From Haloterrigena turkmenica DSM 5511 (GTDB lineage: Archaea; Halobacteriota; Halobacteria; Halobacteriales; Natrialbaceae), in NCBI RefSeq assembly GCF_000025325.1, contig NC_013743.1:124001-188000 (forward strand): a DNA stretch of 64,000 nucleotides. The letters are read 5' to 3'. Each line of letters opens with the position of its first letter. The first letter of the stretch is position 1. The position numbers and the translations under genes are program-made. Of this stretch, positions 1-64,000 are shown piece by piece. The notes beneath the pieces were generated by a model, which had not been told where the DNA came from, did no database searches, and saw nothing but the letters and a program-made list of their open reading frames with translations.

Positions 1-812
1 GTCTCCTCGTCGACGCCCTCGTGGGTGGCGATCATCGCCTGGACGGAGACGGTATCGACGTCGTCGTCGACGCCGTCGTAGGTTCCGCCGGGGATGGTGT
101 CCTCGGCGAACCACTCGGCGTCGGCCATGATGTCTTCGCGCAGGTCGCCCGAGATCTCGACCAGTTCGATGTCTTGGTTGGTCGCGAGGTTCTCGACGGA
201 GCCGACCGGCCAGCCACCGACGGTAAACGCCGCGTCGACGTCGCCGTCCTGTACCTGATCGGCCGCCGTTCCGAAGTCGGCGTTCTGTTCGTCGAAGTCG
301 TCCTCGCTGATGCCGGCTGTCTCGAGGATCTGCAGGGCGTTGACCTGCGTCCCGCTCCCGGTGTCACCGGTGTTGACCGAGGCGCCTTCGAGGTCTTCGA
401 GACTGTCGATTCCCGAGTCGGCCTGCGTGATAACGTGGATCGTCTCGGGGTACAGCGTCGCGACGCCACGGATGTTCTCCATCGCGTTGCCCTCGAGTTC
501 CTCGATCCCGGTGCCGTTGACCGCGAAGTAGGCGATGTCGTTCTGAATCAGCGCGAACTCGGCGTCTTCGCTGTTGAGGCTGCTGACGTTCTCGACGCTC
601 GCACCGGTCGACTGAACCTGCAGAGAGTAGTCCGTCTGGTCTTCGACGATCGTCTTGAACTCGCCCGAAAGCGGATAGTACGTTCCGTCGGTGCCGCCCG
701 AGTGCCACGCGAGCTGGTTCTCATTCCCCTCGCCGGAACAGCCCGCGAGAGCGGCGATACCGGTCCCACCGATGCCTGCAATGAATGTCCGTCTATTAAT
801 ATTCTGGTTCAT
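1..812 (-). CDS. TAXI-type TRAP transporter solute receptor, 3' part outside window
   Basis: This gene runs off the left edge, so only the first 270 codons are visible. The start at 812 gives MNQNINRRTFIAGIGG, a twin-arginine signal ending in a lipobox (ALAGC), so the product is predicted to be exported by Tat and lipid-anchored outside the membrane. The mature part begins with a GGTDGTYYPL-like stretch typical of TAXI receptors, and later shows the STGASVENV and NTGDTGSGTQ segments that form the ligand cleft in that family. TAXI receptors bind small acids such as glutamate and hand them to a fused DctQM permease, which probably lies to the left of the window. A TATA box 28 bases upstream supports this start. 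The ligand is unknown. Confidence 0.85.
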   Translation of the reverse strand, partial: MNQNINRRTFIAGIGGTGIAALAGCSGEGNENQLAWHSGGTDGTYYPLSGEFKTIVEDQTDYSLQVQSTGASVENVSSLNSEDAEFALIQNDIAYFAVNGTGIEELEGNAMENIRGVATLYPETIHVITQADSGIDSLEDLEGASVNTGDTGSGTQVNALQILETAGISEDDFDEQNADFGTAADQVQDGDVDAAFTVGGWPVGSVENLATNQDIELVEISGDLREDIMADAEWFAEDTIPGGTYDGVDDDVDTVSVQAMIATHEGVDEE

Positions 813-1113
813 ACTGTTAGCGATTCCGTCGAAGCTATTTATACATTTTTGATTGTCAATCATCTCTCCGAAACAGTCAAATAATATGTTGTGGAAGTCA
901 TTGTTTGGTGTCTACATTTTCATTCATCTCTCATTTGGCGTGAATACCTCGGCTATGGAAACGGAGACTCGGCGAGTAAGTTCGGTTGGGACAGGTCGCG
1001 CCCGTCAACGACCTCGATCGTGTCCGTCTCAAGAAGAGCGATGTCATCCGGGACCGCCTCCGGTGCGCAACGAGCGGGTGAAGCCGTCTTCGAGTGGATC
1101 GTCGCTGTCGTCG
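813..1113. other. AT-rich intergenic region
   Basis: About 300 bases separate the start of the TAXI receptor from the stop of the next minus-strand gene. The part from 813 to about 960 is clearly poorer in G+C than the rest of the window and holds the receptor promoter plus a short inverted repeat (GATTGTCAATC around 851). I see no gene in it. Confidence 0.5.
836..843 (-). promoter_or_regulatory. TATA box of the TAXI receptor gene
   Basis: On the minus strand the sequence reads TATAAATA, centred about 28 bases before the ATG at 812. This spacing is that expected for a leaderless haloarchaeal transcript and fixes the start of the receptor gene. Confidence 0.6.
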
Positions 1114-1968
1114 TCACCGCTCGGCCGATGTCTCCAGCCAGCGGTCGACAGCCTCGAGGACGGCGTCGGGGTCCTCGAGTTCGTCGCGGTCGAACCGGAC
1201 GTCGCGCAGGCCGCGGTCGAGGACGAGCTCGCCCTCGCGCAGGCGGGTGTGTCCGATCTCGCGCCACGGGACGAACGTCTTCGTGTACGGGCGCCGTTTA
1301 ACGAGCCCGTTCTCGTAGAGGCGGATCTCGCAGCGGTCGCGACCCGGACCGAACGACCACCGACCCTCGACGAGACAGCTCGTGACCCAGAAGACGGCGA
1401 TCGCCAGCCAGAGAAGGCCCTGCACCGGGGCCCCGGTGACGGCGGTACCGATTCCGATGACGAGCCACATCCCGGCGAGCAGGGCGTCGACGACCGGGGC
1501 GCCGGGCGGAGTCCACTGCCACGTTTCCGCGGGCTCGCCGGGGGCGACCGCGTCGACGTACCGGTTCCCGGCCAGTTGCGAGAGGACGTAGCCCGAGGCG
1601 AAGACCGTGATCACCGCCCAGAGCGCGACGACGTCGACGGCCGCCTCGAGCGGAGCGAACCAGACGACGACGAACGGTACGGTCGGGACGACGACCGCCG
1701 CTCGTCGGCCGAGCGTGCGGCCGAGGCGGACGGGAAGCCGCGGATCCGCGGTCGCCAGCGCCAGCCCGCCGACGAGGCCGCCGGCGAACCCGGTCGCGTA
1801 GACGCCGGGGAGGGGACCCGGGACGAACGCGGTCAGGGCGGCCGCGACCGAGGCGACGCCGGCGAGGAGGGCGCCGGCATAGACGGCGACGGCGAGCCGA
1901 AAGCGCCCGTCGGACGGCCCGTCGCCATCGTCGAGCGCGACTCGCTCGGTCGAGTTTCGCGTTGTCAT
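1114..1968 (-). CDS. multi-pass membrane protein with PH-like C-terminal domain
   Basis: The predicted 284-residue protein has about six hydrophobic segments in its first 200 residues, followed by a soluble tail of about 80 residues (RLYENGLVKRRPYTKTFVPW onward) that resembles the small PH-like domains seen at the ends of prokaryotic membrane proteins. The ATG at 1968 was chosen over one 24 codons upstream because the extra stretch is Arg/Ser-rich and unlike a haloarchaeal N-terminus. It is divergent from the S9 peptidase gene that follows. I do not recognise a specific function. Confidence 0.65.
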   Translation of the reverse strand: MTTRNSTERVALDDGDGPSDGRFRLAVAVYAGALLAGVASVAAALTAFVPGPLPGVYATGFAGGLVGGLALATADPRLPVRLGRTLGRRAAVVVPTVPFVVVWFAPLEAAVDVVALWAVITVFASGYVLSQLAGNRYVDAVAPGEPAETWQWTPPGAPVVDALLAGMWLVIGIGTAVTGAPVQGLLWLAIAVFWVTSCLVEGRWSFGPGRDRCEIRLYENGLVKRRPYTKTFVPWREIGHTRLREGELVLDRGLRDVRFDRDELEDPDAVLEAVDRWLETSAER

Positions 1969-2142
1969 ACTCGAGAGACGACGGCGAACTGACAAAACGA
2001 TACCGGACCCGATGGCGCCGACGGTCGGTCGACTCGCCAATCGACGACGGACGACGTCGATCGGCGCGCGAGGGGCATGAACGCGGCCACGACTGCCTGC
2101 CGCCTCGCCGAGCTATATGGGCCGGCGGGTACGACCTCGAGT

Positions 2143-4257
2143 ATGAACAGGATCGAGGCGGTCGACTACCACGAGATCACCCACGTCGAGGAGCCGCGGC
2201 TCTCGCCGAGCGACGAGCGGGTGGCGTTCGTCCGTCGGACGCCCGCCGCCGACGAATCGTACGCGGCGTCGATCTACACCGTCCCCGTCGGCGGCGACGA
2301 GGCCGCGCAGTTCACCGCGAGTGACGGCGTCGATTCCCAGCCCCGCTGGAGCCCCGACGGCGATCGACTCGCCTTCGCCAGCACCCGTGGCGAGGGCGAC
2401 CGCGAGCAGGTCTGGCTCGTCCCGACCGACGGCGGCGAAGCGCGCCGGCTCACGTCGGTCGTCGGCGGGATCGACGACCTCGAGTGGAGTCCGAACGGCT
2501 CCAGACTACTCTTCTCCCAGCGCGTCGCGCCCGAGGATCGCGAGGCCGGTCGGGATCGCACGGTCGACCCCGACTACGAGCGCGAGACCCCCGATCCGCG
2601 GGTGATCGACCGCACGATCTACCGGGCCGGAACCGAATACATCGACGGCCGGCGGCGCCACGTCTACGTCCTCGAGGTCGAGGCCGCGCTCTCGAGGGAC
2701 CCGGAGGACAATCCGGACGGAACGGCGATCACCCGCCTCACCGACGAGGACGGGCCGGCCGACGTGCCCGTCGACTACGTCTCTCCGACGTGGGGCGACG
2801 ACGAGACGATCTACTACGCGGCCAAGGCCGCCGCGGCCGGCGAGGATCCCGACGACACGCTGGCCTACGACCTGTACGAACACGGGACGGACTCCGGCGA
2901 GATTGAGGCGTTCACGCAAACCACGGGCTGGCTCGAGTCCGGATCGATCGACGCCACCGCGGACGGTCGCGTCGCCTTCGAGTTCACGCCCGAGGACCGA
3001 ACTTCGATGCGCCAGACCGAGATCCGCGTACACGACCGCGAGACTGGCGAGGAGCGGACGCCGACGGAACCGCTCGATCGGACCGTGGGCCACCGCTGTG
3101 GCTTCGAGTGGGCGCCCGACGGCGAGACGCTGTACGTCACGACGCCCGACGAGGGCTCGCGCGTCTGCTGGTCGGTGCCCGGCGACGCGAGCGAAGACCC
3201 GACGCGAGTCTACGGCGACGGCGTCACGATCGCGGACTTTTCGGTCGGCGAGAACGCCGTCGCCTACGTCTACAGCGAGTGGGACCACCCCGGCGATGTC
3301 TTCGTGACGACCCGTGGCGGCAACGAGGTCCACCGGCTGACTCGAGTGAACGACGATTACCTCGCGGATCGCGCGGTTCGTCAACCCGAAGAAGTGTGGT
3401 TCAAGACCGACGACGGGACGGAGAGTCAGGGCTGGCTGCTGACGCCCCCCGAGTTCGACGCCGACGCGTCGCCGGGTGAGCGGTACCCCCTCGTCGTCGA
3501 GGTTCACGGCGGTCCCCACGCCCACTGGACGACCGCGGGGACGATGTGGCACGAGTTCCAGACGCTCGCGGCGCGAGGGTACGTCGTCTTCTGGTGCAAC
3601 CCGCGAGGTTCGACGGGGTACGGCGAGGACCGCGCGATAGCCATCGAGGGCGACTGGGGCGAGATCACGCTGACGGACGTGCTCGCCGGCGTCGAGACGG
3701 TCTGCGAGCGTGACTTCGTGGACGACGGCGAGGTGTTCGTCACCGGCGGCAGCTTCGGCGGGTTCATGACCGCGTGGGCGGTCGCCCACAGCGACCGCTT
3801 CGAGGCGGCGGTCTCCCAGCGAGGCGTCTACGATCTCACCGGATTCTACGGCTCGAGCGACGCGTTCACACTCGTCGAAGACGATTTCGGGACGACGCCC
3901 TGGGACGACCCCGACTTCCTGTGGAACCAGTCGCCCGTCGCCCACGTCGCCGACGTCGACGCGCCCACGCTCGTGTTGCACTCCGATCAGGACTACCGGA
4001 CGCCCGCCAACACGGCCGAACTGTTCGTCCGCGGACTGCAGAAACACGGCGTCGAGACGCGGCTGGTCAGGTATCCTCGCGAGGGCCACGAACTCTCCCG
4101 GTCGGGCGAACCCGCCCACGTCGTCGATCGACTCGAGCGCATCGCCCGCTGGTTCGACGGCTACTCAGCGTATCACGAGTCTTCACCGGCGCTCGAGCGC
4201 GACCGTGACGCCGGGCTCTCGAGCGGGGACGAAGACGGCGACCGGAACGAGGAGTGA
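2143..4257 (+). CDS. S9 family (prolyl oligopeptidase / acylaminoacyl-peptidase type) serine peptidase
   Basis: The 704-residue product has an N-terminal beta-propeller (repeated PRWSPDGDRLAF and LEWSPNGSRLLF-like blades) and a C-terminal alpha/beta-hydrolase domain. The catalytic triad is visible: Ser537 in GGSFGGF, Asp617 in HSDQDYRTP and His649 in REGHEL. Such enzymes cleave short peptides or remove acylated N-terminal residues in the cytoplasm; no signal peptide is seen. The start MNRIEAVDY at 2143 is chosen because CTATAT at 2113-2118 lies 28 bases upstream, which makes the longer reading from 2077 unlikely. It stands alone in its orientation. Confidence 0.9.
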   Translation: MNRIEAVDYHEITHVEEPRLSPSDERVAFVRRTPAADESYAASIYTVPVGGDEAAQFTASDGVDSQPRWSPDGDRLAFASTRGEGDREQVWLVPTDGGEARRLTSVVGGIDDLEWSPNGSRLLFSQRVAPEDREAGRDRTVDPDYERETPDPRVIDRTIYRAGTEYIDGRRRHVYVLEVEAALSRDPEDNPDGTAITRLTDEDGPADVPVDYVSPTWGDDETIYYAAKAAAAGEDPDDTLAYDLYEHGTDSGEIEAFTQTTGWLESGSIDATADGRVAFEFTPEDRTSMRQTEIRVHDRETGEERTPTEPLDRTVGHRCGFEWAPDGETLYVTTPDEGSRVCWSVPGDASEDPTRVYGDGVTIADFSVGENAVAYVYSEWDHPGDVFVTTRGGNEVHRLTRVNDDYLADRAVRQPEEVWFKTDDGTESQGWLLTPPEFDADASPGERYPLVVEVHGGPHAHWTTAGTMWHEFQTLAARGYVVFWCNPRGSTGYGEDRAIAIEGDWGEITLTDVLAGVETVCERDFVDDGEVFVTGGSFGGFMTAWAVAHSDRFEAAVSQRGVYDLTGFYGSSDAFTLVEDDFGTTPWDDPDFLWNQSPVAHVADVDAPTLVLHSDQDYRTPANTAELFVRGLQKHGVETRLVRYPREGHELSRSGEPAHVVDRLERIARWFDGYSAYHESSPALERDRDAGLSSGDEDGDRNEE

Positions 4258-4472
4258 GGCCCGCGGCGTTGCGACGCGACCTCCGGCGATCGGAGCAGCG
4301 TTTCGTCTGGACCCGCGACCGTCGAACTACCCGAAAACGACCGTTCGGGCCGATTCGACCGGAAACGAAGGGGTTCGGTTCGCGGTCGACGACGCCGTCG
4401 CGCAGATCACAGCATCCCGATCGCCCGCGGTGCAAGGAAATCCCTACGGGCGTCTCGCCCGTTCGTCCGCGT

Positions 4473-4673
4473 ATGGATCGAAACGTCGGCGGCTTCGATC
4501 GCGTGCTGCGGATCGCCCTCGGCGCGGCGCTGCTGGTGATCGGCTACCGAAACCGGGATCGGATGGCCGGCACGCTCGCGTTCGTCGCCGGCAGCGATAT
4601 CTTCGCGACCGCGATTATTCGGCGGTGTCCGGTCAACGCCGCCCTCGGGATCGATACCTGTTCGGCCGAGTAG
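4473..4673 (+). CDS. DUF2892 / YgaP-type small membrane protein
   Basis: This 66-residue protein begins MDRNVGGFDRVLRIALG and has two short hydrophobic helices followed by a RRCPVNAALGIDTC ending. That layout, with the CP...GI.TC tail, matches the DUF2892 (YgaP transmembrane) family of two-helix inner-membrane proteins, whose role is poorly known and which are sometimes fused to rhodanese domains. No rhodanese is fused or adjacent here. The start is the ATG at 4473; the 215 bases before it contain no gene. Confidence 0.8.
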   Translation: MDRNVGGFDRVLRIALGAALLVIGYRNRDRMAGTLAFVAGSDIFATAIIRRCPVNAALGIDTCSAE

Positions 4674-4710
4674 GTGACAGGACTCGAGCGCTGCGAACCG
4701 CGGCGAACCG

Positions 4711-5088
4711 CTACGCGTCGGGTTCGTAGGGCACGGCGTCGTCGCTGACCGGCGGCGCGCCGACGGCGACGACCTCGACCGTTTCCGTGGCGTCGGCCGG
4801 GTTGTACGCCCGATGGGCCGACTCGGGCTGGGCCGTGAAGACGTCTCCCTCGGGGACCTCGAGTTCGCCCTCGGGCGTCTCGACGTGGAGCGTCCCGGAG
4901 AGGACGACGAACGCCTCCTCCTGCCGTTCGTGGTAGTGGTAGGCCAGCGGCAACTGTTCGCCCGGCTCCGCGCGGAAGCGGTTGATCGCGACGTTCTCGA
5001 GGCCGGCCGCGTCGCTCACGCGGCGCAGATCGCAGGGGCGGTCCTCGACGGACTCGAGGTCGTCCGGATCGATAACGGAGTACTCCAT
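4711..5088 (-). CDS. cupin domain protein
   Basis: The 125-residue product is a single small cupin. Motif 1 is visible as HYHERQEEAFVVLSG and motif 2 as PEGDVFTAQPESAHRAYNP, giving two His, a Glu and a further His as likely metal ligands. Single-domain cupins are often dioxygenases, isomerases or sugar- or metal-sensing proteins, and the substrate cannot be told. It ends convergently with the DUF2892 gene and starts next to the 3' end of upp. Confidence 0.85.
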   Translation of the reverse strand: MEYSVIDPDDLESVEDRPCDLRRVSDAAGLENVAINRFRAEPGEQLPLAYHYHERQEEAFVVLSGTLHVETPEGELEVPEGDVFTAQPESAHRAYNPADATETVEVVAVGAPPVSDDAVPYEPDA

Positions 5089-5153
5089 ACGGAGCGATTA
5101 CGGCTCGCTCACAAAAAGTCGACGGCGGCCGGCGGCGGGTCGGCGACGGACGG

Positions 5154-5831
5154 TTACGTGGTGCGGAACGCTCGGTCGCCCGCGTCGCCCAGCCCGGGCA
5201 CGATGAAGCCGTCGTCGTCGAGGCGGTCGTCGATCGAGACCGTCAGCAGGTCGGTCTCGGGGAACGCGTCGCCGACGCGGAGCAGCCCCTCCGGCGCGGA
5301 GACCGCCGAGAGGACGATCAGGTTCTCCGGCTCCGGCGAGTTCTCGATGACGTGTTCCAAGACGGTACACATCGTGCTCCCGGTCGCGAGCATCGGGTCC
5401 GCGATGATCACGGTGTCCTCCTCGGTGATCTCGGGGAGTTTCACGTAGTCGACGCTGATGGGGAACGAGCCGTCCTCCTCTCGGCCGGCCTCCTCGTCGC
5501 GGCTCGCGCTGATGACGCCCTGTCGAGCGCGGGGGAAGGCCTTCAACAGCCCCTCGACGAACGGCGTCGCCGCGCGCAGGACGTTGATGATCACGACGTC
5601 GTCCAGCCCGCGGACGCGCTCGCCCATGGTCTGCTCGAGGGGCGTCTCGATCTCGACGTACTCGGTTTCCATCCGGCCGTCGATAATTTCGTAGCCGCAG
5701 ATTCGGCCGAGTTTCACGAGGCCCTTCCGGAAGCTGACCTGCTCGGTTTCGACGTCGCGGAGCCGCGATAGCGTGTCCTTCGCCAGTGCGTGCGTGACGA
5801 GATAGGCGTTTTCCCGGTCTTCGATCGTCAT
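5154..5831 (-). CDS. upp: uracil phosphoribosyltransferase
   Basis: The 225-residue protein converts uracil and PRPP to UMP in pyrimidine salvage. The PRPP-binding loop is DPMLATGST at residues 145-153, and the conserved uracil-binding tail [13 protein letters not shown] lies at 210-222. The length is that of archaeal Upp. The ATG at 5831 ([10 protein letters not shown]) is used; a longer in-frame reading to 6377 is Arg/Ser-rich and belongs to antisense composition. No other nucleotide gene is next to it. Confidence 0.95.
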
Positions 5832-6100
5832 ACCCGTACAGCCTGTCGCCGGATAGTTCACGTTGTCGATCAGCCGCGGCCGAGGCGGAATCCACCATGG
5901 TTCCGGCTGTCGTCCCGCAAATCGCCGTCCGACGGCAAGTTCCAATCCGCGATTACTCGAGCGCGCCCGACCGGTTTCGGTCGTTATCGACCGCTGGGAT
6001 CGCGAAAGCTCGCCGTTTGTCGCCGCAAACTGACGAAACGGTAGAACCGGTTTAATCGACGGATCGGCGTAGCCGCTGGCGCACTCGAGGTGCACTCGTC

Positions 6101-6904
6101 GTGACCCATCACTCGGATCAGCACCAGCACGACCGAACCGGAGAACAGTACGGCCAACAGCCCGAGGCGAGGGGACCGAGGACACAAACGGGACTCGGAA
6201 TGAGCGACCAGCCGCAGTTCGGCGGCTCGTCCGAACGGTTCGAAACGGGCGGTCAGCAGGGCGGCCAGCGGATGAGCAACAACCAGTCCGAGATGCAGGG
6301 CACACCGCAGTCCTCGCCGACGCGGGGAACGCAGTCGTCGCAAGCGATGCGGCCGATGCAGGAACCGCAGTCCACACGGGGCATGCAAGGCGGTTCGCAG
6401 GCCACCTTCTTCGAGGATCACATGACCGACGAACTGTGGATCGCCCTCGAGGACTTCGGCGAACTCTCGCACGTCGCCGCCTGGTGTGCCACGCGGTGTG
6501 CGAGCGGCGAGCCGGAGCTCGGGCGCTGCGCCCGGATCTGCCAGGATATCGCCGAGATCGCGGCGCTCAACGAGCTGCTGATCGCCCGCGACTCGATGTT
6601 CGGGCCGGAACTGGCGGACGCGTTCCTGCGGGTCGCCGACGAGGGACTGCCGACGCTCCGGCAGTTCCAGGGGCGCCACTCGCACGTCCTCGAGACGGTG
6701 GCGACGATCGAGCGGACGATGAACTCCTGTGAGAGCCTCCTCCGGCAGGTCGGTGAGGACTCTCGGGGACGTCAGGGGTCCGGAACCGGCGCCGGATCGA
6801 CCGAGTCTCGAGGAATGCAGGGGATGTCCGAACAGGGCCAGTACGGCCAGGGAATGAGCGGCCAGTCGACGGGCGGCTTCGAGATGACCGGACAGCAATA
6901 CTGA
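6101..6904 (+). CDS. Gln/Met/Gly-rich protein with Cys-containing helical core
   Basis: The product is 267 residues if the GTG at 6101 is used, or 234 from the ATG at 6200 (MSDQPQFGG). The ends are low-complexity, rich in Q, M, G and S with recurring RGMQG / QGMSGQ units. The middle (about 104-217) is predicted helical and carries paired CxxxC motifs (Cys129/133 and Cys143/147) plus Cys210 and His residues. Spaced CxxxC pairs on helices recall four-helix-bundle copper-storage (Csp / DUF326-like) proteins, but most of the cysteines of that family are missing, so metal binding is only a suggestion. It lies 75 bases before a haloarchaeal acidic protein. I cannot name a function. Confidence 0.7.
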
Positions 6905-6975
6905 TCGCGATGGCGGCCAGTATTGCGCAGCAACGAAGTTTATACCGATCCGTCCCCTACGACCGGGGCAACCGA

Positions 6976-7698
6976 ATGGAAGAGAGTATCTCGGGCTTCA
7001 AGGTTCGCGGTGACTGGGGCGACGTCGTCGAGCACGGCGAGCGCATCACCCGCGCGCTCCGGGACGCCGGCGTCCACGACCCCGACGGAGCCGACGACAC
7101 CCGCTTCGTCGACGCCTTCGAGGAGTGGCAAGAGTGGCGGCCCAAGGCCCACGAGACCCTCGATACCGACGTCAGCGAGAAGACGGCCGATCAGGCCAGC
7201 GTCGAGGAAGGAAAGGGCGAAAAGGCCGGCAAGGATCCCGACGAGGACATCAAGACCGCCGGCGAGAAGCTCTCGGAGTCCTACGAGCGACTCGAGGACG
7301 ACGACGCCGAGGGCGCGGTCGGCAACTGGCGGGAGTCGATCGACTACGTCGCGCGCGCGGCCGACTCGGCGAGTCGCAAGGCGCTCCGTCGCGTCGAGGA
7401 CACGGTCTACCAGAACGTGATGACCCAACTGGCGCCGTACTACTTCGACAACGAACTGATCAGCGCCAACATCCAGCAGTCGACGCGCAACGGCGACAAC
7501 GGCGAGCAGTTCGTCTTCGAGGTCAACGTCAACGACGACGTCCTCAAAGACGACGTTTCCGACCTGCTGGCCGAGTACGAGGACTCGGTCGACCGCTGGC
7601 ACGTCGGCGTCGAGAAGGACACCGACGCGGCCGAGGCCATCGAAGGGGCCGAGCCACCACCGGAGCCGGACGACGACTCGCGGTCGACGACGAACTGA
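6976..7698 (+). CDS. haloarchaeal acidic protein, DUF5828-like
   Basis: The 240-residue, very acidic product starts MEESISGFKVRGDWGDVVEH and resembles the DUF5828 proteins found only in haloarchaea; I name the family from memory and with moderate certainty. It has a charged, probably helical centre (residues 60-130), an alpha/beta region after residue 130 and a disordered Pro/Asp-rich tail. There is no signal or membrane segment. TTTATACC at 6939-6946 is about 33 bases upstream of the ATG at 6976, which favours this start over 6910. The function is unknown. Confidence 0.75.
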   Translation: MEESISGFKVRGDWGDVVEHGERITRALRDAGVHDPDGADDTRFVDAFEEWQEWRPKAHETLDTDVSEKTADQASVEEGKGEKAGKDPDEDIKTAGEKLSESYERLEDDDAEGAVGNWRESIDYVARAADSASRKALRRVEDTVYQNVMTQLAPYYFDNELISANIQQSTRNGDNGEQFVFEVNVNDDVLKDDVSDLLAEYEDSVDRWHVGVEKDTDAAEAIEGAEPPPEPDDDSRSTTN

Positions 7699-7716
7699 CG
7701 GGGCGACTCGGGGGAC

Positions 7717-8736
7717 CTATGCGGTCTTCGTCGCCGCGTCCTCGCCCGCGCCCTGTTGGCGCCCCTCGGCCCGTCCCAGACCGGGGACCGCGACGCGGCG
7801 CTCGACGCGGCTCATGACGTTCGTCGCCGAGAGGACGAGTCCGATATAGACCAGCCCGAGCAGGACGTAGATCGGCGTGTACTCGAACGTCGACGACGCG
7901 ATGTCGCTGGCGCGGTAGTACAGCTCCGGCACCGTGATGAAACCCGCCAGCGAGGAGTACTTGATCAGGTAGACGAGTTCGTTCGTCCACGCCGGAATCC
8001 CGTAGCGCAGCGTCTGGGGCAGGACGACGTGGCGGATTCCCTCGAGTTTCGAGAGGCCGATGGCCCGCGCGGCCGTCAACTGGCCCTCGTCGACGCTCTC
8101 GAGGGCGCCGCGGATGTACTCGGCCTGGTAGGCCGAGCCGTTGATGGTGAAGCCGACGATGGCGATCCAGAAGGCGTACTCGGGAACGAATCCCCGGCCG
8201 ATGAGGTCGACGTCGCTGAGCCGGACCGACAGGTAGGGCGTGTAGTAGAGCACGAACAACTGGGCCAGCAGTGGCGTCCCGCGGATCAGTTCTGTGTAGG
8301 CCAGCGCGAACCACCGGAACGGCCCGCCGTAGACGCGCACCACGGCGACCGGAACGGCGATGACGAGCCCGAGCGCGATGCTGGCGATCGTCAGAACGAT
8401 GGTGTACCACGCGCCCGCGGCCAGCGCGGGCGCGATCTCGATCCCCAGCGCGATGCCGTTCAGCAGGCTCGCGAGCCAGTCCATCGGCACGGCGATCGGA
8501 CCGACCACCGCCACCGTGTCGTCGAATATCGCCGCCGCCGACTCGATGGGGGCGACCGAGACGAACTGCTCGCCGGCGCCCGGACCGACGCCCAGTCGGC
8601 TGATCACCCAGTCGTAGAGCCAGCGCGTGAGCAGCCACCCCCAGAAGATGACGCCGACGACGACCGCGAGACTGCGGTCGACGTCGCCGATCGTGCCGCG
8701 GAGTCGCTCGAGGCCGAACGCCTTCGACGCGCTCAT
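7717..8736 (-). CDS. polar amino-acid ABC transporter permease (second subunit)
   Basis: The 339-residue integral membrane protein has five to six hydrophobic segments and the permease signature region ESVDEGQLTAARAIGLSK, followed by FRHVVLPQ-like residues, which identify the HisM/GlnP group (EAA loop contacting the ATPase). It is the last gene of a four-gene minus-strand importer operon and begins 42 bases after the stop of the ATPase gene. The N-terminus carries an extra 80-90 residues relative to short GlnP proteins. It pairs with the other permease (9573-10406) to form a heterodimeric channel. Confidence 0.9.
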   Translation of the reverse strand: MSASKAFGLERLRGTIGDVDRSLAVVVGVIFWGWLLTRWLYDWVISRLGVGPGAGEQFVSVAPIESAAAIFDDTVAVVGPIAVPMDWLASLLNGIALGIEIAPALAAGAWYTIVLTIASIALGLVIAVPVAVVRVYGGPFRWFALAYTELIRGTPLLAQLFVLYYTPYLSVRLSDVDLIGRGFVPEYAFWIAIVGFTINGSAYQAEYIRGALESVDEGQLTAARAIGLSKLEGIRHVVLPQTLRYGIPAWTNELVYLIKYSSLAGFITVPELYYRASDIASSTFEYTPIYVLLGLVYIGLVLSATNVMSRVERRVAVPGLGRAEGRQQGAGEDAATKTA

Positions 8737-8778
8737 CGAGCGGTCGCCTCCGTTCGCGTCCGGATCGATGTCGCGTCC

Positions 8779-9576
8779 TCAGTCATGACGGATGCTCTCG
8801 AAGAATTCGGCCGTTCGGTCGTGCGTCGGATTCTCGAAGAGTCGCTCGGGCGGTCCGCGCTCGACGAGTTGCCCGTCGGCGAGGAACGAGATATTGGTCG
8901 CGCCGCCGCGGGCGAAGCGCATCTCGTGGGTGACGACGACCATCGTCATCCCCTCGGCGACGAGGCCGCGCATCACCTCGAGCACCTCGTTGCTCAGTTC
9001 GGGGTCGAGCGCGCTCGTCGGCTCGTCGAACAGCATGACCTCCGGATCCATCGCGAGCGCGCGGGCGATGCCGACGCGCTGTTTCTGGCCGCCCGACAGC
9101 TGTGCCGGGTAGGAGTCGGCCTGGTCGGCGAGGCCGACGCGCTCGAGTTCGGCGTCGGCCCGCTCGCGGGCCTCGGCCTTGGAGAGGCCCTTCACCTTGC
9201 GGAGCCCGAGCGTAATGTTCTTGCGCGCGGTGAGGTGCGCGAAGAGGTTGATGTCCTGGAACACCATTCCGATCTGCTGGCGGACCTCGTCGGGGTCGGT
9301 GTCCGGCGCGGTCACCTCCAGATCGCCGAGGTAGATATCGCCGCTGTCGACCTCCGTCAGTCGGTTGAGACACCGCAGCAGCGTCGACTTGCCGCTGCCG
9401 CTGGGGCCGACCAGCACCTCGACGTCGCCGCGGTCGATCTCGAGGTCGATCCCCTTCAGCACCTCCTCGTCGCCGTAGGACTTGTAGAGATCGTCGATGC
9501 GAAGCAGCGGCCCGTCCGCCGTCCGCGTCGTTGCGTGGTCGGTGCCGCCGGCGTCGTCCGTTCGGTGTTCGGTCAC
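8779..9576 (-). CDS. polar amino-acid ABC transporter ATP-binding protein (GlnQ/HisP type)
   Basis: The 265-residue ATPase powers the importer. Walker A is GPSGSGKST (57-65), the Q-loop is Gln107, the signature LSGGQ is at 160-164, Walker B is MLFDEP (181-186) and the switch His is His217. The family is the GlnQ-like polar amino-acid group. Its start overlaps the stop of the upstream permease gene by four bases, showing translational coupling. The first 23 residues are a hydrophilic haloarchaeal extension. Confidence 0.95.
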   Translation of the reverse strand: MTEHRTDDAGGTDHATTRTADGPLLRIDDLYKSYGDEEVLKGIDLEIDRGDVEVLVGPSGSGKSTLLRCLNRLTEVDSGDIYLGDLEVTAPDTDPDEVRQQIGMVFQDINLFAHLTARKNITLGLRKVKGLSKAEARERADAELERVGLADQADSYPAQLSGGQKQRVGIARALAMDPEVMLFDEPTSALDPELSNEVLEVMRGLVAEGMTMVVVTHEMRFARGGATNISFLADGQLVERGPPERLFENPTHDRTAEFFESIRHD

Positions 9577-10406
9577 GAAGATTCACCCGGAATTGCGAAG
9601 CGGTTGTTCACGTAGTCGAGCGTCCGATTCGTCGTGAAGGTCAGCACGAAGTAGAGCAGGCTGATGAAGACGATGACCTCGAGGATCGCCGTGGTTTGCT
9701 GGGTGAACAGGTCCTCGCTGCGCTTGAGGAGTTCGGCGAGTCCGATCGCGAAGGCGATCGAGGTGTCTTTCAGCACGATCGTGAACTCGTTCTGAAAGCC
9801 CGGTACGCTGCGCCGCAGCGCCTGGGGAGCGATCACGTGTCGGATCGCTTCGAGTCGACTCATCCCGATCGAGCGGGCGGCCTCCATCTGGCCCTCGTCG
9901 ATGCTCTGTAACGCGCCGCGGAAGATCTGCGACTGGTAGGCCGCGCTGCGAAAGCCGAGCGCGAGCGTCGCCGCGACGAACGCGCCGGGAACGTCGACGG
10001 CCGCGGTGAACGGCGTCGGTCCGAGGACGAAATCCAGCGCGCTGAAGAGCGCCTCGACCGCGTCGTGAACGATCTCGTAGGGCAACGCGTAGAACGTGAT
10101 GAACATGATGACGAGAATCGGCGTCCCTCGGAGCAGGACGCCGAACTTCCGGACGAACGCCCGCGAGTAGCCGTTCCCGTAGGTCTCGATCGCGCCGGCC
10201 GGAAAGCCCGCGAGGAACCCGAGCAGAATGCTGGTGACCGTCAGGAGAACCGAGATGACCGCTCCCCACAGCAGATACTCGGCGTTACGGTAGACGAACT
10301 CCCAGTCGTCGCCGAGCCGTCGGCCGACCGCCTCCTCGCTGATCGGCAGGAGCTGTCCGACCGGAACCGTCACCGCGGCGTCCGCCGCCTGTACTGCGAG
10401 ATCCAT
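9573..10406 (-). CDS. polar amino-acid ABC transporter permease (first subunit)
   Basis: This 277-residue membrane protein has about five hydrophobic segments and the EAA-loop signature QSIDEGQMEAARSIGMSR followed by IRHVIAPQALRR, typical of the GlnP/HisQ group. It follows the binding-protein gene after 11 bases and overlaps the ATPase gene by four. The segment NEFTIVLKDTSIAFAIG near residue 205 matches the conserved NS.I...K.TSL stretch of these permeases. Confidence 0.93.
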   Translation of the reverse strand: MDLAVQAADAAVTVPVGQLLPISEEAVGRRLGDDWEFVYRNAEYLLWGAVISVLLTVTSILLGFLAGFPAGAIETYGNGYSRAFVRKFGVLLRGTPILVIMFITFYALPYEIVHDAVEALFSALDFVLGPTPFTAAVDVPGAFVAATLALGFRSAAYQSQIFRGALQSIDEGQMEAARSIGMSRLEAIRHVIAPQALRRSVPGFQNEFTIVLKDTSIAFAIGLAELLKRSEDLFTQQTTAILEVIVFISLLYFVLTFTTNRTLDYVNNRFAIPGESS

Positions 10407-10417
10407 TGCCGATCAGC

Positions 10418-11230
10418 TTACTCGCCGAACCATTCCTGCGTGATCTCTTCGTACTCGCCCGACTCCTCGACGGCCGCGATGCCCTCGTTGAGCGCCTCCC
10501 GGAGTCCGTCGTCGTCCTGCCGGACGCCGAGCCCGTACTTCTCGCCGGTCTCGAACGTGAAGGCGATCTCGACGTCGCGATTCGCCGCGAACGTCTCGGC
10601 GACGGGCTGGTCGATGACGATGGCCTCGAGCGTCCCTCGTTCCAACTCTTGGACCGCGTAGACGTAGTTTTCGAACGATCGGTAGTTCGCGTCGTCGACC
10701 TCATCCTCGATGATGCTCTCGCCGGTCGTCCCCGACTGCGCGCCAAGATCCCGTCCCGCGAGGTCGTCGAGGCTCGAGGGCTCGAAGTCCCCACCGGTCT
10801 GGACGAGCACCGACTGATTGGCGCTGTAGTAGGGATCGGTGAACGCGAGCTTCTCTTTCCGCTCGTCGTTGATCGTCATCGCCGCCGCGATCACGTCGAT
10901 CTCGCCGCTGTTGAGCGACTGGATCAGCGAGCCGAACTCGAACTCCTTCCACCCGGTCAGCTCGTAGTCGGTCTCGTCGACGACTGCCTCCAGGTGATCG
11001 ATGTCGAACCCGACCAGGTCGCCGCCCTCTTTCATCTCGAACGGTGGGAAGCCGGGCGCCGTGCCGGCGATGATCTCGTTCTCGCCGGTGGCCCCGTCGC
11101 TTTGATTCCCCTCATCGTCGCCGTTCCCGGCGTCCTCGAGACAACCGGCGAACCCCGTCGCGGCAAGCCCCGTGATCCCCGAGAGCTTCAGGTAGCTTCG
11201 TCTGTCGACCGTTTCAGTTTCCTCACGCAT
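10418..11230 (-). CDS. amino-acid ABC transporter substrate-binding lipoprotein
   Basis: This 270-residue type-2 periplasmic-binding-like protein is the first gene of the importer operon. It starts with a twin-arginine signal (DRRSYLKLSG) and a lipobox ending at Cys30 (GFAGC), so it is probably Tat-exported and membrane-anchored. The fold signature GTAPGFPPFEM and GFDIDHLEAV are those of glutamine/histidine/cystine receptors. TAACTAAATCG on the minus strand about 30 bases upstream is a plausible TATA box. The precise amino acid is not decided by the sequence. Confidence 0.93.
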   Translation of the reverse strand: MREETETVDRRSYLKLSGITGLAATGFAGCLEDAGNGDDEGNQSDGATGENEIIAGTAPGFPPFEMKEGGDLVGFDIDHLEAVVDETDYELTGWKEFEFGSLIQSLNSGEIDVIAAAMTINDERKEKLAFTDPYYSANQSVLVQTGGDFEPSSLDDLAGRDLGAQSGTTGESIIEDEVDDANYRSFENYVYAVQELERGTLEAIVIDQPVAETFAANRDVEIAFTFETGEKYGLGVRQDDDGLREALNEGIAAVEESGEYEEITQEWFGE

Positions 11231-11410
11231 GGTTTCATAGTACTCGGGTGGAGCGATTTAGTTGTTAAGATTCCATTTCCGAATCGAGAAAATATTCACT
11301 ACTTATATGCGAGGAAAGTAACCATTCGTGCACGGGGCCGGCCCGCGGCGGCGGTGAACGGAGGTCGGCACACACTTGTACGGCTAGCTGGTATGACGGG
11401 ATAGCAATAG

Positions 11411-12604
11411 ATGGTCGAGCTCGTAACGATCGCGACGTTTCTGGTTGCCGCACTGGCCAGCCTCTTTATGGCCTGGGCGATCGGTGCCGGCTCGAGCGGA
11501 TCGACGCCGTTCGCGCCGGCGGTCGGCGCGAACGCGATCTCGGTGATGCGAGCGGGCTTTCTCGTCGGCCTCCTCGGCTTCGCCGGCGCGGTGTTACAGG
11601 GGGCGAACGTCTCCGAAGCGGTCGGCGCCGAACTCATTCGCGGCGTGACGCTGTCGCCGATGGCGGCGACGATCGGGCTGTCGATCGCGGCCGGGCTGGT
11701 CGCGATCGGCGTCTTCGCGGGGTACCCCATCGCGACCGCCTTCACCGTGACGGGGGCAGTCATCGGCGTCGGCCTCGGGATGGGGGGCGCTCCGGCGTGG
11801 GCGAAGTACACCGAAATCGCCGCGCTCTGGATTCTGACGCCGTTCGTCGGCGGCGGTATGGCGTACGCGATCGCCCGCCTGCTCCGGGCCGAACTGATCG
11901 CCGAGCGGTATCTCATTATGCTCCTGGCCGCCTTCGTCGGCGTCCTCGTCGCCAACATCGAGTTCGCGATCCTCGGCCCGGCGGACGCCGGCGGGGCGTC
12001 GATCGCCCAGGCCTCGAGCGGGTGGATCCCCGGCCCCGAACTCGCGGGCGTCGCCGCGATGACGATCGCGATCGCGATCTTCTGGGCGGTCGTCGTCGGC
12101 CTCGATCTGCGAAGCGGGCTCGAGAGCGGCGAGCGACACTTCCTGCTCGTGTTGGGCGGACTGGTCGCGTTCTCGGCGGGCGGCAGCCAGGTCGGGCTGG
12201 CTGTCGGCCCGCTGATCCCGCTGTCGGGCGACCTCGAGATTCCCCTGATCGCCCTGCTGGTCGGTGGCGGGTTCGGCCTCCTGCTGGGCTCGTGGACCGG
12301 CGCGCCGCGGATGATCAAGGCGATCTCGCAGGACTACTCCTCGCTGGGGCCGCGGCGCTCGATCGCCGCGCTCATCCCCTCGTTCATGATCGCCCAGAGC
12401 GCGGTGCTCTTTGGCATTCCCGTCTCGTTCAACGAGATCATCGTCAGCGCGATCATCGGGAGCGGGTACGCCGCCGCGGGCGCCGGCGGCGGCGTCAGCG
12501 CCCGGAAGATGGGGTACACCGTGCTCGCGTGGATCGGCTCGCTGGCCGGGTCGATCATCATCTCCTACGTCGCCTTCATCGCGGTCGCCGCCGTCCTCGG
12601 CTGA
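11411..12604 (+). CDS. PiT-family inorganic phosphate transporter
   Basis: The 397-residue protein is strongly hydrophobic with about ten membrane segments. The N-terminal GANAISVMRAGFLVG motif and its counterpart near the C-terminus (SAIIGSGYAAAGAGGGVSARKM) are the two inverted PD001131-type signatures of PiT phosphate permeases. PiT proteins take up phosphate, usually as a metal-phosphate complex or with a cation. It is divergent from the amino-acid importer, and the 180 bases between hold both promoters. No PhoU-like partner gene is adjacent. Confidence 0.9.
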   Translation: MVELVTIATFLVAALASLFMAWAIGAGSSGSTPFAPAVGANAISVMRAGFLVGLLGFAGAVLQGANVSEAVGAELIRGVTLSPMAATIGLSIAAGLVAIGVFAGYPIATAFTVTGAVIGVGLGMGGAPAWAKYTEIAALWILTPFVGGGMAYAIARLLRAELIAERYLIMLLAAFVGVLVANIEFAILGPADAGGASIAQASSGWIPGPELAGVAAMTIAIAIFWAVVVGLDLRSGLESGERHFLLVLGGLVAFSAGGSQVGLAVGPLIPLSGDLEIPLIALLVGGGFGLLLGSWTGAPRMIKAISQDYSSLGPRRSIAALIPSFMIAQSAVLFGIPVSFNEIIVSAIIGSGYAAAGAGGGVSARKMGYTVLAWIGSLAGSIIISYVAFIAVAAVLG

Positions 12605-12733
12605 TACGGTTTATTGTCACTGGGTGCCGGTGCACCCACAGGCGGTCGCGGGTGCGCCGGCACTGACTGACGGGAGACCGTATGAGTCGGCCGACATCGA
12701 ACAGGCTTTACACGACCGGTCGCCAGTGGGCGT

Positions 12734-13471
12734 ATGGACGAGGACGTGTCCGCGGACGCGAACGACGCCGAGACGATCCAGTGGCGACGCGACGCCTCCA
12801 CGTCTCGCGCCGTTCGGCTCCTGTGGTCGCTCGGCGTCGGAACGTTCTTCGCGACCGCCTCCATCGTCGTCTTCTGGCGCCTGTACGACCTCGCCCGGCA
12901 GGCTGGCGCCGGTGGTCTCATCGTCGCGCTGTTCGCCGCGCTCGTCGTGACGGTGCTGGCCGTCGCTACCGTCGGCGACACCGAGCGACACCTCGCGACC
13001 CTCACCGGACCGCTCCCCGTCGACGCGCCGTCCGGACGGGGCCTCGAGCGGGCGGTAGACGCCGCGCTCGGGACGATCGCGATGCTGGCGGTCATGGGAT
13101 CGCTGATGGCCGTCGGCCGAGTCGTCTCCCAGCGGGAACTGCTGGCCGTCGGCGCCGGTCCGTTCACCGGCCTGGCCGCGCTGCTGGTCCCGCTGGCTCT
13201 CGTCGCGCTCGTGCTCGCCTCGTTCCTGCGGTCGGTCGGCGCACTCGACCCCGAGGAGGGGACGATCTACCTCTACAATCCCGACCAGGCGATCGATCTC
13301 GCGGTCATTCGGGACGCCTCGAGTCGGCGAGTCGGAGACGCGGCGATCGTGACCCTCGAGTACGCCCAGCCCGACGGCCAGTACGTTCCGGGTCCGCGGC
13401 GGATCGTCATGCCCCCCGAGGTCGCCCGTGAAGTCGAGTCGCTGCTCGAGCGACGGGCGTCGGCGCAGTGA
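12734..13471 (+). CDS. membrane protein of unknown function
   Basis: The 245-residue product has a hydrophilic start of about 30 residues, four hydrophobic segments between about residues 30 and 160, and a soluble C-terminal domain of about 80 residues with LDPEEGTIYLYNPDQAIDLA and a final helix. The layout (four helices plus a small beta-rich tail) recalls the PH-like membrane protein at 1114-1968, but I see no clear sequence match. It lies 129 bases downstream of the phosphate transporter in the same direction. Confidence 0.65.
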   Translation: MDEDVSADANDAETIQWRRDASTSRAVRLLWSLGVGTFFATASIVVFWRLYDLARQAGAGGLIVALFAALVVTVLAVATVGDTERHLATLTGPLPVDAPSGRGLERAVDAALGTIAMLAVMGSLMAVGRVVSQRELLAVGAGPFTGLAALLVPLALVALVLASFLRSVGALDPEEGTIYLYNPDQAIDLAVIRDASSRRVGDAAIVTLEYAQPDGQYVPGPRRIVMPPEVAREVESLLERRASAQ

Positions 13472-13823
13472 ACCGCGCTCGAGGACGCGGCGACCAGTCG
13501 CGTTCCCACCACTGACGAACACGGTACATTCTCTCGGACCTCGGTCCGCGAATAGCGTTCGAACGAACTGTCTTGTCGATACGAATACACTAGTACATCG
13601 ACCGATGAATCGGGCGGTATGACACACGACGAATGTGACGGCGCTCGAATTCATCGGGGGACGACCATCCGGTCATACCCGCCTGTGGATTTATTTGCTT
13701 CCTCGTCATCAGATCATGTATTCGATGAGTAACCGAGTTAACGAAGCAGTGACGGACCGAAAATGTATCTCAGATTATGGCTTGTATACGGCCGCAACTA
13801 ATCGATAATATCTAAATGGTTAC
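13472..13823. other. intergenic region before the receiver-HTH10 regulator
   Basis: These 352 bases hold no convincing gene. The last 120 are AT-rich (GTATAC near 13785 and GATAATATCTAAA near 13803-13815) and should contain the promoter of the regulator that starts at 13824. A short palindrome CGTTCGAACG occurs near 13556. Confidence 0.5.
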
Positions 13824-16010
13824 ATGATAGTGGACGACGGTCTCCGAATCCTGCTCGTCGAGGACAACCCGGGCGACGCTCGCCTGATCGAGGAGATGCT
13901 CCAAGAGACGGCCGTCCCGCTGGCGTCGGCCGAACGCGGTAGAGACCGTAGATCTGACGTCGACTGCGGAACCGAGGCGGTTGAAGTCCTTCGTGCCGAT
14001 CGCCTCGAGACGGGACTCGAACGGTTAGCAGCGTCGTCGGTCGACATCGTATTGCTCGACCTGGGACTGCCGGACAGCTCGGGCCTGGACACGCTCACGA
14101 CCGTCCTCGAGCGTTCCGCGGCCGTGCCGATCGTGGTGCTGACGGGGCTCTCCGACGAACGGGTCGGCGTCCGCGCCGTCCAGCAGGGCGCGCAGGCGTA
14201 CCTCGTCAAAGACGAGATTACCAGCGAGCTGCTGACCCGATCGCTCCGACACGCGCTCGAACGTCACCAGCGCGAAACGCAGTTGACCGCGCTCTCGACG
14301 GTCTCGCGGGAATTGATGTCCATGACCTCTTTCGACGACATCGCGGAGCGAGCGGTCACGTCGGCGGCCGAGTCCCTCGATTTCCCCGTCGCCGCGATCT
14401 GTCTCTACGACACCGACCGGGGCGAGTTGCGGCCCCGCGCTGCCACCGACCGGGCCGAAGAACTGCTGTTCACCGAGGAACCGATCGACGACGCGGCCGA
14501 GGTCTCGACCCGCTTATCGGCGTCCTGTACGGAGATCGTGGAGCGCGTGTTCGCCACGAATCAGGTCGACGTCGCTACGGCCGACGACGCTCGGTCCTCC
14601 CTCTCGGACACCGACTCCCCGCTGCGAAGTCGGCTCACCTTCCCGCTCGGTACGCACGGCGTGTTCCTCGTCGGTTCGACGAACGCACTGACGATTCCGT
14701 CTATCGGCGTCGACTATGCGACGATCCTGGCGACGAACACGGAGGCGGCACTCGACCGGCTCAGCCGCGAACAGCGACTGCAGGAGCGGGAGGCCGAACT
14801 CGAGACGCAGACCGAGTCTCTCGAACGGCTCAACCGGATCAACGCCATGATCCGCGACGTCGTACAGAGCGTCGTCCACGCGACGACGCGAACCGAGATC
14901 GAGCAGGCCGTCTGCGATCAACTGGCGGCCGCCGATTCGTTTCGCTTCGCCTGGATCGGCGCCCACGACTCGCTCTCGGGGACGGTTACGCCGAACGCTC
15001 GGTCGGGTGTCGGGAACGGCTACCTCGACAGCGTCCCGTTCACGACCGACGGGGATTCGGCCGAGTGCGGCCCGGTCGAGGCCGCCGTGCGGACGCGGGA
15101 ACTCCAGATCGTCGAGGACGTGGTCCAGACGCTGTCGTCCGCCTCACGGCGCGAGGAAGCGATGAAACGCGGGTATCGGTCTATCGCCAGCATTCCCCTC
15201 GTGTACGCGGAGACGCTGTACGGCATCCTCACGGTCTACGCGGACCGTCCGGGGATCTTCACCGAGCGAGTGCAGTCCGTGCTGACCGAACTCGGCGAGA
15301 CGATCGCCCACGCGATCAACGCGGTCGAAAGCAAGCGAGCGCTGATCAGCGACCGGGTCGTCGAACTCAAGTTCGAGGTGCAGGACGCGGATATCGTCTT
15401 TCTCGAGCTGACCGCAGAGACCGGTTGCGAGTGTACCCTCGAGAGCGTCGTTCCGCGAATGGACGATCGGCTCCGGGTGTTCTTCTCGACCAGCGGCGCA
15501 GCGGTCGACGAAGTGGCCGAATTCGCCGAGCGAGCGCTCGGCATCGAGGAGTTCACGCTCGTCGCGGAGCGGGCGGCCGACTGCGTGTTCGAGTGTACAC
15601 TGCGAGAGCCGAACGTCGTTTCGTTCTGTCTCACGCAGGGGGTGACGGTGCAGACGTTGACCGCGGCCGACGGCGCGGGCCAGCTGACGGTCGAACTCTC
15701 GAGCGACGCGGACGTCCGAGGGTTCGCAGAGCGCTTCCAGTCGGCGTATCCGGCGACGTCGCTGGTGGCGAGTCGGGAGGACGAGCGATCGGTACAGACG
15801 CGACAGGCGTTCCAGACGACGCTGGGGGACCGGCTGACGGATCGGCAGGCGGAGGTCCTGCGGACGGCCTTCTTCAGCGGCTACTTCGAATCGCCGCGCG
15901 CGAGCAGCGGACGGGACGTGGCAGCGACCCTCGATATCTCGCAGCCGACGTTCAACCATCACCTCCGCGCGGCCCTGCGAAAGCTATTGACGCTGCTCTA
16001 CACCGACTGA
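13824..16010 (+). CDS. receiver-GAF-HTH10 (bacterio-opsin-activator type) regulator
   Basis: The 728-residue protein joins a response-regulator receiver to a DNA-binding output. In the receiver the acidic pair is Glu13/Asp14, the phospho-acceptor is Asp79 (VLLDLGLPD) and the conserved Lys is Lys129 (LVKDE). Two GAF-like regions follow (about 150-325 and 345-500), then the bacterio-opsin-activator ligand-like module (about 515-655), and a C-terminal HTH-10 domain starting at LTDRQAEVLRTAFFSGYFE. It probably turns a phosphorelay or small-molecule signal into transcription control. The receiver has an Arg/Asp-rich insertion around residues 36-50. No histidine kinase gene is next to it. Confidence 0.88.
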   Translation: MIVDDGLRILLVEDNPGDARLIEEMLQETAVPLASAERGRDRRSDVDCGTEAVEVLRADRLETGLERLAASSVDIVLLDLGLPDSSGLDTLTTVLERSAAVPIVVLTGLSDERVGVRAVQQGAQAYLVKDEITSELLTRSLRHALERHQRETQLTALSTVSRELMSMTSFDDIAERAVTSAAESLDFPVAAICLYDTDRGELRPRAATDRAEELLFTEEPIDDAAEVSTRLSASCTEIVERVFATNQVDVATADDARSSLSDTDSPLRSRLTFPLGTHGVFLVGSTNALTIPSIGVDYATILATNTEAALDRLSREQRLQEREAELETQTESLERLNRINAMIRDVVQSVVHATTRTEIEQAVCDQLAAADSFRFAWIGAHDSLSGTVTPNARSGVGNGYLDSVPFTTDGDSAECGPVEAAVRTRELQIVEDVVQTLSSASRREEAMKRGYRSIASIPLVYAETLYGILTVYADRPGIFTERVQSVLTELGETIAHAINAVESKRALISDRVVELKFEVQDADIVFLELTAETGCECTLESVVPRMDDRLRVFFSTSGAAVDEVAEFAERALGIEEFTLVAERAADCVFECTLREPNVVSFCLTQGVTVQTLTAADGAGQLTVELSSDADVRGFAERFQSAYPATSLVASREDERSVQTRQAFQTTLGDRLTDRQAEVLRTAFFSGYFESPRASSGRDVAATLDISQPTFNHHLRAALRKLLTLLYTD

Positions 16011-16093
16011 CCACCACGCCGGTCGACCGAGCGCACTGAGCGGTCTCCGTTTGCAGCGCTCGGCCGTCGTTCGAGTCGATCCACCGGGGGTAT

Positions 16094-16137
16094 CTCAACT
16101 GATAGCGTCCGCACCAGTGGAATATCTCTCAGTTGAG
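16094..16137. repeat. 9-bp inverted repeat upstream of the HalOD1 gene
   Basis: CTCAACTGA at 16094-16102 is the exact reverse complement of TCAGTTGAG at 16129-16137, with 26 bases between. It lies 48 bases before the HalOD1 start and could be an operator or an mRNA structure. Confidence 0.45.
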
Positions 16138-16184
16138 CTAGTACGGCTTTCCCCGAACGGACCGTTTCTCCGGATAGATAACAG

Positions 16185-16496
16185 ATGAGCGCAACTGAGC
16201 CGACGACCCGACATCTCTCTCAATCCGACGAAGTGTGTACCACGGTAGCGCTGGCGGTCGCGGACGCGACGGAGACACCGGTCGACGAACTACCGCCGCT
16301 ATACACGGCGATCGATCCCGACGCCCTCAACGATATCTTTCAGCCACGCAACGGCGATCGTCCGCAGGCGGGGACGCACGTTTCCTTCTCGATCGCGGGC
16401 TGCACCGTCAGCATCCGCGACGGCACCGTCACCGTCTCCCGGGACGCGGAGACGTCCGACGATCAGACCGCCTCGATGCCCGCGCGCGCGAACTGA
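16185..16496 (+). CDS. HalOD1 output-domain protein
   Basis: This 103-residue protein consists of little more than one HalOD1 domain: an N-terminal helix with VCTTVALAVADATETPVDELPPLY, the AIDPDALNDIF segment and a beta hairpin FSIAGCTVSIRDGTVTV. HalOD1 is a haloarchaeal output domain usually found alone or after a receiver; its biochemical role is not established. Two more free-standing copies occur in this window (36856-37113 and 52594-52911). It follows the receiver-HTH10 regulator gene and could act with it, which is inference from position. Confidence 0.85.
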   Translation: MSATEPTTRHLSQSDEVCTTVALAVADATETPVDELPPLYTAIDPDALNDIFQPRNGDRPQAGTHVSFSIAGCTVSIRDGTVTVSRDAETSDDQTASMPARAN

Positions 16497-16525
16497 GATG
16501 CGTATCGTCAGCCACAGCGGGTTCG

Positions 16526-16726
16526 ATGGATGACGACCCATCGGCCACCGACGCGTCCGACGCCCCCGATCGCTGTGCGAACTGCGCAACGAGCCTCGAT
16601 CGAGGCAGTTGGCACCCGACCGTCGGGTGGACGGACGCGGACGACACGTACCATCTCGCCCGGTTCTGTAGCGACGCGTGCCGCGACGAGTGGCACCGGT
16701 CCCGCGACGGAGCCGACACCCCGTAA
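16526..16726 (+). CDS. small zinc-finger protein (DUF7576-like)
   Basis: The 66-residue product has a CANC pair near residue 18 and a FCSDACRDEWH pair near the end, so four cysteines are placed to bind one zinc ion. The layout resembles small haloarchaeal zinc-finger proteins of the DUF7576 kind; this family name is given with moderate certainty. It starts 30 bases after the HalOD1 stop and 28 bases before the next small gene, so the three may be co-transcribed. Confidence 0.75.
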   Translation: MDDDPSATDASDAPDRCANCATSLDRGSWHPTVGWTDADDTYHLARFCSDACRDEWHRSRDGADTP

Positions 16727-16753
16727 CCGTCACCGACGGTCGCGGGGACTCCG

Positions 16754-16900
16754 GTGAGCGACGCCGACGCCGCGGACGATCGGATCCGAGAGGAGTTCCG
16801 CGAATTCACGTCCGACGACGGCGTCGGCGGCGTCATCGTCGATCCGCAGAACGACCGCGCGTGGATCGCGTCCACGCTCACCTGCGACGTCGAGCAGTAG
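16754..16900 (+). CDS. 48-residue acidic protein, DUF7331-like
   Basis: A GTG start at 16754 opens a 49-codon frame ending in TAG at 16898-16900. The product MSDADAADDRIREEFREF followed by a GVIVDPQNDRAWIAS segment resembles the very short DUF7331 proteins of haloarchaea, in which a D/NP-N-RAWI core is kept. It is too short for usual gene-calling cut-offs. Its position directly after a HalOD1 gene and a zinc-finger gene suggests one transcript. The function is unknown. Confidence 0.65.
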   Translation: MSDADAADDRIREEFREFTSDDGVGGVIVDPQNDRAWIASTLTCDVEQ

Positions 16901-16971
16901 CTCGCCGCCGTCGCCGGTCGGTGCCGCGGACCGAACCGATCGCGTCCGACCGAGTCTCGGCCCGTTCGTCC

Positions 16972-18087
16972 CTACGTCGAGGGCTCCCGTCGCTCGAGTA
17001 CCAGCACGTATCGCGTCAGCGAGCGATGGACGCGGCGTTCGAACGCGGCCTCGAGCCCCCATCCCGCGTTCCGGGCCTCGCTCGCCCACGACCGATCGGC
17101 GATCATCACGGCCCGCGGCGCCACGCGACGGGCTTCTTCGAGCGCTCCGGCCACCAGGTCCTCGAGGCGGTGGGTCTCGATCTTTGACTGGCGGCCGTAG
17201 GGCGCGTCGAAGACCACGCCGTCGACGGCGTCCTCGGCCAGCGGGAGCCGCGTCCCGTCCCCGCGGGCGACGGCCCAGCCCCCGCGGGCGACGCCGGTCG
17301 GCGACGGCGTTTCGGGGTCGAGGAAGTGCTCGAGGTTCTCACGCGCGCCCCGGACCATCTTTTCCTGTGCGTCCGTTCCCACGACGTCCGCGCCGACGAG
17401 TCCGGCCTCGACGAGGCCGCCGCCGGTACCACACATCGGATCGAGGATCGTCGCGCCGGGACGGGCGCCGGCGATGTTCGCCGCCGCGCGAGCCAGCAGC
17501 GGATCCATGCTCCCCGGCTGGAAGAAGGGTTTGTCCGTCGGCGCGCGGTCCCCGAAGTCGCGGACGCTCTCGGCCGCGAGCCAGCCGAGCGCGCAGACCG
17601 AGACCGATTCCTCGAGCGAGTCTTTCTCCGCGCCCGCGGCGGCGAACAGGTCGCCGGTCTCCTCATCCGCTTCGAGTTCACCGCCGCCCTCGAGCGGTCC
17701 CTCCGAAAACGCCGCGCGCAGCACGTGGTCCGGGTCGTCGAGGTCGACGGTAAAGCCCCGATTCACCAGGATCGAGCCGAGTTCGCGCTCCGCGCGTTCG
17801 GTGCTGACGCCCGTCGAGCCGTGGACGTCGGTCGCGCGCACGGCGACGCTCCCCTCGCGGTCGATCGGCGCGGTCTCGAGCAGGACGCGCGCGCTCTCGA
17901 GGTCGGCGTCGGTGCGCCCGAGCAGGTCGCTCGCGCGGTGGGTGTAGGCCAGCCCGCGGACGCGCTCGGGGTTGACGGCGTTTGCAACGGCGAGACCGGG
18001 GGCGATCCGCCGGACGCCGGTCGCGGCGCTGATCGCTTCGCGGGCCGCGAACGCGTCGTCCTCGCCGCCGAGCTCGAGCAGGTACAC
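16972..18087 (-). CDS. THUMP-domain tRNA (guanine10-N2)-methyltransferase
   Basis: The 371-residue protein has an N-terminal THUMP-like region (about 1-165) that binds tRNA and a C-terminal Rossmann methyltransferase. The SAM motif is DPMCGTGGG at 216-224 and the catalytic motif IV is DAPYGRQ at 294-300; DPPYG-like motifs followed by RQS are typical of the archaeal TrmG10 / Trm11 group that makes N2-methyl- and dimethylguanosine at tRNA position 10. The start is a GTG (codon for MYLLELGG), because the nearby ATG at 18100 is out of frame. It is divergent from tbp. Confidence 0.9.
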   Translation of the reverse strand: MYLLELGGEDDAFAAREAISAATGVRRIAPGLAVANAVNPERVRGLAYTHRASDLLGRTDADLESARVLLETAPIDREGSVAVRATDVHGSTGVSTERAERELGSILVNRGFTVDLDDPDHVLRAAFSEGPLEGGGELEADEETGDLFAAAGAEKDSLEESVSVCALGWLAAESVRDFGDRAPTDKPFFQPGSMDPLLARAAANIAGARPGATILDPMCGTGGGLVEAGLVGADVVGTDAQEKMVRGARENLEHFLDPETPSPTGVARGGWAVARGDGTRLPLAEDAVDGVVFDAPYGRQSKIETHRLEDLVAGALEEARRVAPRAVMIADRSWASEARNAGWGLEAAFERRVHRSLTRYVLVLERREPST

Positions 18088-18280
18088 GCTCGTAGCTCAT
18101 CGCCGGGGCGGCCATGAGCCTACCGCTTCGCGGTCGTCGCCACGCCGTTTCGAACGACGATCGGCTGCAAAGCCGTCCCGACTTAAACCCGCTTGCGAGC
18201 CGGTAAAACCGGTTAAATTGGCATATAATTGGCTTCCGGGGCCGTCGAATATACCGGATATATCAGGTGGCGGTACTAAC

Positions 18281-18298
18281 CTTTATAAACCTTAAATA
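18281..18298 (+). promoter_or_regulatory. tbp promoter
   Basis: CTTTATAAACC centred near 18286 and the adjoining CTTAAATA lie 20-31 bases before the ATG at 18317. The 120 bases upstream are unusually AT-rich for this genome and contain further TATA-like words (GGTAAAACCGGTTAAA, CATATAATTGG), which would suit a strong or multiply-started promoter. Confidence 0.6.
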
Positions 18299-18316
18299 CG
18301 TCTTTTTAAGCGACTT

Positions 18317-18877
18317 ATGACGGATCCCAAGGACACCATCAATATCGAAAACGTGGTGGCGTCGACCGGTATCGGGCAGGAACTCGACCTTCAGAGCGTC
18401 GCGATGGACCTCGAGGGCGCCGACTACGATCCGGAGCAGTTCCCCGGCCTCGTCTACCGCACCCAGAACCCCAAGTCCGCCGCGCTGATCTTCCGGTCGG
18501 GCAAGATCGTCTGTACCGGTGCCAAGAGCACTGACGACGTCCACGAGAGCCTGCGCATCGTCTTCGATAAACTCCGCGAACTTCAGATCCAGGTCAACGA
18601 GGACCCCGAGATCGTCGTCCAGAACATCGTCACCAGCGCCGATCTGGGCCGCAATCTCAACCTGAACGCCATCGCGATCGGTCTCGGCCTCGAGAACATC
18701 GAGTACGAGCCCGAGCAGTTCCCCGGTCTGGTCTACCGCCTCGACGAGCCCGAGGTCGTCGCCTTGCTGTTCGGCTCCGGCAAGCTCGTCATCACCGGCG
18801 GTAAGAAGCCCAAGGACGCCGAACACGCGGTCGACAAGATCGTTTCCCGCCTCGAGGACCTGGGCCTGCTCGAGTAA
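18317..18877 (+). CDS. tbp: TATA-binding protein
   Basis: The 186-residue protein is a complete archaeal TBP made of two imperfect repeats of about 90 residues. Each contains the EQFPGLVYR motif (about 42-50 and 133-141) and the LIFRSGKIVCTGAKS or LLFGSGKLVITGGKK strand pair. It binds TATA boxes and recruits TFB and RNA polymerase. Haloarchaea often carry several tbp genes; this copy has an intact, highly canonical sequence and a strong-looking promoter, so it may be the main one, which is an inference. Confidence 0.97.
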   Translation: MTDPKDTINIENVVASTGIGQELDLQSVAMDLEGADYDPEQFPGLVYRTQNPKSAALIFRSGKIVCTGAKSTDDVHESLRIVFDKLRELQIQVNEDPEIVVQNIVTSADLGRNLNLNAIAIGLGLENIEYEPEQFPGLVYRLDEPEVVALLFGSGKLVITGGKKPKDAEHAVDKIVSRLEDLGLLE

Positions 18878-19303
18878 CGCCACCCGTTTTCGCCCGCTTG
18901 CCGGCTCGCGGGTAACGGCGTGCCGTTGTGATTTTCGCGGCGTCCACAGCGGTGTGTCGCACCGCTGCTGGGCTCGAGAATCGACTCTGATTCTCGAACG
19001 CACTGCGCCGCGCTCGCGACACCGCCACCGACTGGGTTCGAATCGCCACGGACAGACGCCACCGCGGTCGATATCGTTCTTCTTATTGATAGTAGTGACA
19101 GCTTTCGGTCGGCAGTCGAGTCTGTTTTACGGCTCTCGTCGATCGCCGGTCCGGAAACCGTTTCGGCGTCGCTTCACCGCTCTTCCACCGGATTTCGACC
19201 GTTCAAATCCCGATGAACGATCCATAGTGGGCTGAATTCGGTCTCAGGCACCCCAACGACCGACCCGGTTTATCCACTCGCCAACGCTGAGTGTCCAGTA
19301 TCG
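18878..19303. other. intergenic region with tandem hairpins after tbp
   Basis: This 426-base stretch holds no gene. It contains two adjoining hairpins: AGCGGTG/CACCGCT with a 5-base loop (18948-18966) and a perfect 9-bp stem TCGAGAATC/GATTCTCGA with a 6-base loop (18974-18997). Near its right end GTTTATCC (about 19268-19275) is placed to drive the next gene. Confidence 0.5.
18948..18997. repeat. pair of intergenic hairpins
   Basis: Two stem-loops follow each other with a spacing of seven bases, one of 7 bp and one of 9 bp, both without mismatches. They lie about 70 bases after the tbp stop. The word GTGTCGCACCGCT in the first hairpin recurs in the spacer at about 56119-56131. They could be a processing or termination structure or part of a dispersed palindromic repeat. 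Confidence 0.5.
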
Positions 19304-19756
19304 ATGACGATCCACACAGACCAGCCGACGACCGCGTCACCTGCCAGCCGTCGGCGAGCGGACGACGGCGACGACCGCGCGGACGGGACTACGGTCGCGA
19401 TCGACGACTCCATCCCGCAGGCTGCCGTCCGCCGCGTGCTGGACAGCGATCGCCGTCGCGAACTGCTGCGCTGTCTGCTCGACGCGGACGACTCCCTCGA
19501 GCTGCCGGCGCTGGTCGCCCGGATCGCCGACGCCGAACACGACTCGACGGCCGTCACCTCGCTGCTGGAACTGCGCCAGCGCGTCCACGTCTCGCTGTGC
19601 CGGACCCACCTGCCGCTGCTCGAGAACTACCGCGTGCTCGACTACGATGAGATCCGCGGGAGCGTCGCTCCCGGCGCGCGGCTCTCGGCGTTCGAATCGG
19701 CCCTCGATCTCGAGGCCCTCGCCGGCTCGGAGGGTGCGGGGTTATCGCAGCCATAA
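19304..19756 (+). CDS. DUF7344-type winged-helix protein
   Basis: The 150-residue product has a disordered start of about 40 residues and then a winged-helix-like domain: VLDSDRRRELLRCLLDADD, an IADAEH segment and SLCRTHLPLLENYRVLDYDE. This pattern (RRRxxLxxL ... L.HTHLP.L....V..YD) is that of the DUF7344 haloarchaeal family, presumed DNA-binding regulators. There is no ligand or receiver domain. It is not obviously in an operon. Confidence 0.75.
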   Translation: MTIHTDQPTTASPASRRRADDGDDRADGTTVAIDDSIPQAAVRRVLDSDRRRELLRCLLDADDSLELPALVARIADAEHDSTAVTSLLELRQRVHVSLCRTHLPLLENYRVLDYDEIRGSVAPGARLSAFESALDLEALAGSEGAGLSQP

Positions 19757-19818
19757 GGTCGACGCGTATCCGATTCCCCGCGTCGCTCCACGCGAAAAAC
19801 AGCGCTGCGCGGCCGCGA

Positions 19819-20703
19819 TTACTCGACCAGCCGCTCGATCTCGGTCACCAGAATGTCGCTCGCGCCGGCGTTTTTGACCTCGGTGATCGTCTCGAAGACC
19901 CGTCGTTCGTCGACGACCGCGTGGACGGCCACCGCCCCACCGTCGTCTCCGGCTCCCGCCGACGTCTCCCCGCCTTCGCCGGCGATATCCATCACCGTCG
20001 GCCCGCCCATCCCGGGGATGACGTCGCGGACGTCGTCCAGTCGCTCTCGGGGCACGTTCATCATCAGGTAGCGCTTTCCTTCGGCCTGTTTGACCGACGA
20101 GAGCGCCGTCTGGACCTCCTCGACCTTCGGATCGTCGAGGACGTCCTCGCGACCGAACAGCCGAACGGAACTCGAGAGCACCTCCTCGACCACCGCGAGC
20201 CGGTTCATCTTCAGCGTCGTCCCCGTGCTCGTGATGTCGACGATGGCGTCGGCCATCTCGACGTGGGGGGTCAGCTCCGTCGCTCCGGAGACCTCGACGA
20301 TGTCGGGCTCGACGCCGGTGTCGGCGAAGAAGTCTTCCGTGATGTTCGGGAACTCCGTAGCCACGATGCCGCCCTCGAGGTCGTCGACGCCGTCGATGTC
20401 GCCGTCTTCGGGCGCCGCGAGGACGAGCCGACAGCGCCCGAACTCCAGATCCAGCAGTTCCGAGACGTTGTCGACGCGCGCTTCGCAGACCTGGTCGTAC
20501 CCCGTAATGCCGAGGTCGGCCGCGCCGTCGGCGACGTACTCCGGGATGTCAGCCGCCCGGACGAAGAGGACGGAGACGTCCGGGTCGACGGTGTCGGCGT
20601 ACAGTTTTCGGTCGGCACCGTTCTCGAGGTGGAGCCCCGCCCGCTCTAGGAGGTCGATCGTCGGCTCGTGCAGGCGGCCCTTGTTGGGAACGGCGATTCG
20701 CAT
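19819..20703 (-). CDS. hisG: ATP phosphoribosyltransferase, long form
   Basis: The 294-residue enzyme joins ATP and PRPP in the first step of histidine synthesis. It has the N-terminal [14 protein letters not shown], the GITGYDQV segment and the PRPP-binding loop [16 protein letters not shown] near residues 152-167. The C-terminal 75 residues match the histidine-sensing ACT-like domain of the long HisG form, which works without HisZ; it carries a Gly/Glu/Ala-rich insertion around residues 243-255. No other his gene is nearby, which is usual in haloarchaea. It starts at 20703 and is divergent from the copB-like gene. Confidence 0.95.
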
Positions 20704-20837
20704 ATGCCACCCGTTGGTCGCCGGCGGGGAATTGTCTTTTCATCCGGGCGAACGGTCGGTCTCTCGGCGCCGCGCCCGGGAGTCGCCAGCCCCACTTCCT
20801 TGGTGACCGACCGCATACCGTCCGACCGAATCGACCG

Positions 20838-23150
20838 ATGGACGATCACGACCACCGAGCCGAGGACGGTCCGGAATCATCCGATACCGCTCGAGACGAC
20901 GGCGAGCGGGCCGACCGGACCGAACGGTCGCTGCTCGAGGACGAGGCCGACGACGCCGAGCGGGGGCGAGCCGAGATCCGCGATCGGCAGGAACGCGGGG
21001 ATCACGTCGGCCACGAGCGCGGTGGCCACGGCGAGGATCACGGTGGTGGGATGCATTCCGGTGGCGACCACAGCGACCACGGTGGCGGGATGCACGCCGG
21101 CCACGAGACGATGTTCCGGCGCCGATTCTTCGTTTCGACGCTGCTCTCGATCCCCGTCCTGCTCTACAGCGAGATGCTTCAGGGGTGGCTCGGCTTCTCG
21201 GTGCCGGCGTTCCCCGGCAGCGAGTGGATCAGCCCCGTCTTCGCGGTGATCGTCTTCGCCTACGGCGGCGTCCCCTTCCTTCGGATGGCCGTCCCGGAAC
21301 TGCGCGAGCGCGCGCCGGGGATGATGACGCTCATCTCGATGGCGATCACCGTCGCGTTCGTCTACAGCCTCGCGAGCGTCGTCGTCCCCACCGAGTCGGC
21401 CTTCTTCTGGGAGTTGGTGACGCTGATCGACATCATGTTGCTGGGCCACTGGATCGAGATGCGCAGCGTCCGGCGGGCCTCGAGCGCGCTGGACGAACTG
21501 GCGCGACTCATGCCCGACACGGCCGAGCGGATTACGGACGACGGCGAGAGCGCGGGACAACGTCCCGCGGATGACCGGGCGCAGCCCGGTGAAATAGAGG
21601 AGGTCCCGGCGAACGAACTCGAGGAAGGCGACCTGGTGCTCGTCCGGCCGGGCGCGAGCGTGCCAGCCGACGGCGTGGTCGAGACGGGCGAGTCGGACGT
21701 CAACGAGTCGATGATCACCGGCGAATCGGCGCCGGTCTCGAAGGAGCCCGGCGACGAGGTCATCGGCGGGACGGTCAACGGCGACGGCAGCCTCCGCGTG
21801 CGCATCAGCGCGACGGGCGAGGAGACGACGCTGGCCGGCATCATGCGGCTGGTCGAGGAGGCCCAGGGGAGCAAATCGCGAACACAGGCGCTGGCCGACC
21901 GCGCCGCGGGCTGGCTGTTCTACGTCGCCCTCGGCGCGGCCGTCGTCACGGCGCTCGCGTGGACGATCGCGACCGGCTTCGATTCGGCGGTGATTGAGCG
22001 GGTCGTCACCGTCCTCGTCATCGCCTGCCCGCACGCGCTCGGGCTGGCGATTCCGCTAGTGGTCGCGATCAACACCTCGCTGGCCGCGCGCAACGGGATG
22101 CTCGTCCGGGATCGCATCGCGATGGAACAGGCCCGGACCCTCGATACCGTCGTCTTCGACAAGACCGGGACGCTCACCGAGGGCGAACAGGGCGTGGTCG
22201 ATATCGCGACAGTTGACGGCGTTTCCGAGGAAGAGGCACTCGCGATGGCGGCTACCGTAGAGGCTGACTCGGAACACATGATCGCGCAGGCGATTCGCGA
22301 AGCGGCCGACGACCGCGACGTCTCGAGGCGGACCGCCGCCGACTTCGAAGCGCTGAAAGGCAAGGGCGTCCGCGCGACGGTCGACGGGGAGCGGATCTAC
22401 GTCGGCGGGCCGAATCTCCTCTCGGAACTCGAGGGCGACGTTCCGTCGGCGCTCGAGCGATTTGCCGACAGAGCCGGCGGGAACGCACAGACGGTCGTCT
22501 ATTTAGTTCGTGAAGGGAAACCGGTCGCTGCGTTCGCGCTCGCCGACGTCATCCGCGAGGAGAGTTATCGGGTCGTCGACGCGCTCCACGAACTGGGGCT
22601 CGAGGTGGCGATGATGACCGGGGACTCCGAAGACGTCGCCCGCGCCGTCGCGGACGACCTCGGCATCGACACGGTCTTCGCCGAGGTGTTGCCGGAGGAT
22701 AAAGACAAGAAGATCACGGAGCTCCAGGAGCAGGGGAAATCCGTCGCGATGGTCGGCGACGGGGTCAACGACGCGCCGGCGCTCACCAGAGCCGACATCG
22801 GCATCGCGATCGGGAGCGGGACGGACGTCGCCGTCCAGTCGGCGGACATCATCCTCGTCCAGAACAACCCGATGGACGTGGTCCGGCTCGTCAAGCTGAG
22901 CCGCGCGAGCTACCGGAAGATGCAACAGAACCTCGTCTGGGCCGCGGGCTACAACGTCTTCGCGCTCCCGCTGGCGGCGGGGATCCTCGCGCCGATCGGA
23001 ATTCTGCTCTCGCCGGCCGTCGGTGCCTTACTCATGTCGCTGAGCACGGTGATCGTCGCGATCAACGCGCAGTTCCTCCGGCGGACCGATCTCTCGGTGC
23101 CGAGCCTGCCGGGCGTTTCCACGCCGCGGGAGCCCCGGCCAGCAGACTGA
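20838..23150 (+). CDS. copB: CPH-type heavy-metal P-type ATPase (CopB-like)
   Basis: The 770-residue pump is a P1B-type ATPase. The metal-site motif in the sixth membrane helix is CPH (Cys397-Pro398-His399), which marks the CopB / P1B-3 group that exports copper. The phosphorylated residue is Asp441 in DKTGTLTEG, and [16 protein letters not shown] and the HP-like EHMIAQA segment are present. The first 95 residues lack an HMA domain and are instead His-rich (repeated [12 protein letters not shown] and GGMHAGHE), a typical CopB metal-binding tail. A Q/R/P-rich insertion (about residues 233-255) sits in the actuator region. It opens the metal block. Confidence 0.92.
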
Positions 23151-23258
23151 GCGAGCGATCGGTCCGTTTCGATTCATCGGCGGCTCTCGCGGACGGTGTA
23201 AACGGACCCAGCACGTTGGGAGTCACGCTGATAGCCGCGGACGGCCGTAGACGGTAGT

Positions 23259-23894
23259 ATGACGGACGATCCGTGCGCCTGCGATAGTTCGCACGAGGGA
23301 CGGTCGAACGACCTCGAGCCGGCGCCCGATCGGTGGCTCGGCGACTCGCAGCGTCTCGAGGCCCCGCTGCCGAGCGACGTTCAGGCGGGACTGGGACGGG
23401 TCCTCGGCGAGGGGTCGATCGAGACCCTGGACAAGTGGGTCGCCGAGGTCCGCCGTCGAACCAATGGGTCGATCACGGTCGATGACCTGTGTCACGCCGA
23501 CGAGGAGACGGCCCACTGGGGCGAGATCGACGGTGAACGGTACTACTTCCGGTGTTTCTACGACGCGGTGTTGCTGTCGGCGCTCGCGGAGCGACCGGTC
23601 GCGATTCGGACCGAGAGTCCGGGCGGGACGGCAATCGAAGCGCGCGCCGCGGGTGCCACCGACCTGACGGTCGACCCCGAAACGGCCGCGTTCTCGTTCG
23701 GCGTCGACGAAACCGTCTCGCCGCCCTCGGACGGCGAACCGTCGCACGCGGACGTCTACGCCGCGGTCTGTCCGTTCGTCAGGGCGTTCCCGGACCGCGA
23801 GTCGTACGACCAGTGGGCCGACGCCGTCCCGGCGGCGACCGTCGCGATGCCCCTCGAGGGCGCCACCGAACTGGCGGCCGCGCTCCTGGCCTGA
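23259..23894 (+). CDS. organomercurial lyase (MerB) homologue
   Basis: The 211-residue protein matches the alkylmercury-lyase fold. The MerB catalytic set appears conserved: Cys99 and Asp102 in RCFYDAV, and Cys171 in VCPFVRAFPD, corresponding to Cys96, Asp99 and Cys159 of the enzyme from plasmid R831b as I recall it. MerB splits carbon-mercury bonds. No merA (mercuric reductase) is visible in the window, so the role here may differ, for example another thiol-metal reaction. A Cys-Ala-Cys pair at residues 6-8 is additional. It follows the copB-like gene after 108 bases in the same direction. Confidence 0.75.
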   Translation: MTDDPCACDSSHEGRSNDLEPAPDRWLGDSQRLEAPLPSDVQAGLGRVLGEGSIETLDKWVAEVRRRTNGSITVDDLCHADEETAHWGEIDGERYYFRCFYDAVLLSALAERPVAIRTESPGGTAIEARAAGATDLTVDPETAAFSFGVDETVSPPSDGEPSHADVYAAVCPFVRAFPDRESYDQWADAVPAATVAMPLEGATELAAALLA

Positions 23895-23934
23895 TCGAGC
23901 GGCGCTCGACCGACGCCGGTTTCGCCGCCTGCCA

Positions 23935-24567
23935 TCACAGGTGCCGTCCCAACAGGTTCCGCTCGGCTCGCTGGAGCAGTTCGGCGACCGTCGACGAATC
24001 GACCTCGAGTTCGGCGGCGACGTCTTCGCTCGTGACCGTTCGCGGCACTTCGTAGTACCCCATCTCGTAGGCGGTCCGGACCGCTTCGCGCTGGCGGTCG
24101 GTCAGCTCGGCCAGCGGGTGGTCGCGACCGTCGTAGGTCCCGAACTTCCGCAGCTCCGGCGAAATCCCCGCGGTCTCGTACTCGTCGATGGTCGCGGCGA
24201 TCGTCTCCTGCGAGCCCACCAGCGACAGGGTGGCCCCCCGATCGGTCACGTTCGGTTCGCAGGTCCCGATCAACTCGTCCGCCCGCTCGGCGAGCCCCTC
24301 GGGAAGTTCCGGCGCGGTAAACGCGATCACGTAGCGGTGATCGTCGCCCGAGTCGGCGATCCGTTCCCACCAGTCGACGCACTCGAGGTCGGACAGCCGG
24401 TCCTCGTCGATCGGCGTCTCGACCGCGACCTGGACGACGGCGCCGGTCCCGTGGCACGCGAGTTCCTCGAATCCCAGAACTCCCGCGTCGCGACTCAGTG
24501 AGACGAGCTCCGCGATGCCCATCCGATCGAACGCCGGATCGGTCAGCGACACGTGAGCTTCCCTCAT
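23935..24567 (-). CDS. HTH-10 (bacterio-opsin-activator type) regulator
   Basis: The 210-residue protein has an N-terminal alpha/beta region of about 140 residues and a C-terminal HTH-10 domain (LTDRQREAVRTAYEMGYYEVPR, then VTSEDVAAELEVDSSTVAELLQRAERNL). This is the layout of single-unit haloarchaeal HTH-10 regulators. The start MREAHVSLTD at 24567 is preferred over a Met five codons upstream. It ends convergently with the MerB homologue and is divergent from the ABC transporter, so it may control the latter; this is inference from position. Confidence 0.85.
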   Translation of the reverse strand: MREAHVSLTDPAFDRMGIAELVSLSRDAGVLGFEELACHGTGAVVQVAVETPIDEDRLSDLECVDWWERIADSGDDHRYVIAFTAPELPEGLAERADELIGTCEPNVTDRGATLSLVGSQETIAATIDEYETAGISPELRKFGTYDGRDHPLAELTDRQREAVRTAYEMGYYEVPRTVTSEDVAAELEVDSSTVAELLQRAERNLLGRHL

Positions 24568-24731
24568 GTGTGTCGCTATCACAGGAATTGGATAAAACGT
24601 TGTCCACCGATCACGTTCCCGACCGGTTTCGCCGGTCGCCTCCCGATTCGCAGCGCTCGCTCGAGCCGATATAAACCGTCCCAGTATACTCGGAGTACAG
24701 CCCGTGCGGTCCGAGCCGGTACAACGGAGTG

Positions 24732-25688
24732 ATGACTGCGATCCGAACTAACGACCTGACCAAACGCTTCGGCGACGTCGTCGCCGTCGACGGACTCGAC
24801 CTGCGCGTCCGCGAGGGCGAGGTGTTCGGCTTCCTCGGTCCGAACGGCGCCGGGAAGTCCACGACCATCGACATGCTGTTGGACTACGTCCGCCCGACCG
24901 ACGGAACCGCGACGGTACTCGGGATGGACGTCCGCGAAGAGTCGGAGGCGCTCCGCGAGCGCGTCGGCGTGCTGCCCGACGGGATCGGCCTCTACGATCG
25001 CCTGACCGGTCGCCGTCACCTCGAGTTCGCGATCGAATGGACGGACGCGGCCGACGATCCCGACGCGATACTGGACCGGGTCGGACTGGACGACCGCGAC
25101 GCGGCGCGGTCGGTCGGCGACTACTCCAAAGGCATGCGACAGCGGCTTGCGCTGGGGATGGCACTGGTCGAGGATCCCGATCTGCTCGTGCTGGACGAGC
25201 CCTCCTCGGGGCTCGATCCCCACGGGATTCGCCGGATGCGAGACCTGGTTCGCGAGGAGGCCGAGCGCGGGACGACGGTGTTCTTCTCGAGTCACATCCT
25301 CGGCCAGGTCGAGGCGGTCTGCGACCGCGTCGGCATCCTGGCGGACGGCGAGCTCGTCGCCGTCGACACCGTTGAGGGGCTGCGGAAGACCGTCGGCGCC
25401 GGCTCGGAGCTCCGCCTGCGCGTGACCGACGATCCCGGCGTCGATATCGCCGCGATCGACGGCGTCGAGTCGGTTCGGTCGACGGACGGCCGCTTCCGGA
25501 TCGCCTGCTCGGATCCGCGCGCGAAAGCGCGGGTCGTGACCCGGTTGACGACCGCCGGCGTCGAGATCCTCGACGTCGATTCCGACGACGCGTCGCTCGA
25601 GGACGTGTTCACGGCGTACACGACGGACGGCGACGTCGGTGACGCGGAGCCGGAGGCTCCCGCTCTTGTCGAGGAGGTGGTTCCATGA
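24732..25688 (+). CDS. ABC transporter ATP-binding protein (CcmA/NosF type)
   Basis: The 318-residue ATPase starts at the ATG of 24732 (MTAIRTND). Walker A is GPNGAGKST (36-44), the signature is YSKGMRQRL (131-139) in place of LSGGQ, and Walker B is LLVLDEP (151-157). This signature variant and the 100-residue C-terminal extension are common in ABC-2 type exporters and in NosF. Its stop overlaps the start of the permease by four bases (ATGA), so the two form one unit. TATA-like ATATAAACC near 24670-24678 lies further upstream. Confidence 0.93.
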   Translation: MTAIRTNDLTKRFGDVVAVDGLDLRVREGEVFGFLGPNGAGKSTTIDMLLDYVRPTDGTATVLGMDVREESEALRERVGVLPDGIGLYDRLTGRRHLEFAIEWTDAADDPDAILDRVGLDDRDAARSVGDYSKGMRQRLALGMALVEDPDLLVLDEPSSGLDPHGIRRMRDLVREEAERGTTVFFSSHILGQVEAVCDRVGILADGELVAVDTVEGLRKTVGAGSELRLRVTDDPGVDIAAIDGVESVRSTDGRFRIACSDPRAKARVVTRLTTAGVEILDVDSDDASLEDVFTAYTTDGDVGDAEPEAPALVEEVVP

Positions 25689-26581
25689 CGGTCTCCTGGC
25701 AGGACGTCGCCCGCAAGGACTTCGAGGATGCCGTCCGCTCGCGGCTGCTCTGGGGGCTCACCGCCGTCTTCGTCGCCTTCCTGGCGATGTCGCTGCTCTC
25801 GGCCGAACAGCTCTTCCCGGAGCCCGTGACCGTCGACGCCGCGATGGCGCTGTCGGGCGTCGCGATGCTCGCGCAGCTGTTCGTCCCGGGCATCGCGCTG
25901 GCCGTCGGCTACACGGCCGTGGTCGGTGAACGCCGCTCCGGGAGCCTGCGGGTGCTGCTGAGCTATCCGTTCTCGCGGGGCGAGGTGGTCGCCGGCAAAC
26001 TCGCCGGCCGGCTGCTCGTCACCGGCACGGCGCTGGCGATCGGATTCGCCGCGGCCAGCGTCCTCGTCGTGGCCCTGTACGGCGTCCCCGACGCGGCGAC
26101 GTTCGTCGGGTTCGTGGCGGCCGGCGTCCTGCTCGGATTGACCTTCACTGCCCTCGCGGTCGGCGGCTCGGCCACCGCGTCGACCCGGGGACGGGCGCGG
26201 ACGCTCACCATCGGCTCGTTCGTGGGCATGGTGTTCTTCTGGAAACCGGTCGTCGTCGGGATCTACTACGTGGTCACCGGCTCGCTACCGGGGGTTCAGG
26301 CCGAGTCCTGGTACTTCCTCCTGAAGCGACTCAATCCGCTCGAGGCCTATCGCGTCGTCGCCGGCGCGGTTCTTGACGAGCGGGTGGACGCGGTCCCCGA
26401 GTTCCCGCTGGAGGACGTTCCCGCGAACGCGCCGGCCGAGACGCTCGAGCTCTCGAACCGGCTCGCGGGCGAGGTGCCATTCTACCTCGCGGACTGGTTC
26501 TCCGCGGTCGTGTTGCTCGCCTGGGGGCTCGTTCCCGTCCTCGCGGGCTACCGGCTGTTCGAAGACGCGGATCTCGGGTGA
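25685..26581 (+). CDS. ABC-2 / NosY-type ABC transporter permease
   Basis: The 298-residue membrane protein has about six hydrophobic segments and the RRSGSLRVLLSYPFSRGEVV motif typical of ABC2_membrane_2 / NosY permeases. A larger extracellular loop (residues about 210-265) precedes the last helix. It is translationally coupled to the ATPase gene. NosFY-type pairs serve in copper-site maturation in denitrifiers, but no nosD or nosZ is present, so here the cargo is unknown. Its place inside a copper gene block makes a link to metal handling possible but unproven. Confidence 0.85.
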   Translation: MTVSWQDVARKDFEDAVRSRLLWGLTAVFVAFLAMSLLSAEQLFPEPVTVDAAMALSGVAMLAQLFVPGIALAVGYTAVVGERRSGSLRVLLSYPFSRGEVVAGKLAGRLLVTGTALAIGFAAASVLVVALYGVPDAATFVGFVAAGVLLGLTFTALAVGGSATASTRGRARTLTIGSFVGMVFFWKPVVVGIYYVVTGSLPGVQAESWYFLLKRLNPLEAYRVVAGAVLDERVDAVPEFPLEDVPANAPAETLELSNRLAGEVPFYLADWFSAVVLLAWGLVPVLAGYRLFEDADLG

Positions 26582-26627
26582 GCCGAACGGACTGCACGGA
26601 AAATCGGGGCGCGTGCGCTGATCGGGA

Positions 26628-26825
26628 TTACGTGCTGGCCTCGTAGCCGGCCTCGTCGACCGCCTCGACGAGCGCCTGCGGGTCCGTATCGCCCTCGACG
26701 GTCGCTCGCGCCGCCTCTCGGTCGACGTTGACCGACTGCACGCCCTCGACGCCCTCGAGCGCGTCTTCGACGGTCTGTTCGCAGTGTTCGCAGGACATTC
26801 CTTCGACGGTGATCGTCTGGCTCAT
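26628..26825 (-). CDS. copZ: CopZ-like heavy-metal (copper) chaperone
   Basis: The 65-residue product is one HMA ferredoxin-like domain with the metal motif GMSCEHC (residues 9-15) and the usual V..V.VD..A..A.V.GD and AV.EAGYEA segments. Such proteins carry Cu(I) to CopA-type ATPases. It is divergent from the TRASH-domain regulator, with a shared 127-base control region that includes one copy of the candidate operator. Confidence 0.92.
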   Translation of the reverse strand: MSQTITVEGMSCEHCEQTVEDALEGVEGVQSVNVDREAARATVEGDTDPQALVEAVDEAGYEAST

Positions 26826-26889
26826 ACGAGGAGATAGGGACGCTCGGTCTTTGTGCGTTACTCCTTTCGATACTAGGTTGATCAGCGAT

Positions 26890-26907
26890 CCGAACTTTAG
26901 ATTCTGA
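26890..26907. promoter_or_regulatory. candidate metal-responsive operator, copy 1
   Basis: CCGAACTTTAGATTCTGA lies between the divergent copZ and TRASH-regulator genes, ending 46 bases before the regulator start. It matches the sequence upstream of copA apart from one added A and two substitutions. The core has the inverted ends GAA...TTC, as expected for a dimeric Lrp-type regulator. The role is inferred only from the two copies. Confidence 0.5.
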
Positions 26908-26952
26908 AGCGACGGTCGCCACGCTCTTTGCGGCTCCGCCCCAACAGACGGT

Positions 26953-27543
26953 ATGCGCGACCTCGACGAGACGGACATGGAGATTCTCCGGTTGCTGGGC
27001 GAGAACGCTCGGCGGCCGTTCAGCGAGATCGCCGACGAAGTCGACCTCTCCGGGCCCGCGGTTTCGGACCGCGTCCAGCGCCTCGAGGAGGCGGGCGTCA
27101 TCGAGCGGTTCACCCTCGACGTGGACCAGTCGCAGCTCCGCGCGGGCGTCCCGGTGTTCGTGCGGGTGACCGCTCCCCCGGGCGCGGTCGAGGACTGCCG
27201 AACGGCGTCCGCCGAGGCCGACGCCGTCGAGCACGTGTTCGTCACCGCTGACGGCGAGATCTGGTTCTACGCCCGCGCGGAGGTCCGGCGTGTCCGCGAG
27301 TGGCTCGAGGGGCTGTTCCCCGACGGAGCGGACTGCGAGTACGACGTGACGTTACTGGACGACGCCGAGTGGACGCCCTCGCTCGAGGGGACGCAGTTCG
27401 CGCTCACCTGCGCGGAGTGTGGCAACACCGTCGACAGCGAGGGGGAATCGACGCGAATCGACGGCGAGGTGTACCACTTCTGCTGCCCGTCCTGCTCGAG
27501 CCGGTTCGAAGGTCGATACGATCGACTCGAGGAGGGCGTCTGA
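26953..27543 (+). CDS. Lrp/AsnC regulator with C-terminal TRASH metal-sensing domain
   Basis: The 196-residue protein has an AsnC-type winged helix (LDETDMEILRLLGENARRPF, then SGPAVSDRVQRLEEAGVI), an alpha/beta middle region, and a C-terminal TRASH-type zinc-finger-like module with Cys153/Cys156 and the Cys177-Cys178/Cys181 cluster. In Halobacterium salinarum a regulator of this architecture controls a copper-exporting ATPase, which fits the copZ and copA neighbours here. It should sense Cu(I) through the cysteines and regulate copA, copZ and perhaps itself. copA follows after 84 bases in the same direction. Confidence 0.9.
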   Translation: MRDLDETDMEILRLLGENARRPFSEIADEVDLSGPAVSDRVQRLEEAGVIERFTLDVDQSQLRAGVPVFVRVTAPPGAVEDCRTASAEADAVEHVFVTADGEIWFYARAEVRRVREWLEGLFPDGADCEYDVTLLDDAEWTPSLEGTQFALTCAECGNTVDSEGESTRIDGEVYHFCCPSCSSRFEGRYDRLEEGV

Positions 27544-27568
27544 GTTTCGACTCGAAAGAAACTGCGCC

Positions 27569-27587
27569 CCGAAACTTTGGGTTCTGA
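27569..27587. promoter_or_regulatory. candidate metal-responsive operator, copy 2
   Basis: CCGAAACTTTGGGTTCTGA lies 41 bases before the copA start and closely matches the copy at 26890-26907. It contains the inverted repeat GAAAC-TTTG-GGTTC with one mismatch. The position, just upstream of where a leaderless gene's promoter would be, fits a site for an activator or repressor. Confidence 0.5.
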
Positions 27588-27627
27588 CCAGTAAAGCGGG
27601 TAAGTCACCACCGCCTAGTAGGTAGTA

Positions 27628-30243
27628 ATGAGTACCCGGACCGTACACCTGGATATCCGGGGCATGAGCTGTGCGAACTGTTCGCAGACGATCAGCGATG
27701 CCCTGGAATCCCTCGACGGCGTAAGCGAGGCGAGTATCAATTTCGCCACCGACGAGGGGACCGTCGAGTACGACCCCGCCGCCGTATCGCTCGCCGAGCT
27801 CTACGCAGCGATCGACGAGGCCGGCTACGAGGCCGACCGCGCGAGTCGGTCGATCGGGATCACGGACATGTCCTGTGCGAACTGCGCCGAGACCAACGAG
27901 TCGGCGCTCGAGTCCGTCCCCGGCGTCATCGAGGCGGAGGTCAACTACGCGACCGACGAGGCGTCCGTCGCGTACAACCCGGCCGACGCCTCACTCGGCG
28001 ATCTCTACGCAGCGATCGAGGACGCCGGCTACACGCCCGTTCGCGACGATGCGGACGGGAGCGACGAGTCGGATCGAGACCGTCGCGACGCGGCCCGCCA
28101 GGCCGAGATCCGCAAACAGCGCCGGCTGACGATCTTCGGCGCCGTGCTGTCGGCCCCGTTCCTGTTTTTCCTCGCCGATAAGTTCCTGCTCGGGGGTGCG
28201 TACGTCCCCGAGACGGTCTTCGGCGTTTCCTTCGGCTGGGTCGAATTCCTGCTCGCGACGCCCGTTTACGTCCTGCTGGGCCGCGAGTTCCTCGAGAACT
28301 CCTACACCGCGCTCGCGAGGAATCGGACCGCCAACATGGACGTGCTGATCGCGCTGGGCTCCTCGACGGCGTATCTCTACAGCCTCGTGGTCCTGCTGGG
28401 GCTACTGGCTGGCAATCTCTACTTCGACACCGCCGCGATGATCCTCGTGTTCATCACGCTGGGGAACTACCTCGAGGCCCGCTCGAAGGGTCAGGCCGGC
28501 GAGGCCTTACGGAAACTGCTCGAGATGGAAGCCGAGACGGCCACGCTGGTCGACGCGGACGGGAACGAGACCGAAGTGCCCCTCGAGGACGTCTCGGTCG
28601 GCGACCGGATGAAGGTCCGCCCGGGCGAGAAGGTTCCGACGGACGGCGTCGTCGTTGACGGCCAATCTGCGGTCGACGAGTCGATGGTGACCGGCGAGTC
28701 CGTCCCCGTCGAGAAGGGGTCGGGCGACGAGGTGATCGGCTCGACGATCAACGAGAACGGCGTGTTAGTCGTCGAGGCGACCAAGGTCGGCGAGGACACG
28801 GCCCTGCAGGGGATCGTCCAGACGGTCAAGGAGGCCCAATCGCGTCAGCCCGAGATCCAGAACCTCGCGGACCGCATCTCGGCGTACTTCGTCCCCGCGG
28901 TCATCCTCAATGCCCTGTTCTGGGGGCTGGTCTGGTTCCTCTTCCCCGAGGCGCTGGCCGGTCTCGTCGGCTGGGTGCCGGTGCTGGGGCTGGTCGGCGG
29001 CGGCCCGGCCGCCCTCTCGACGTTCGAGTTCGCCGTCGTCGTCTTCGCCTCCGCGGTGCTGATCGCCTGTCCCTGCGCGCTCGGGCTGGCGACCCCTGCG
29101 GCGACGATGGTCGGCTCCACGCTGGGCGCCCAGAACGGCGTCCTATTCAAGGGCGGTGACGTGCTCGAGCGCGCGAAGGACGTCGACACCGTCGTCTTCG
29201 ACAAGACCGGGACGCTGACGACCGGCGAGATGACCCTGACCGACGTTGTCGCCCTCGAGGACGAGGGCGAGGGAAAAGGCGCTCGAGCGGCCGCCGACGG
29301 CGGTGACGCGGCCGCAGATGGAGGTGCAGTGGCGACTCAATCGAGGCTCGACGAGAGCGAGGTGCTCCGGCTGGCCGCCAGCGCCGAGCGCGACAGCGAA
29401 CACCCGCTCGCCCAGGCCATCGTCGAGGGCGCCGAGGAGCGGGGCCTCGAACTGGTCGACGCCGAGGCGTTCGAGAACGTCCCCGGACAGGGCGTCCGGG
29501 CGACCGTCGACGGTCGCGAGGTGCTGGTCGGCAACCGGCGACTGCTCGAGAGCGAGGGCGTCGATCCTTCGCCCGCCGAAGGGGAGATGGAACGCCTCGA
29601 GGGCGAGGGCAAGACCGCCATGCTGGTCGCGGTCGACGGCGCGGTCGCGGGCGTGGTCGCCGACGCCGACACGGTGAAAGAGAGCTCGGCTGACGCCGTC
29701 GCCGACCTGCGCGAGCGCGGGCTGGACGTCATGCTGATCACCGGCGACAACGAGCGGACGGCCCGCGCGGTCGCCGAGCGGGTCGGGATCGATCCCGACA
29801 ACGTCCGCGCCGGCGTACTGCCCGAGGACAAGGCCGACGCCCTCGAGGACATCCAGTCGACGGGTCGCAAGGCGATGATGGTCGGCGACGGGGTCAACGA
29901 CGCGCCCGCGCTGGCGGTCGCCCACGTCGGCACCGCGATCGGCTCGGGGACCGACGTGGCCATCGAGGCCGCGGACGTGACGCTGATGCGCGACGATCCG
30001 CTCGACGTGGTGAAGGCGATCCGCATCTCCGAGGCCACGCTGGCGAAGATCAAGCAGAACCTCGTCTGGGCGCTGGGGTACAACACCGCGATGATCCCGC
30101 TGGCCTCGCTCGGGCTGCTACAGCCGGTGCTGGCGGCCGGCGCGATGGCGCTATCGTCGGTGTCCGTGCTCTCGAACAGCCTGCTGTTCCGGCGGTACAC
30201 GCCGGATCGCGACTACGAACTGCTCGGCCGGCTGCGACGCTAG
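27628..30243 (+). CDS. copA: copper-exporting P-type ATPase with two HMA domains
   Basis: The 871-residue P1B-1 ATPase pumps Cu(I) out of the cell. Two N-terminal HMA domains carry GMSCANC (Cys15, Cys18) and DMSCANC (Cys83, Cys86). The membrane metal site is CPC (Cys481-Pro482-Cys483), the phospho-acceptor is Asp525 in DKTGTLTTG, and [12 protein letters not shown] (the HP motif) and [12 protein letters not shown] are all present. The nucleotide domain holds a Gly/Ala/Asp-rich insertion (about residues 546-570). With copZ and the TRASH regulator it makes a full copper-efflux set. Confidence 0.97.
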
Positions 30244-30372
30244 TCGCGTGCGGTATCTGCGGATTCTACCTTCTGGTGGACTTCACCTGGTTCGGTGACG
30301 AACCGTCGAGTAACGGCGAGCGCCCTGCATAACGTGGCAACGGGGAATTCCACACCCACCCCAGCCGATTTC

Positions 30373-30663
30373 TCCTCACGGGTGCGAAGCACCCGTTCGG
30401 ATGGTTCGCGGGACCTCTGGTCCCGCGCTAACGCTCACTTCGTCTGCTCACGGCGCGAAGCGACGTTCGCATGGTATGCGGGACCGAAGGTCCCGCACTA
30501 TTCGCTCATCCAAAGGAAGACGCTTTCCGTCTTCCAAGCCGTCACTCGCTACGTCTGCTCACGGGCCATGCGTGGCGCGCAGCGCCGCGAATTCGAGGCG
30601 GTGAAACCGCCTCGTACGGCCCGTTTGCATGGTATGCGAGACCCCGGTCTCGCACTACTCGCG
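30373..30663. repeat. array of three related palindromic units
   Basis: Three units share the frame (GC)ATGGTATGCGrGACC-loop-GGTCyCGCACTA followed by yTCGC, with stems at 30408-30426, 30478-30496 and 30636-30653. The third stem changes GCGGGACC to GCGAGACC and its partner from GGTCCCGC to GGTCTCGC, a compensating pair. Each unit has a variable neighbour hairpin: CGGGTGC/GCACCCG (30379-30395), GGAAGACG/CGTCTTCC (30515-30535) and GAGGCGGT/ACCGCCTC (30595-30613), the last nested inside ACGGGCC/GGCCCGT (30561-30624). GAA is the commonest loop. There is no coding frame, transposase or CRISPR-like spacing. Confidence 0.7.
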
Positions 30664-30682
30664 ACGACCTCGCACGTTAGTT

Positions 30683-30714
30683 TCGGCTGGTCTCGGTATC
30701 ACTCGACCAGCCGA
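30683..30714. repeat. 10-bp perfect inverted repeat, possible terminator
   Basis: TCGGCTGGTC at 30683-30692 pairs exactly with GACCAGCCGA at 30705-30714 across a 12-base loop. It lies 66 bases beyond the stop of the minus-strand SpoIIM-like gene and at the end of the palindromic array, so it may be a bidirectional 3'-end structure. Confidence 0.45.
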
Positions 30715-30779
30715 CAGCGCGCGCCACTGCACAGCAAAGTTAGTTCGAAGCGTCGAACGCCGGATGTCGAGTTCTGCTC

Positions 30780-31769
30780 TCACAGCGGAACGAGCACGTC
30801 CGCGAGGAGCAGCGTCACGTAGGCCTCGACGAACGCGGCGAGGACGAGCAGCAGCCAGCCGAAGACGACCAGGACGGCCGTCCGCGCGAGGTAGGCTTTG
30901 GTAAAGAGCGCGTCGCGGGAGCCGACGATGCGCTGGCCGACCCGGTGGACGAACCGGAAGCCGACGCCGGCGGCGATAAACAGCGCCGGGAGCTCGAAGA
31001 TCCCGTGGGGGCCGATCAGAGCGAGGATCAAAACCGGTCCGGTTTCGGCGCCGAGGACGGCCGCGACGTTGCCGATGAGGAGTCCGTTGAAGACCATGAT
31101 CAGCAGCGTCACGAGCCCCAGCGTAAGCGCGCCGCCGATCGCAGCTAGGAACGGCGGCGTGTTGTTCGCGATGAAAAACGACGCCGTGGGCTCGAACGTG
31201 ATCTCGCCGACGGGATCGACGCCGCCGCCGGGCAGCTCGCCCTCGCCGAAGTCTTCCGTGATCATCTCGAGCAACAGCTCGGTCAGGTCGACGCCGGCGG
31301 CGTACAGCGCGACGCCGATCCCGATCCCGACGGCGAACAGCGCCGCCGAGAACCAGGCGTACGGTCGGTGTTCGGTCCACGCGGCCTCGAGGGTGGAGAG
31401 AAGCGACGGCGTGACCGTTCGGCCGGCGAGGCCGGCCGCACCCAGTCCGGCGCCGAGAACGGCGGCGCCGGCGGCCGCCGTCGGCGCGTCGTGGGCGACG
31501 AGGATCGTTCCCCCGGTGCCGACGGCGACGACTGCAAGCGAGAGCAGGAGCGCGGCCCAGATCCGGTTCCGCCGGGAGCCGGGATCGGCCGGCGGCTCCG
31601 TGCCGCCGCGGTCCGGCTCCGGACTCGAGACGGTTCCTTCCCGATCGTCCTGCAGACCGACCGTCGGCCGGTCGGTCCGCGAGTCGTTGCGGCGATCGGC
31701 CGGCGGCCGCTCCTCGCGGCCGGCCGTCGCTTCGGACCTCCCCGTTCGGTCGTCGTCGCTCCCGCTCAT
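30780..31769 (-). CDS. stage II sporulation protein M-like (SpoIIM / DUF95) membrane protein
   Basis: The 329-residue protein has a hydrophilic N-terminus of about 70 residues, two helices near 70-120, then the five-helix SpoIIM core with the GPHGIFELPALFIAAGVGF motif near residue 250, which identifies the family. Archaeal members are not connected with sporulation; they are often linked to ABC-2 exporters or membrane remodelling. No such partner is adjacent here. The extra helices before the core are an addition relative to short DUF95 proteins. Confidence 0.88.
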   Translation of the reverse strand: MSGSDDDRTGRSEATAGREERPPADRRNDSRTDRPTVGLQDDREGTVSSPEPDRGGTEPPADPGSRRNRIWAALLLSLAVVAVGTGGTILVAHDAPTAAAGAAVLGAGLGAAGLAGRTVTPSLLSTLEAAWTEHRPYAWFSAALFAVGIGIGVALYAAGVDLTELLLEMITEDFGEGELPGGGVDPVGEITFEPTASFFIANNTPPFLAAIGGALTLGLVTLLIMVFNGLLIGNVAAVLGAETGPVLILALIGPHGIFELPALFIAAGVGFRFVHRVGQRIVGSRDALFTKAYLARTAVLVVFGWLLLVLAAFVEAYVTLLLADVLVPL

Positions 31770-31885
31770 GATGGCAGTTCATCGAAATAACGGATAAATC
31801 TCCGGGCCGTCGGCGGGGTCCGGCGGCGGACGCGGACCGGTTCCGGGTCGACAGTATAAGGCACCTCCGCGCGAAACGCCGAGCC

Positions 31886-33184
31886 ATGACGACGCTGGCC
31901 ATCACCGGCGGGCAGGTCTTGCTGCCCGACATCACGGTGACCCGCGCGGACGTACTGATCGATCAGGACGACGGCGAGATCCTCGAGATCGGCGACGACC
32001 TCGCCGACGACGCTGACGAGACGCTCGACGCCGCGGACTCCCTGATCACGCCGGGATTCGTCAACGGCCACTGTCACGTCGCGATGACGCTGCTGCGCGG
32101 GTACGCCGACGACAAGCCGCTGGACGCCTGGCTGCGGGAGGACATCTGGCCCGTCGAGGCCGAACTGACCGCCGACACCGTCCGCGCGGGGACCGAACTC
32201 GGTGTCCTCGAGATGATCAAGTCGGGGACGACCTCCTTTGCGGACATGTACTTCTTCGTCCCGACGATCGCCGAGGCGGTCGCCGACGCCGGACTTCGCG
32301 CCCGCCTCGGCCACGGCGTGATCTCCGTCGCCAAGGACGACGAGGCGGCCCGTGAGGACGCCCGCGAGGGCCTCGCGGTCGCCGAAGAGATCGACGGGAT
32401 GGCCGACGGACGCATCTCGTCGGCGTTCATGCCCCACTCGCTGACGACGGTCGATGGCGAGTACTTAGCAGAGTTCGTCCCGCAGGCCCGCGAGCTCGGG
32501 GTTCCGGTCCATTATCACGCCAACGAGACCACCGACGAGGTGACGCCGATCGTCGAGGAGGAGGGCGTGCGACCGCTGGCCTACGCCGCGGAAAAGGGGA
32601 TGCTCGAGTCCGAGGACTTCGTCGCCCACGGGGTCCACGTCGACGAGAGCGAGATCGGCCTGCTCGCGGAGGCCGGAACGAGCGTGATCCACTGTCCGGC
32701 CTCGAACATGAAACTGGCCAGCGGGATGGCGCCCGTTCAGCGCATGCGCGAGGCCGGCGTCACCGTCGGCCTCGGCACTGACGGCGCGGCCTCGAACAAC
32801 GACCTCTCGATGTTAGACGAGGCCCGCGACGCGGCCATGATCGGCAAACTCGCCGCCGACGACGCCAGCGCCGTCCCCGCCGGGGCGGTCGTCGAGATGA
32901 TGACCCGCGGCAGCGCCGAGGCGATCGGTCTCGACACCGGCCGCCTCGAGGAAGGCGCCCCCGCCGATCTCGCGGTGATCGACCTCGAGGAGCCGCACCT
33001 GACGCCGCGCCACGACCTCGTGAGCCACCTCGCCTACGCCGCGGCGGCGGCGGACGTCCGCCACACCGTTTGCGACGGGCGGGTCCTCATGCGCGACCGC
33101 GAGGTGCTGACGCTCGAGGAGGACGCGGTTCGAGCGCGAGCGAGCGAGGCCGCCGAGACGCTGATCGCCGCGGCCGAGGAGTGA
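31886..33184 (+). CDS. mtaD: amidohydrolase: 5'-methylthioadenosine / S-adenosylhomocysteine deaminase
   Basis: The 432-residue enzyme belongs to the TRZ/ATZ amidohydrolases. Metal ligands His62 and His64 are in NGHCHVAM, a further His is in VPVHYHANE, and the catalytic GLGTDGAASNNDLSM segment holds the metal-bound Asp. This sequence pattern is that of MTA/SAH deaminases, which turn SAH into S-inosylhomocysteine; related archaeal enzymes also act on 5'-deoxyadenosine. The ahcY gene 1.5 kb downstream handles the same substrate, which supports the SAH link. Substrate choice is not fixed by sequence alone. Confidence 0.88.
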   Translation: MTTLAITGGQVLLPDITVTRADVLIDQDDGEILEIGDDLADDADETLDAADSLITPGFVNGHCHVAMTLLRGYADDKPLDAWLREDIWPVEAELTADTVRAGTELGVLEMIKSGTTSFADMYFFVPTIAEAVADAGLRARLGHGVISVAKDDEAAREDAREGLAVAEEIDGMADGRISSAFMPHSLTTVDGEYLAEFVPQARELGVPVHYHANETTDEVTPIVEEEGVRPLAYAAEKGMLESEDFVAHGVHVDESEIGLLAEAGTSVIHCPASNMKLASGMAPVQRMREAGVTVGLGTDGAASNNDLSMLDEARDAAMIGKLAADDASAVPAGAVVEMMTRGSAEAIGLDTGRLEEGAPADLAVIDLEEPHLTPRHDLVSHLAYAAAAADVRHTVCDGRVLMRDREVLTLEEDAVRARASEAAETLIAAAEE

Positions 33185-33343
33185 GCCGATTCGCGGTCGG
33201 ATACCGCCGCGTCTGTATCGGAAACTGAACTCTCAGAGATAGTTATAAACGTTCAAAACGTCTCTAAGTCCGTTTTGACGTGAAAGAAACGCCCCGAACC
33301 GCCGGGGGGGTTTATTCACGGATCCCTGAATGTCTCGAGCGGA

Positions 33344-34372
33344 ATGAACGGATATCGACTGCTTGCGGCGGCACTGGCTGCCGTCATGGTCTGTACGGCG
33401 CTCGCACCGATGGGTGCGGCGGCCGCGACGACTGACCACGACGACCTCTCAGTGTCCGTCTCGCAGGCGGATGACGTGATCGTAACGGTAGACGCGAACG
33501 AATCGGTCGACAACGCGACCGTCGACGTAGCGACGGTCGACGAGAACGCATCCTACGAGGGCACGGGCGAGTACGACGTGACCAACGGCACGGTCGCACT
33601 CCCGACGCCCGCGGAGAACGTAACGGTGAGCGTCACCGCGACGCTCGGCAACGAGACGGCCGAAACGACGGCGACCCTCGAGGCGGCTGACGACGAGGAA
33701 GACGGAGAAGACGAGGACGACACATACGACGCCGACGACCAGAACGGCACCGCGATCGGTGTCGAGCAGGACGGCGCGGACGTCCACGTCGTCGTCACCG
33801 AGGACGGCGAGGGCGTCGCGACGGACGTCACCGTCTCGACGGTCGACGAGAACGCGAGCTACGCGGACAGCGGCACGCACGCGACCGACGAGAACGGCAC
33901 GCTGACGCTCTCGGCGCCGGACGGCAACGAGAGCGTCGAAGTCGCGTTTTCGGCGACGGTCGGGAACGAGAGCCTCGAGACGACGGCGACGCTCGAGCCG
34001 GCCGAGGAGACCAACGACGGTATCCCGGGCAACTTCGGTGCGCTCGTCGGACAGTTCATGGAGGAGAACGCCTCTGACAACGAGAGCGACGAACCGTTCG
34101 GCGTCAGGCTGGCCGGCTTCGTCGTCGAGCACAACCCGGGTAACGCGCCCGACCACGCGGGCCCGCCGGAACACGCCGGCCCGCCGAGCGATGACGTCGA
34201 TGACGACGACGACGAGAAGCGTCAGGGCCCGCCGGAACACGCCGGTCCGCCGGACGAAGACGCTGACGACGAAGATGAGGAGGACGTTGAAGACGAGGAA
34301 GACGTTGAAGACGAGGAGGACGACGACGAGAACGGCGGCGGTCCGCCGGGCCACGCCGGTCCGGACAACTAA
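33344..34372 (+). CDS. secreted acidic tandem-repeat protein with many N-glycosylation sequons
   Basis: The 342-residue product has a Sec-type signal (about 1-28, ending GAAAA). Two homologous beta-rich units follow, about residues 35-113 and 136-218; each holds the same VDENASY box followed by an NGT turn, an E(N/S)V run and a TLGNE or TVGNE ... ETTATLE ending. Acidic linkers separate them. The C-terminal 80 residues are Asp/Glu runs broken by three GPPEHAGPP or GPPGHAGP units. I count 13 Asn-X-Ser/Thr sequons, suggesting a glycosylated surface protein. No membrane anchor or PGF motif is seen, and no function is recognised. Confidence 0.75.
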
Positions 34373-34667
34373 CGACTGCTCGGCGGACGGCGGTCGACGG
34401 TGCGGCGTTCGGGTTGTCAGAGGCACGAACCCCGTCGTCGCCGTCTGTCCCGGTCGAGCGCGCTCGAGGCGGTTCGGGCGCGCTCGATCGTCGAACCACA
34501 TCCTGTCGTTGCCGTTCGAACGATTTTTTCGACCGCGATCGATACTGACCGAGCGACGGTTCCCGGTGGGGGAGTCGCCCCTCCACCGATCGTTTCGCTT
34601 CGGACGGCCGTTCCGCGCCCGTCATCGCTTCGGTAGCGTTTTGGCGCCCCTTCCACTCAGTCGACGT

Positions 34668-35957
34668 ATGACCGACACTGCGTATCCGCCGATCAGCGAG
34701 CAACTCGACGACCTCGAGTCCGCGCGCGAGGAGGGCCGTCGCAAGATGGACTGGGCCGCCCAGCACATGCCCATCCTCGAGTCCGTCCGCGAGGAGTTCG
34801 TCGCCGACCAGCCCTTCGAGGGCGAGCGCATCGGGATGGCGATGCACGTCGAAGCGAAGACCGCGATGCTCGTCGAGACGCTCGCGGAGGGCGGCGCCGA
34901 GGTCGCAGTCACGGGCTGCAACCCGCTCTCGACTCACGACGACGTCTCCGCCGCGCTCGACACCCACGAGAACATCACCAGCTACGCGAAACGCGGCGTC
35001 GACGACGAGGAGTACTACGCCGCTATCGAGGCCGTCATCGCCCACGAGCCGACGATCACGGTCGACGACGGGATGGACCTCGTCGCCGCGATTCACGAGG
35101 ACTACCCCGAACTGATCGACGGCATCGTTGGCGGCGCCGAGGAGACGACCACCGGGGTCCACCGCCTGCGCGCGATGGACGCCGACGGCGCGCTCGAGTA
35201 TCCCGTCTTCGCGGTCAACGACACGCCGATGAAGCGGCTGTTCGACAACGTCCACGGCACCGGCGAGTCCTCGCTTGCCTCGATCGCCATGACCACGAAC
35301 CTCTCGTGGGCCGGCAAGAACGTCGTCGTCGCCGGCTACGGCTACTGTGGGAAGGGCGTCGCGAAGAAGGCCGCCGGCCAGAACGCGAACGTCATCGTCA
35401 CCGAGGTCGAGCCCCGACGCGCCCTCGAGGCCCACATGGAGGGCTACGAGGTCATGCCGATGGCCGAGGCCGCCGAGGTCGGCGACGTCTTCCTGACGAC
35501 CACCGGGAATCGGGACGTCATCGTCGAGGAGCACTTCGAGAAGATGCAGGACGGCGTCCTGCTGGCCAACGCGGGCCACTTCGACATCGAGATCGATCTC
35601 GAGGCGCTCGACGACCTCGCGGTCGACCGCTTCGAGGCCCGCGACGGCGTCGAGGCCTACGAACTCGAGGACGGACGCAAACTGAACGTCATCGCCGAGG
35701 GTCGACTCGTCAACCTCGCCGCGCCCGTCTCGCTGGGCCACCCCGTCGAAGTGATGGACCAGAGCTTCGGAATTCAGGCCGTCTGCGTCCGCGAGATGCT
35801 CGAGAACGGCGACGCCTACGACGCGGGCGTCCACGACGTGCCCGACGAACTCGACAAGGAGATCGCCGAGATCAAACTCGAGGCCGAGGGCGTCGACCAC
35901 GACTCGCTGACCGACACCCAGCGCGAGTACATGGACTCCTGGGACCACGGAACGTAA
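34668..35957 (+). CDS. ahcY: adenosylhomocysteinase
   Basis: The 429-residue enzyme splits S-adenosylhomocysteine to homocysteine and adenosine, keeping methyltransferases active. The NAD-binding loop is GYGYCGKG (223-230), and the [15 protein letters not shown] and HNVHGTGES-like segments (here DNVHGTGES) match the family. The first Met at 34668 gives [19 protein letters not shown], the standard haloarchaeal start; the open frame before it is low-complexity and overlaps the preceding gene, so it is not used. The SAH deaminase gene lies upstream. Confidence 0.97.
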
Positions 35958-35988
35958 GCAGACGCCGAGCGAGAAGTCGTCCGCCGAA

Positions 35989-36774
35989 TCAGGCCGAATC
36001 GTTCGTCGCCGCTCCGCGCTCGGCGTCGAGCGGTTCGACCACGAACACCAGTCCCCCGTTCTCGGGACCGCCCAGCCGGACCCGAACCGGAACCGTCTTC
36101 CCCGATTTTCGACGGCCGGTACAGCTCCCGGTCCAGCGCCAGCCGTCCGCGACCGTCGGTATCGCGGCCGTCTCGAGGCGATCGACGCTGTCGTCGGTAA
36201 ACAGCGTCCGCCACGGCCGTCCGGCGAGGTCGTCCCGACCGTAGCCGAACTGCATCGCGAACCCCCGGTTCGCGAACTGGACGGTGCCGTCGGGTGCGAC
36301 GATGGCGATCGCGTCCCCGGCGAGTTCGATGCCGGCCAGCGAGCGCTGAGTGAGTCCGGTGAGTCGCCGCCGCTTGACGAGCGACCGAATCCGTCGGCGC
36401 AGCCGTTCGCCGTCCTCGATTGCCGCCGCGCGGTCCACCCAGTCGAGCCAGCCGTGGGACCGTACCCCGTCGCCGACCGTCGCTCCCTCGTCGACGAGCA
36501 GGACGACCGGGAGGTCGATCGTCCCCTCGGTGACCCGCTCGAGGAGGCCGGTTCCGTTTTCCGGCGGGTAGGCGCCGACGAAACAGTCGACGTCGTCGAG
36601 CTCCGGGAGGGCGTCCGCGACCGACGGCGCGGTCCGAACCGCGATCTGATCGTCGTCGTCGACGGCGGCTTCGACCTGCTCGGTGTGCCGTCGATCGCCG
36701 ACGGCGAGGGCCGTAAGCTCACCGGCGATCGGCGACGGGTCCTCGAGGACGGGCGCGACTGTCGCTGGCGTCAT
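35989..36774 (-). CDS. PAS-domain protein with receiver-like N-terminus
   Basis: The 261-residue protein has an alpha/beta N-terminal half resembling a degenerate receiver (residues about 18-130; DVDCFVGAYPPENG takes the place of the usual phospho-Asp strand) and a C-terminal PAS domain (about 148-255; DAIAIVAPDGTVQFANRGFAMQFGYGRDDLAGRP). No kinase or DNA-binding part is present, so it must signal through a partner. The convergent ahcY ends 31 bases away and a HalOD1 gene lies 81 bases upstream on the same strand. Confidence 0.82.
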   Translation of the reverse strand: MTPATVAPVLEDPSPIAGELTALAVGDRRHTEQVEAAVDDDDQIAVRTAPSVADALPELDDVDCFVGAYPPENGTGLLERVTEGTIDLPVVLLVDEGATVGDGVRSHGWLDWVDRAAAIEDGERLRRRIRSLVKRRRLTGLTQRSLAGIELAGDAIAIVAPDGTVQFANRGFAMQFGYGRDDLAGRPWRTLFTDDSVDRLETAAIPTVADGWRWTGSCTGRRKSGKTVPVRVRLGGPENGGLVFVVEPLDAERGAATNDSA

Positions 36775-36855
36775 CGGCGTTCCCCCGGCCGACCCGCGCT
36801 CGGCGGCGCGGTGCTGGAGGGGCCGGTCGCTCCCGTCGTCGTCCGACCGCCCCGC

Positions 36856-37113
36856 TTACGGGCGCTCATGGACCGTTCCGTCGACCAGAATGGTTCCGTC
36901 GCTTCGAACCTCGACGGTGTGGTCGCCGTAGCTGAACTGCACGCGCGCGGTCGCTGGTGTGTTCCCCTGAAAGAGCTGATCGAGCGCCTCGGGGTCGACG
37001 ACGTGGTACAGCGGCTCGAGTTCGACGGGATCGGTGTCGGTAGCGTCGGCGAGGGCCTCGATCACTGAGAGACTGAGCGAATCGTTGTGGTAGTCGAGCG
37101 TCGTTTCGGGCAT
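36856..37113 (-). CDS. HalOD1 output-domain protein
   Basis: The 85-residue protein is a minimal HalOD1 domain: SLSVIEALADATDTDPVELEPLY, VVDPEALDQLF and a terminal hairpin VQFSYGDHTVEVRSDGTILV. The start MPETTLDYHN at 37113 is preferred, because an upstream Met adds a non-conserved stretch. It precedes the PAS protein gene on the same strand, so the two may be one transcript, and it is divergent from the giant PAS regulator. This makes a two-component-like link plausible but unproven. Confidence 0.85.
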   Translation of the reverse strand: MPETTLDYHNDSLSLSVIEALADATDTDPVELEPLYHVVDPEALDQLFQGNTPATARVQFSYGDHTVEVRSDGTILVDGTVHERP

Positions 37114-37199
37114 GTTATTCGTTCGAAGGCCAGCGGTGGCTATCCGGCTATCCATTATACACGTAAACCCGTCGCGATCGACACACTACACATATAGAA

Positions 37200-37216
37200 G
37201 GCCGATCGGATCGGCC
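37200..37216. promoter_or_regulatory. 17-bp perfect palindrome in a divergent control region
   Basis: GGCCGATC-G-GATCGGCC is an odd-centred perfect palindrome about 87 bases upstream of the HalOD1 start, in the spacer shared with the giant PAS regulator gene. It could bind a dimeric regulator. In GC-rich DNA such palindromes also arise by chance. Confidence 0.35.
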
Positions 37217-37330
37217 GAGTCGACCCGCTCGAGGGGCCGTCCCATCGGCCGGCCGGTCGATCCGATCGCGAGCCGTCGTCGTTCCTGAGTTGCCGGACAG
37301 CCGCTATGGATAGTAGTCGAACGATAAATT

Positions 37331-37348
37331 TCGCCCACGAATGGGCGA
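37331..37348. promoter_or_regulatory. operator-like inverted repeat after a TATA box
   Basis: TCGCCCA and TGGGCGA form a 7-bp inverted repeat with a 4-base loop, directly after ATAAATTT (37324-37331). If that TATA box is used, transcription would start at about 37350, so the repeat would cover the start site of the giant regulator, a place suited to a repressor. Confidence 0.45.
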
Positions 37349-37391
37349 TAATATCCACGCAGATCATGTACGGTCCTCACATACGTCGGTC

Positions 37392-40300
37392 ATGGTCAGT
37401 CGTTCGTCACGCAGCGCCACCCTCGACGGGTCTCTCGGCCGGCGGCGGTCGCCAGGCTTCCTCGGGGTAATTCTCGTCGGTACGCTACTCCTCTGTCTCG
37501 GACCGCAACTCCACGGCTCGTCGATCGTCCCGCTCCCGTTCATCCTCGGGTTGGCCGCTCGCGGCGGCGCCGACCGGGAACCCACACTCGAGCGCCTCGC
37601 GGGCGAGCTCGAGACGTTCGTCTCGCGGGTTCGCGACGGCGAGGTCAACGAGGCGATCGCCGATCCCGACGCGGACGCCGAAGGCGTCGACTTCGAACTC
37701 GACCGCGACGACGCCCTCGGTCGGCTCTCGACGGCGATCGACGAGCTGACAACGGCGGTCCGGGAGCGAGAACGCCGGTTCGGGGAGCGCGAACGAGAAC
37801 TCCGGGAGACGAACGAGCGCCTCGAGGCGGTGATCGAGGCCTCGCCGGCGGCGCTGGTCGCGCTCGATACCGACGAGACGGTGACGCTGTGGAACCCCGC
37901 CGCCAAGCGCATCTTCGGCTGGAGCGAGGCGGAGGTGCTCGGCGAATCGCTGCCGTTCGTTCCGGACGACCGGGCCGAAGGCCACCGCGAGATCTTCGAC
38001 CGACTGTTCGAGGGCGAGTCGATCGCCGGGCTCGAGACCCAGCGGGTGACGAAGGCCGGCGAGCGGATCGACGTGAGTATCTCCGCCGCCCCGATCTACG
38101 GCGCCGACGGCGAGATCGTCGGCACGATGGGCGCGATCGAGGACATCACCGACCGCAAGGAACGGGAACGCCGACTGGAGGCGACGAGCGCGCGCCTCGA
38201 GGCGCTGTTCGAGCGCTCGCCGGACATGATCGACGTGCTCGATACCGAGGGCGCGATAGTCGGGGCGAATCAGCGGCTCTGCGACAAACTGGGATACACC
38301 GAGTCGGAACTGGTCGGCACGAAGATCTGGGAGCACGCGAAACTGTTCGACGCCGGCGAGGTCACGGCGCTGCTCGACGACGTCGAGACGGGCGAGCGAC
38401 GTAAGTTCGAGGATCGATACCGGCGCCACGACGGAACGACGTTCCCAGTCGAGGTCCACCTGATTCGACTTGATCTCGCCGAGGAGAACCGCTTTCTGGC
38501 GATCAGTCGTGACATCTCGGACCGAAAAGCACGCGAGCGGGACCTCCGGGAGACGAAACGACGGCTGGAACTCGCGCTGGAGGGGACGAACACGGGCGTC
38601 TGGGAGTGGCGCCTCGACAGCGACAACGTGAGCTGGGACGAGACGTCGGAGGCGTTTATCGGCCTTGAAGCGGGCGAGCTCGAGGAGAGCTACGAGGCCT
38701 TCAGGCAGCGCGTCCACCCGGACGATTGGCCCCGCGTCGCGGCGGCGCTCGAGCGGGCGGTCGACGGCGACGAGCTGTATCAGGCGGAGTTCCGGATGCG
38801 ACACGAGGGAGGGGACTGGCGCTGGTTCGAGTCCCGCGGTCGGGTCGTCGACGACGACGGGGTGACGCGCCTCGTCGGGACTCGCAACGATATCACCGAC
38901 CGCAAGGAGCGCGAACGGGAGCTCGAGCGGTACAGGGAGTACACCGACGACCTCCTCGACGCCGTCGACGACGTGTTCTACGTCCTCGACGCGGACGGCG
39001 ACCTCCAGCGGTGGAACGAGAGCCTCTCCGCGGTGACCGGCTACGCGGACGCCGAGATCGAGTCGATGGACGCGCTCGATTTCTTCGCCGAGGCGGACCG
39101 CGCGACGATCGCCGACGCCATCGCGGAGGTGCTGGAGACCGGTTCGACGCGGGTCGAGGCACCGATCCAGACCGTCGACGGGGAGACGATCCCCTACGAG
39201 TTCGTCGCGACGAGACTCGAGGATCTGGACGGCAACACCGTCGTGACCGGGATCGCCCGCGACATCTCCGAGCGGAAACGGTACGAGCGCGACCTCGAGC
39301 GGACGACCGAACTGCTCGAGCAGGCCCAGCGACTGGCGTCGGTGGGCGGCTGGGAACTCGATGTCCGCGAGGAGCCCTTCGAGGCGATGGCCTCCGACGA
39401 GTTCTACCGGCAACTCGGCCTCGAGCCGGGGACGACGCTGACGCCGGCCGACGCGATCGAACGGTTCCATCCCGACGACCGGCCGGCGCTACGGGCCGTG
39501 ATCGAGGCCGCGATCGAGGACGGCGAGAGCTACGATCTCGAGGCGCGAGTGCGACTGGACGACGGCGAGGAGCGGTGGGTTCGTGCGATCGGCGAACCCG
39601 TTCGCGACGGCGCCGACGAGATCGTCGCCGTCAGGGGATCGATGCAGGACGTCACGGAGGGGAAGGCCCGAGAACGAGACCTCGAACGAACGACGCGACT
39701 GCTCGAGCAGTCCCAGCGACTGTCCAACGTCGGCGCCTGGGAGCTCGACGTCCGCGAGGAATCGCCCACCGTCCAGTGGACCGACGAAGTGGCCCGGATC
39801 CACGGGCTCTCGCCGGAAGCCGACGTCGACCTCGAACACGCGGTGGAGTTCTACCATCCGGAGGATAGAGACGAGGTTCGGGCGGCTATCGAGCGGGCGA
39901 TCGAGCGCGGCGAGAGCTACGACCTCGAGGCCCGGATCGAACCGGCCGACGACTCCGATCGGCGCTGGGTTCGGACGATCGGCGAACCCGTCTCCGAGGA
40001 CGGACGGGTCGTCAAACTCTACGGATCGCTGCAGGACGTTACCGACCGTAAGGAGCGCGAACGGGACCTACAACGATACGAGACGATCATTCAGGCGATC
40101 GGCGACCCGGTCTACACGCTCGACGAATCGGGGAGGGTTCAGTTCGTTAACGACGCCATCGAGACGCTCGCGGGATACGATCCCGACGCGTTGATCGGTG
40201 ACGACGTCTCGGAGCTCCTGCCGCCCCCGGACCTCGAGCGGGCCCGCGAGCAGGTGCGCGAGCTGCTCCGGGAGGACGAACCGTACGGGACCGTCGAGAC

Positions 40301-43300
40301 GAACTTCGCCACGGCCGACGGCGACGTGATCGAGACGGAAACGCACGTCGCCCTGTTGCCGATGGACGACGGCGAGTTCGCGGGCACGGCGGGGGTCGTC
40401 CGCGACATCACCGAGCGCAAGGAACGCGAGCGCGAACTCGAGCGCTACGAGACGATCATTCAGGCGATCGGCGATCCGGTCTACACGCTCGACGCGTCGG
40501 GGACGTTCCGGTTCGTCAACGACGCGATCGAGTCGCTCTCGGGGCACGATCCCGAGACGTTGATCGGGGCGGACGTCGCGACCGTGATGTCCCCCGAGAA
40601 CCTCGAGACCGCCCGGGAACTAGTCCGGGAACTGCTCCGGGAGGGAAAGCCCTACGAGACCTTCGAGATGGATCTCGAGACCGCCGACGGCGACGTGATC
40701 GAGGCGGAAAACCACATGGCGCTGTTGCCGTCCGAGGACGGCGAGTTCGCGGGCACGGCGGGGGTCGTCCGCGACATCACCGAGCGCAAGGAACGCGAGC
40801 GCGAACTCGAACGGACGACCGAACTGCTCGAGCAGGCCCAGCGGATCGCCGGCGTCGGCGGCTGGGAACTCGACGTGACGACCGAGCCCTACGAGCTGAC
40901 GCTGACGCCGCAACTCGAGCGACTGTTCGGTCGGGTGGGTCGAGCGGAAACGCTAGACGTGGAAGACGCGGTCGAACTCTACCACCCCGACGATCGGTCG
41001 CGGGTCCTGTCGGCCGTCGATGACGCGGTCGAACACGGCGAGAGCTACGATCTCGAGGTGCGGATGCACACGCCCGACGACGAGATACAGTGGGTGCGGA
41101 CGATCGGCGAACCCATCGCTGACGACGGCGAGGTCGTCGCCGTCCGCGGCTCGATTCAGGACATTACCGACCGCAAGCGACGCGAACGCGAACTCGAGCG
41201 AACGACGGACCTACTCGAGCGGGTCCAGCGGATGGCGTCGATCGGCGGCTGGGAAGTGAACGTCCGAGCCGACCCGTCGACGTCGACCTGGACCGACGAG
41301 ATGTATCGGCTCCACGACCTCCCGTCCGACGTCACGCCCGACCTCGAGCAGACGATCGAGTGTTACCATCCCGACGATCGAGCGTTCGTCCGCGAGCAAA
41401 TCGAGGCGGCCATCGAGACGGAGACGGGGTACGATCTCGAGGCCCGGATTCGGACCAGCGAAGGCGAGATCAGGTGGGTTCGTGCGATCAGCGAACCGAT
41501 CCGAGACGAGGCCGGCGAGCTCCACAAGTACCGGGGCACGGTCCAGGACATCTCCGACCGCAAGCGCCGGGAGCTGGCCCTCGAGTCGCTCCACGAGACC
41601 GCTCGGGGACTACTCAACGCCGAGACGGAGTCGACGGTCGCCGATCTGGTCGTCGATACGGCCGCCGACCTGCTCGAGACCGGCGACGTCGGCGCCGGCG
41701 TCTACCTGCTCGACTCCGAGACCAACCGGTTCGAACCGGTCTCGTCGACGGCCAACTTCGCCGATCGGTCCGGCGGCGCACCGTCCGTCGCGGTCGGTGA
41801 CGGCGACTCCGTGCTCTGGACGACCTACGTGACGGGCACCCAGACCGTCGTCGACGACGCCGAGATCGGCGATCGATCGCCGCTGTTCGGCGGCGACGCC
41901 CCCGGCGGACTGCTCGTTCCGATCGGCGACTACGGCGTCTTCGTCCTGCTGGCCTCGCCCGCGACGATCGACGACGAAACCCGCCGGCTGTTCGAGACGC
42001 TCGTCGCGACCACCGAAGCGGCCTTCGACCGCCTCGAGAGCGAGGCGAACCTCCGGGAGCGCGACGCGGAGCTGGCGGCCCAGAACCGGCGGTTGCGCCG
42101 GCAGATCCAGATCACGGAGATCATTCGCGGGATCGACCGGTCGCTCATCGGCGCCGACGGCCGCGACGAGATCGAGCGGACCGTCCCCGAGCGACTCGTC
42201 GCGGCCGACAACGTCTCTTTCGCCTGGATCGGCGACCTCGACGCGAGCGGCTCGACCCTCGAGGCGCGCACCTGGGCCGGCGACGAACCGGAGTATCTGG
42301 ACGCGGTCGATTTCGGTCTCGAGGGCGAGTCTCAGGAGCCCGCGGTCCGAGCCGCCCGGACGGGATCGCCGACGGTCGTCGAGAACGTCGTCGAGGACTT
42401 CCAGGGGGAGGCGTGGCGAACGAACGCCCTCGACGCAGGCTTCCAGTCGGCCATCGCCGTCCCGCTCACGTTCGAGGAGTACAGCTACGGCGTCCTGACG
42501 GTCTACGCCGACGAACCCGACGCGTTCACCGACTTAGAGCGCTCGGTGTTCGCCGAACTCGGCGAGGGGATCGCGAGCGCGATCAACGCGGCCCAGACCC
42601 GGGAAGCCCTCCACGCCGAGACGCTCGTCGAACTGACCCTCGACCTCGAGACCGACGACGTCCTGTCGCGGATCGCGACGGCGACCGGCGCCGCGGTCAC
42701 CTACGAGGGTCTGGGCACTCACGGCGAGTCGGAGGCCGTCATCTTCTTCGAGACTCGAGGGGCGTCGGCCGAGGCCGTCCGCGACGTGCTCGACGACCTC
42801 GTTTCCGTGACGTCCGCGCGCCTCGTCACCGAATCCGACTCGCGCTGTCTGTTCGAGGCGACCGTCACGGGCGACGTCCTCGCCACGCGGCTGGTCCGCC
42901 ACGGCGGGAGTCCGCGGTCGATCGCGGTCGACGAGGGCCGGACCGAGGTCACCGTCGACGTCCCCGTGACGACCGACGTTCGCGAGTTCGTCGAGATGCT
43001 ACGGGATCAGTATGAGCGCGTCGACCTCCGATCTCGCCGGCACGTCCAGCGGACGATGCACACCCGCCAGGAGCTGGTGACGTCGCTATTCGAGGACCTG
43101 ACCGACCGTCAGCTCGAGGTGCTTCGGACGGCGTATCTGGCCGGCTTCTTCGAGTGGCCCCGCGAGAGCACCGGCGAGGAGATCGCCGAGATGCTCGAGG
43201 TGACCCAGCCGACGGTCAACCGTCACCTCCGGATCGGCCAGCAGCGGCTGCTGGAGCGCCTGTTCGACGACGAGACGCTCTCGGTCGCCGACGGCTCCTG

Positions 43301-43301
43301 A
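37392..43301 (+). CDS. giant multi-PAS/GAF sensor with HTH-10 output
   Basis: The product is about 1,969 residues from the ATG at 37392 (1,986 from 37341, which lies in a palindrome upstream of the likely transcript start). It begins with one or two membrane segments and a HAMP-like coiled region, then about ten PAS modules starting near 37828, 38199, 38566, 38946, 39315, 39702, 40077, 40446, 40827 and 41212, most ended by a DITDRKERERELER-type linker. Two GAF modules (about 41580-42060 and 42090-42610), the bacterio-opsin-activator module and an HTH-10 domain (LTDRQLEVLRTAYLAGFFEWPR) follow. There is no kinase. PAS7 and PAS8 are near-identical neighbours, a recent duplication. It probably regulates transcription directly in response to several signals. 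Confidence 0.88.
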   Translation: MVSRSSRSATLDGSLGRRRSPGFLGVILVGTLLLCLGPQLHGSSIVPLPFILGLAARGGADREPTLERLAGELETFVSRVRDGEVNEAIADPDADAEGVDFELDRDDALGRLSTAIDELTTAVRERERRFGERERELRETNERLEAVIEASPAALVALDTDETVTLWNPAAKRIFGWSEAEVLGESLPFVPDDRAEGHREIFDRLFEGESIAGLETQRVTKAGERIDVSISAAPIYGADGEIVGTMGAIEDITDRKERERRLEATSARLEALFERSPDMIDVLDTEGAIVGANQRLCDKLGYTESELVGTKIWEHAKLFDAGEVTALLDDVETGERRKFEDRYRRHDGTTFPVEVHLIRLDLAEENRFLAISRDISDRKARERDLRETKRRLELALEGTNTGVWEWRLDSDNVSWDETSEAFIGLEAGELEESYEAFRQRVHPDDWPRVAAALERAVDGDELYQAEFRMRHEGGDWRWFESRGRVVDDDGVTRLVGTRNDITDRKERERELERYREYTDDLLDAVDDVFYVLDADGDLQRWNESLSAVTGYADAEIESMDALDFFAEADRATIADAIAEVLETGSTRVEAPIQTVDGETIPYEFVATRLEDLDGNTVVTGIARDISERKRYERDLERTTELLEQAQRLASVGGWELDVREEPFEAMASDEFYRQLGLEPGTTLTPADAIERFHPDDRPALRAVIEAAIEDGESYDLEARVRLDDGEERWVRAIGEPVRDGADEIVAVRGSMQDVTEGKARERDLERTTRLLEQSQRLSNVGAWELDVREESPTVQWTDEVARIHGLSPEADVDLEHAVEFYHPEDRDEVRAAIERAIERGESYDLEARIEPADDSDRRWVRTIGEPVSEDGRVVKLYGSLQDVTDRKERERDLQRYETIIQAIGDPVYTLDESGRVQFVNDAIETLAGYDPDALIGDDVSELLPPPDLERAREQVRELLREDEPYGTVETNFATADGDVIETETHVALLPMDDGEFAGTAGVVRDITERKERERELERYETIIQAIGDPVYTLDASGTFRFVNDAIESLSGHDPETLIGADVATVMSPENLETARELVRELLREGKPYETFEMDLETADGDVIEAENHMALLPSEDGEFAGTAGVVRDITERKERERELERTTELLEQAQRIAGVGGWELDVTTEPYELTLTPQLERLFGRVGRAETLDVEDAVELYHPDDRSRVLSAVDDAVEHGESYDLEVRMHTPDDEIQWVRTIGEPIADDGEVVAVRGSIQDITDRKRRERELERTTDLLERVQRMASIGGWEVNVRADPSTSTWTDEMYRLHDLPSDVTPDLEQTIECYHPDDRAFVREQIEAAIETETGYDLEARIRTSEGEIRWVRAISEPIRDEAGELHKYRGTVQDISDRKRRELALESLHETARGLLNAETESTVADLVVDTAADLLETGDVGAGVYLLDSETNRFEPVSSTANFADRSGGAPSVAVGDGDSVLWTTYVTGTQTVVDDAEIGDRSPLFGGDAPGGLLVPIGDYGVFVLLASPATIDDETRRLFETLVATTEAAFDRLESEANLRERDAELAAQNRRLRRQIQITEIIRGIDRSLIGADGRDEIERTVPERLVAADNVSFAWIGDLDASGSTLEARTWAGDEPEYLDAVDFGLEGESQEPAVRAARTGSPTVVENVVEDFQGEAWRTNALDAGFQSAIAVPLTFEEYSYGVLTVYADEPDAFTDLERSVFAELGEGIASAINAAQTREALHAETLVELTLDLETDDVLSRIATATGAAVTYEGLGTHGESEAVIFFETRGASAEAVRDVLDDLVSVTSARLVTESDSRCLFEATVTGDVLATRLVRHGGSPRSIAVDEGRTEVTVDVPVTTDVREFVEMLRDQYERVDLRSRRHVQRTMHTRQELVTSLFEDLTDRQLEVLRTAYLAGFFEWPRESTGEEIAEMLEVTQPTVNRHLRIGQQRLLERLFDDETLSVADGS
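40371..40441 (+). repeat. exact 71-bp direct repeat, copy 1 (second at 40740-40810)
   Basis: The sequence coding for GEFAGTAGVVRDITERKERE and the following residues is identical at 40371-40441 and 40740-40810, 369 bases (123 codons) apart. It marks the boundary of a duplicated PAS module inside the giant regulator and shows that the duplication, or later gene conversion, is recent. Confidence 0.85.
40740..40810 (+). repeat. exact 71-bp direct repeat, copy 2
   Basis: This is the second copy of the repeat at 40371-40441, without a mismatch. The flanking DNA is still similar but has diverged, so identity is greatest at the linker between PAS modules. Confidence 0.85.
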
Positions 43302-43378
43302 ACCGCCGAGGTCTCGTCGGCGCCTCGACTCTCCTCGAGAGAGGAACGCCCAAGGATCCGGCCGCCGTACGCTCCGGT

Positions 43379-44209
43379 ATGGAGACATCACAACGGCACC
43401 GCGAGCGGACGGACGGGCCACTTCGCTCGACGCTCGTGGCCATCGGACTGACGGTCTTCGGCGTCCTCGTGGCCCCCAACTTCACGACGCTGCCGGCGTT
43501 TCTGCTCGACCCCGCGTTGATCAGTTCGCCGACGGAAGCGTCGGTCACCGCCAGAGCGGCGCTGCTCTCGCTCAACTTCGTCGGGATCGCGCTGGCCGGT
43601 GCCATCTACCTCGCCGTCACCGATCGCGGCTGGTCGTACGTCGACCTCCGGATGCCGACGAAACAGGGCTGGATCTACGCCATCGCGGGCGTCGTCGGCA
43701 TCCTCGTGTTTTACGTCCTCGTGGCCGTCGTCGTCTCGATGCTCTCCTTGCCCTCCTCGGAAAACAACGTGATGACCTACATCGGCGACGATCCGACGAT
43801 GGTCCTGATCATGATCGGCGTCGTCTTCTTCTTCAACGCGCCGGCCGAAGAGTTCCTCTTCCGGAACGTGGTTCAAAAGCGACTCTACGAGGCGTTCAGC
43901 CGCACCCACGCGATCGTCATCGCCAGCGTCATCTTTGCGCTCGTTCACTTCGTCTCCTACGCCGTCCTCTCGGACTCGCTGCTCGCGACCATGGTCCCGA
44001 TCGCGACCGTCTTCGGCGGCGGGCTCATCTTCGGTTACCTCTACGCGAAAAGCGAGAACCTCCTCGTGCCGATCCTCTCTCACGCCGTCTACAACGGGTT
44101 CCAGTTCGGGCTGGTCTACCTCGCTCTCGTCTACGATCTCGAGGGCGCGGAGCCGACCACCGAGGCCCTTCTCGATCTGGTGGCGACGATCGCGACCCTG
44201 CCGCTGTAA
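43379..44209 (+). CDS. CPBP-family intramembrane metalloprotease
   Basis: The 276-residue membrane protein has about seven to eight hydrophobic segments. The CPBP (CAAX-protease and bacteriocin-processing) motifs are present: Glu157-Glu158...Arg162 in APAEEFLFR, FALVHF and HAVYNG. These proteases cleave inside the membrane; their archaeal substrates are unknown. The start METSQRHRER at 43379 avoids an Arg/Asp-rich upstream extension. It follows the giant regulator in the same direction and precedes hjc by 63 bases. Confidence 0.88.
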   Translation: METSQRHRERTDGPLRSTLVAIGLTVFGVLVAPNFTTLPAFLLDPALISSPTEASVTARAALLSLNFVGIALAGAIYLAVTDRGWSYVDLRMPTKQGWIYAIAGVVGILVFYVLVAVVVSMLSLPSSENNVMTYIGDDPTMVLIMIGVVFFFNAPAEEFLFRNVVQKRLYEAFSRTHAIVIASVIFALVHFVSYAVLSDSLLATMVPIATVFGGGLIFGYLYAKSENLLVPILSHAVYNGFQFGLVYLALVYDLEGAEPTTEALLDLVATIATLPL

Positions 44210-44272
44210 CCGGGTGAACACTTTCACCGCGCCCTCCGTCCTTTTATTATCGCCCGCGGTCGAGAGGCCGGT

Positions 44273-44791
44273 ATGTCTCAGGCGAAGGGCGACCGCCGCG
44301 AGCGGGAACTCGTCAACGAACTCGACGCGGCCGGCTTCGCGGTGATGCGCGCGCCCGCCAGCGGCTCCGCCACCGAACGCGAACTCCCGGATGTCCTCGC
44401 GGGCGACGGCGAAGTGTTCTACGCGATCGAAGCGAAATCCAGCGCCGGCGACCCCATCTATCTCACCGGCGAGGAGGTCGAGGCGCTGATCTTCTTCGCG
44501 CAGAATTTCGGCGCGAAACCCCGCATCGGCGTCCGCTTCGACCGCGAGGACTGGTACTTCTTCCACCCCGGCGATCTCCACGTCACCGACGGCGGCAACT
44601 ACCGCGTCAAGAAAGAGACCGCCATCGCCGAGGGCACCGACTTCGACGAGTTCGTCGGCCGCTCCGAGAAGGTCACTCTCGAGGAGGTCGGCGACGGCGG
44701 CGACGGCCCCGACGAGGAGATCCTTCGCGTGCTCAACGCCGTCAAACAGGACGTCATGGACGTCGAGGAAGCCGCAGAACTGCTCGAGTAG
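44273..44791 (+). CDS. hjc: Holliday junction resolvase Hjc
   Basis: The 172-residue nuclease cuts four-way DNA junctions made in recombination. The archaeal Hjc active site is visible: Glu12 in [10 protein letters not shown], Asp40 in ELPDVLAG and the E-x-K pair Glu53/Lys55 in YAIEAKSS. The family is usually 120-145 residues long; here an acidic tail of about 40 residues ([14 protein letters not shown] to VEEAAELLE) is added. It begins 63 bases after the CPBP protease gene. Confidence 0.93.
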
Positions 44792-44881
44792 GGTCTTCAT
44801 CTCGAGCGCTATCGCCGCCCTCCGATCCCAACTAGTTGGGGTCAACCGACTTGCCGTTGATCGATCTACACTCCTCGACGG

Positions 44882-45037
44882 ATGACCGATTCAACGACGG
44901 TCACGCGCGGAACGGCGGTCTGTGAGAACTGCGGCTCCGTGTTCGCGGTCCGCATCTGGCCGGACGGCCGGATTCGACCGATCGGGTCGCCGGCGAACTG
45001 TCCCTGCGGCGGAACCGAGTTCCGTCGGCTCTCGTGA
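44882..45037 (+). CDS. 51-residue zinc-ribbon protein
   Basis: An ATG at 44882 opens a 52-codon frame with CENC (residues 14-17) and CPC (40-42), a pattern that fits a small zinc ribbon. It has no other domain. It is short enough to be missed by gene callers but has good codon use and lies in a 90-base gap after hjc and a 105-base gap before the HtpX-like gene. The function is unknown. Confidence 0.6.
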   Translation: MTDSTTVTRGTAVCENCGSVFAVRIWPDGRIRPIGSPANCPCGGTEFRRLS

Positions 45038-45110
45038 GCGGGGCCGATTCCCGCGCTCGAGGTCGATCGTTGCCCTCGAGACGTCGCTATGGTCGTTCCT
45101 TCCGATCGGT

Positions 45111-45120
45111 TATTTTATAG
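45111..45120 (+). promoter_or_regulatory. TATA box of the HtpX-like protease gene
   Basis: TATTTTATAG is centred about 28 bases before the ATG at 45143, which indicates a leaderless transcript and rules against the longer reading from 45089, because that start would lie upstream of the promoter. Confidence 0.6.
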
Positions 45121-45142
45121 ATTGTATCGCGAATCTGTCCGT

Positions 45143-46639
45143 ATGGTGACGAACTCCGGCTTGCTCTCGCCGATCGTTCGAGCGGGGGCGGCCGTCGTCT
45201 TCGCGCTCGTCGCGATAGCGGTCGCCGCGACCGTCTGGACGGTGACCTACCTCTCCTGGTGGCAGGCGATCGGCCTCGAGTCGGCGTCGTTCCCGGCGAC
45301 CGTCGTCGCACTCGTTCCGCTGGCAGGCCTCGGCTACGTCGCCATCTCCACCGAAGGTGGGCCGACGCTGTCGACGGCCGCCTACGTCGGCTGTTTCGCG
45401 GCCGCGTCGGTCGCCTTCTTCGCCGCGGTCTGGACGATCGTCTTCCTGGTCGCGCTCTTGCCGCTCGGGGCCGCGACCGCGTCGACCGCGGCCGGCGGGA
45501 CGACGCTGCTCCTGACGGTCGGCACAACGGCGACTGCGGCGGCGGCGATCGCCGCGGCGGGCCGTTCAGCCGACTGGGCGCTGCTCCTCCGGATGGCCGT
45601 CGCGGTGTTGCTGCTCGCCCTCGTGACGATCGGCTTTCTGGGCGTCATCTGGCTGCTCGTCGCCCTCGTCGCGGCGATCGCCGTCGGCCCCGTGCTGGGG
45701 CTGTACGTCGCCGGCGCGGCGACGCTCCTCGCGGCGGGACTGCTCGCCCGCCGGGAGTTCCGACAGGTCCGCTCGATCGAGGAGCGCCTCGACGCGACGC
45801 CGACGACGGCCGACGATCTGCCGGGGATCCACGCCGCGACGACGAAAGTCGCCGCGCAGTTGGGCGTCCCGAAACCGACGATCGCCGTCTCGGAGACGTA
45901 CGCCCCCGAGGCGATGGTGGTGGGCTTTCGCCCCGACGAGAGTCACCTCGTGCTCTCCTACGGGGCCGTCACCGCGCTCTCGGAGGCCGAACTCGAGGCG
46001 GTGATCGCTCACGAACTCGCCCACGTGGCCAACCGGGACGCGATGGTGATGACGGCCGTCTCGACGCCGCTCGTACTGGCCGAAGGGCTGCGAGCGCGGG
46101 TGCGGACGGACACCTTCGAGGAGGACGAGGAGTGGCAACCGCCCGAGGAGCGGCCCGACGCCGACGCGGAGTGGGGTTCGGAAGAGATCTTCGGCCCGAA
46201 CGACGAGTGGCGGATGGAGCCGCCGACCGAGACCGAGGAGGCGACCGACGAGCGCGACGACGACGACGGCTGGTTCGTCAGGATGACGCTATTCGTCATC
46301 GCGACCGTGACCTGGGTCGTCAGCCGCGCGATCGTCGCCGTCCTCTCGCGGAGCCGGGAGACGACCGCCGACCGGACCGCGGTCGCGGTGACCGGCTCGC
46401 CGGCCGCTCTCGCCGGCGCTCTGCGAACGCTCGACGATCGCATCGACCGGACGCCGACTCGCGACCTGCGCGAGGCCGCCGGCGCCTCCTCGCTGTCGAT
46501 CCTGCCCCTCGAGCCGGTGACCGTCGATTCCGACGATCCGTCGCTGCTCGAGCGGCTTCGCGCGCGGCTGTTCTGGACCCATCCGCCGACCGAGCAGCGG
46601 CTGGCGGCACTCGAGAAACTGGAACGAGAACGGCGGTGA
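45143..46639 (+). CDS. M48 family (HtpX-like) membrane metalloprotease
   Basis: The 498-residue protein has six or more hydrophobic segments in its first 190 residues, then a cytosolic protease domain with the zinc motif HELAH (His290, Glu291, His294) followed by VANRD. Another hydrophobic segment and the SRETTADRTAVAVTGS region, with the probable third ligand, lie further on. HtpX proteases degrade damaged membrane proteins. The N-terminal membrane part is much longer than in E. coli HtpX, as seen in haloarchaeal relatives. A Glu/Asp-rich loop (about 325-370) interrupts the protease domain. Confidence 0.9.
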   Translation: MVTNSGLLSPIVRAGAAVVFALVAIAVAATVWTVTYLSWWQAIGLESASFPATVVALVPLAGLGYVAISTEGGPTLSTAAYVGCFAAASVAFFAAVWTIVFLVALLPLGAATASTAAGGTTLLLTVGTTATAAAAIAAAGRSADWALLLRMAVAVLLLALVTIGFLGVIWLLVALVAAIAVGPVLGLYVAGAATLLAAGLLARREFRQVRSIEERLDATPTTADDLPGIHAATTKVAAQLGVPKPTIAVSETYAPEAMVVGFRPDESHLVLSYGAVTALSEAELEAVIAHELAHVANRDAMVMTAVSTPLVLAEGLRARVRTDTFEEDEEWQPPEERPDADAEWGSEEIFGPNDEWRMEPPTETEEATDERDDDDGWFVRMTLFVIATVTWVVSRAIVAVLSRSRETTADRTAVAVTGSPAALAGALRTLDDRIDRTPTRDLREAAGASSLSILPLEPVTVDSDDPSLLERLRARLFWTHPPTEQRLAALEKLERERR

Positions 46640-46718
46640 GCACCGAGGCCGCTGGTGGCTATTCGTACTCGCGTTCGCTCGGTCGTTTCCGTTCAGTTGG
46701 CTGCTCAGCGGTCTCTGC

Positions 46719-48656
46719 TTAGTCGTCCGCCGGAGCCGCCGCTGAGAGGACCTCAGGATCGACCGGCCCGCCGCGGACGATCGGCTCGAAGGCCTCGAGG
46801 ACGTCCCGATCGCCGCCCGTGATTCCGCGAGCGGGCCGATCCTCGAGTTCGGTCGCGACGAACCGTTGCGCGATCAGCGCGAGCCGACCGCTCTCGGTGT
46901 TCTCGTCGCTCCCGTCACTCCTGTCTCCGTCGTCGGCCTCGAGGCTCGTCTGCGCCTGCTCGAGTAGCAACGCGGCGGTGAAGATGTCGAAAACGTAGTG
47001 GGCGAGGCACTTGGCCGATAACTGTGCGTACTCGCCGTCCTCGGTCGCCAGCGTCGCGAGGGCGGCCGCGAGCTCCTCGTACTCGGATTCGACGGTCTCG
47101 GCGGCGTCCGCGAGCGCCGGGTGGGAGACCGTTTCGAGCCGGTCTTCGATCGTCTCGAGCAGCGGTTCGTGGGCGTCTTCGCGCTCGAGCGCCCGGAGGA
47201 CGTCCAGCGAGAGGACGTTCTCGGTCCCCTCCCAGATCGGCAGTACCTGCGCGTCCCGGAGCAGGCGATTCGTGACGAAGTCGTTCACGTAGCCGTTGCC
47301 GCCGTGGATTTCCATCGCGTACGAGGCGGTGTCGACGGCCATCCGGCCCGTTCGGAGTTTGGCGATCGGAGTGAGGAGTCGCATGAGCCGGTAGGCCTCG
47401 TCGGCGCTCTCGTCTGCAGTCGTGCTCGCAGCGTCCCCGTCCGCGCTCGCGGCGTCGTCGGAGCGGGCGCTCCGTTCCGCCCGCTCGCGCTCGGAGAGCA
47501 GCCGCGCCGCCTCGAACGTGAACGCCGTCGCGGCCTCGTGAGCGACGGTCATGTCCACGAGATCCGCGCGCATCAGCGGGTACCGGTCGATCGTGTCGCC
47601 GAAGGCCTCACGGTTGGCGGCGTAGATCGCGCTCTCGAGGGTCGCACGCCCCATCAGTCCGCAGGCCGCCGCGGCGTTCGAGAGCCGTTCGAGATTGAGC
47701 ATCTCGGTCATCTGCGTGAAGCCCTTTTCCTCCTCGCCGACCAGGAACGCCTTCGCGCCGGTGAACTCGACTTCGCCGGTCGGGACCGCGGTGGTACCCA
47801 GTTTGTCCTTCAGCCGTCGGTACAGTTGGTCGTTGACGGCTTCGGGCTCGAGGGGCCCGTCCTCGAGGCGGTCGCCCTTCGTGTAGGGGCCGTCGGCGGG
47901 ACGGGCGTCGGAGTCCGGATCGGAGTGCGGGACGAGGAACATCGAGAGGCCGGCGGTCCCCTCCGGTGCGTCCGGGGTCCGGGCGAGCGCGAGGGTCCCC
48001 TCGGCGTCGACGTTCGAACAGAACCACTTCTCGCCGGAGAGGCGCCAGTAGCCGGATTCTGGGTCGTACTCGGCGCGGGTCTCGTTGGCGCCGACGTCGC
48101 TGCCGCCCTGTTTTTCGGTGAGGAACATCGCGCCCTCGATCAGGTCGTCGTACTCGCGGCTCGTCAGGGCCTCGTAGTACTCGGCGAGGGAGCCGTCGTC
48201 GAACTTCTCTAAGACGAGCGCGGCGCCGGCGGTCATCGCGACTGGGCAGTCGAAGCCCACGTCGGCGTAGCTCAGCAGGTACTGCATCGCGAGGGTGTGG
48301 GCCAGCGGCATCGGCTCGTCGCGGTCGAGCGGCGCCTCGAACGCGTCGGCGACGATCCCCCGCTCGTAGGCCAGTCGATCGTTCTCGAACTGTTCGGCCG
48401 GATATCGGACGCGGTTCCAGACTTCGCCGTGGGCGTCGTAGGGCTCGAGTTCCGGCCCGTGGTCGTCGACGTAGTCGGCGTTGTCCGCGATCGTGCGGCC
48501 GACGACCGCGCCGAACTCGGCCAATCGCGGCTCGGCCCACTCGAACTCCTCGTTCGTGTAGAGCCGCCGGAGTTCGCGCTCGAGGGGTCGATCGAGGTCC
48601 CAGTAGTTGACCCCTCGTCCCTCCTCGAACCGGCCGTGATCGATTCCCGTACTCAT
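46719..48656 (-). CDS. AidB-like acyl-CoA dehydrogenase
   Basis: The 645-residue flavoprotein has the acyl-CoA-dehydrogenase fold with segments typical of the AidB branch: FLTEKQGGSDVGANETRA, EKWFCSNVDAEG and HGGNGYVNDF followed by PIWEGTENVLSLDVLRAL. AidB-type proteins bind FAD and protect or act near DNA in alkylation stress in E. coli, while others are true dehydrogenases; the choice is open. An Ala/Ser/Asp-rich insertion is encoded at about 47398-47490. The ATG at 48656 is chosen because a TATA-like TTTATT lies 29 bases upstream. Confidence 0.87.
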   Translation of the reverse strand: MSTGIDHGRFEEGRGVNYWDLDRPLERELRRLYTNEEFEWAEPRLAEFGAVVGRTIADNADYVDDHGPELEPYDAHGEVWNRVRYPAEQFENDRLAYERGIVADAFEAPLDRDEPMPLAHTLAMQYLLSYADVGFDCPVAMTAGAALVLEKFDDGSLAEYYEALTSREYDDLIEGAMFLTEKQGGSDVGANETRAEYDPESGYWRLSGEKWFCSNVDAEGTLALARTPDAPEGTAGLSMFLVPHSDPDSDARPADGPYTKGDRLEDGPLEPEAVNDQLYRRLKDKLGTTAVPTGEVEFTGAKAFLVGEEEKGFTQMTEMLNLERLSNAAAACGLMGRATLESAIYAANREAFGDTIDRYPLMRADLVDMTVAHEAATAFTFEAARLLSERERAERSARSDDAASADGDAASTTADESADEAYRLMRLLTPIAKLRTGRMAVDTASYAMEIHGGNGYVNDFVTNRLLRDAQVLPIWEGTENVLSLDVLRALEREDAHEPLLETIEDRLETVSHPALADAAETVESEYEELAAALATLATEDGEYAQLSAKCLAHYVFDIFTAALLLEQAQTSLEADDGDRSDGSDENTESGRLALIAQRFVATELEDRPARGITGGDRDVLEAFEPIVRGGPVDPEVLSAAAPADD

Positions 48657-48925
48657 ACCGTGATGGTTGTTGACTATCAGCAATAAATCGGGCGAGAGTC
48701 AACTCGGTGTCGGTTTTCGAGTGTTTGTGACGACTGGAATTCGCGGCTCGTCGGATAGCCGCGCTTCGCACTGCCGTACGATGGAACGCGCTGGCGGCAT
48801 CCCGAGCGAATGCGAGGGCGACTGACAGCGCGCGCCACGCACGGCGGCAGCTCGAGCAAGTGAGTCTGCGAGTCGCATACTGGTCCCCCGAAAAACGAAT
48901 TCCGTCGCGTCCGTCGGTTAGTCGT

Positions 48926-49549
48926 TCACGCCGTCTTTTCGAGTCGAGTTCGCGGGAAGACGTAGACCTTCAGCGAGCCGGGGACGACGCCGTTCTTCGC
49001 GACGGTGGCGTGGGGGTAGACGGCGCCGACGACGGGGACGCCGTCGTCGTAGCGCTCGTTGGTCGCGTAGTCGGCGACGGTGGTGTTGCTCCCGCCGATC
49101 GTCACGGCGTCGGCCCGCAGGTCGGAGACGTCGACGACGGTGAGTCGGTCGTCGGTCTCGCGGTCGCGGACGGTATCGCCGGCGCGGAGCACGTGGGCCT
49201 CGCAGTAGAACGGTTCGCTGGCGTCTTCGTCGACGAAGACCGCGTCGCCGCAGTCGTGACACGCGACGGCGATCTCGCCCGGCGGCGGCGTTCGGCCGTG
49301 GGTGATCTCGATCGCCACGCGGCGGATGTGCTTGCAGCGGGCCTCTCGGAAGACGTGATCCGGACAGGTGCAGCGACCCGACTCGAGGTCGACGAGGTAG
49401 GTGTGGTCGCTGGCCGACTCGACCTCGTAGAGGCCGTCGCCCAGCGCCAGCACCGACATCGGTTCGGTGCGGGCGCGGCGCGAGCGCTCCTCGAGGTGGT
49501 CGCTGGACGGTACTGGCAGGGCCGTTTTCGGTGACGCTGTTGTGTTCAT
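48926..49549 (-). CDS. SWIM zinc-finger protein
   Basis: The 207-residue protein holds a SWIM motif: Cys60-x-Cys62 in CTCPDH and Cys72-x-His74 in CKHI. A second possible metal site is CHDC (97-100) with Cys116 and His119, followed by a beta-rich C-terminal part. SWIM domains bind DNA or proteins, and in archaea they accompany repair and recombination proteins. No partner is directly adjacent. The 242 bases downstream, toward the acyl-CoA dehydrogenase, hold no gene. Confidence 0.88.
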   Translation of the reverse strand: MNTTASPKTALPVPSSDHLEERSRRARTEPMSVLALGDGLYEVESASDHTYLVDLESGRCTCPDHVFREARCKHIRRVAIEITHGRTPPPGEIAVACHDCGDAVFVDEDASEPFYCEAHVLRAGDTVRDRETDDRLTVVDVSDLRADAVTIGGSNTTVADYATNERYDDGVPVVGAVYPHATVAKNGVVPGSLKVYVFPRTRLEKTA

Positions 49550-49747
49550 GGATGCGTCAAACTGATCGCTGGACTGGTCGGCTGGCTATTCGATATCGAT
49601 AGGGGCTCGAGCGATATAACGAGCGCGCCGGCGGTTGCAGGTCGACGCTTTAAAAGAAGTCGACGCGGCCGACGCCCGTCCACCGGTTGCGAGCGGGACC
49701 GCGCCCTTCGAAGCGTTTTTGCCTCGGCCGCCGAAAGCTACGCACTA

Positions 49748-50017
49748 ATGCTCGACCGCGAACAGATCATCGAAATCAGCGTCGCCGTCTCGATGGTCCT
49801 GCTGATGCTCGGCACTATGATTGCTATCGGGACCCAGTACGGCGGGTCCAGCGGGACGCTCTCCCCCGAAGGCGGCGAACTGCTCGTCGGTGCCATCACC
49901 GGCTTTATCCTCCTGATGCTCGCGGTCGGTATCGGCCTCGCCTACGTCCTAAACGACCCCGAAGACGGCCTCGAGGCCGACGACGAGACGGACGCCGACA
50001 CCGGCAGCGCGATCTGA
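49748..50017 (+). CDS. small two-helix membrane protein of unknown function
   Basis: The 89-residue product begins MLDREQIIEISVAVSMVLLM and contains two membrane helices (about 9-30 and 45-68) joined by a Gly/Ser-rich loop and followed by an acidic tail. It resembles conserved haloarchaeal proteins without assigned function. It is followed after 44 bases by another small membrane protein gene in the same direction. Confidence 0.75.
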   Translation: MLDREQIIEISVAVSMVLLMLGTMIAIGTQYGGSSGTLSPEGGELLVGAITGFILLMLAVGIGLAYVLNDPEDGLEADDETDADTGSAI

Positions 50018-50061
50018 CGGCGCCACAACACTTTTTTGCGGTTGTCGTGTTGACACGATAT

Positions 50062-50439
50062 ATGAGCAGTCCTACCGCTGATCCCGAATCGACGCGGTCT
50101 CGCTCGACGTGGACGGTGATCGCCGCTGTCATCGGGACCCTCGTGTTCGGGTCGGCGATAGTCGGTCTCTCGGCAGCGGTCCTCGAGGCGCCCGTCGCCG
50201 TCGGCGCGGTCGCGGTGCTGACGCTGCTCGCGGCCGCCTTCGCGTGGCGTCGCGCCGCGGCGTCCGGCGAGACCGCTGCCGACGGTGAGGGGAGTCGGGA
50301 CGTCTGGAACGCGATCCCGTCCTGGCAGTATGACGGCCGGCACGCCGAATCCGGAGGTTTCACGCGCGGAGAACAGGAGAGCGCGCTCCGGGAGATTCAA
50401 CAACAGGCCGACGACATCGAGAAGCGAGAGCGCAACTGA
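50062..50439 (+). CDS. small membrane protein of unknown function
   Basis: The 125-residue protein has two hydrophobic helices (about 17-38 and 43-63) and a hydrophilic C-terminal half with a conserved-looking WNAIPSWQYDGRHAESGG stretch and a final helix EQESALREIQQQADDIEKRE. The start at 50062 directly follows TATAT (50058-50062 region), and the longer frame to 49687 overlaps the preceding gene. It ends convergently with priL, only 7 bases apart. The function is unknown. Confidence 0.7.
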   Translation: MSSPTADPESTRSRSTWTVIAAVIGTLVFGSAIVGLSAAVLEAPVAVGAVAVLTLLAAAFAWRRAAASGETAADGEGSRDVWNAIPSWQYDGRHAESGGFTRGEQESALREIQQQADDIEKRERN

Positions 50440-50446
50440 CGGAGAA

Positions 50447-51529
50447 TCAGTCGCCGCTGGCCGTCTCTTCTTCGCTCTCTCCCTCCCGCCAGTCTTCGAT
50501 CTCATCGTCGTCGGCGTCGTCGATCCGCTCCTCGTAGTAGGCCATCGGATGCGGAATGCGCTCACACAGGTCGTCCTTGTTCACGCAGTCGCCGTAGGAT
50601 TGCATCGTCGCACAGGAGGGCGGCGAGTACTCCGTCGGCGAGCTGTCGCCGCGGATGTGGTCGGTCTGGTAGCGGGTCATCTCCTCGCCGAACGACGAGT
50701 TGATCCGGTAGAGGTCGACGATTTCGTCGGTCGTCATCCCGATGCTCGTCAGGAAGGCGGTGATCGCAAAGCGGGAGTGGTGGGGCAGGTGTTCGCCCTT
50801 CTGGATGTCGTCGAGCAGGGCCTTCATACACGGCGGGAACAGGTCGGGGACGACGGTGTCGATGTCCTGGGTGAGCTCGAGGTCGGCGAGTACCTCGCGG
50901 ATCTCGGCGGCCTCGTCCTCGAGGGCGGCGGCGATGACCTCGGGGACGTCGAAGGGGAGGCCGTCCTCGATGCGGCCCCGGATGGCCTCCCGGAGCAGGG
51001 TCAGGAGTTCGTCGTGGTCGACCGGCACCTCGCCGTCGGTCAGCGCGCGGTTGACCAGGTGCCACTCGTCGCCCCACAGGTCCTCGGCGAGGGGGAGGTA
51101 GGTGCCGACGTCGATCCGGTAGCCGTCGGCGGTCTCCCGGACCGCGCCGCCGAGGTCGAACTCCGCGAGGAGGGTCTCCAGATCCAGCCCGGTCGACTCG
51201 ACGCTCTTCAGTTCCGTGGTGTCCTCGAAGTCGGCCGTGAAGCGATCGTAAGCGGTCGCGGCCTCGGCGCGGGCGTACTTGCGAACGAGGACGCGTTCTT
51301 CGACCATCGAGACGAGGACGCGCGCGACGGGGTAGGAGAGTAACTCGACGCGCGTGTCTCGCCGCGGCTCGCCCGTCTCGCCGTCCGCTATGGCCGCCAC
51401 CACGCGCTCGCGGGCGCGGTCGACGACCGCCCGGTCCTGGTCGACGACGGTGGCCAGATCGACGGCCTCCGTCGCCACGGCGTCGCGAGCGGTCTCGAGG
51501 AACGGGTACCGGGCGTGCAGTCGCTGCAT
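50447..51529 (-). CDS. priL: DNA primase large subunit
   Basis: The 360-residue protein is the iron-sulfur subunit of the archaeal/eukaryotic-type primase that makes RNA primers with PriS. The four cluster ligands are visible: Cys234 (FPPCMKALL), Cys306 (PPSCATM), Cys315 (YGDCVN) and Cys322 (DLCERI). The N-terminal helical domain binds PriS. The acidic C-terminal tail (about 335-360) is a haloarchaeal addition. The start MQRLHARYPFLE at 51529 is used; longer frames upstream are Arg-rich. priS is not in the window. Confidence 0.95.
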   Translation of the reverse strand: MQRLHARYPFLETARDAVATEAVDLATVVDQDRAVVDRARERVVAAIADGETGEPRRDTRVELLSYPVARVLVSMVEERVLVRKYARAEAATAYDRFTADFEDTTELKSVESTGLDLETLLAEFDLGGAVRETADGYRIDVGTYLPLAEDLWGDEWHLVNRALTDGEVPVDHDELLTLLREAIRGRIEDGLPFDVPEVIAAALEDEAAEIREVLADLELTQDIDTVVPDLFPPCMKALLDDIQKGEHLPHHSRFAITAFLTSIGMTTDEIVDLYRINSSFGEEMTRYQTDHIRGDSSPTEYSPPSCATMQSYGDCVNKDDLCERIPHPMAYYEERIDDADDDEIEDWREGESEEETASGD

Positions 51530-51702
51530 CGGTAATGGGATGTTACTGCGCGGGGTTAAAGCCGCTGATTGTTCGACGGGGTGTGGCCGGGAGTAAGCCG
51601 GGATTGGATCGCCGCTCGAGCGGCGACAGAAGCGGCCCTGACCGACGTTTTGGTTAGCGTTCGAGGATCGATTTAAAGGGCGTTCGATACGTCTCCCCGA
51701 GT

Positions 51703-52569
51703 ATGCCACGGGCCACTCGAGACGGCGTGTCGATCTACTACGAGTACGACGAGAGCGAGGGCGACGGCACACCGGTCGTCTTCGTGCAGGGGCTGGGCTA
51801 CGGGCGCTGGATGTGGCGCTGGCAGCGCGAGGCCGTCGCGGACGACCGGGACGTGATCGCGCCGGACAACCGCGGCACGGGCCGATCCGACGCCGGCCTC
51901 CCACCACTGCTCCCGCGCCTGCCGCGGAAACTCCGCGCGCCGCTGCTCTTCAAACTGGCTGGCTACTCGATCGGCGGCCTCGCCGCGGACCTCGAGGAAG
52001 TCCTCGCCGACGCCGGCATCCGCCGGGCCCACGTCGTCGGCGCGAGCATGGGCGGGATGATCGCCCAACGCTACGCGCTCGAGTACACGCGCGCAGAGAC
52101 GCTGACGCTGTGCTGTACGAGCCACGGCGGCCCCGACGCAGTCCCGGTTCCCGACGAGACTCAGGAGTTCATCTTCGACGTCCCCGACGGCGCGAACGAG
52201 CGCGAGACGATCCGCCACCGGATGCGCCCCGCCTTCACCGAGCGATTCACGAATCGGAACCCGCACCTGATGGATCGGATCATCGAGTGGCGACTCGAGC
52301 AGGACGCCGACGATCCCGCTCGCGAGGCCCAGGCCGCGGCCGTCCTCGACTTCGACGTCAGCGATCGGCTCGAGGGGCTTCGGGTGCCGACGCTGGTGCT
52401 CCACGGGACCGACGACCGCGTGGTCCCCTTCGAGAACGGGCTGCTACTCGAGGAGGCGATTCCGAACGCGCGACTCGAGCGGTTCGAGGGCGGCTCGCAC
52501 TGCTTTTTCATCGAGCACGCCGATCGGGTGAACGAGGAACTGCGGGCGTTTCTCGCCGACCACGACTGA
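51703..52569 (+). CDS. alpha/beta-fold hydrolase
   Basis: The 288-residue enzyme shows the complete hydrolase triad: Ser115 in GASMGGM, Asp238 in HGTDDRVVP and His266 in GGSHCFF. The oxyanion-hole segment VQGLGYGRWMW and the DNRGTGRSD motif place it with esterases, lactonases and haloperoxidase-like hydrolases. The substrate is not evident. It is divergent from priL and ends convergently with a HalOD1 gene 24 bases away. Confidence 0.88.
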   Translation: MPRATRDGVSIYYEYDESEGDGTPVVFVQGLGYGRWMWRWQREAVADDRDVIAPDNRGTGRSDAGLPPLLPRLPRKLRAPLLFKLAGYSIGGLAADLEEVLADAGIRRAHVVGASMGGMIAQRYALEYTRAETLTLCCTSHGGPDAVPVPDETQEFIFDVPDGANERETIRHRMRPAFTERFTNRNPHLMDRIIEWRLEQDADDPAREAQAAAVLDFDVSDRLEGLRVPTLVLHGTDDRVVPFENGLLLEEAIPNARLERFEGGSHCFFIEHADRVNEELRAFLADHD

Positions 52570-52593
52570 TCGCCCGGGACGATCGCGGCGAAT

Positions 52594-52911
52594 CTACGCG
52601 GTCGGAGCGGCGCCGTCGTAGAACTGGATCCGACCGTCGCTTCGCACGCCGATTCCGTACCCCGCGTAGGCGAACCAGAGTTCGTGAGTGCCGGCGTCGG
52701 TTCGCCGGGCGTGGTCGATCAGCGAGTCTAACGCGTCCGGATCGACGACCTCGTAGAGGGGCTCGAGGTCGACCGGTCGATTGCCGGTAAGCGCCGCGAC
52801 CGCCGTGATGACGGCCTCGCTGGCTCGCTCGCCGCCGTCCGGATCGAACGTCGTCGTGTACGCCGGCTCGTCCGCGTCGCTCGCATCCGTTGGATCGTCT
52901 GTGGAGGGCAT
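52594..52911 (-). CDS. HalOD1 output-domain protein
   Basis: The 105-residue product is the third free-standing HalOD1 domain in this window, with SEAVITAVAALTGNRPVDLEPLY, VVDPDALDSLI and a final LWFAYAGYGIGVRSDGRI hairpin. The ATG at 52911 is preferred over one at 52956, because the latter lies within the AT-rich probable promoter (TTAAAAATATCATAT on the minus strand). It is an isolated gene next to pcn. Confidence 0.82.
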   Translation of the reverse strand: MPSTDDPTDASDADEPAYTTTFDPDGGERASEAVITAVAALTGNRPVDLEPLYEVVDPDALDSLIDHARRTDAGTHELWFAYAGYGIGVRSDGRIQFYDGAAPTA

Positions 52912-53050
52912 GGCCTCGACTACTCGAGAGGGACTGGTAGCCTCCCACCTTCCCATATGATATTTTTAAGTAACGGGGTTCACTCGCGATCGCTGTCGCA
53001 ATAGGCGACTGTCGCCGTCGACGGCCAACCGAGCCGCCCGACGGTTCGAT

Positions 53051-53794
53051 TCAGTCGCTCTGGATGCGCGGTGCGAGCATGTAGGTGACCTGTCCCTGCC
53101 CCTCCGCGAAGCCGAAGTAGATCTTCACCGGGAACTCCTCGCCGAGGTGGAGCGTGACCTCCGTGTCCGAGGGAATCGCCTTGTTCATGTCCTTCAGGTA
53201 GTCCAGCGAGAACAGCGAGTGGGCCGGGCCGACCTGCAGGTCGATCAGATCCGCTTCGGTGAGTTCGAGGTGGACGTCGTCGGTGTCGCCCTCCGCGTCG
53301 ACGTAGAAGTACTCCTCGCCCTCGTCGACGCCCAGCGCGATGTGATCGGAGACCATGTCGGCCGCCTTGACCGATCGGTTGACGTCTTTCCCCTCGAGGA
53401 TGACCTCTGCGGGCAGATCGAGGTCCGGAATGTCCGGCTCCTGACGGATCGAGTCGGGGTCGATCAGCGCCAGGGTGTACTCGAGCCCCTCGATCTGAAT
53501 CTGTAGCTTTCGCGTCTCTTCGTCGAGTTCGAGCTGGACGAGCTGGCCGGATTCGGCCATGCTCGCGATGTCCTCGAGCCGCGAGAGGTCGACGCCGATC
53601 AACCCGCCGTCGGCCTCGTAGGATTCGAACGCCGAGGCATCGAGCGAGAGGTCGACCATGCCGACGTTAGCGGGATCGACGGCCCGGATCTCGAGGCCGT
53701 CCTCCTCGAGGTGGATCTTGCACTCGTCGACCAGCACGCTGATCGAATCGAGCGCGCTGGTGAGCGTTTCCGCGCTCACGATGGCCTTGAACAT
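53051..53794 (-). CDS. pcn: PCNA sliding clamp
   Basis: The 247-residue protein is the ring clamp that tethers DNA polymerase and repair enzymes. It starts [17 protein letters not shown] and has the two-domain PCNA fold, the conserved inter-domain [15 protein letters not shown] segment that binds client PIP motifs and the C-terminal YMLAPRIQ. A nine-residue upstream extension is rejected because the TATA box 28 bases before the ATG at 53794 lies inside it. priL is 1.5 kb away on the same strand. Confidence 0.97.
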
Positions 53795-53817
53795 ATACGC
53801 CGGGCTACGGACGGTTG

Positions 53818-53826
53818 CCATAAAAA
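53818..53826 (-). promoter_or_regulatory. TATA box of pcn
   Basis: On the minus strand TTTTTATGG is centred 28 bases before the pcn ATG at 53794. This fits a leaderless transcript and decides the start. Confidence 0.6.
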
Positions 53827-53960
53827 GCCACCCTTTACGCGCGGCTCCGCGGGGGTCGGCGACTCGCCTCCGGGCGTCTCGCCTTCAACCGAGCAGACCC
53901 GGCGTTCGTAACCGGACGGAACGGCGGTCGTCTGCGGACCGAAGACCGCCTCCTCGTGGC

Positions 53961-54230
53961 TCAGGACTCGATCTTCTCGACGATCTCGCGGGCCTGCTCC
54001 GCGGCCTTGTCCTCGCCGACGCTCTTTTTGATCAGGACGCTGGTCACCTCCCAGTCGTCCTCGCCCTCGACCTTCCCGGTCCGGACCTCGCTGCCCTCGG
54101 AGACGGACTCCGCCGGATTCTCCGCCCAGTCAGGCGTCCGGATCTCGTCGTACCTGTCCGGATCGCGGAACCGGACGTGGATGTAGTCGTCCTCCGTCTC
54201 CACCGCGTTCACGTCTGGCGTGTCGGCCAT
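53961..54230 (-). CDS. conserved haloarchaeal acidic protein of unknown function
   Basis: The 89-residue soluble protein begins MADTPDVNAVETEDDYIHVRFRD and looks like a small beta-rich fold (DRYDEIRTPDWAENPAE, then VRTGKVEGEDDWEVTSVLI) closed by a C-terminal helix. The fold cannot be named with certainty. It lies between pcn and the divergent uracil-DNA-glycosylase-like gene. Confidence 0.75.
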   Translation of the reverse strand: MADTPDVNAVETEDDYIHVRFRDPDRYDEIRTPDWAENPAESVSEGSEVRTGKVEGEDDWEVTSVLIKKSVGEDKAAEQAREIVEKIES

Positions 54231-54378
54231 ACGATATCCTCCACCGGCGGCGAGCCTAACGGTAGGCCCTGAATACGCCCCGTCTCGAGTCGATTCTCGA
54301 GGGCCGGGTCGGGTCGGAACCGACTGGATGCGTACGCAGGGCAACGAACGTTTGCCGAGGCGACGGTAGGTCGCCACC

Positions 54379-55020
54379 ATGAGCGACCGCGAGTCCACCG
54401 CGTGGGAGTTCGAGACCGAGTTCGCTGACGTCCTCGAGGCGGTGCCCGACGAGCACCGCGATCCGGAGCGGTTCGTCCCCGGCGTCGGGCCGCTGTCGGC
54501 CGACGTGATGCTCGTCGGCGAGGCGCCGGGCGGTCAGGAAGTCGAGCAGGGCGAGCCGTTCGTCGGTCAGGCCGGCCAGCAACTGGACCGCGCCCTCGAG
54601 TCGATCGGCCACGATCGGCGCGAGCTGTACATCACCAACCTCGTGAAAGTGCGGCCGCCGGAGAACCGCGACCCCCACGTCGACGAGATCGAGGCCTGGT
54701 GGCCGGTGCTCGAGGCCGAACTCGAGCGCGTCGATCCCGTGGTCGTCGTCCCGATGGGCAGTTTCGCGACGGCCGAACTCCTCGAGACCGACGAGACGAT
54801 CACGGACCTGCACGGCGAGGAATTCGAGCGCGAGGTGCCACCCGCCTCGCACGCCTCGAACGAGGAGGGTACCGGCTCCTCGAGCGAGGGAGGGGCCGAC
54901 CCGGGAGAACGGACGGAGCGGATCGTCCGTCCGTCGTTTCACCCGGCCGCGGCGCTGTACGACCGGAGCAAGGTCGACGCGATCGAGTCGGACCTGCGGG
55001 CGGCCCTCGAGTCGGCCTGA
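54379..55020 (+). CDS. uracil-DNA glycosylase superfamily protein lacking the Fe-S cysteines
   Basis: The 213-residue protein has the family-4/5-like glycosylase motifs: GEAPGGQE (47-54), GEPFVGQAG (58-66), TNLVKVRPPENR (86-97) and HPAA (188-191). These enzymes remove uracil from DNA. Unlike canonical family-4 enzymes, the protein contains no cysteine at all, so the usual four-Cys iron-sulfur cluster is absent. A Ser/Gly/Glu-rich insertion (about 155-180) precedes the last motif. It may be a separate haloarchaeal branch with changed stability or substrate. Confidence 0.85.
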   Translation: MSDRESTAWEFETEFADVLEAVPDEHRDPERFVPGVGPLSADVMLVGEAPGGQEVEQGEPFVGQAGQQLDRALESIGHDRRELYITNLVKVRPPENRDPHVDEIEAWWPVLEAELERVDPVVVVPMGSFATAELLETDETITDLHGEEFEREVPPASHASNEEGTGSSSEGGADPGERTERIVRPSFHPAAALYDRSKVDAIESDLRAALESA

Positions 55021-55278
55021 GAGCCTCTCGTCGTCGGCCGCCGGCTGCGTTCGGCCGGCGAACGCCCGTGCAACTGCAGACACGAACGGCTTTTTCCGAT
55101 CGGGCGAACCTCGAGGGGATGAGTCCGAGCTTTACCAGCGACGACGTCGATCTGGAGACCGCCTACGTGAGACGTCTCGGGTTTCGGACTGTCAGCCGGC
55201 CACCGTCGGTCTCGAGGGTGGACCGCCGTCTCGCCACACCTATCCGTACCGGGCCACTAGCCACCCCAAGAAGCGATT

Positions 55279-56064
55279 ATGGCCCGCAAAGACGACTACT
55301 ACAACAGGGCGAAACAGCAGGGCTACCGAAGCCGGGCGGCCTACAAGCTCAAACAGCTCGACGACCTCGAGAACGTCATCTCCGGGCACGACACGGTGGT
55401 CGACCTCGGCGCCGCCCCCGGCGGCTGGCTGCAGGTCGCCGCCGAGAAGGTCGGCCCGCAGGGGACCGTCATCGGCGTCGACCTCCAGCGGATCAAGGAC
55501 TTAGAGGACGAGACGCTCAACGAGCGCGTCGAGACGATCCGCGGCGACATGACCGAGGAGAAGACCCGCGACCGCGTCACCGACGCCGCGGGCGGCTCCG
55601 TGGACGTGGTCGTCTCGGACATGGCGCCCAACATGTCCGGCGAGTACTCGCTCGATCAGGCCCGCTCGCTGTACCTCGCGCGCCAGGCCTTCGAGACCGC
55701 GCTCGAACTCCTCGAGTCCGGCGGCAACTTCGTCGTGAAGGTCTTCGAAGGCCCGGACGTCGATGACCTCCGAGCCGACATCGACGACGAGTTCCAGTAC
55801 GTCCGCGCGACCGCGCCGAAGGCCAGCCGCGAGGAGTCCTCCGAGATCTATCTGATCGGGAAGGGCCGGCTCACCGCCCCCGTCCGGGAAGGCGACGAAC
55901 TCGAGGTCGAGATCGTCGACGTCGGCAGCGAGGGCGACGGGATCGCGAGCGTCGACGGCTACCGCCTGTTCGTCCCCGACGCCGAGCCCGGCGACGTCGT
56001 CGACGTCCGCATCGAGGACGTCAAACCGAACTTCGGGTTCGCGGAGCCACTCGAGGAGGAGTGA
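55279..56064 (+). CDS. rlmE: RlmE/FtsJ-type 23S rRNA 2'-O-methyltransferase with TRAM domain
   Basis: The 261-residue enzyme methylates a uridine of 23S rRNA (U2552 in E. coli numbering). The SAM motif is VVDLGAAPGGWLQ, and the K-D-K-E catalytic set lies in RSRAAYKL, SDMAPNMSG, NFVVKVFEG and EESSEIYL. The last 60 residues (REGDELEVEIVDVGSEGDGI onward) form a TRAM RNA-binding domain, an addition shared by haloarchaeal RlmE. It is transcribed in the same direction as the glycosylase-like gene, 258 bases downstream of it; the spacer holds no gene. Confidence 0.94.
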   Translation: MARKDDYYNRAKQQGYRSRAAYKLKQLDDLENVISGHDTVVDLGAAPGGWLQVAAEKVGPQGTVIGVDLQRIKDLEDETLNERVETIRGDMTEEKTRDRVTDAAGGSVDVVVSDMAPNMSGEYSLDQARSLYLARQAFETALELLESGGNFVVKVFEGPDVDDLRADIDDEFQYVRATAPKASREESSEIYLIGKGRLTAPVREGDELEVEIVDVGSEGDGIASVDGYRLFVPDAEPGDVVDVRIEDVKPNFGFAEPLEEE

Positions 56065-56170
56065 GAGCGTCGACTCGCGACTCGATTCGTTCTGCGCTCG
56101 ATTTCTGCTGCTGATGCCGTGTCGCACCGCTACTGTGTCTGTTCTCGTCGGAGCCGTCGTGACGACCCGC

Positions 56171-56353
56171 TCACTCCCGCTCGTCGGCCTCGAGTCGGTC
56201 GTGTCGCTCGTCGATCTCGTCTAACAGGTCGAGAGTCTTGCGAACCGACGCGCGGATCGCGTCGCTGCGGTTGACGAACTTGCCGTCGTCGCCGACGTGA
56301 TCGTCCAGATCGTCCAGCAGTTCCTGTGGAATTTCGACGCTGATCTTCGGCAT
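56171..56353 (-). CDS. ribbon-helix-helix (CopG-type) small regulator
   Basis: The 60-residue product MPKISVEIPQELLDDLDDHV continues with VNRSDAIRASVRKTLDLLDE, the strand-helix-helix pattern of ribbon-helix-helix DNA-binding proteins, and ends with a charged helix. It is likely a dimer. No toxin gene is adjacent, so an antitoxin role is not supported. It is 56 bases upstream of the tatCt stop on the same strand. Confidence 0.82.
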   Translation of the reverse strand: MPKISVEIPQELLDDLDDHVGDDGKFVNRSDAIRASVRKTLDLLDEIDERHDRLEADERE

Positions 56354-56409
56354 TTGCGTGATCGTTTGCAGGCGGCCGTCTTAACAGTCGCCGTCACGAG
56401 GGCGACCGA

Positions 56410-58776
56410 CTACTCGGGGGTCGCGCCCGACTCGGGCTCGGGTTCCGGATCCGCCGGTTCGCCGCCGCTCCCGCCGCCGCCGAACAGGCGGCCGCCGGCG
56501 GTGAACACGTAGAGGAGGGCGAGTCCCAACAGGTACGTCAGCGCGAGCGGGATCGCCAGCATCAGCATCGTCAGGACGCCCTGTGGGCTGGCGAAGGCGG
56601 CGAGCGTGAAGATGCCGACGACGACGGGTCGCCAGCGCTCGAGCATCGTCCGGTAGCTGACGATGCCGCCGACGTGGAACAGCGCCATCGTGACGATGAT
56701 GTTGAAGAGGAAGCCGACGCCGAGGGTCGTGTAGATCACCAGCCAGGAGAAGCTGTTGATCCGGTAGGAGACTTCCATCCCGTTCTGGATGGCGTCGGAG
56801 ATGAGGTACGAGATGACCGACGGGGCGATCCAGTAGAACCCGGCGAGCAGCCCGGCGCCGAAGCCGAGGAACATCGCGAGCCCCCAGATGAGGAACACTC
56901 GCGCATCGCCCCGAACCAGTCCACGCTCCCTGGCCGCCGGCCAGCCCCAGTACATGATCAGGGGAACGACGGAGATGAACGCGAGGATCGTGCTCACCTT
57001 CACCATGAAGATCAGCACCTCGACGGGGTGGAGGGCGATGACCAGTCCCAGTTCCTCGAGCAGTTCCGTCGTCGACTCCGCGCCGGCGACCCCCGCGCCG
57101 CCCGAGACCTCTCGGAGGACCTCTTCGGGGACGCGGTCGACGAACTGGGCGAGGATGACCCCGAACCCGCCCTGATACAGCGCGAGGAACGAGGCGGCGA
57201 GGACGGCCATGAAGACGCCGACGATGTAGATCGCCTTCGAGGTGAGGCTGTTGACGATGAACGCGAGGTCGTAGGCGTAGCCGCCGATGTCGTCCTCGGT
57301 CGTCTCGTCCTCGGTGAACGCGTCGAGCATCCCCGCGGCGGTACTCGAGAAGACGCTCTCCTCGTCGTCACCGCCACTGCCGGCGGCCGCGGCGTCGCCG
57401 GCGGCCGCCGCGCCGGCCGCATCGCTCGCGGCGGTTCCGCCCTCACCGTCCGTCTCGTCGCCCGCCTGCTGTTCCTGCAGGGTGTCGAACCGGTCGAGGA
57501 TCGCCTGCGCCTTCTCCCGGTTGTCGTCGTACATCGCCTGTCGGGAGTGGTCGAGGGCGTCTTCTTCCTCCATCGAGAGGAAGACCGTCGCCGGAATCTC
57601 CTCGATGTCCTCGGCCGAGAGCGTCTCGAAGTCGACGTCCTCGGGATCGTCGGCGTTTCGGAGGTCTCCCTCTCGGGGGTAGACCGGCGCCTGTAACACC
57701 CGGATCGTGTAGACCAGGAGGACGAGGAATCCGACCGCGGCGGCGACGGCGGCGCCGACGGCGACGTCACCGAGCAGGCCGTGTTCGGCCGCGTACGTCT
57801 CGAGACCAAGCGTTCCCTCGGGCCGGATCGGCGCCGGGAGCAGCGGGAAGACCGCTTCGTCTAAGGTGTCGGCACCGTCCTGATTGATGAACACGCTCGT
57901 TCCGACGGTGATGAGCGCCAGCACGCCGGCGAACTGGAGGAGGCGCCGTTTCATGAACGAGGTCCCCGTGTCGAGTTCGGCCGCGCCGCGCCGCCGGATG
58001 TTGGCGACGACCTTCGCGAGGCCGAGACTGAATCCGTAGAGGGCGACCAGCGGCAGCGCCCACATGACTAGCGTGAACGGGTCCGGCGGCGAGAAGGCCG
58101 CCCCGAAGACCGTGATGGCGACGACCGCGTGACGCCACTTGTCCCGGAACATCTCGTAGGAGACGATCTCGGTGTAGGACAGCACGCTCATCGCCAGCGG
58201 GAGTTGCGCCGCGAGCCCGAAGGAAATGGTCAGCAGGGCGATGAACTCGGTGAACTCCGTGATCCCCCAGCTCGGGGTGACGCCGGCGTCGTAGGCGACC
58301 GACCCGAGGAACTCGAAGGCGAAGGGGAAGAAGATGCCGTAGGCGTAGCCGACACCGATCCAGAACAGGGTGAACGAGGTCAGCGCGAAGAGGGCGATGT
58401 ATCCCCGTGAGACGGGAAACGCCGAGTCGAAGCCGCGTCGGCGAAGCGTGTGTCGCGAGAAGAACAGCAGCGCTGGTATCGCGACGATGACGCCGACGAG
58501 CATTCCGATCTTCGCCTGTAAGAGGATGACCTCGAACGGCGTGCGGGTGATGATAGTGGTCGCTTCGGCGACCGTCTCGTTCATCTGCGCTTTCGCGGTC
58601 GCCTCGAGGAAGTCCCAGATGAAGACCCGAAGGGCGTAGAACGAGCCGATGAAGCCGATGACGAAGACGATGAATACCTTCTGGAGATGCGTTTGCGCGG
58701 TCGAGAGCATCACACCGATCGACTCCCGGCCGGCGTTGATGGCTTTAGCCGTATCTTCGTCGACGGCAGAACTCAT
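56410..58776 (-). CDS. tatCt: double-domain twin-arginine translocase TatC (TatCt)
   Basis: The 788-residue membrane protein consists of two fused TatC domains (about 15-280 and 500-765), joined by extra membrane helices and a cytoplasmic Asp/Glu/Ala-rich linker. Such TatCt proteins are a haloarchaeal speciality and serve as twin-arginine signal receptors; most exported haloarchaeal proteins, including the two Tat lipoproteins in this window, use this route. The ATG at 58776 (MSSAVDEDTAKA) is preferred over 58800. It is divergent from tatC1. Confidence 0.93.
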   Translation of the reverse strand: MSSAVDEDTAKAINAGRESIGVMLSTAQTHLQKVFIVFVIGFIGSFYALRVFIWDFLEATAKAQMNETVAEATTIITRTPFEVILLQAKIGMLVGVIVAIPALLFFSRHTLRRRGFDSAFPVSRGYIALFALTSFTLFWIGVGYAYGIFFPFAFEFLGSVAYDAGVTPSWGITEFTEFIALLTISFGLAAQLPLAMSVLSYTEIVSYEMFRDKWRHAVVAITVFGAAFSPPDPFTLVMWALPLVALYGFSLGLAKVVANIRRRGAAELDTGTSFMKRRLLQFAGVLALITVGTSVFINQDGADTLDEAVFPLLPAPIRPEGTLGLETYAAEHGLLGDVAVGAAVAAAVGFLVLLVYTIRVLQAPVYPREGDLRNADDPEDVDFETLSAEDIEEIPATVFLSMEEEDALDHSRQAMYDDNREKAQAILDRFDTLQEQQAGDETDGEGGTAASDAAGAAAAGDAAAAGSGGDDEESVFSSTAAGMLDAFTEDETTEDDIGGYAYDLAFIVNSLTSKAIYIVGVFMAVLAASFLALYQGGFGVILAQFVDRVPEEVLREVSGGAGVAGAESTTELLEELGLVIALHPVEVLIFMVKVSTILAFISVVPLIMYWGWPAARERGLVRGDARVFLIWGLAMFLGFGAGLLAGFYWIAPSVISYLISDAIQNGMEVSYRINSFSWLVIYTTLGVGFLFNIIVTMALFHVGGIVSYRTMLERWRPVVVGIFTLAAFASPQGVLTMLMLAIPLALTYLLGLALLYVFTAGGRLFGGGGSGGEPADPEPEPESGATPE

Positions 58777-58920
58777 TGATCGTCTGTGGCTAACTGACAT
58801 CCAGTTATCAACCTTTCGAGTGCTGGAGGGCGGTTACGGGCTCGTGCTCGGCTTTCGTCGCTCTCGCAGGATGTCCGTAAGAAAAAGGCCTATAACCGGG
58901 GGCCCGTCATACCTCTATAG

Positions 58921-59895
58921 ATGTCGGACGAGCCGGCGAACCGTGGGGACGCCGAAGGAACCACAGAGCCACAGGAGTCGCCCGGCGAGGGACCGCCGAT
59001 CGACGACGGACGGCGCGACGAGCCGTCCATCGCGACCGACGGCGGTGATGAGTACGAGCCCGACGATCGGCCCGTCGAGACCGACGGCGAGGGCGTCGTC
59101 GGTGATCACGCCGATCACGGCGAGGCCGACTACCCCGACCCCGACGACGATATCGGCGGTATCTCGACGCCGCCGGACGACGAGGAGATGCCGCTTGCCG
59201 ACCACATCGAGGAGATGGTGCTCCGGTTCGCGGTCGTCCTCCTGTTCGGGGCGACCGGAACCGCGATCGGACTGCTGGGAGCGTCGGAGGCTCTCGAGTT
59301 CATCTGGCTCGACGTCTTCCCGGCCCAGGCCGAGGAAGTGCCGCCGCCGCATATCTACCATCCCCTCGAACTGTGGATGACGCGGATCAAGCTCTCGGCG
59401 CTGCTGGGCATCATGGTGGCCCTGCCGACGTTCGTCTACGAGTGTTACAAGTTCATGAAGCCGGGGTTGTACCCCCACGAGCGCAAGTACTATCTGGCGT
59501 CCGTTCCGCTGAGCGTCGTTCTCGCCGCGCTGGGCATGCTGTTCTCGTACGTGCTCGTCTTGCCCGTCCTCTTCCAGTACTTCACGTACTACGCGGAGGG
59601 CAGCGCCGATATCGCGTACGCGCTCGGTGAAACGTTCGACCTGATCATCACGCTGACCGGCTTCCTCGCGATCGTCTTCCAGATTCCGCTCTTCATCATG
59701 CTCGCGATCATGATGGGCGTAACGACCCGCCGCTGGCTGGCCCAGAAGCGACTCTACTTCTGGGCGGGCTTTGCGGGACTGTCCTTCATGTTCACGATGG
59801 ACCCGACCATGATGGCGCCCATCCTCGTGGCGGTCACGATGATCTTGCTGTTCGAGGGGACCCTCCTCGTCCTGAAGTGGGTCGGGCGGGACTGA
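58921..59895 (+). CDS. tatC1: twin-arginine translocase TatC
   Basis: The 324-residue protein has an acidic hydrophilic N-terminus of about 90 residues and then a standard six-helix TatC domain (ADHIEEMVLRF start, PTFVYECYKFMKPGLYPHE, FQIPLFI). It recognises RR-type signal peptides together with TatA. TATAACC centred 28 bases before the ATG at 58921 supports this start. With the divergent tatCt it makes the usual haloarchaeal tatC pair; no tatA is seen here. Confidence 0.95.
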   Translation: MSDEPANRGDAEGTTEPQESPGEGPPIDDGRRDEPSIATDGGDEYEPDDRPVETDGEGVVGDHADHGEADYPDPDDDIGGISTPPDDEEMPLADHIEEMVLRFAVVLLFGATGTAIGLLGASEALEFIWLDVFPAQAEEVPPPHIYHPLELWMTRIKLSALLGIMVALPTFVYECYKFMKPGLYPHERKYYLASVPLSVVLAALGMLFSYVLVLPVLFQYFTYYAEGSADIAYALGETFDLIITLTGFLAIVFQIPLFIMLAIMMGVTTRRWLAQKRLYFWAGFAGLSFMFTMDPTMMAPILVAVTMILLFEGTLLVLKWVGRD

Positions 59896-60283
59896 CCGTT
59901 CGGTCGGCGATCCTCGCGACGCGCCCGGGTTTTCCTGCGACCGTTTCGCTCGAGAGCGACCGCATTCGCGATCCCTCGAGCCGATCTCCGCGTCTGTGTG
60001 TCACTAGTCCCCATCATATGACCCGTCGATTCGTGGACGCCCGTCCGATCGCTCGCCCCGTCCGATGATTTCACGTCCTTATATTCTCCCTATCCATCCG
60101 TAGATTGATGGATAGCACTCTTTATCGGCTGAATAGTCACAGTTTGTAAACGATTACCGTTTAGTAGTCCCATACGTTCCCTATTCCTGTGAAAGAGTGT
60201 ATGGAATTGGGCCAAACTCCTGCTGCAGAGTGTGATTGTAAATCACACCTCGGTCGTCTCGGGTCGGATCGGAGGTGGACCGC
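59896..60283. promoter_or_regulatory. nasA control region with three inverted repeats
   Basis: This 388-base spacer is AT-rich in its right half and holds no gene. It contains CTATCCATC/GATGGATAG (60090-60115, 9-bp stem, 8-base loop), TAAACG/CGTTTA (60147-60163) and GTGTGATT/AATCACAC (60230-60248, 3-base loop), all perfect. The last one is about 36 bases before the nasA start. They are candidates for nitrogen- or nitrate-dependent regulator sites. Confidence 0.55.
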
Positions 60284-62437
60284 GTGACGGAGCTCGTACC
60301 GACGACGTGTATGCGGTGTGCGGTTGGCTGCGGACACGTCCATCGTCCCGTCGAACAGGGGTACGGCCTCGACGTCGTCCGCGGCGACGCCGCCCACCCG
60401 GTCAACAACGGGCTGGCCTGTCAGCGCGGTATCAACGAGTCCGTCGATCCCGGCGCCGAGTGGCTGACCCGTCCGCTCGTCCGCCGGAACGGTGAACTGG
60501 TGCCGACGACCTGGGAGACCGCCTTAGAGCGCGCCGCCGAAGGGCTCGACGCGGCCCTCGAGAGCGGCGACGGCGGTGAAGGGGTCGCCGTCCTCGGTAG
60601 CGGCCAGCAGACCAACGAGGCCGCCTACGCGCTGGGCAAACTCGCCCGCGGCGGCTTCGGCACGCCGTACTACGACGCTAACACGACGCTGTGTATGGCC
60701 TCGGCCGTCACGGCCTACTACGACGCCTTCGGGAGCGACGCGCCGCCGCCGACCTACGACGACATCCCCGAGGCCGAGACCCACCTCGTCTGGGGTGCGA
60801 ACCCGGCCGCGGCCCACCCGGTCATGTTTCGGTGGATCAACCAATCGGCCGACGACGACGATTCGGAACTGATCGTCATCGATCCCATCGAAAGTGAGAC
60901 CGCCGAGGTCGCAGACCACCACGTGCCCCTCTCGCCCGGCGGGGACCTCGACCTCGCCCGCGCCGTCCTCGCGCGCGTCGTCGAGACCGACCGCGTCGAC
61001 GAGGCGTTCGTCGCCGAGGCGACTGACGGTTTCGACGCCCTCCGCGAGGATCTCCCGGACGCCGCCGAGGCCGCCGCGGCCGCCGGCGTCTCCCTCGAGG
61101 ACGTCGATCGAATCGCCGCGGCGCTCGAGGATCCCACGCTCGTCTACTGGGGGATGGGAATCAACCAGAGCGTCAACGGCACCGCGGCGTCGGGCGCGCT
61201 GATCGATTGCTGTCTGGCGACGGGGAACCTCCGGCCCGGCTCGGGGCCGTTCTCGCTGACCGGCCAGGCTAACTCGATGGGAACCCGCGTCTGCTCCTCG
61301 AAGGGGTCCTGGCCCGGACAGCGCCCGTTCACCGATCCCGACCACCGCCGCGAGGTCGCCGAGACGTGGGGCGTTCCCGAATCCCGCCTGCCCGACGACC
61401 CTGGCCCCGGCCCGGTCGGGATCGTCGACGAGATCGGCGACGACGTCTCCGCCGTCTACGCCGTCGCGACCAACCCCGTCGCCGGCATGCCCGACGCCAC
61501 CCGCGTCCGCGAACAGCTCGAGGACGCCTTCCTCGTCGTGCAGGACGCCTTCCGCAGCGAGACGGTCGAACTCGCCGACGTCGTGTTCCCCGCCGCGACG
61601 TGGGGCGAGTCGGAGGGGACGACGACCAACATGGAACGAACGGTCTCGCGCGTGCGCGCCGCGACGGAGACGCCGTCGGGCGTCAAGACCGACCTCGAGC
61701 TGATCGGCGACCTCGCCGACCGGCTCGTCCCCGACCTCTTCGACGACTCGCTCGAGCCCAACGCGGTCTTCGACGAACTGGCGGCGCTGACCGAGGGGAC
61801 CCCCGCCGACCTCTCGGGGATCAGCTACGACCGCCTCGATGAGGAGGTGGCGGTTCGCTGGCCCGCGCCGGAACCGGACGTCTCGGGCGGCTACCGCTAC
61901 TACGAGGAGCCGGCGACCGACGAGGAGGGCGAGGACGCCGACGCGACCGTCCGCGAAGAGTCGTGGTCGTTCCCGACCCCTTCCGGCCGCGCGCAGTTCT
62001 CGACGGGCGAGGCCCAGCCCCTGCCGGAGTCGACCGACGAGGAGTACCCCTTCACCCTGACGACGGCCCGGCGCCCCGACGCGTACAACTCCGGCGTCCG
62101 CGCGCGCGACGACGACCCCGTCGCCCGGGTCAGCCCCGCGACGGCCGCCGCGCTGGCCGACGAACTCGAGGCCCGTCCCGGCGAGTCCGACGAGGACGAC
62201 CCCGCCGAGTACGCTCACGTCGTCTCCCGCCGGGGCTCGATCACCGTCCGTGTCGAGCGCGACGAGTCGATCCCCGACGGCGTGGTCTGGCTCCCGATCC
62301 ACCAGCCCGCGGTCAACGAACTCACGCTCTCGGACGTCGACCCGCGCTCGAAGGAGCCCAACTTCAAACAGTGTGCGGTCCGCCTCGAGGCGCCTCGCGA
62401 GCAGGAGGCACGGGCGGTTGCGGAAGCGAGTGCCTGA
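60284..62437 (+). CDS. nasA: assimilatory nitrate reductase-type molybdopterin oxidoreductase
   Basis: The 717-residue enzyme belongs to the Mo-bis-MGD oxidoreductases. The N-terminal [4Fe-4S] motif is visible as Cys9, Cys12 and Cys16 (TCMRCAVGCGHV) and a fourth Cys in LACQRGI. The molybdopterin segments, including VAVLGSGQQTNEAAYALGKLA and the CMASAVTAYYDAFG region, match NasA. The NarK-like transporter downstream supports nitrate as substrate. GGAGGT at 60271-60276 lies just before the GTG at 60284, which favours that start over the GTG at 60275. It probably takes electrons from ferredoxin in the cytoplasm. Confidence 0.88.
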   Translation: MTELVPTTCMRCAVGCGHVHRPVEQGYGLDVVRGDAAHPVNNGLACQRGINESVDPGAEWLTRPLVRRNGELVPTTWETALERAAEGLDAALESGDGGEGVAVLGSGQQTNEAAYALGKLARGGFGTPYYDANTTLCMASAVTAYYDAFGSDAPPPTYDDIPEAETHLVWGANPAAAHPVMFRWINQSADDDDSELIVIDPIESETAEVADHHVPLSPGGDLDLARAVLARVVETDRVDEAFVAEATDGFDALREDLPDAAEAAAAAGVSLEDVDRIAAALEDPTLVYWGMGINQSVNGTAASGALIDCCLATGNLRPGSGPFSLTGQANSMGTRVCSSKGSWPGQRPFTDPDHRREVAETWGVPESRLPDDPGPGPVGIVDEIGDDVSAVYAVATNPVAGMPDATRVREQLEDAFLVVQDAFRSETVELADVVFPAATWGESEGTTTNMERTVSRVRAATETPSGVKTDLELIGDLADRLVPDLFDDSLEPNAVFDELAALTEGTPADLSGISYDRLDEEVAVRWPAPEPDVSGGYRYYEEPATDEEGEDADATVREESWSFPTPSGRAQFSTGEAQPLPESTDEEYPFTLTTARRPDAYNSGVRARDDDPVARVSPATAAALADELEARPGESDEDDPAEYAHVVSRRGSITVRVERDESIPDGVVWLPIHQPAVNELTLSDVDPRSKEPNFKQCAVRLEAPREQEARAVAEASA

Positions 62438-62467
62438 CGATGGCGGCCGTTTTCGGGTGTTCGATCG

Positions 62468-63826
62468 ATGCGTGAGCGACCGCCGGAACCGCCCGACTCG
62501 AGCGACGCGTCTGCGCCGGCCGTCCGGGGGACGCCGCGGCGAGGCGTCGCTTCCGCGACCCTCGGATTTTTCGTCGGCTTCGCCGGCGTCGTCTGCTACG
62601 GGCCCGTCGCCTCGGAGTTTCAGGACGCGATGGGGCTCTCCGGGCTCTTGGTCGGGCTGCTCGTCGCCGCACCCCAACTGACCGGCTCCTTGCTCCGGAT
62701 CCCCTTCGGGGCGTGGGTCGAGGACGTCGGCGCGAAGAAGCCGTTTCTGGTCCTGTTCGGCCTGTCGATCGTCGGAATGGGCGGCCTGTCGGCGCTCCTG
62801 CTGACGGCCTATCCGGACGGGCTCACGATGGCTCACTACCCGATCGTGTTCTTCTTCGGGGCGCTGTCGGGCTGTGGCATCGCGACGTTCTCCGTCGGGA
62901 CCACCCAGACGTCGTACTGGTATCCCTCGGAGAAACAGGGGACGGTACTCGCGGTTTTCGGCGGGCTCGGCAACACGTCGCCGGGGCTGTTCACGCTCGT
63001 CCTCCCCGTCGCGCTGGCCGTGCTCGGCCTGACGGGCGCGTACCTCGCGTGGTTCGCGTTCCTGATCGTCGGGACCGTCGCCTACGCGTCCTACGCCGTC
63101 GACGCTCCCTACTTCCAGTTCGTCAAGCGGGGCGTCGAGGAGCGCGAGGCCCGACGGCGCGCCGAGGCCTGCGGACAGGACCTCTTTCCCGGCGGCGACG
63201 CGATGGCCTCGATCCGGGGCGCCGCGAGCATCCCCCGGACGTGGATCCTCGTCGCGCTGTTCTTCACGTCCTTCGGCGGCTTCCTCGCGCTGACGACCTG
63301 GCTCCCGTCGTACTGGCAGGCCGTCCACGGCGTCGACGTGCGGACCGCCGGCGCGCTCACGGCGGTCGCCTTCACGCTGCTCGCGGCGGTGATTCGCGTC
63401 CCGGGCGGGATCGTCAGCGACCGGCTCGGCGGCGAGCCGACTGCGATCGTCAGCTTCGGCGCGATCGCGCTCGCGACGCTGCTGCTCGTCGTCACCCGCG
63501 AGTTCGTCCTCGCCGTCGCCGCGACGATCCTGCTCGGAGCGGGCATGGGCGTCGCCAGCGCGGCCGTCTTCCAGTTGGTGCCGAAATACGTTCCCGACGC
63601 CGTCGGCGGTGCCTCGGGGCTGGTCGGCGGCATCGGCGCTTTCGGCGGGTTCGTCATCCCGCCGATCCTCGGTCTCTTCGTCGACCTGCAGGGGACGCCG
63701 GGCTACGCGACCGGCTTCGTCGTCTTCCTCGGCCTCGGGGTCGCCTCGATCGGTCTCTCGAGCGGGCTCTACCGAACCCGTTCGGCGCTCGTTCCCGCCG
63801 ATTCGTCGGCGCCCGCCAACGACTGA
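62468..63826 (+). CDS. narK: NarK-type nitrate/nitrite transporter
   Basis: The 452-residue major-facilitator protein has about twelve membrane segments. The RIPFGAWVEDVGAKKPF and later RVPGGIVSDRLGGEP segments are the duplicated MFS loop motifs, and the conserved arginines in membrane helices fit nitrate/nitrite porters. It follows nasA after 30 bases, so the pair should take up and reduce nitrate in one operon. A hydrophilic start of about 25 residues precedes the first helix. Confidence 0.9.
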   Translation: MRERPPEPPDSSDASAPAVRGTPRRGVASATLGFFVGFAGVVCYGPVASEFQDAMGLSGLLVGLLVAAPQLTGSLLRIPFGAWVEDVGAKKPFLVLFGLSIVGMGGLSALLLTAYPDGLTMAHYPIVFFFGALSGCGIATFSVGTTQTSYWYPSEKQGTVLAVFGGLGNTSPGLFTLVLPVALAVLGLTGAYLAWFAFLIVGTVAYASYAVDAPYFQFVKRGVEEREARRRAEACGQDLFPGGDAMASIRGAASIPRTWILVALFFTSFGGFLALTTWLPSYWQAVHGVDVRTAGALTAVAFTLLAAVIRVPGGIVSDRLGGEPTAIVSFGAIALATLLLVVTREFVLAVAATILLGAGMGVASAAVFQLVPKYVPDAVGGASGLVGGIGAFGGFVIPPILGLFVDLQGTPGYATGFVVFLGLGVASIGLSSGLYRTRSALVPADSSAPAND

Positions 63827-63877
63827 CCGACCGCGTTTCGATCGCGGGTCGATTGCTGACCGAATTTCCGTATTTCG

Positions 63878-63894
63878 ATACCAGTAGCTGGTAT
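63878..63894. repeat. short inverted repeat downstream of narK
   Basis: ATACCAG-TAG-CTGGTAT is a perfect 7-bp stem with a 3-base loop, 52 bases after the narK stop. It may end the nasA-narK transcript or control the next gene beyond the window. Nothing else is seen between 63827 and 64000. Confidence 0.4.
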
Positions 63895-64000
63895 TACGAC
63901 CTCTTTACTCAGCGTGGAGCGTGAAATTCGCGTTCAGGACAGTCGACGGTGTTACCGGACCGGCCATCTACCTTTCAGATGGCTGTCGGAAACGGTGTGC

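Follow-up and report, generated by a model that had tools for sequence, protein, structure and literature searches.

Copper induction of the promoter of yvgX, an ATPase gene, requires the Lrp-TRASH regulator VNG1179C (CopR) in H. salinarum; the regulator's own transcript is unresponsive to copper (PMC3551603). Motifs for this regulator, both ChIP-derived and structure-based, have already been published (PMC4236453, PMC4177876), and we therefore claim no priority for the palindrome motif discussed below. The sign of CopR regulation is disputed: the protein has been described as an activator in H. salinarum and P. furiosus and as a repressor in T. onnurineus, and the word repressor is also used in PMC5605881. 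In P. furiosus, CopR sites are found directly upstream of the BRE (PMC7830388). This recalls archaeal Lrp activators, which use a site a few bp upstream of the BRE, with a centre-to-centre spacing of typically two or three turns (PMC2995911). In this study, we examined a window of 64,000 nucleotides (64 kb) from Haloterrigena turkmenica DSM 5511, in which two matched motifs had been noticed before a TRASH-domain regulator gene and before copA. From their conservation and placement, these motifs very probably serve as operators for CopR, the Lrp-TRASH copper regulator encoded between them, in the layout of archaeal Lrp activators, with copper-triggered activation as the likely mechanism and probable self-control.

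The gene between the motifs (26953-27543, + strand) encodes a 196-aa regulator of the CopR type, identified by its domain matches. Its N-terminus is an Lrp/AsnC-type HTH (HTH_AsnC-type, E=9e-16, residues 4-45) and its C-terminus a TRASH domain (TRASH_HVO_1752_C, PF24273, E=1.9e-26, residues 150-196), in which Cys153, 156, 177, 178 and 181 are invariant in 28 homologues. Among the Pfam hits at E<=0.001 the regulator had no match to the Lrp RAM domain (AsnC_trans_reg); the middle region is present and diverged. Divergent from the regulator is copZ (26628-26825, - strand), encoding a 65-aa HMA metallochaperone (HMA Pfam E=1.3e-20; NCBIfam CopZ_AFE_1862 above cut-off), and downstream on the + strand is copA (27628-30243), encoding a Cu-type P1B ATPase of 871 aa with two N-terminal HMA domains (Pfam E1-E2 ATPase, hydrolase and 2x HMA; TIGR01511 Cu ATPase above cut-off). 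Three features of a CopR-type regulator are found here, namely the Lrp HTH, the cysteine-bearing TRASH domain and a cop cluster with Cu-ATPase and chaperone. The regulator gene adjoins copA, and usually copZ too, in the window and in most relatives, and its TRASH family is present in 294 of the 295 haloarchaeal genomes searched. In several other haloarchaea (L010, L011, L012, L014, L016), a second copA-like ATPase gene, only distantly related (~37% identical), comes after the divergent copZ in the same orientation, and the copZ promoter may drive both genes there.

Both motifs, at 26890-26907 and 27569-27587, had been reported correctly in sequence and position; they differ by one inserted base and two substitutions and, by coordinate difference, stand 46 and 41 bases before their genes. 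A joint pattern, CCGAAN{0,1}CTTTRGRTTCTGA, matches exactly two places in the 5,440,782-base genome, both before cop genes, and none in the reversed control, and no further copy of either 18/19-mer was found in the 64-kb window at <=3 mismatches. The first-pass annotation held that such a match at two promoters is unlikely by chance. The match does exceed chance, though by a modest margin: aligned locally, the two intergenic regions scored 14, with a dinucleotide-shuffle p of 0.004 for one strand and 0.015 for either strand. None of 99 relatives, five of the same genus among them, contains the literal 18/19-mer, which is thereby ruled out as the operator. Its absence is explained by wrong framing of the motif, since the conserved unit is a palindrome. 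Of the two, then, the literal motif fails the comparison with close relatives and the palindrome inside it passes. The GAA...TTC ends, which had been taken as inverted, are ruled out as the dyad: they read GAA-N7-TTC in one site and GAA-N8-TTC in the other, and the conserved dyad is shifted relative to them. The CCGAA prefix falls outside this dyad, and at the first motif the conserved palindrome begins at CTTT and extends beyond the motif's right end (CTTTAGA-T-TCTGAAG, 26895-26909).

This conserved unit is a palindrome of ~15 bp, CTTTSGAWTCSAAAG, visible upstream of the orthologous regulators and copA genes in relatives (Natrinema, Halobiforma, Halostella, Halorubrum and others). As a palindromic PWM, learned from relatives by palindrome-constrained EM with the window left out, it has the consensus CTTTGGAATCCAAAG, the haloarchaeal consensus being also given as CTTTCGAATCGAAAG. 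Training on one lineage group and scanning the other returned the same site positions. The sites, their conservation and their geometry are direct results of this analysis. The PWM finds four sites in the window, two in each target promoter, and at both copA and copZ their centres are at -77 and -46 from the start codon, 31 bp or three helical turns apart. The outer sites score 11.6 bits at copA and 10.7 bits at copZ, and the inner sites are weak in the window (4.9 and 7.2 bits).

The outer copZ site (26895-26909, unstranded; CTTTAGATTCTGAAG, centre 26902) is the first motif re-framed. It was found with a PWM trained on other lineages and, placed at -77 from the copZ ATG and -51 from the regulator ATG, is the best PWM site in both promoters. 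The second motif, once re-framed, is the inner copA site (27575-27589, + strand; CTTTGGGTTCTGACC, centre 27582, -46 from the copA ATG), the second-best PWM site, with CTTTG..TT conserved in 19 homologues. The matched motifs are accordingly not equivalent operators, one being the strong outer site of copZ and the other the weaker inner site of copA. Each has a partner that had been overlooked. The outer copA site (27544-27558, unstranded; GTTTCGACTCGAAAG, centre 27551, -77 from the copA ATG) is the best PWM site in its promoter, begins directly after the regulator stop codon and coincides with a block conserved in 19 homologues (TTTCGA.TC.AA); it holds the perfect palindrome TTTCGA-C-TCGAAA (27545-27557). 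In the inner copZ site (26864-26878, - strand; CTTTCGATACTAGGT, or ACCTAGTATCGAAAG on the copZ strand; centre 26871, PWM second-best), at -46 from the copZ ATG and -82 from the regulator ATG, strength is confined to the half-site TCGAAAG, which is conserved in 19 close homologues. We also noted that the outer copZ site, compared on the copZ strand with the copZ promoter of a member of the same genus (L127), reads CTTCAGAATCTAAAG in the window and CTTTGGAATCCGAAC in the relative: symmetric positions 5 and 11 have changed together (G/C to A/T), with the dyad kept.

Downstream of the inner sites, the 19 close homologues share a separate conserved block at -38 to -23 (AGTAAAGgGGGTAAG / cAGtAAcgcACAAAGA), which looks like the BRE and weak TATA of a leaderless mRNA. 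At copA this would correspond to a putative BRE (AGTAAAG) and weak TATA (GGTAAG) at 27590-27605 on the + strand (AgTAAAGgGGGTAAG, conserved in 19 homologues), whose spacing suggests a leaderless transcript. The conserved block beside the inner site reads AGTAAAG / cAGtAAc, and at both copA and copZ the inner site appears to abut this putative BRE.

Conservation of the arrangement was counted in a dereplicated set of representatives with regulators <90% identical, the window excluded and a site counted at >=8 bits. In these loci, which share ancestry and are not independent events, and on part of which the PWM was trained, a site was found at -77±4 before copA in 27 of 29 (shuffled expectation 0.31), at -77±4 before copZ in 19 of 25 (0.33), at -46±4 before copZ in 14 of 25 and at -51±4 before the regulator in 25 of 38 (0.44). 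The cross-trained scan agrees with these counts, as does a separately fetched set (L143-L172), drawn partly from the same genomes. The blocks conserved among the 19 close homologues fall on both sites, with a variable spacer between them. Many Natrialbaceae-type relatives have a spacing of 30-32 bp, and others, judged by their second-best site, one of 36-37 bp; at copA in Halorubrum-type loci, the second-ranked site frequently falls at -40, which makes the spacing 37 bp. In each of the five same-genus genomes, the palindrome followed by AGTAAM at fixed spacing picked out the promoter of copA, of copZ or of both; this fixed-gap pattern misses the copZ promoter of the window because one extra base separates palindrome and AGTAAC. 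Control of copZ and copA through these sites is a reading well supported by conservation.

On its own, the palindrome is less discriminating. The pattern TTYNGANTCNRAA occurs at 12 places in the genome, ten of them with no recognised copper gene nearby, and at the scores of the window's own sites (10-11 bits) chance matches are plentiful. It is the paired geometry, not the lone palindrome, that marks out the cop promoters. Upstream of the other HMA/P-type ATPase genes of the genome no convincing CopR-type site was found; these site-less genes, for HMA-containing P-type ATPases and small HMA proteins (G000:C1:943806, 2275739, 3489831, 487855, 1746376 and 2273467), are probably under different regulation. 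Given these genes and the ten copper-gene-free palindromes, no wider CopR regulon was found in this genome, and the detectable regulon is the cop cluster. A separate observation concerns the perfect palindrome TTTCGAWTCGAAA, found ~37-41 bp before genes for MFS or EamA-like transporters, so named by sequence appearance, in several genomes of the family (L087 1500-1512, that is G000:C1:2259206-2259218, and L177, L178, L187, L188, L189, L192, L196, L200 and L201). Here it may be the operator of another regulator or a BRE-overlapping element. Of 101 genomes of the family, 85 contain the form TTTSGAWTCSAAA, as against 3 with a match to the reversed pattern.

It had further been proposed that the regulator controls itself together with copZ and copA. 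The last two targets are borne out by conserved operators; self-control is plausible and less firm. Relative to the regulator start, the copZ pair lies at -51/-82, and strong sites near -50 precede the regulator at six Natrialbaceae-type loci with no divergent copZ detected nearby (L008, L145, L150, L159, L162 and L164). These six loci weaken the reading that the site before the regulator serves copZ alone; at five others without copZ (L020, L027, L029, L030 and L031) no strong -50 site was found before the regulator. Since some relatives keep regulator-proximal sites without an adjacent copZ, autoregulation appears plausible in the window's family, not as a general rule. A bolder proposal, which we advance tentatively and with some doubt, is that paired CTTTSGAWTCSAAAG at -77/-46 is a haloarchaea-wide CopR operator code driving copper induction of copZ and copA, and that the same sites, shifted by about half a helical turn (-51/-82), give a different, probably repressive or copper-insensitive, output at the regulator. 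If true, one site pair would encode opposite outputs by helical phase.

Several other explanations of the sites deserve consideration. As the literature disagrees on the sign, it is possible, though in our view unlikely, that the regulator is a repressor, which would occupy -77/-46 and keep the core promoter blocked until copper releases it. The inner site abuts the putative BRE, a repressor role is reported for CopR of T. onnurineus, metals reduce the affinity of P. furiosus CopR in vitro, and the Halobacterium protein has been named a repressor of the ATPase (PMC5605881). Deletion of VNG1179C in H. salinarum, however, abolishes copper induction of the yvgX promoter, and the P. furiosus copR knockout loses copA induction; moreover, the TATA of copA and copZ is covered by no site, and weak TATA boxes would suit an activated promoter. 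That the sites are read by a different regulator which happens to control the cop cluster is improbable. The perfect TTTCGAWTCGAAA before MFS/EamA-like genes of the family means that another factor may read a similar palindrome, but the geometry at copA is -77/-46 and not -37, loci with an adjacent TRASH regulator almost all have the copA site, and a regulator of this same type is the known cop regulator of H. salinarum. The neighbouring TRASH regulator is by far the likeliest binder.

The two remaining readings dispense with a regulator site altogether. Haloarchaeal BREs resemble CGAAA-like halves, and the match could on that ground be a core promoter element (BRE/TATA) shared by two similar promoters; the sites are centred at -77/-46, upstream of the separate conserved -38 to -23 block, and this position contradicts the idea and leaves it very improbable. 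Chance resemblance of the 18/19-bp stretches might be argued from the modest pairwise p (0.004-0.015) and from the lack of conservation of the literal motif even within the genus, but it is hardly credible when the palindrome within each motif is conserved, always at set positions, in many genera of haloarchaea.

We return, then, to operators of CopR that act in activation. What we infer from the arrangement is that the TRASH regulator binds these sites, that control depends on copper, that its sign is positive and that the regulator acts on its own gene. Each target promoter, copZ and copA, carries two semi-palindromic sites, ~CTTTSGAWTCSAAAG, centred at -77 and -46, and the three-turn spacing would bring the two dimers of a higher oligomer to the same side of the helix. 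Copper would load the five-cysteine TRASH domain of the bound regulator, which would then most likely help TBP/TFB onto the weak core promoters, switching on the chaperone and the efflux ATPase; through the copZ pair at -51/-82 the regulator would probably set its own level. The copper regulator of nearly all haloarchaea searched thereby gains a base-resolved conserved operator with fixed geometry, and this makes the activator-versus-repressor dispute over archaeal CopR testable by promoter mutations. The locus also illustrates how a short sequence match may reveal just one part of a larger symmetric arrangement.

The arrangement at copZ and copA fits, by analogy, the known layout of archaeal Lrp activators, with a semi-palindromic site just upstream of a presumed BRE and a further site three turns upstream. 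Ptr2, Ss-LrpB and LysM likewise have a dimer site just upstream of the BRE and further sites two or three turns upstream, but their effectors are amino acids or unknown and the TRASH domain is absent (PMC2995911). P. furiosus CopR shares the site next to the BRE and a regulator adjoining copA, and multiple footprints about one turn apart are a further listed likeness (PMC7830388). Its motif differs, being TTNNCAWWWTGNNAA there and TTTSGAWTCSAAA here, and the haloarchaeal EM consensus does not match this cop-motif; gene order differs too, copR and copA being divergent in P. furiosus, whereas here copZ and the regulator are divergent and copA lies downstream. By type of regulator and targets, the locus is likened to the VNG1179C regulon of H. 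salinarum, where a protein with the same Lrp-like HTH and C-terminal TRASH governs the copper response of a P1-type Cu ATPase and two HMA chaperones (PMC3551603, PMC4236453, PMC5605881); a difference is that the regulator transcript there is constant with copper. On the sequence evidence, the operator arrangement described here is real, conserved and functionally sensible, and belongs to this known kind of system.
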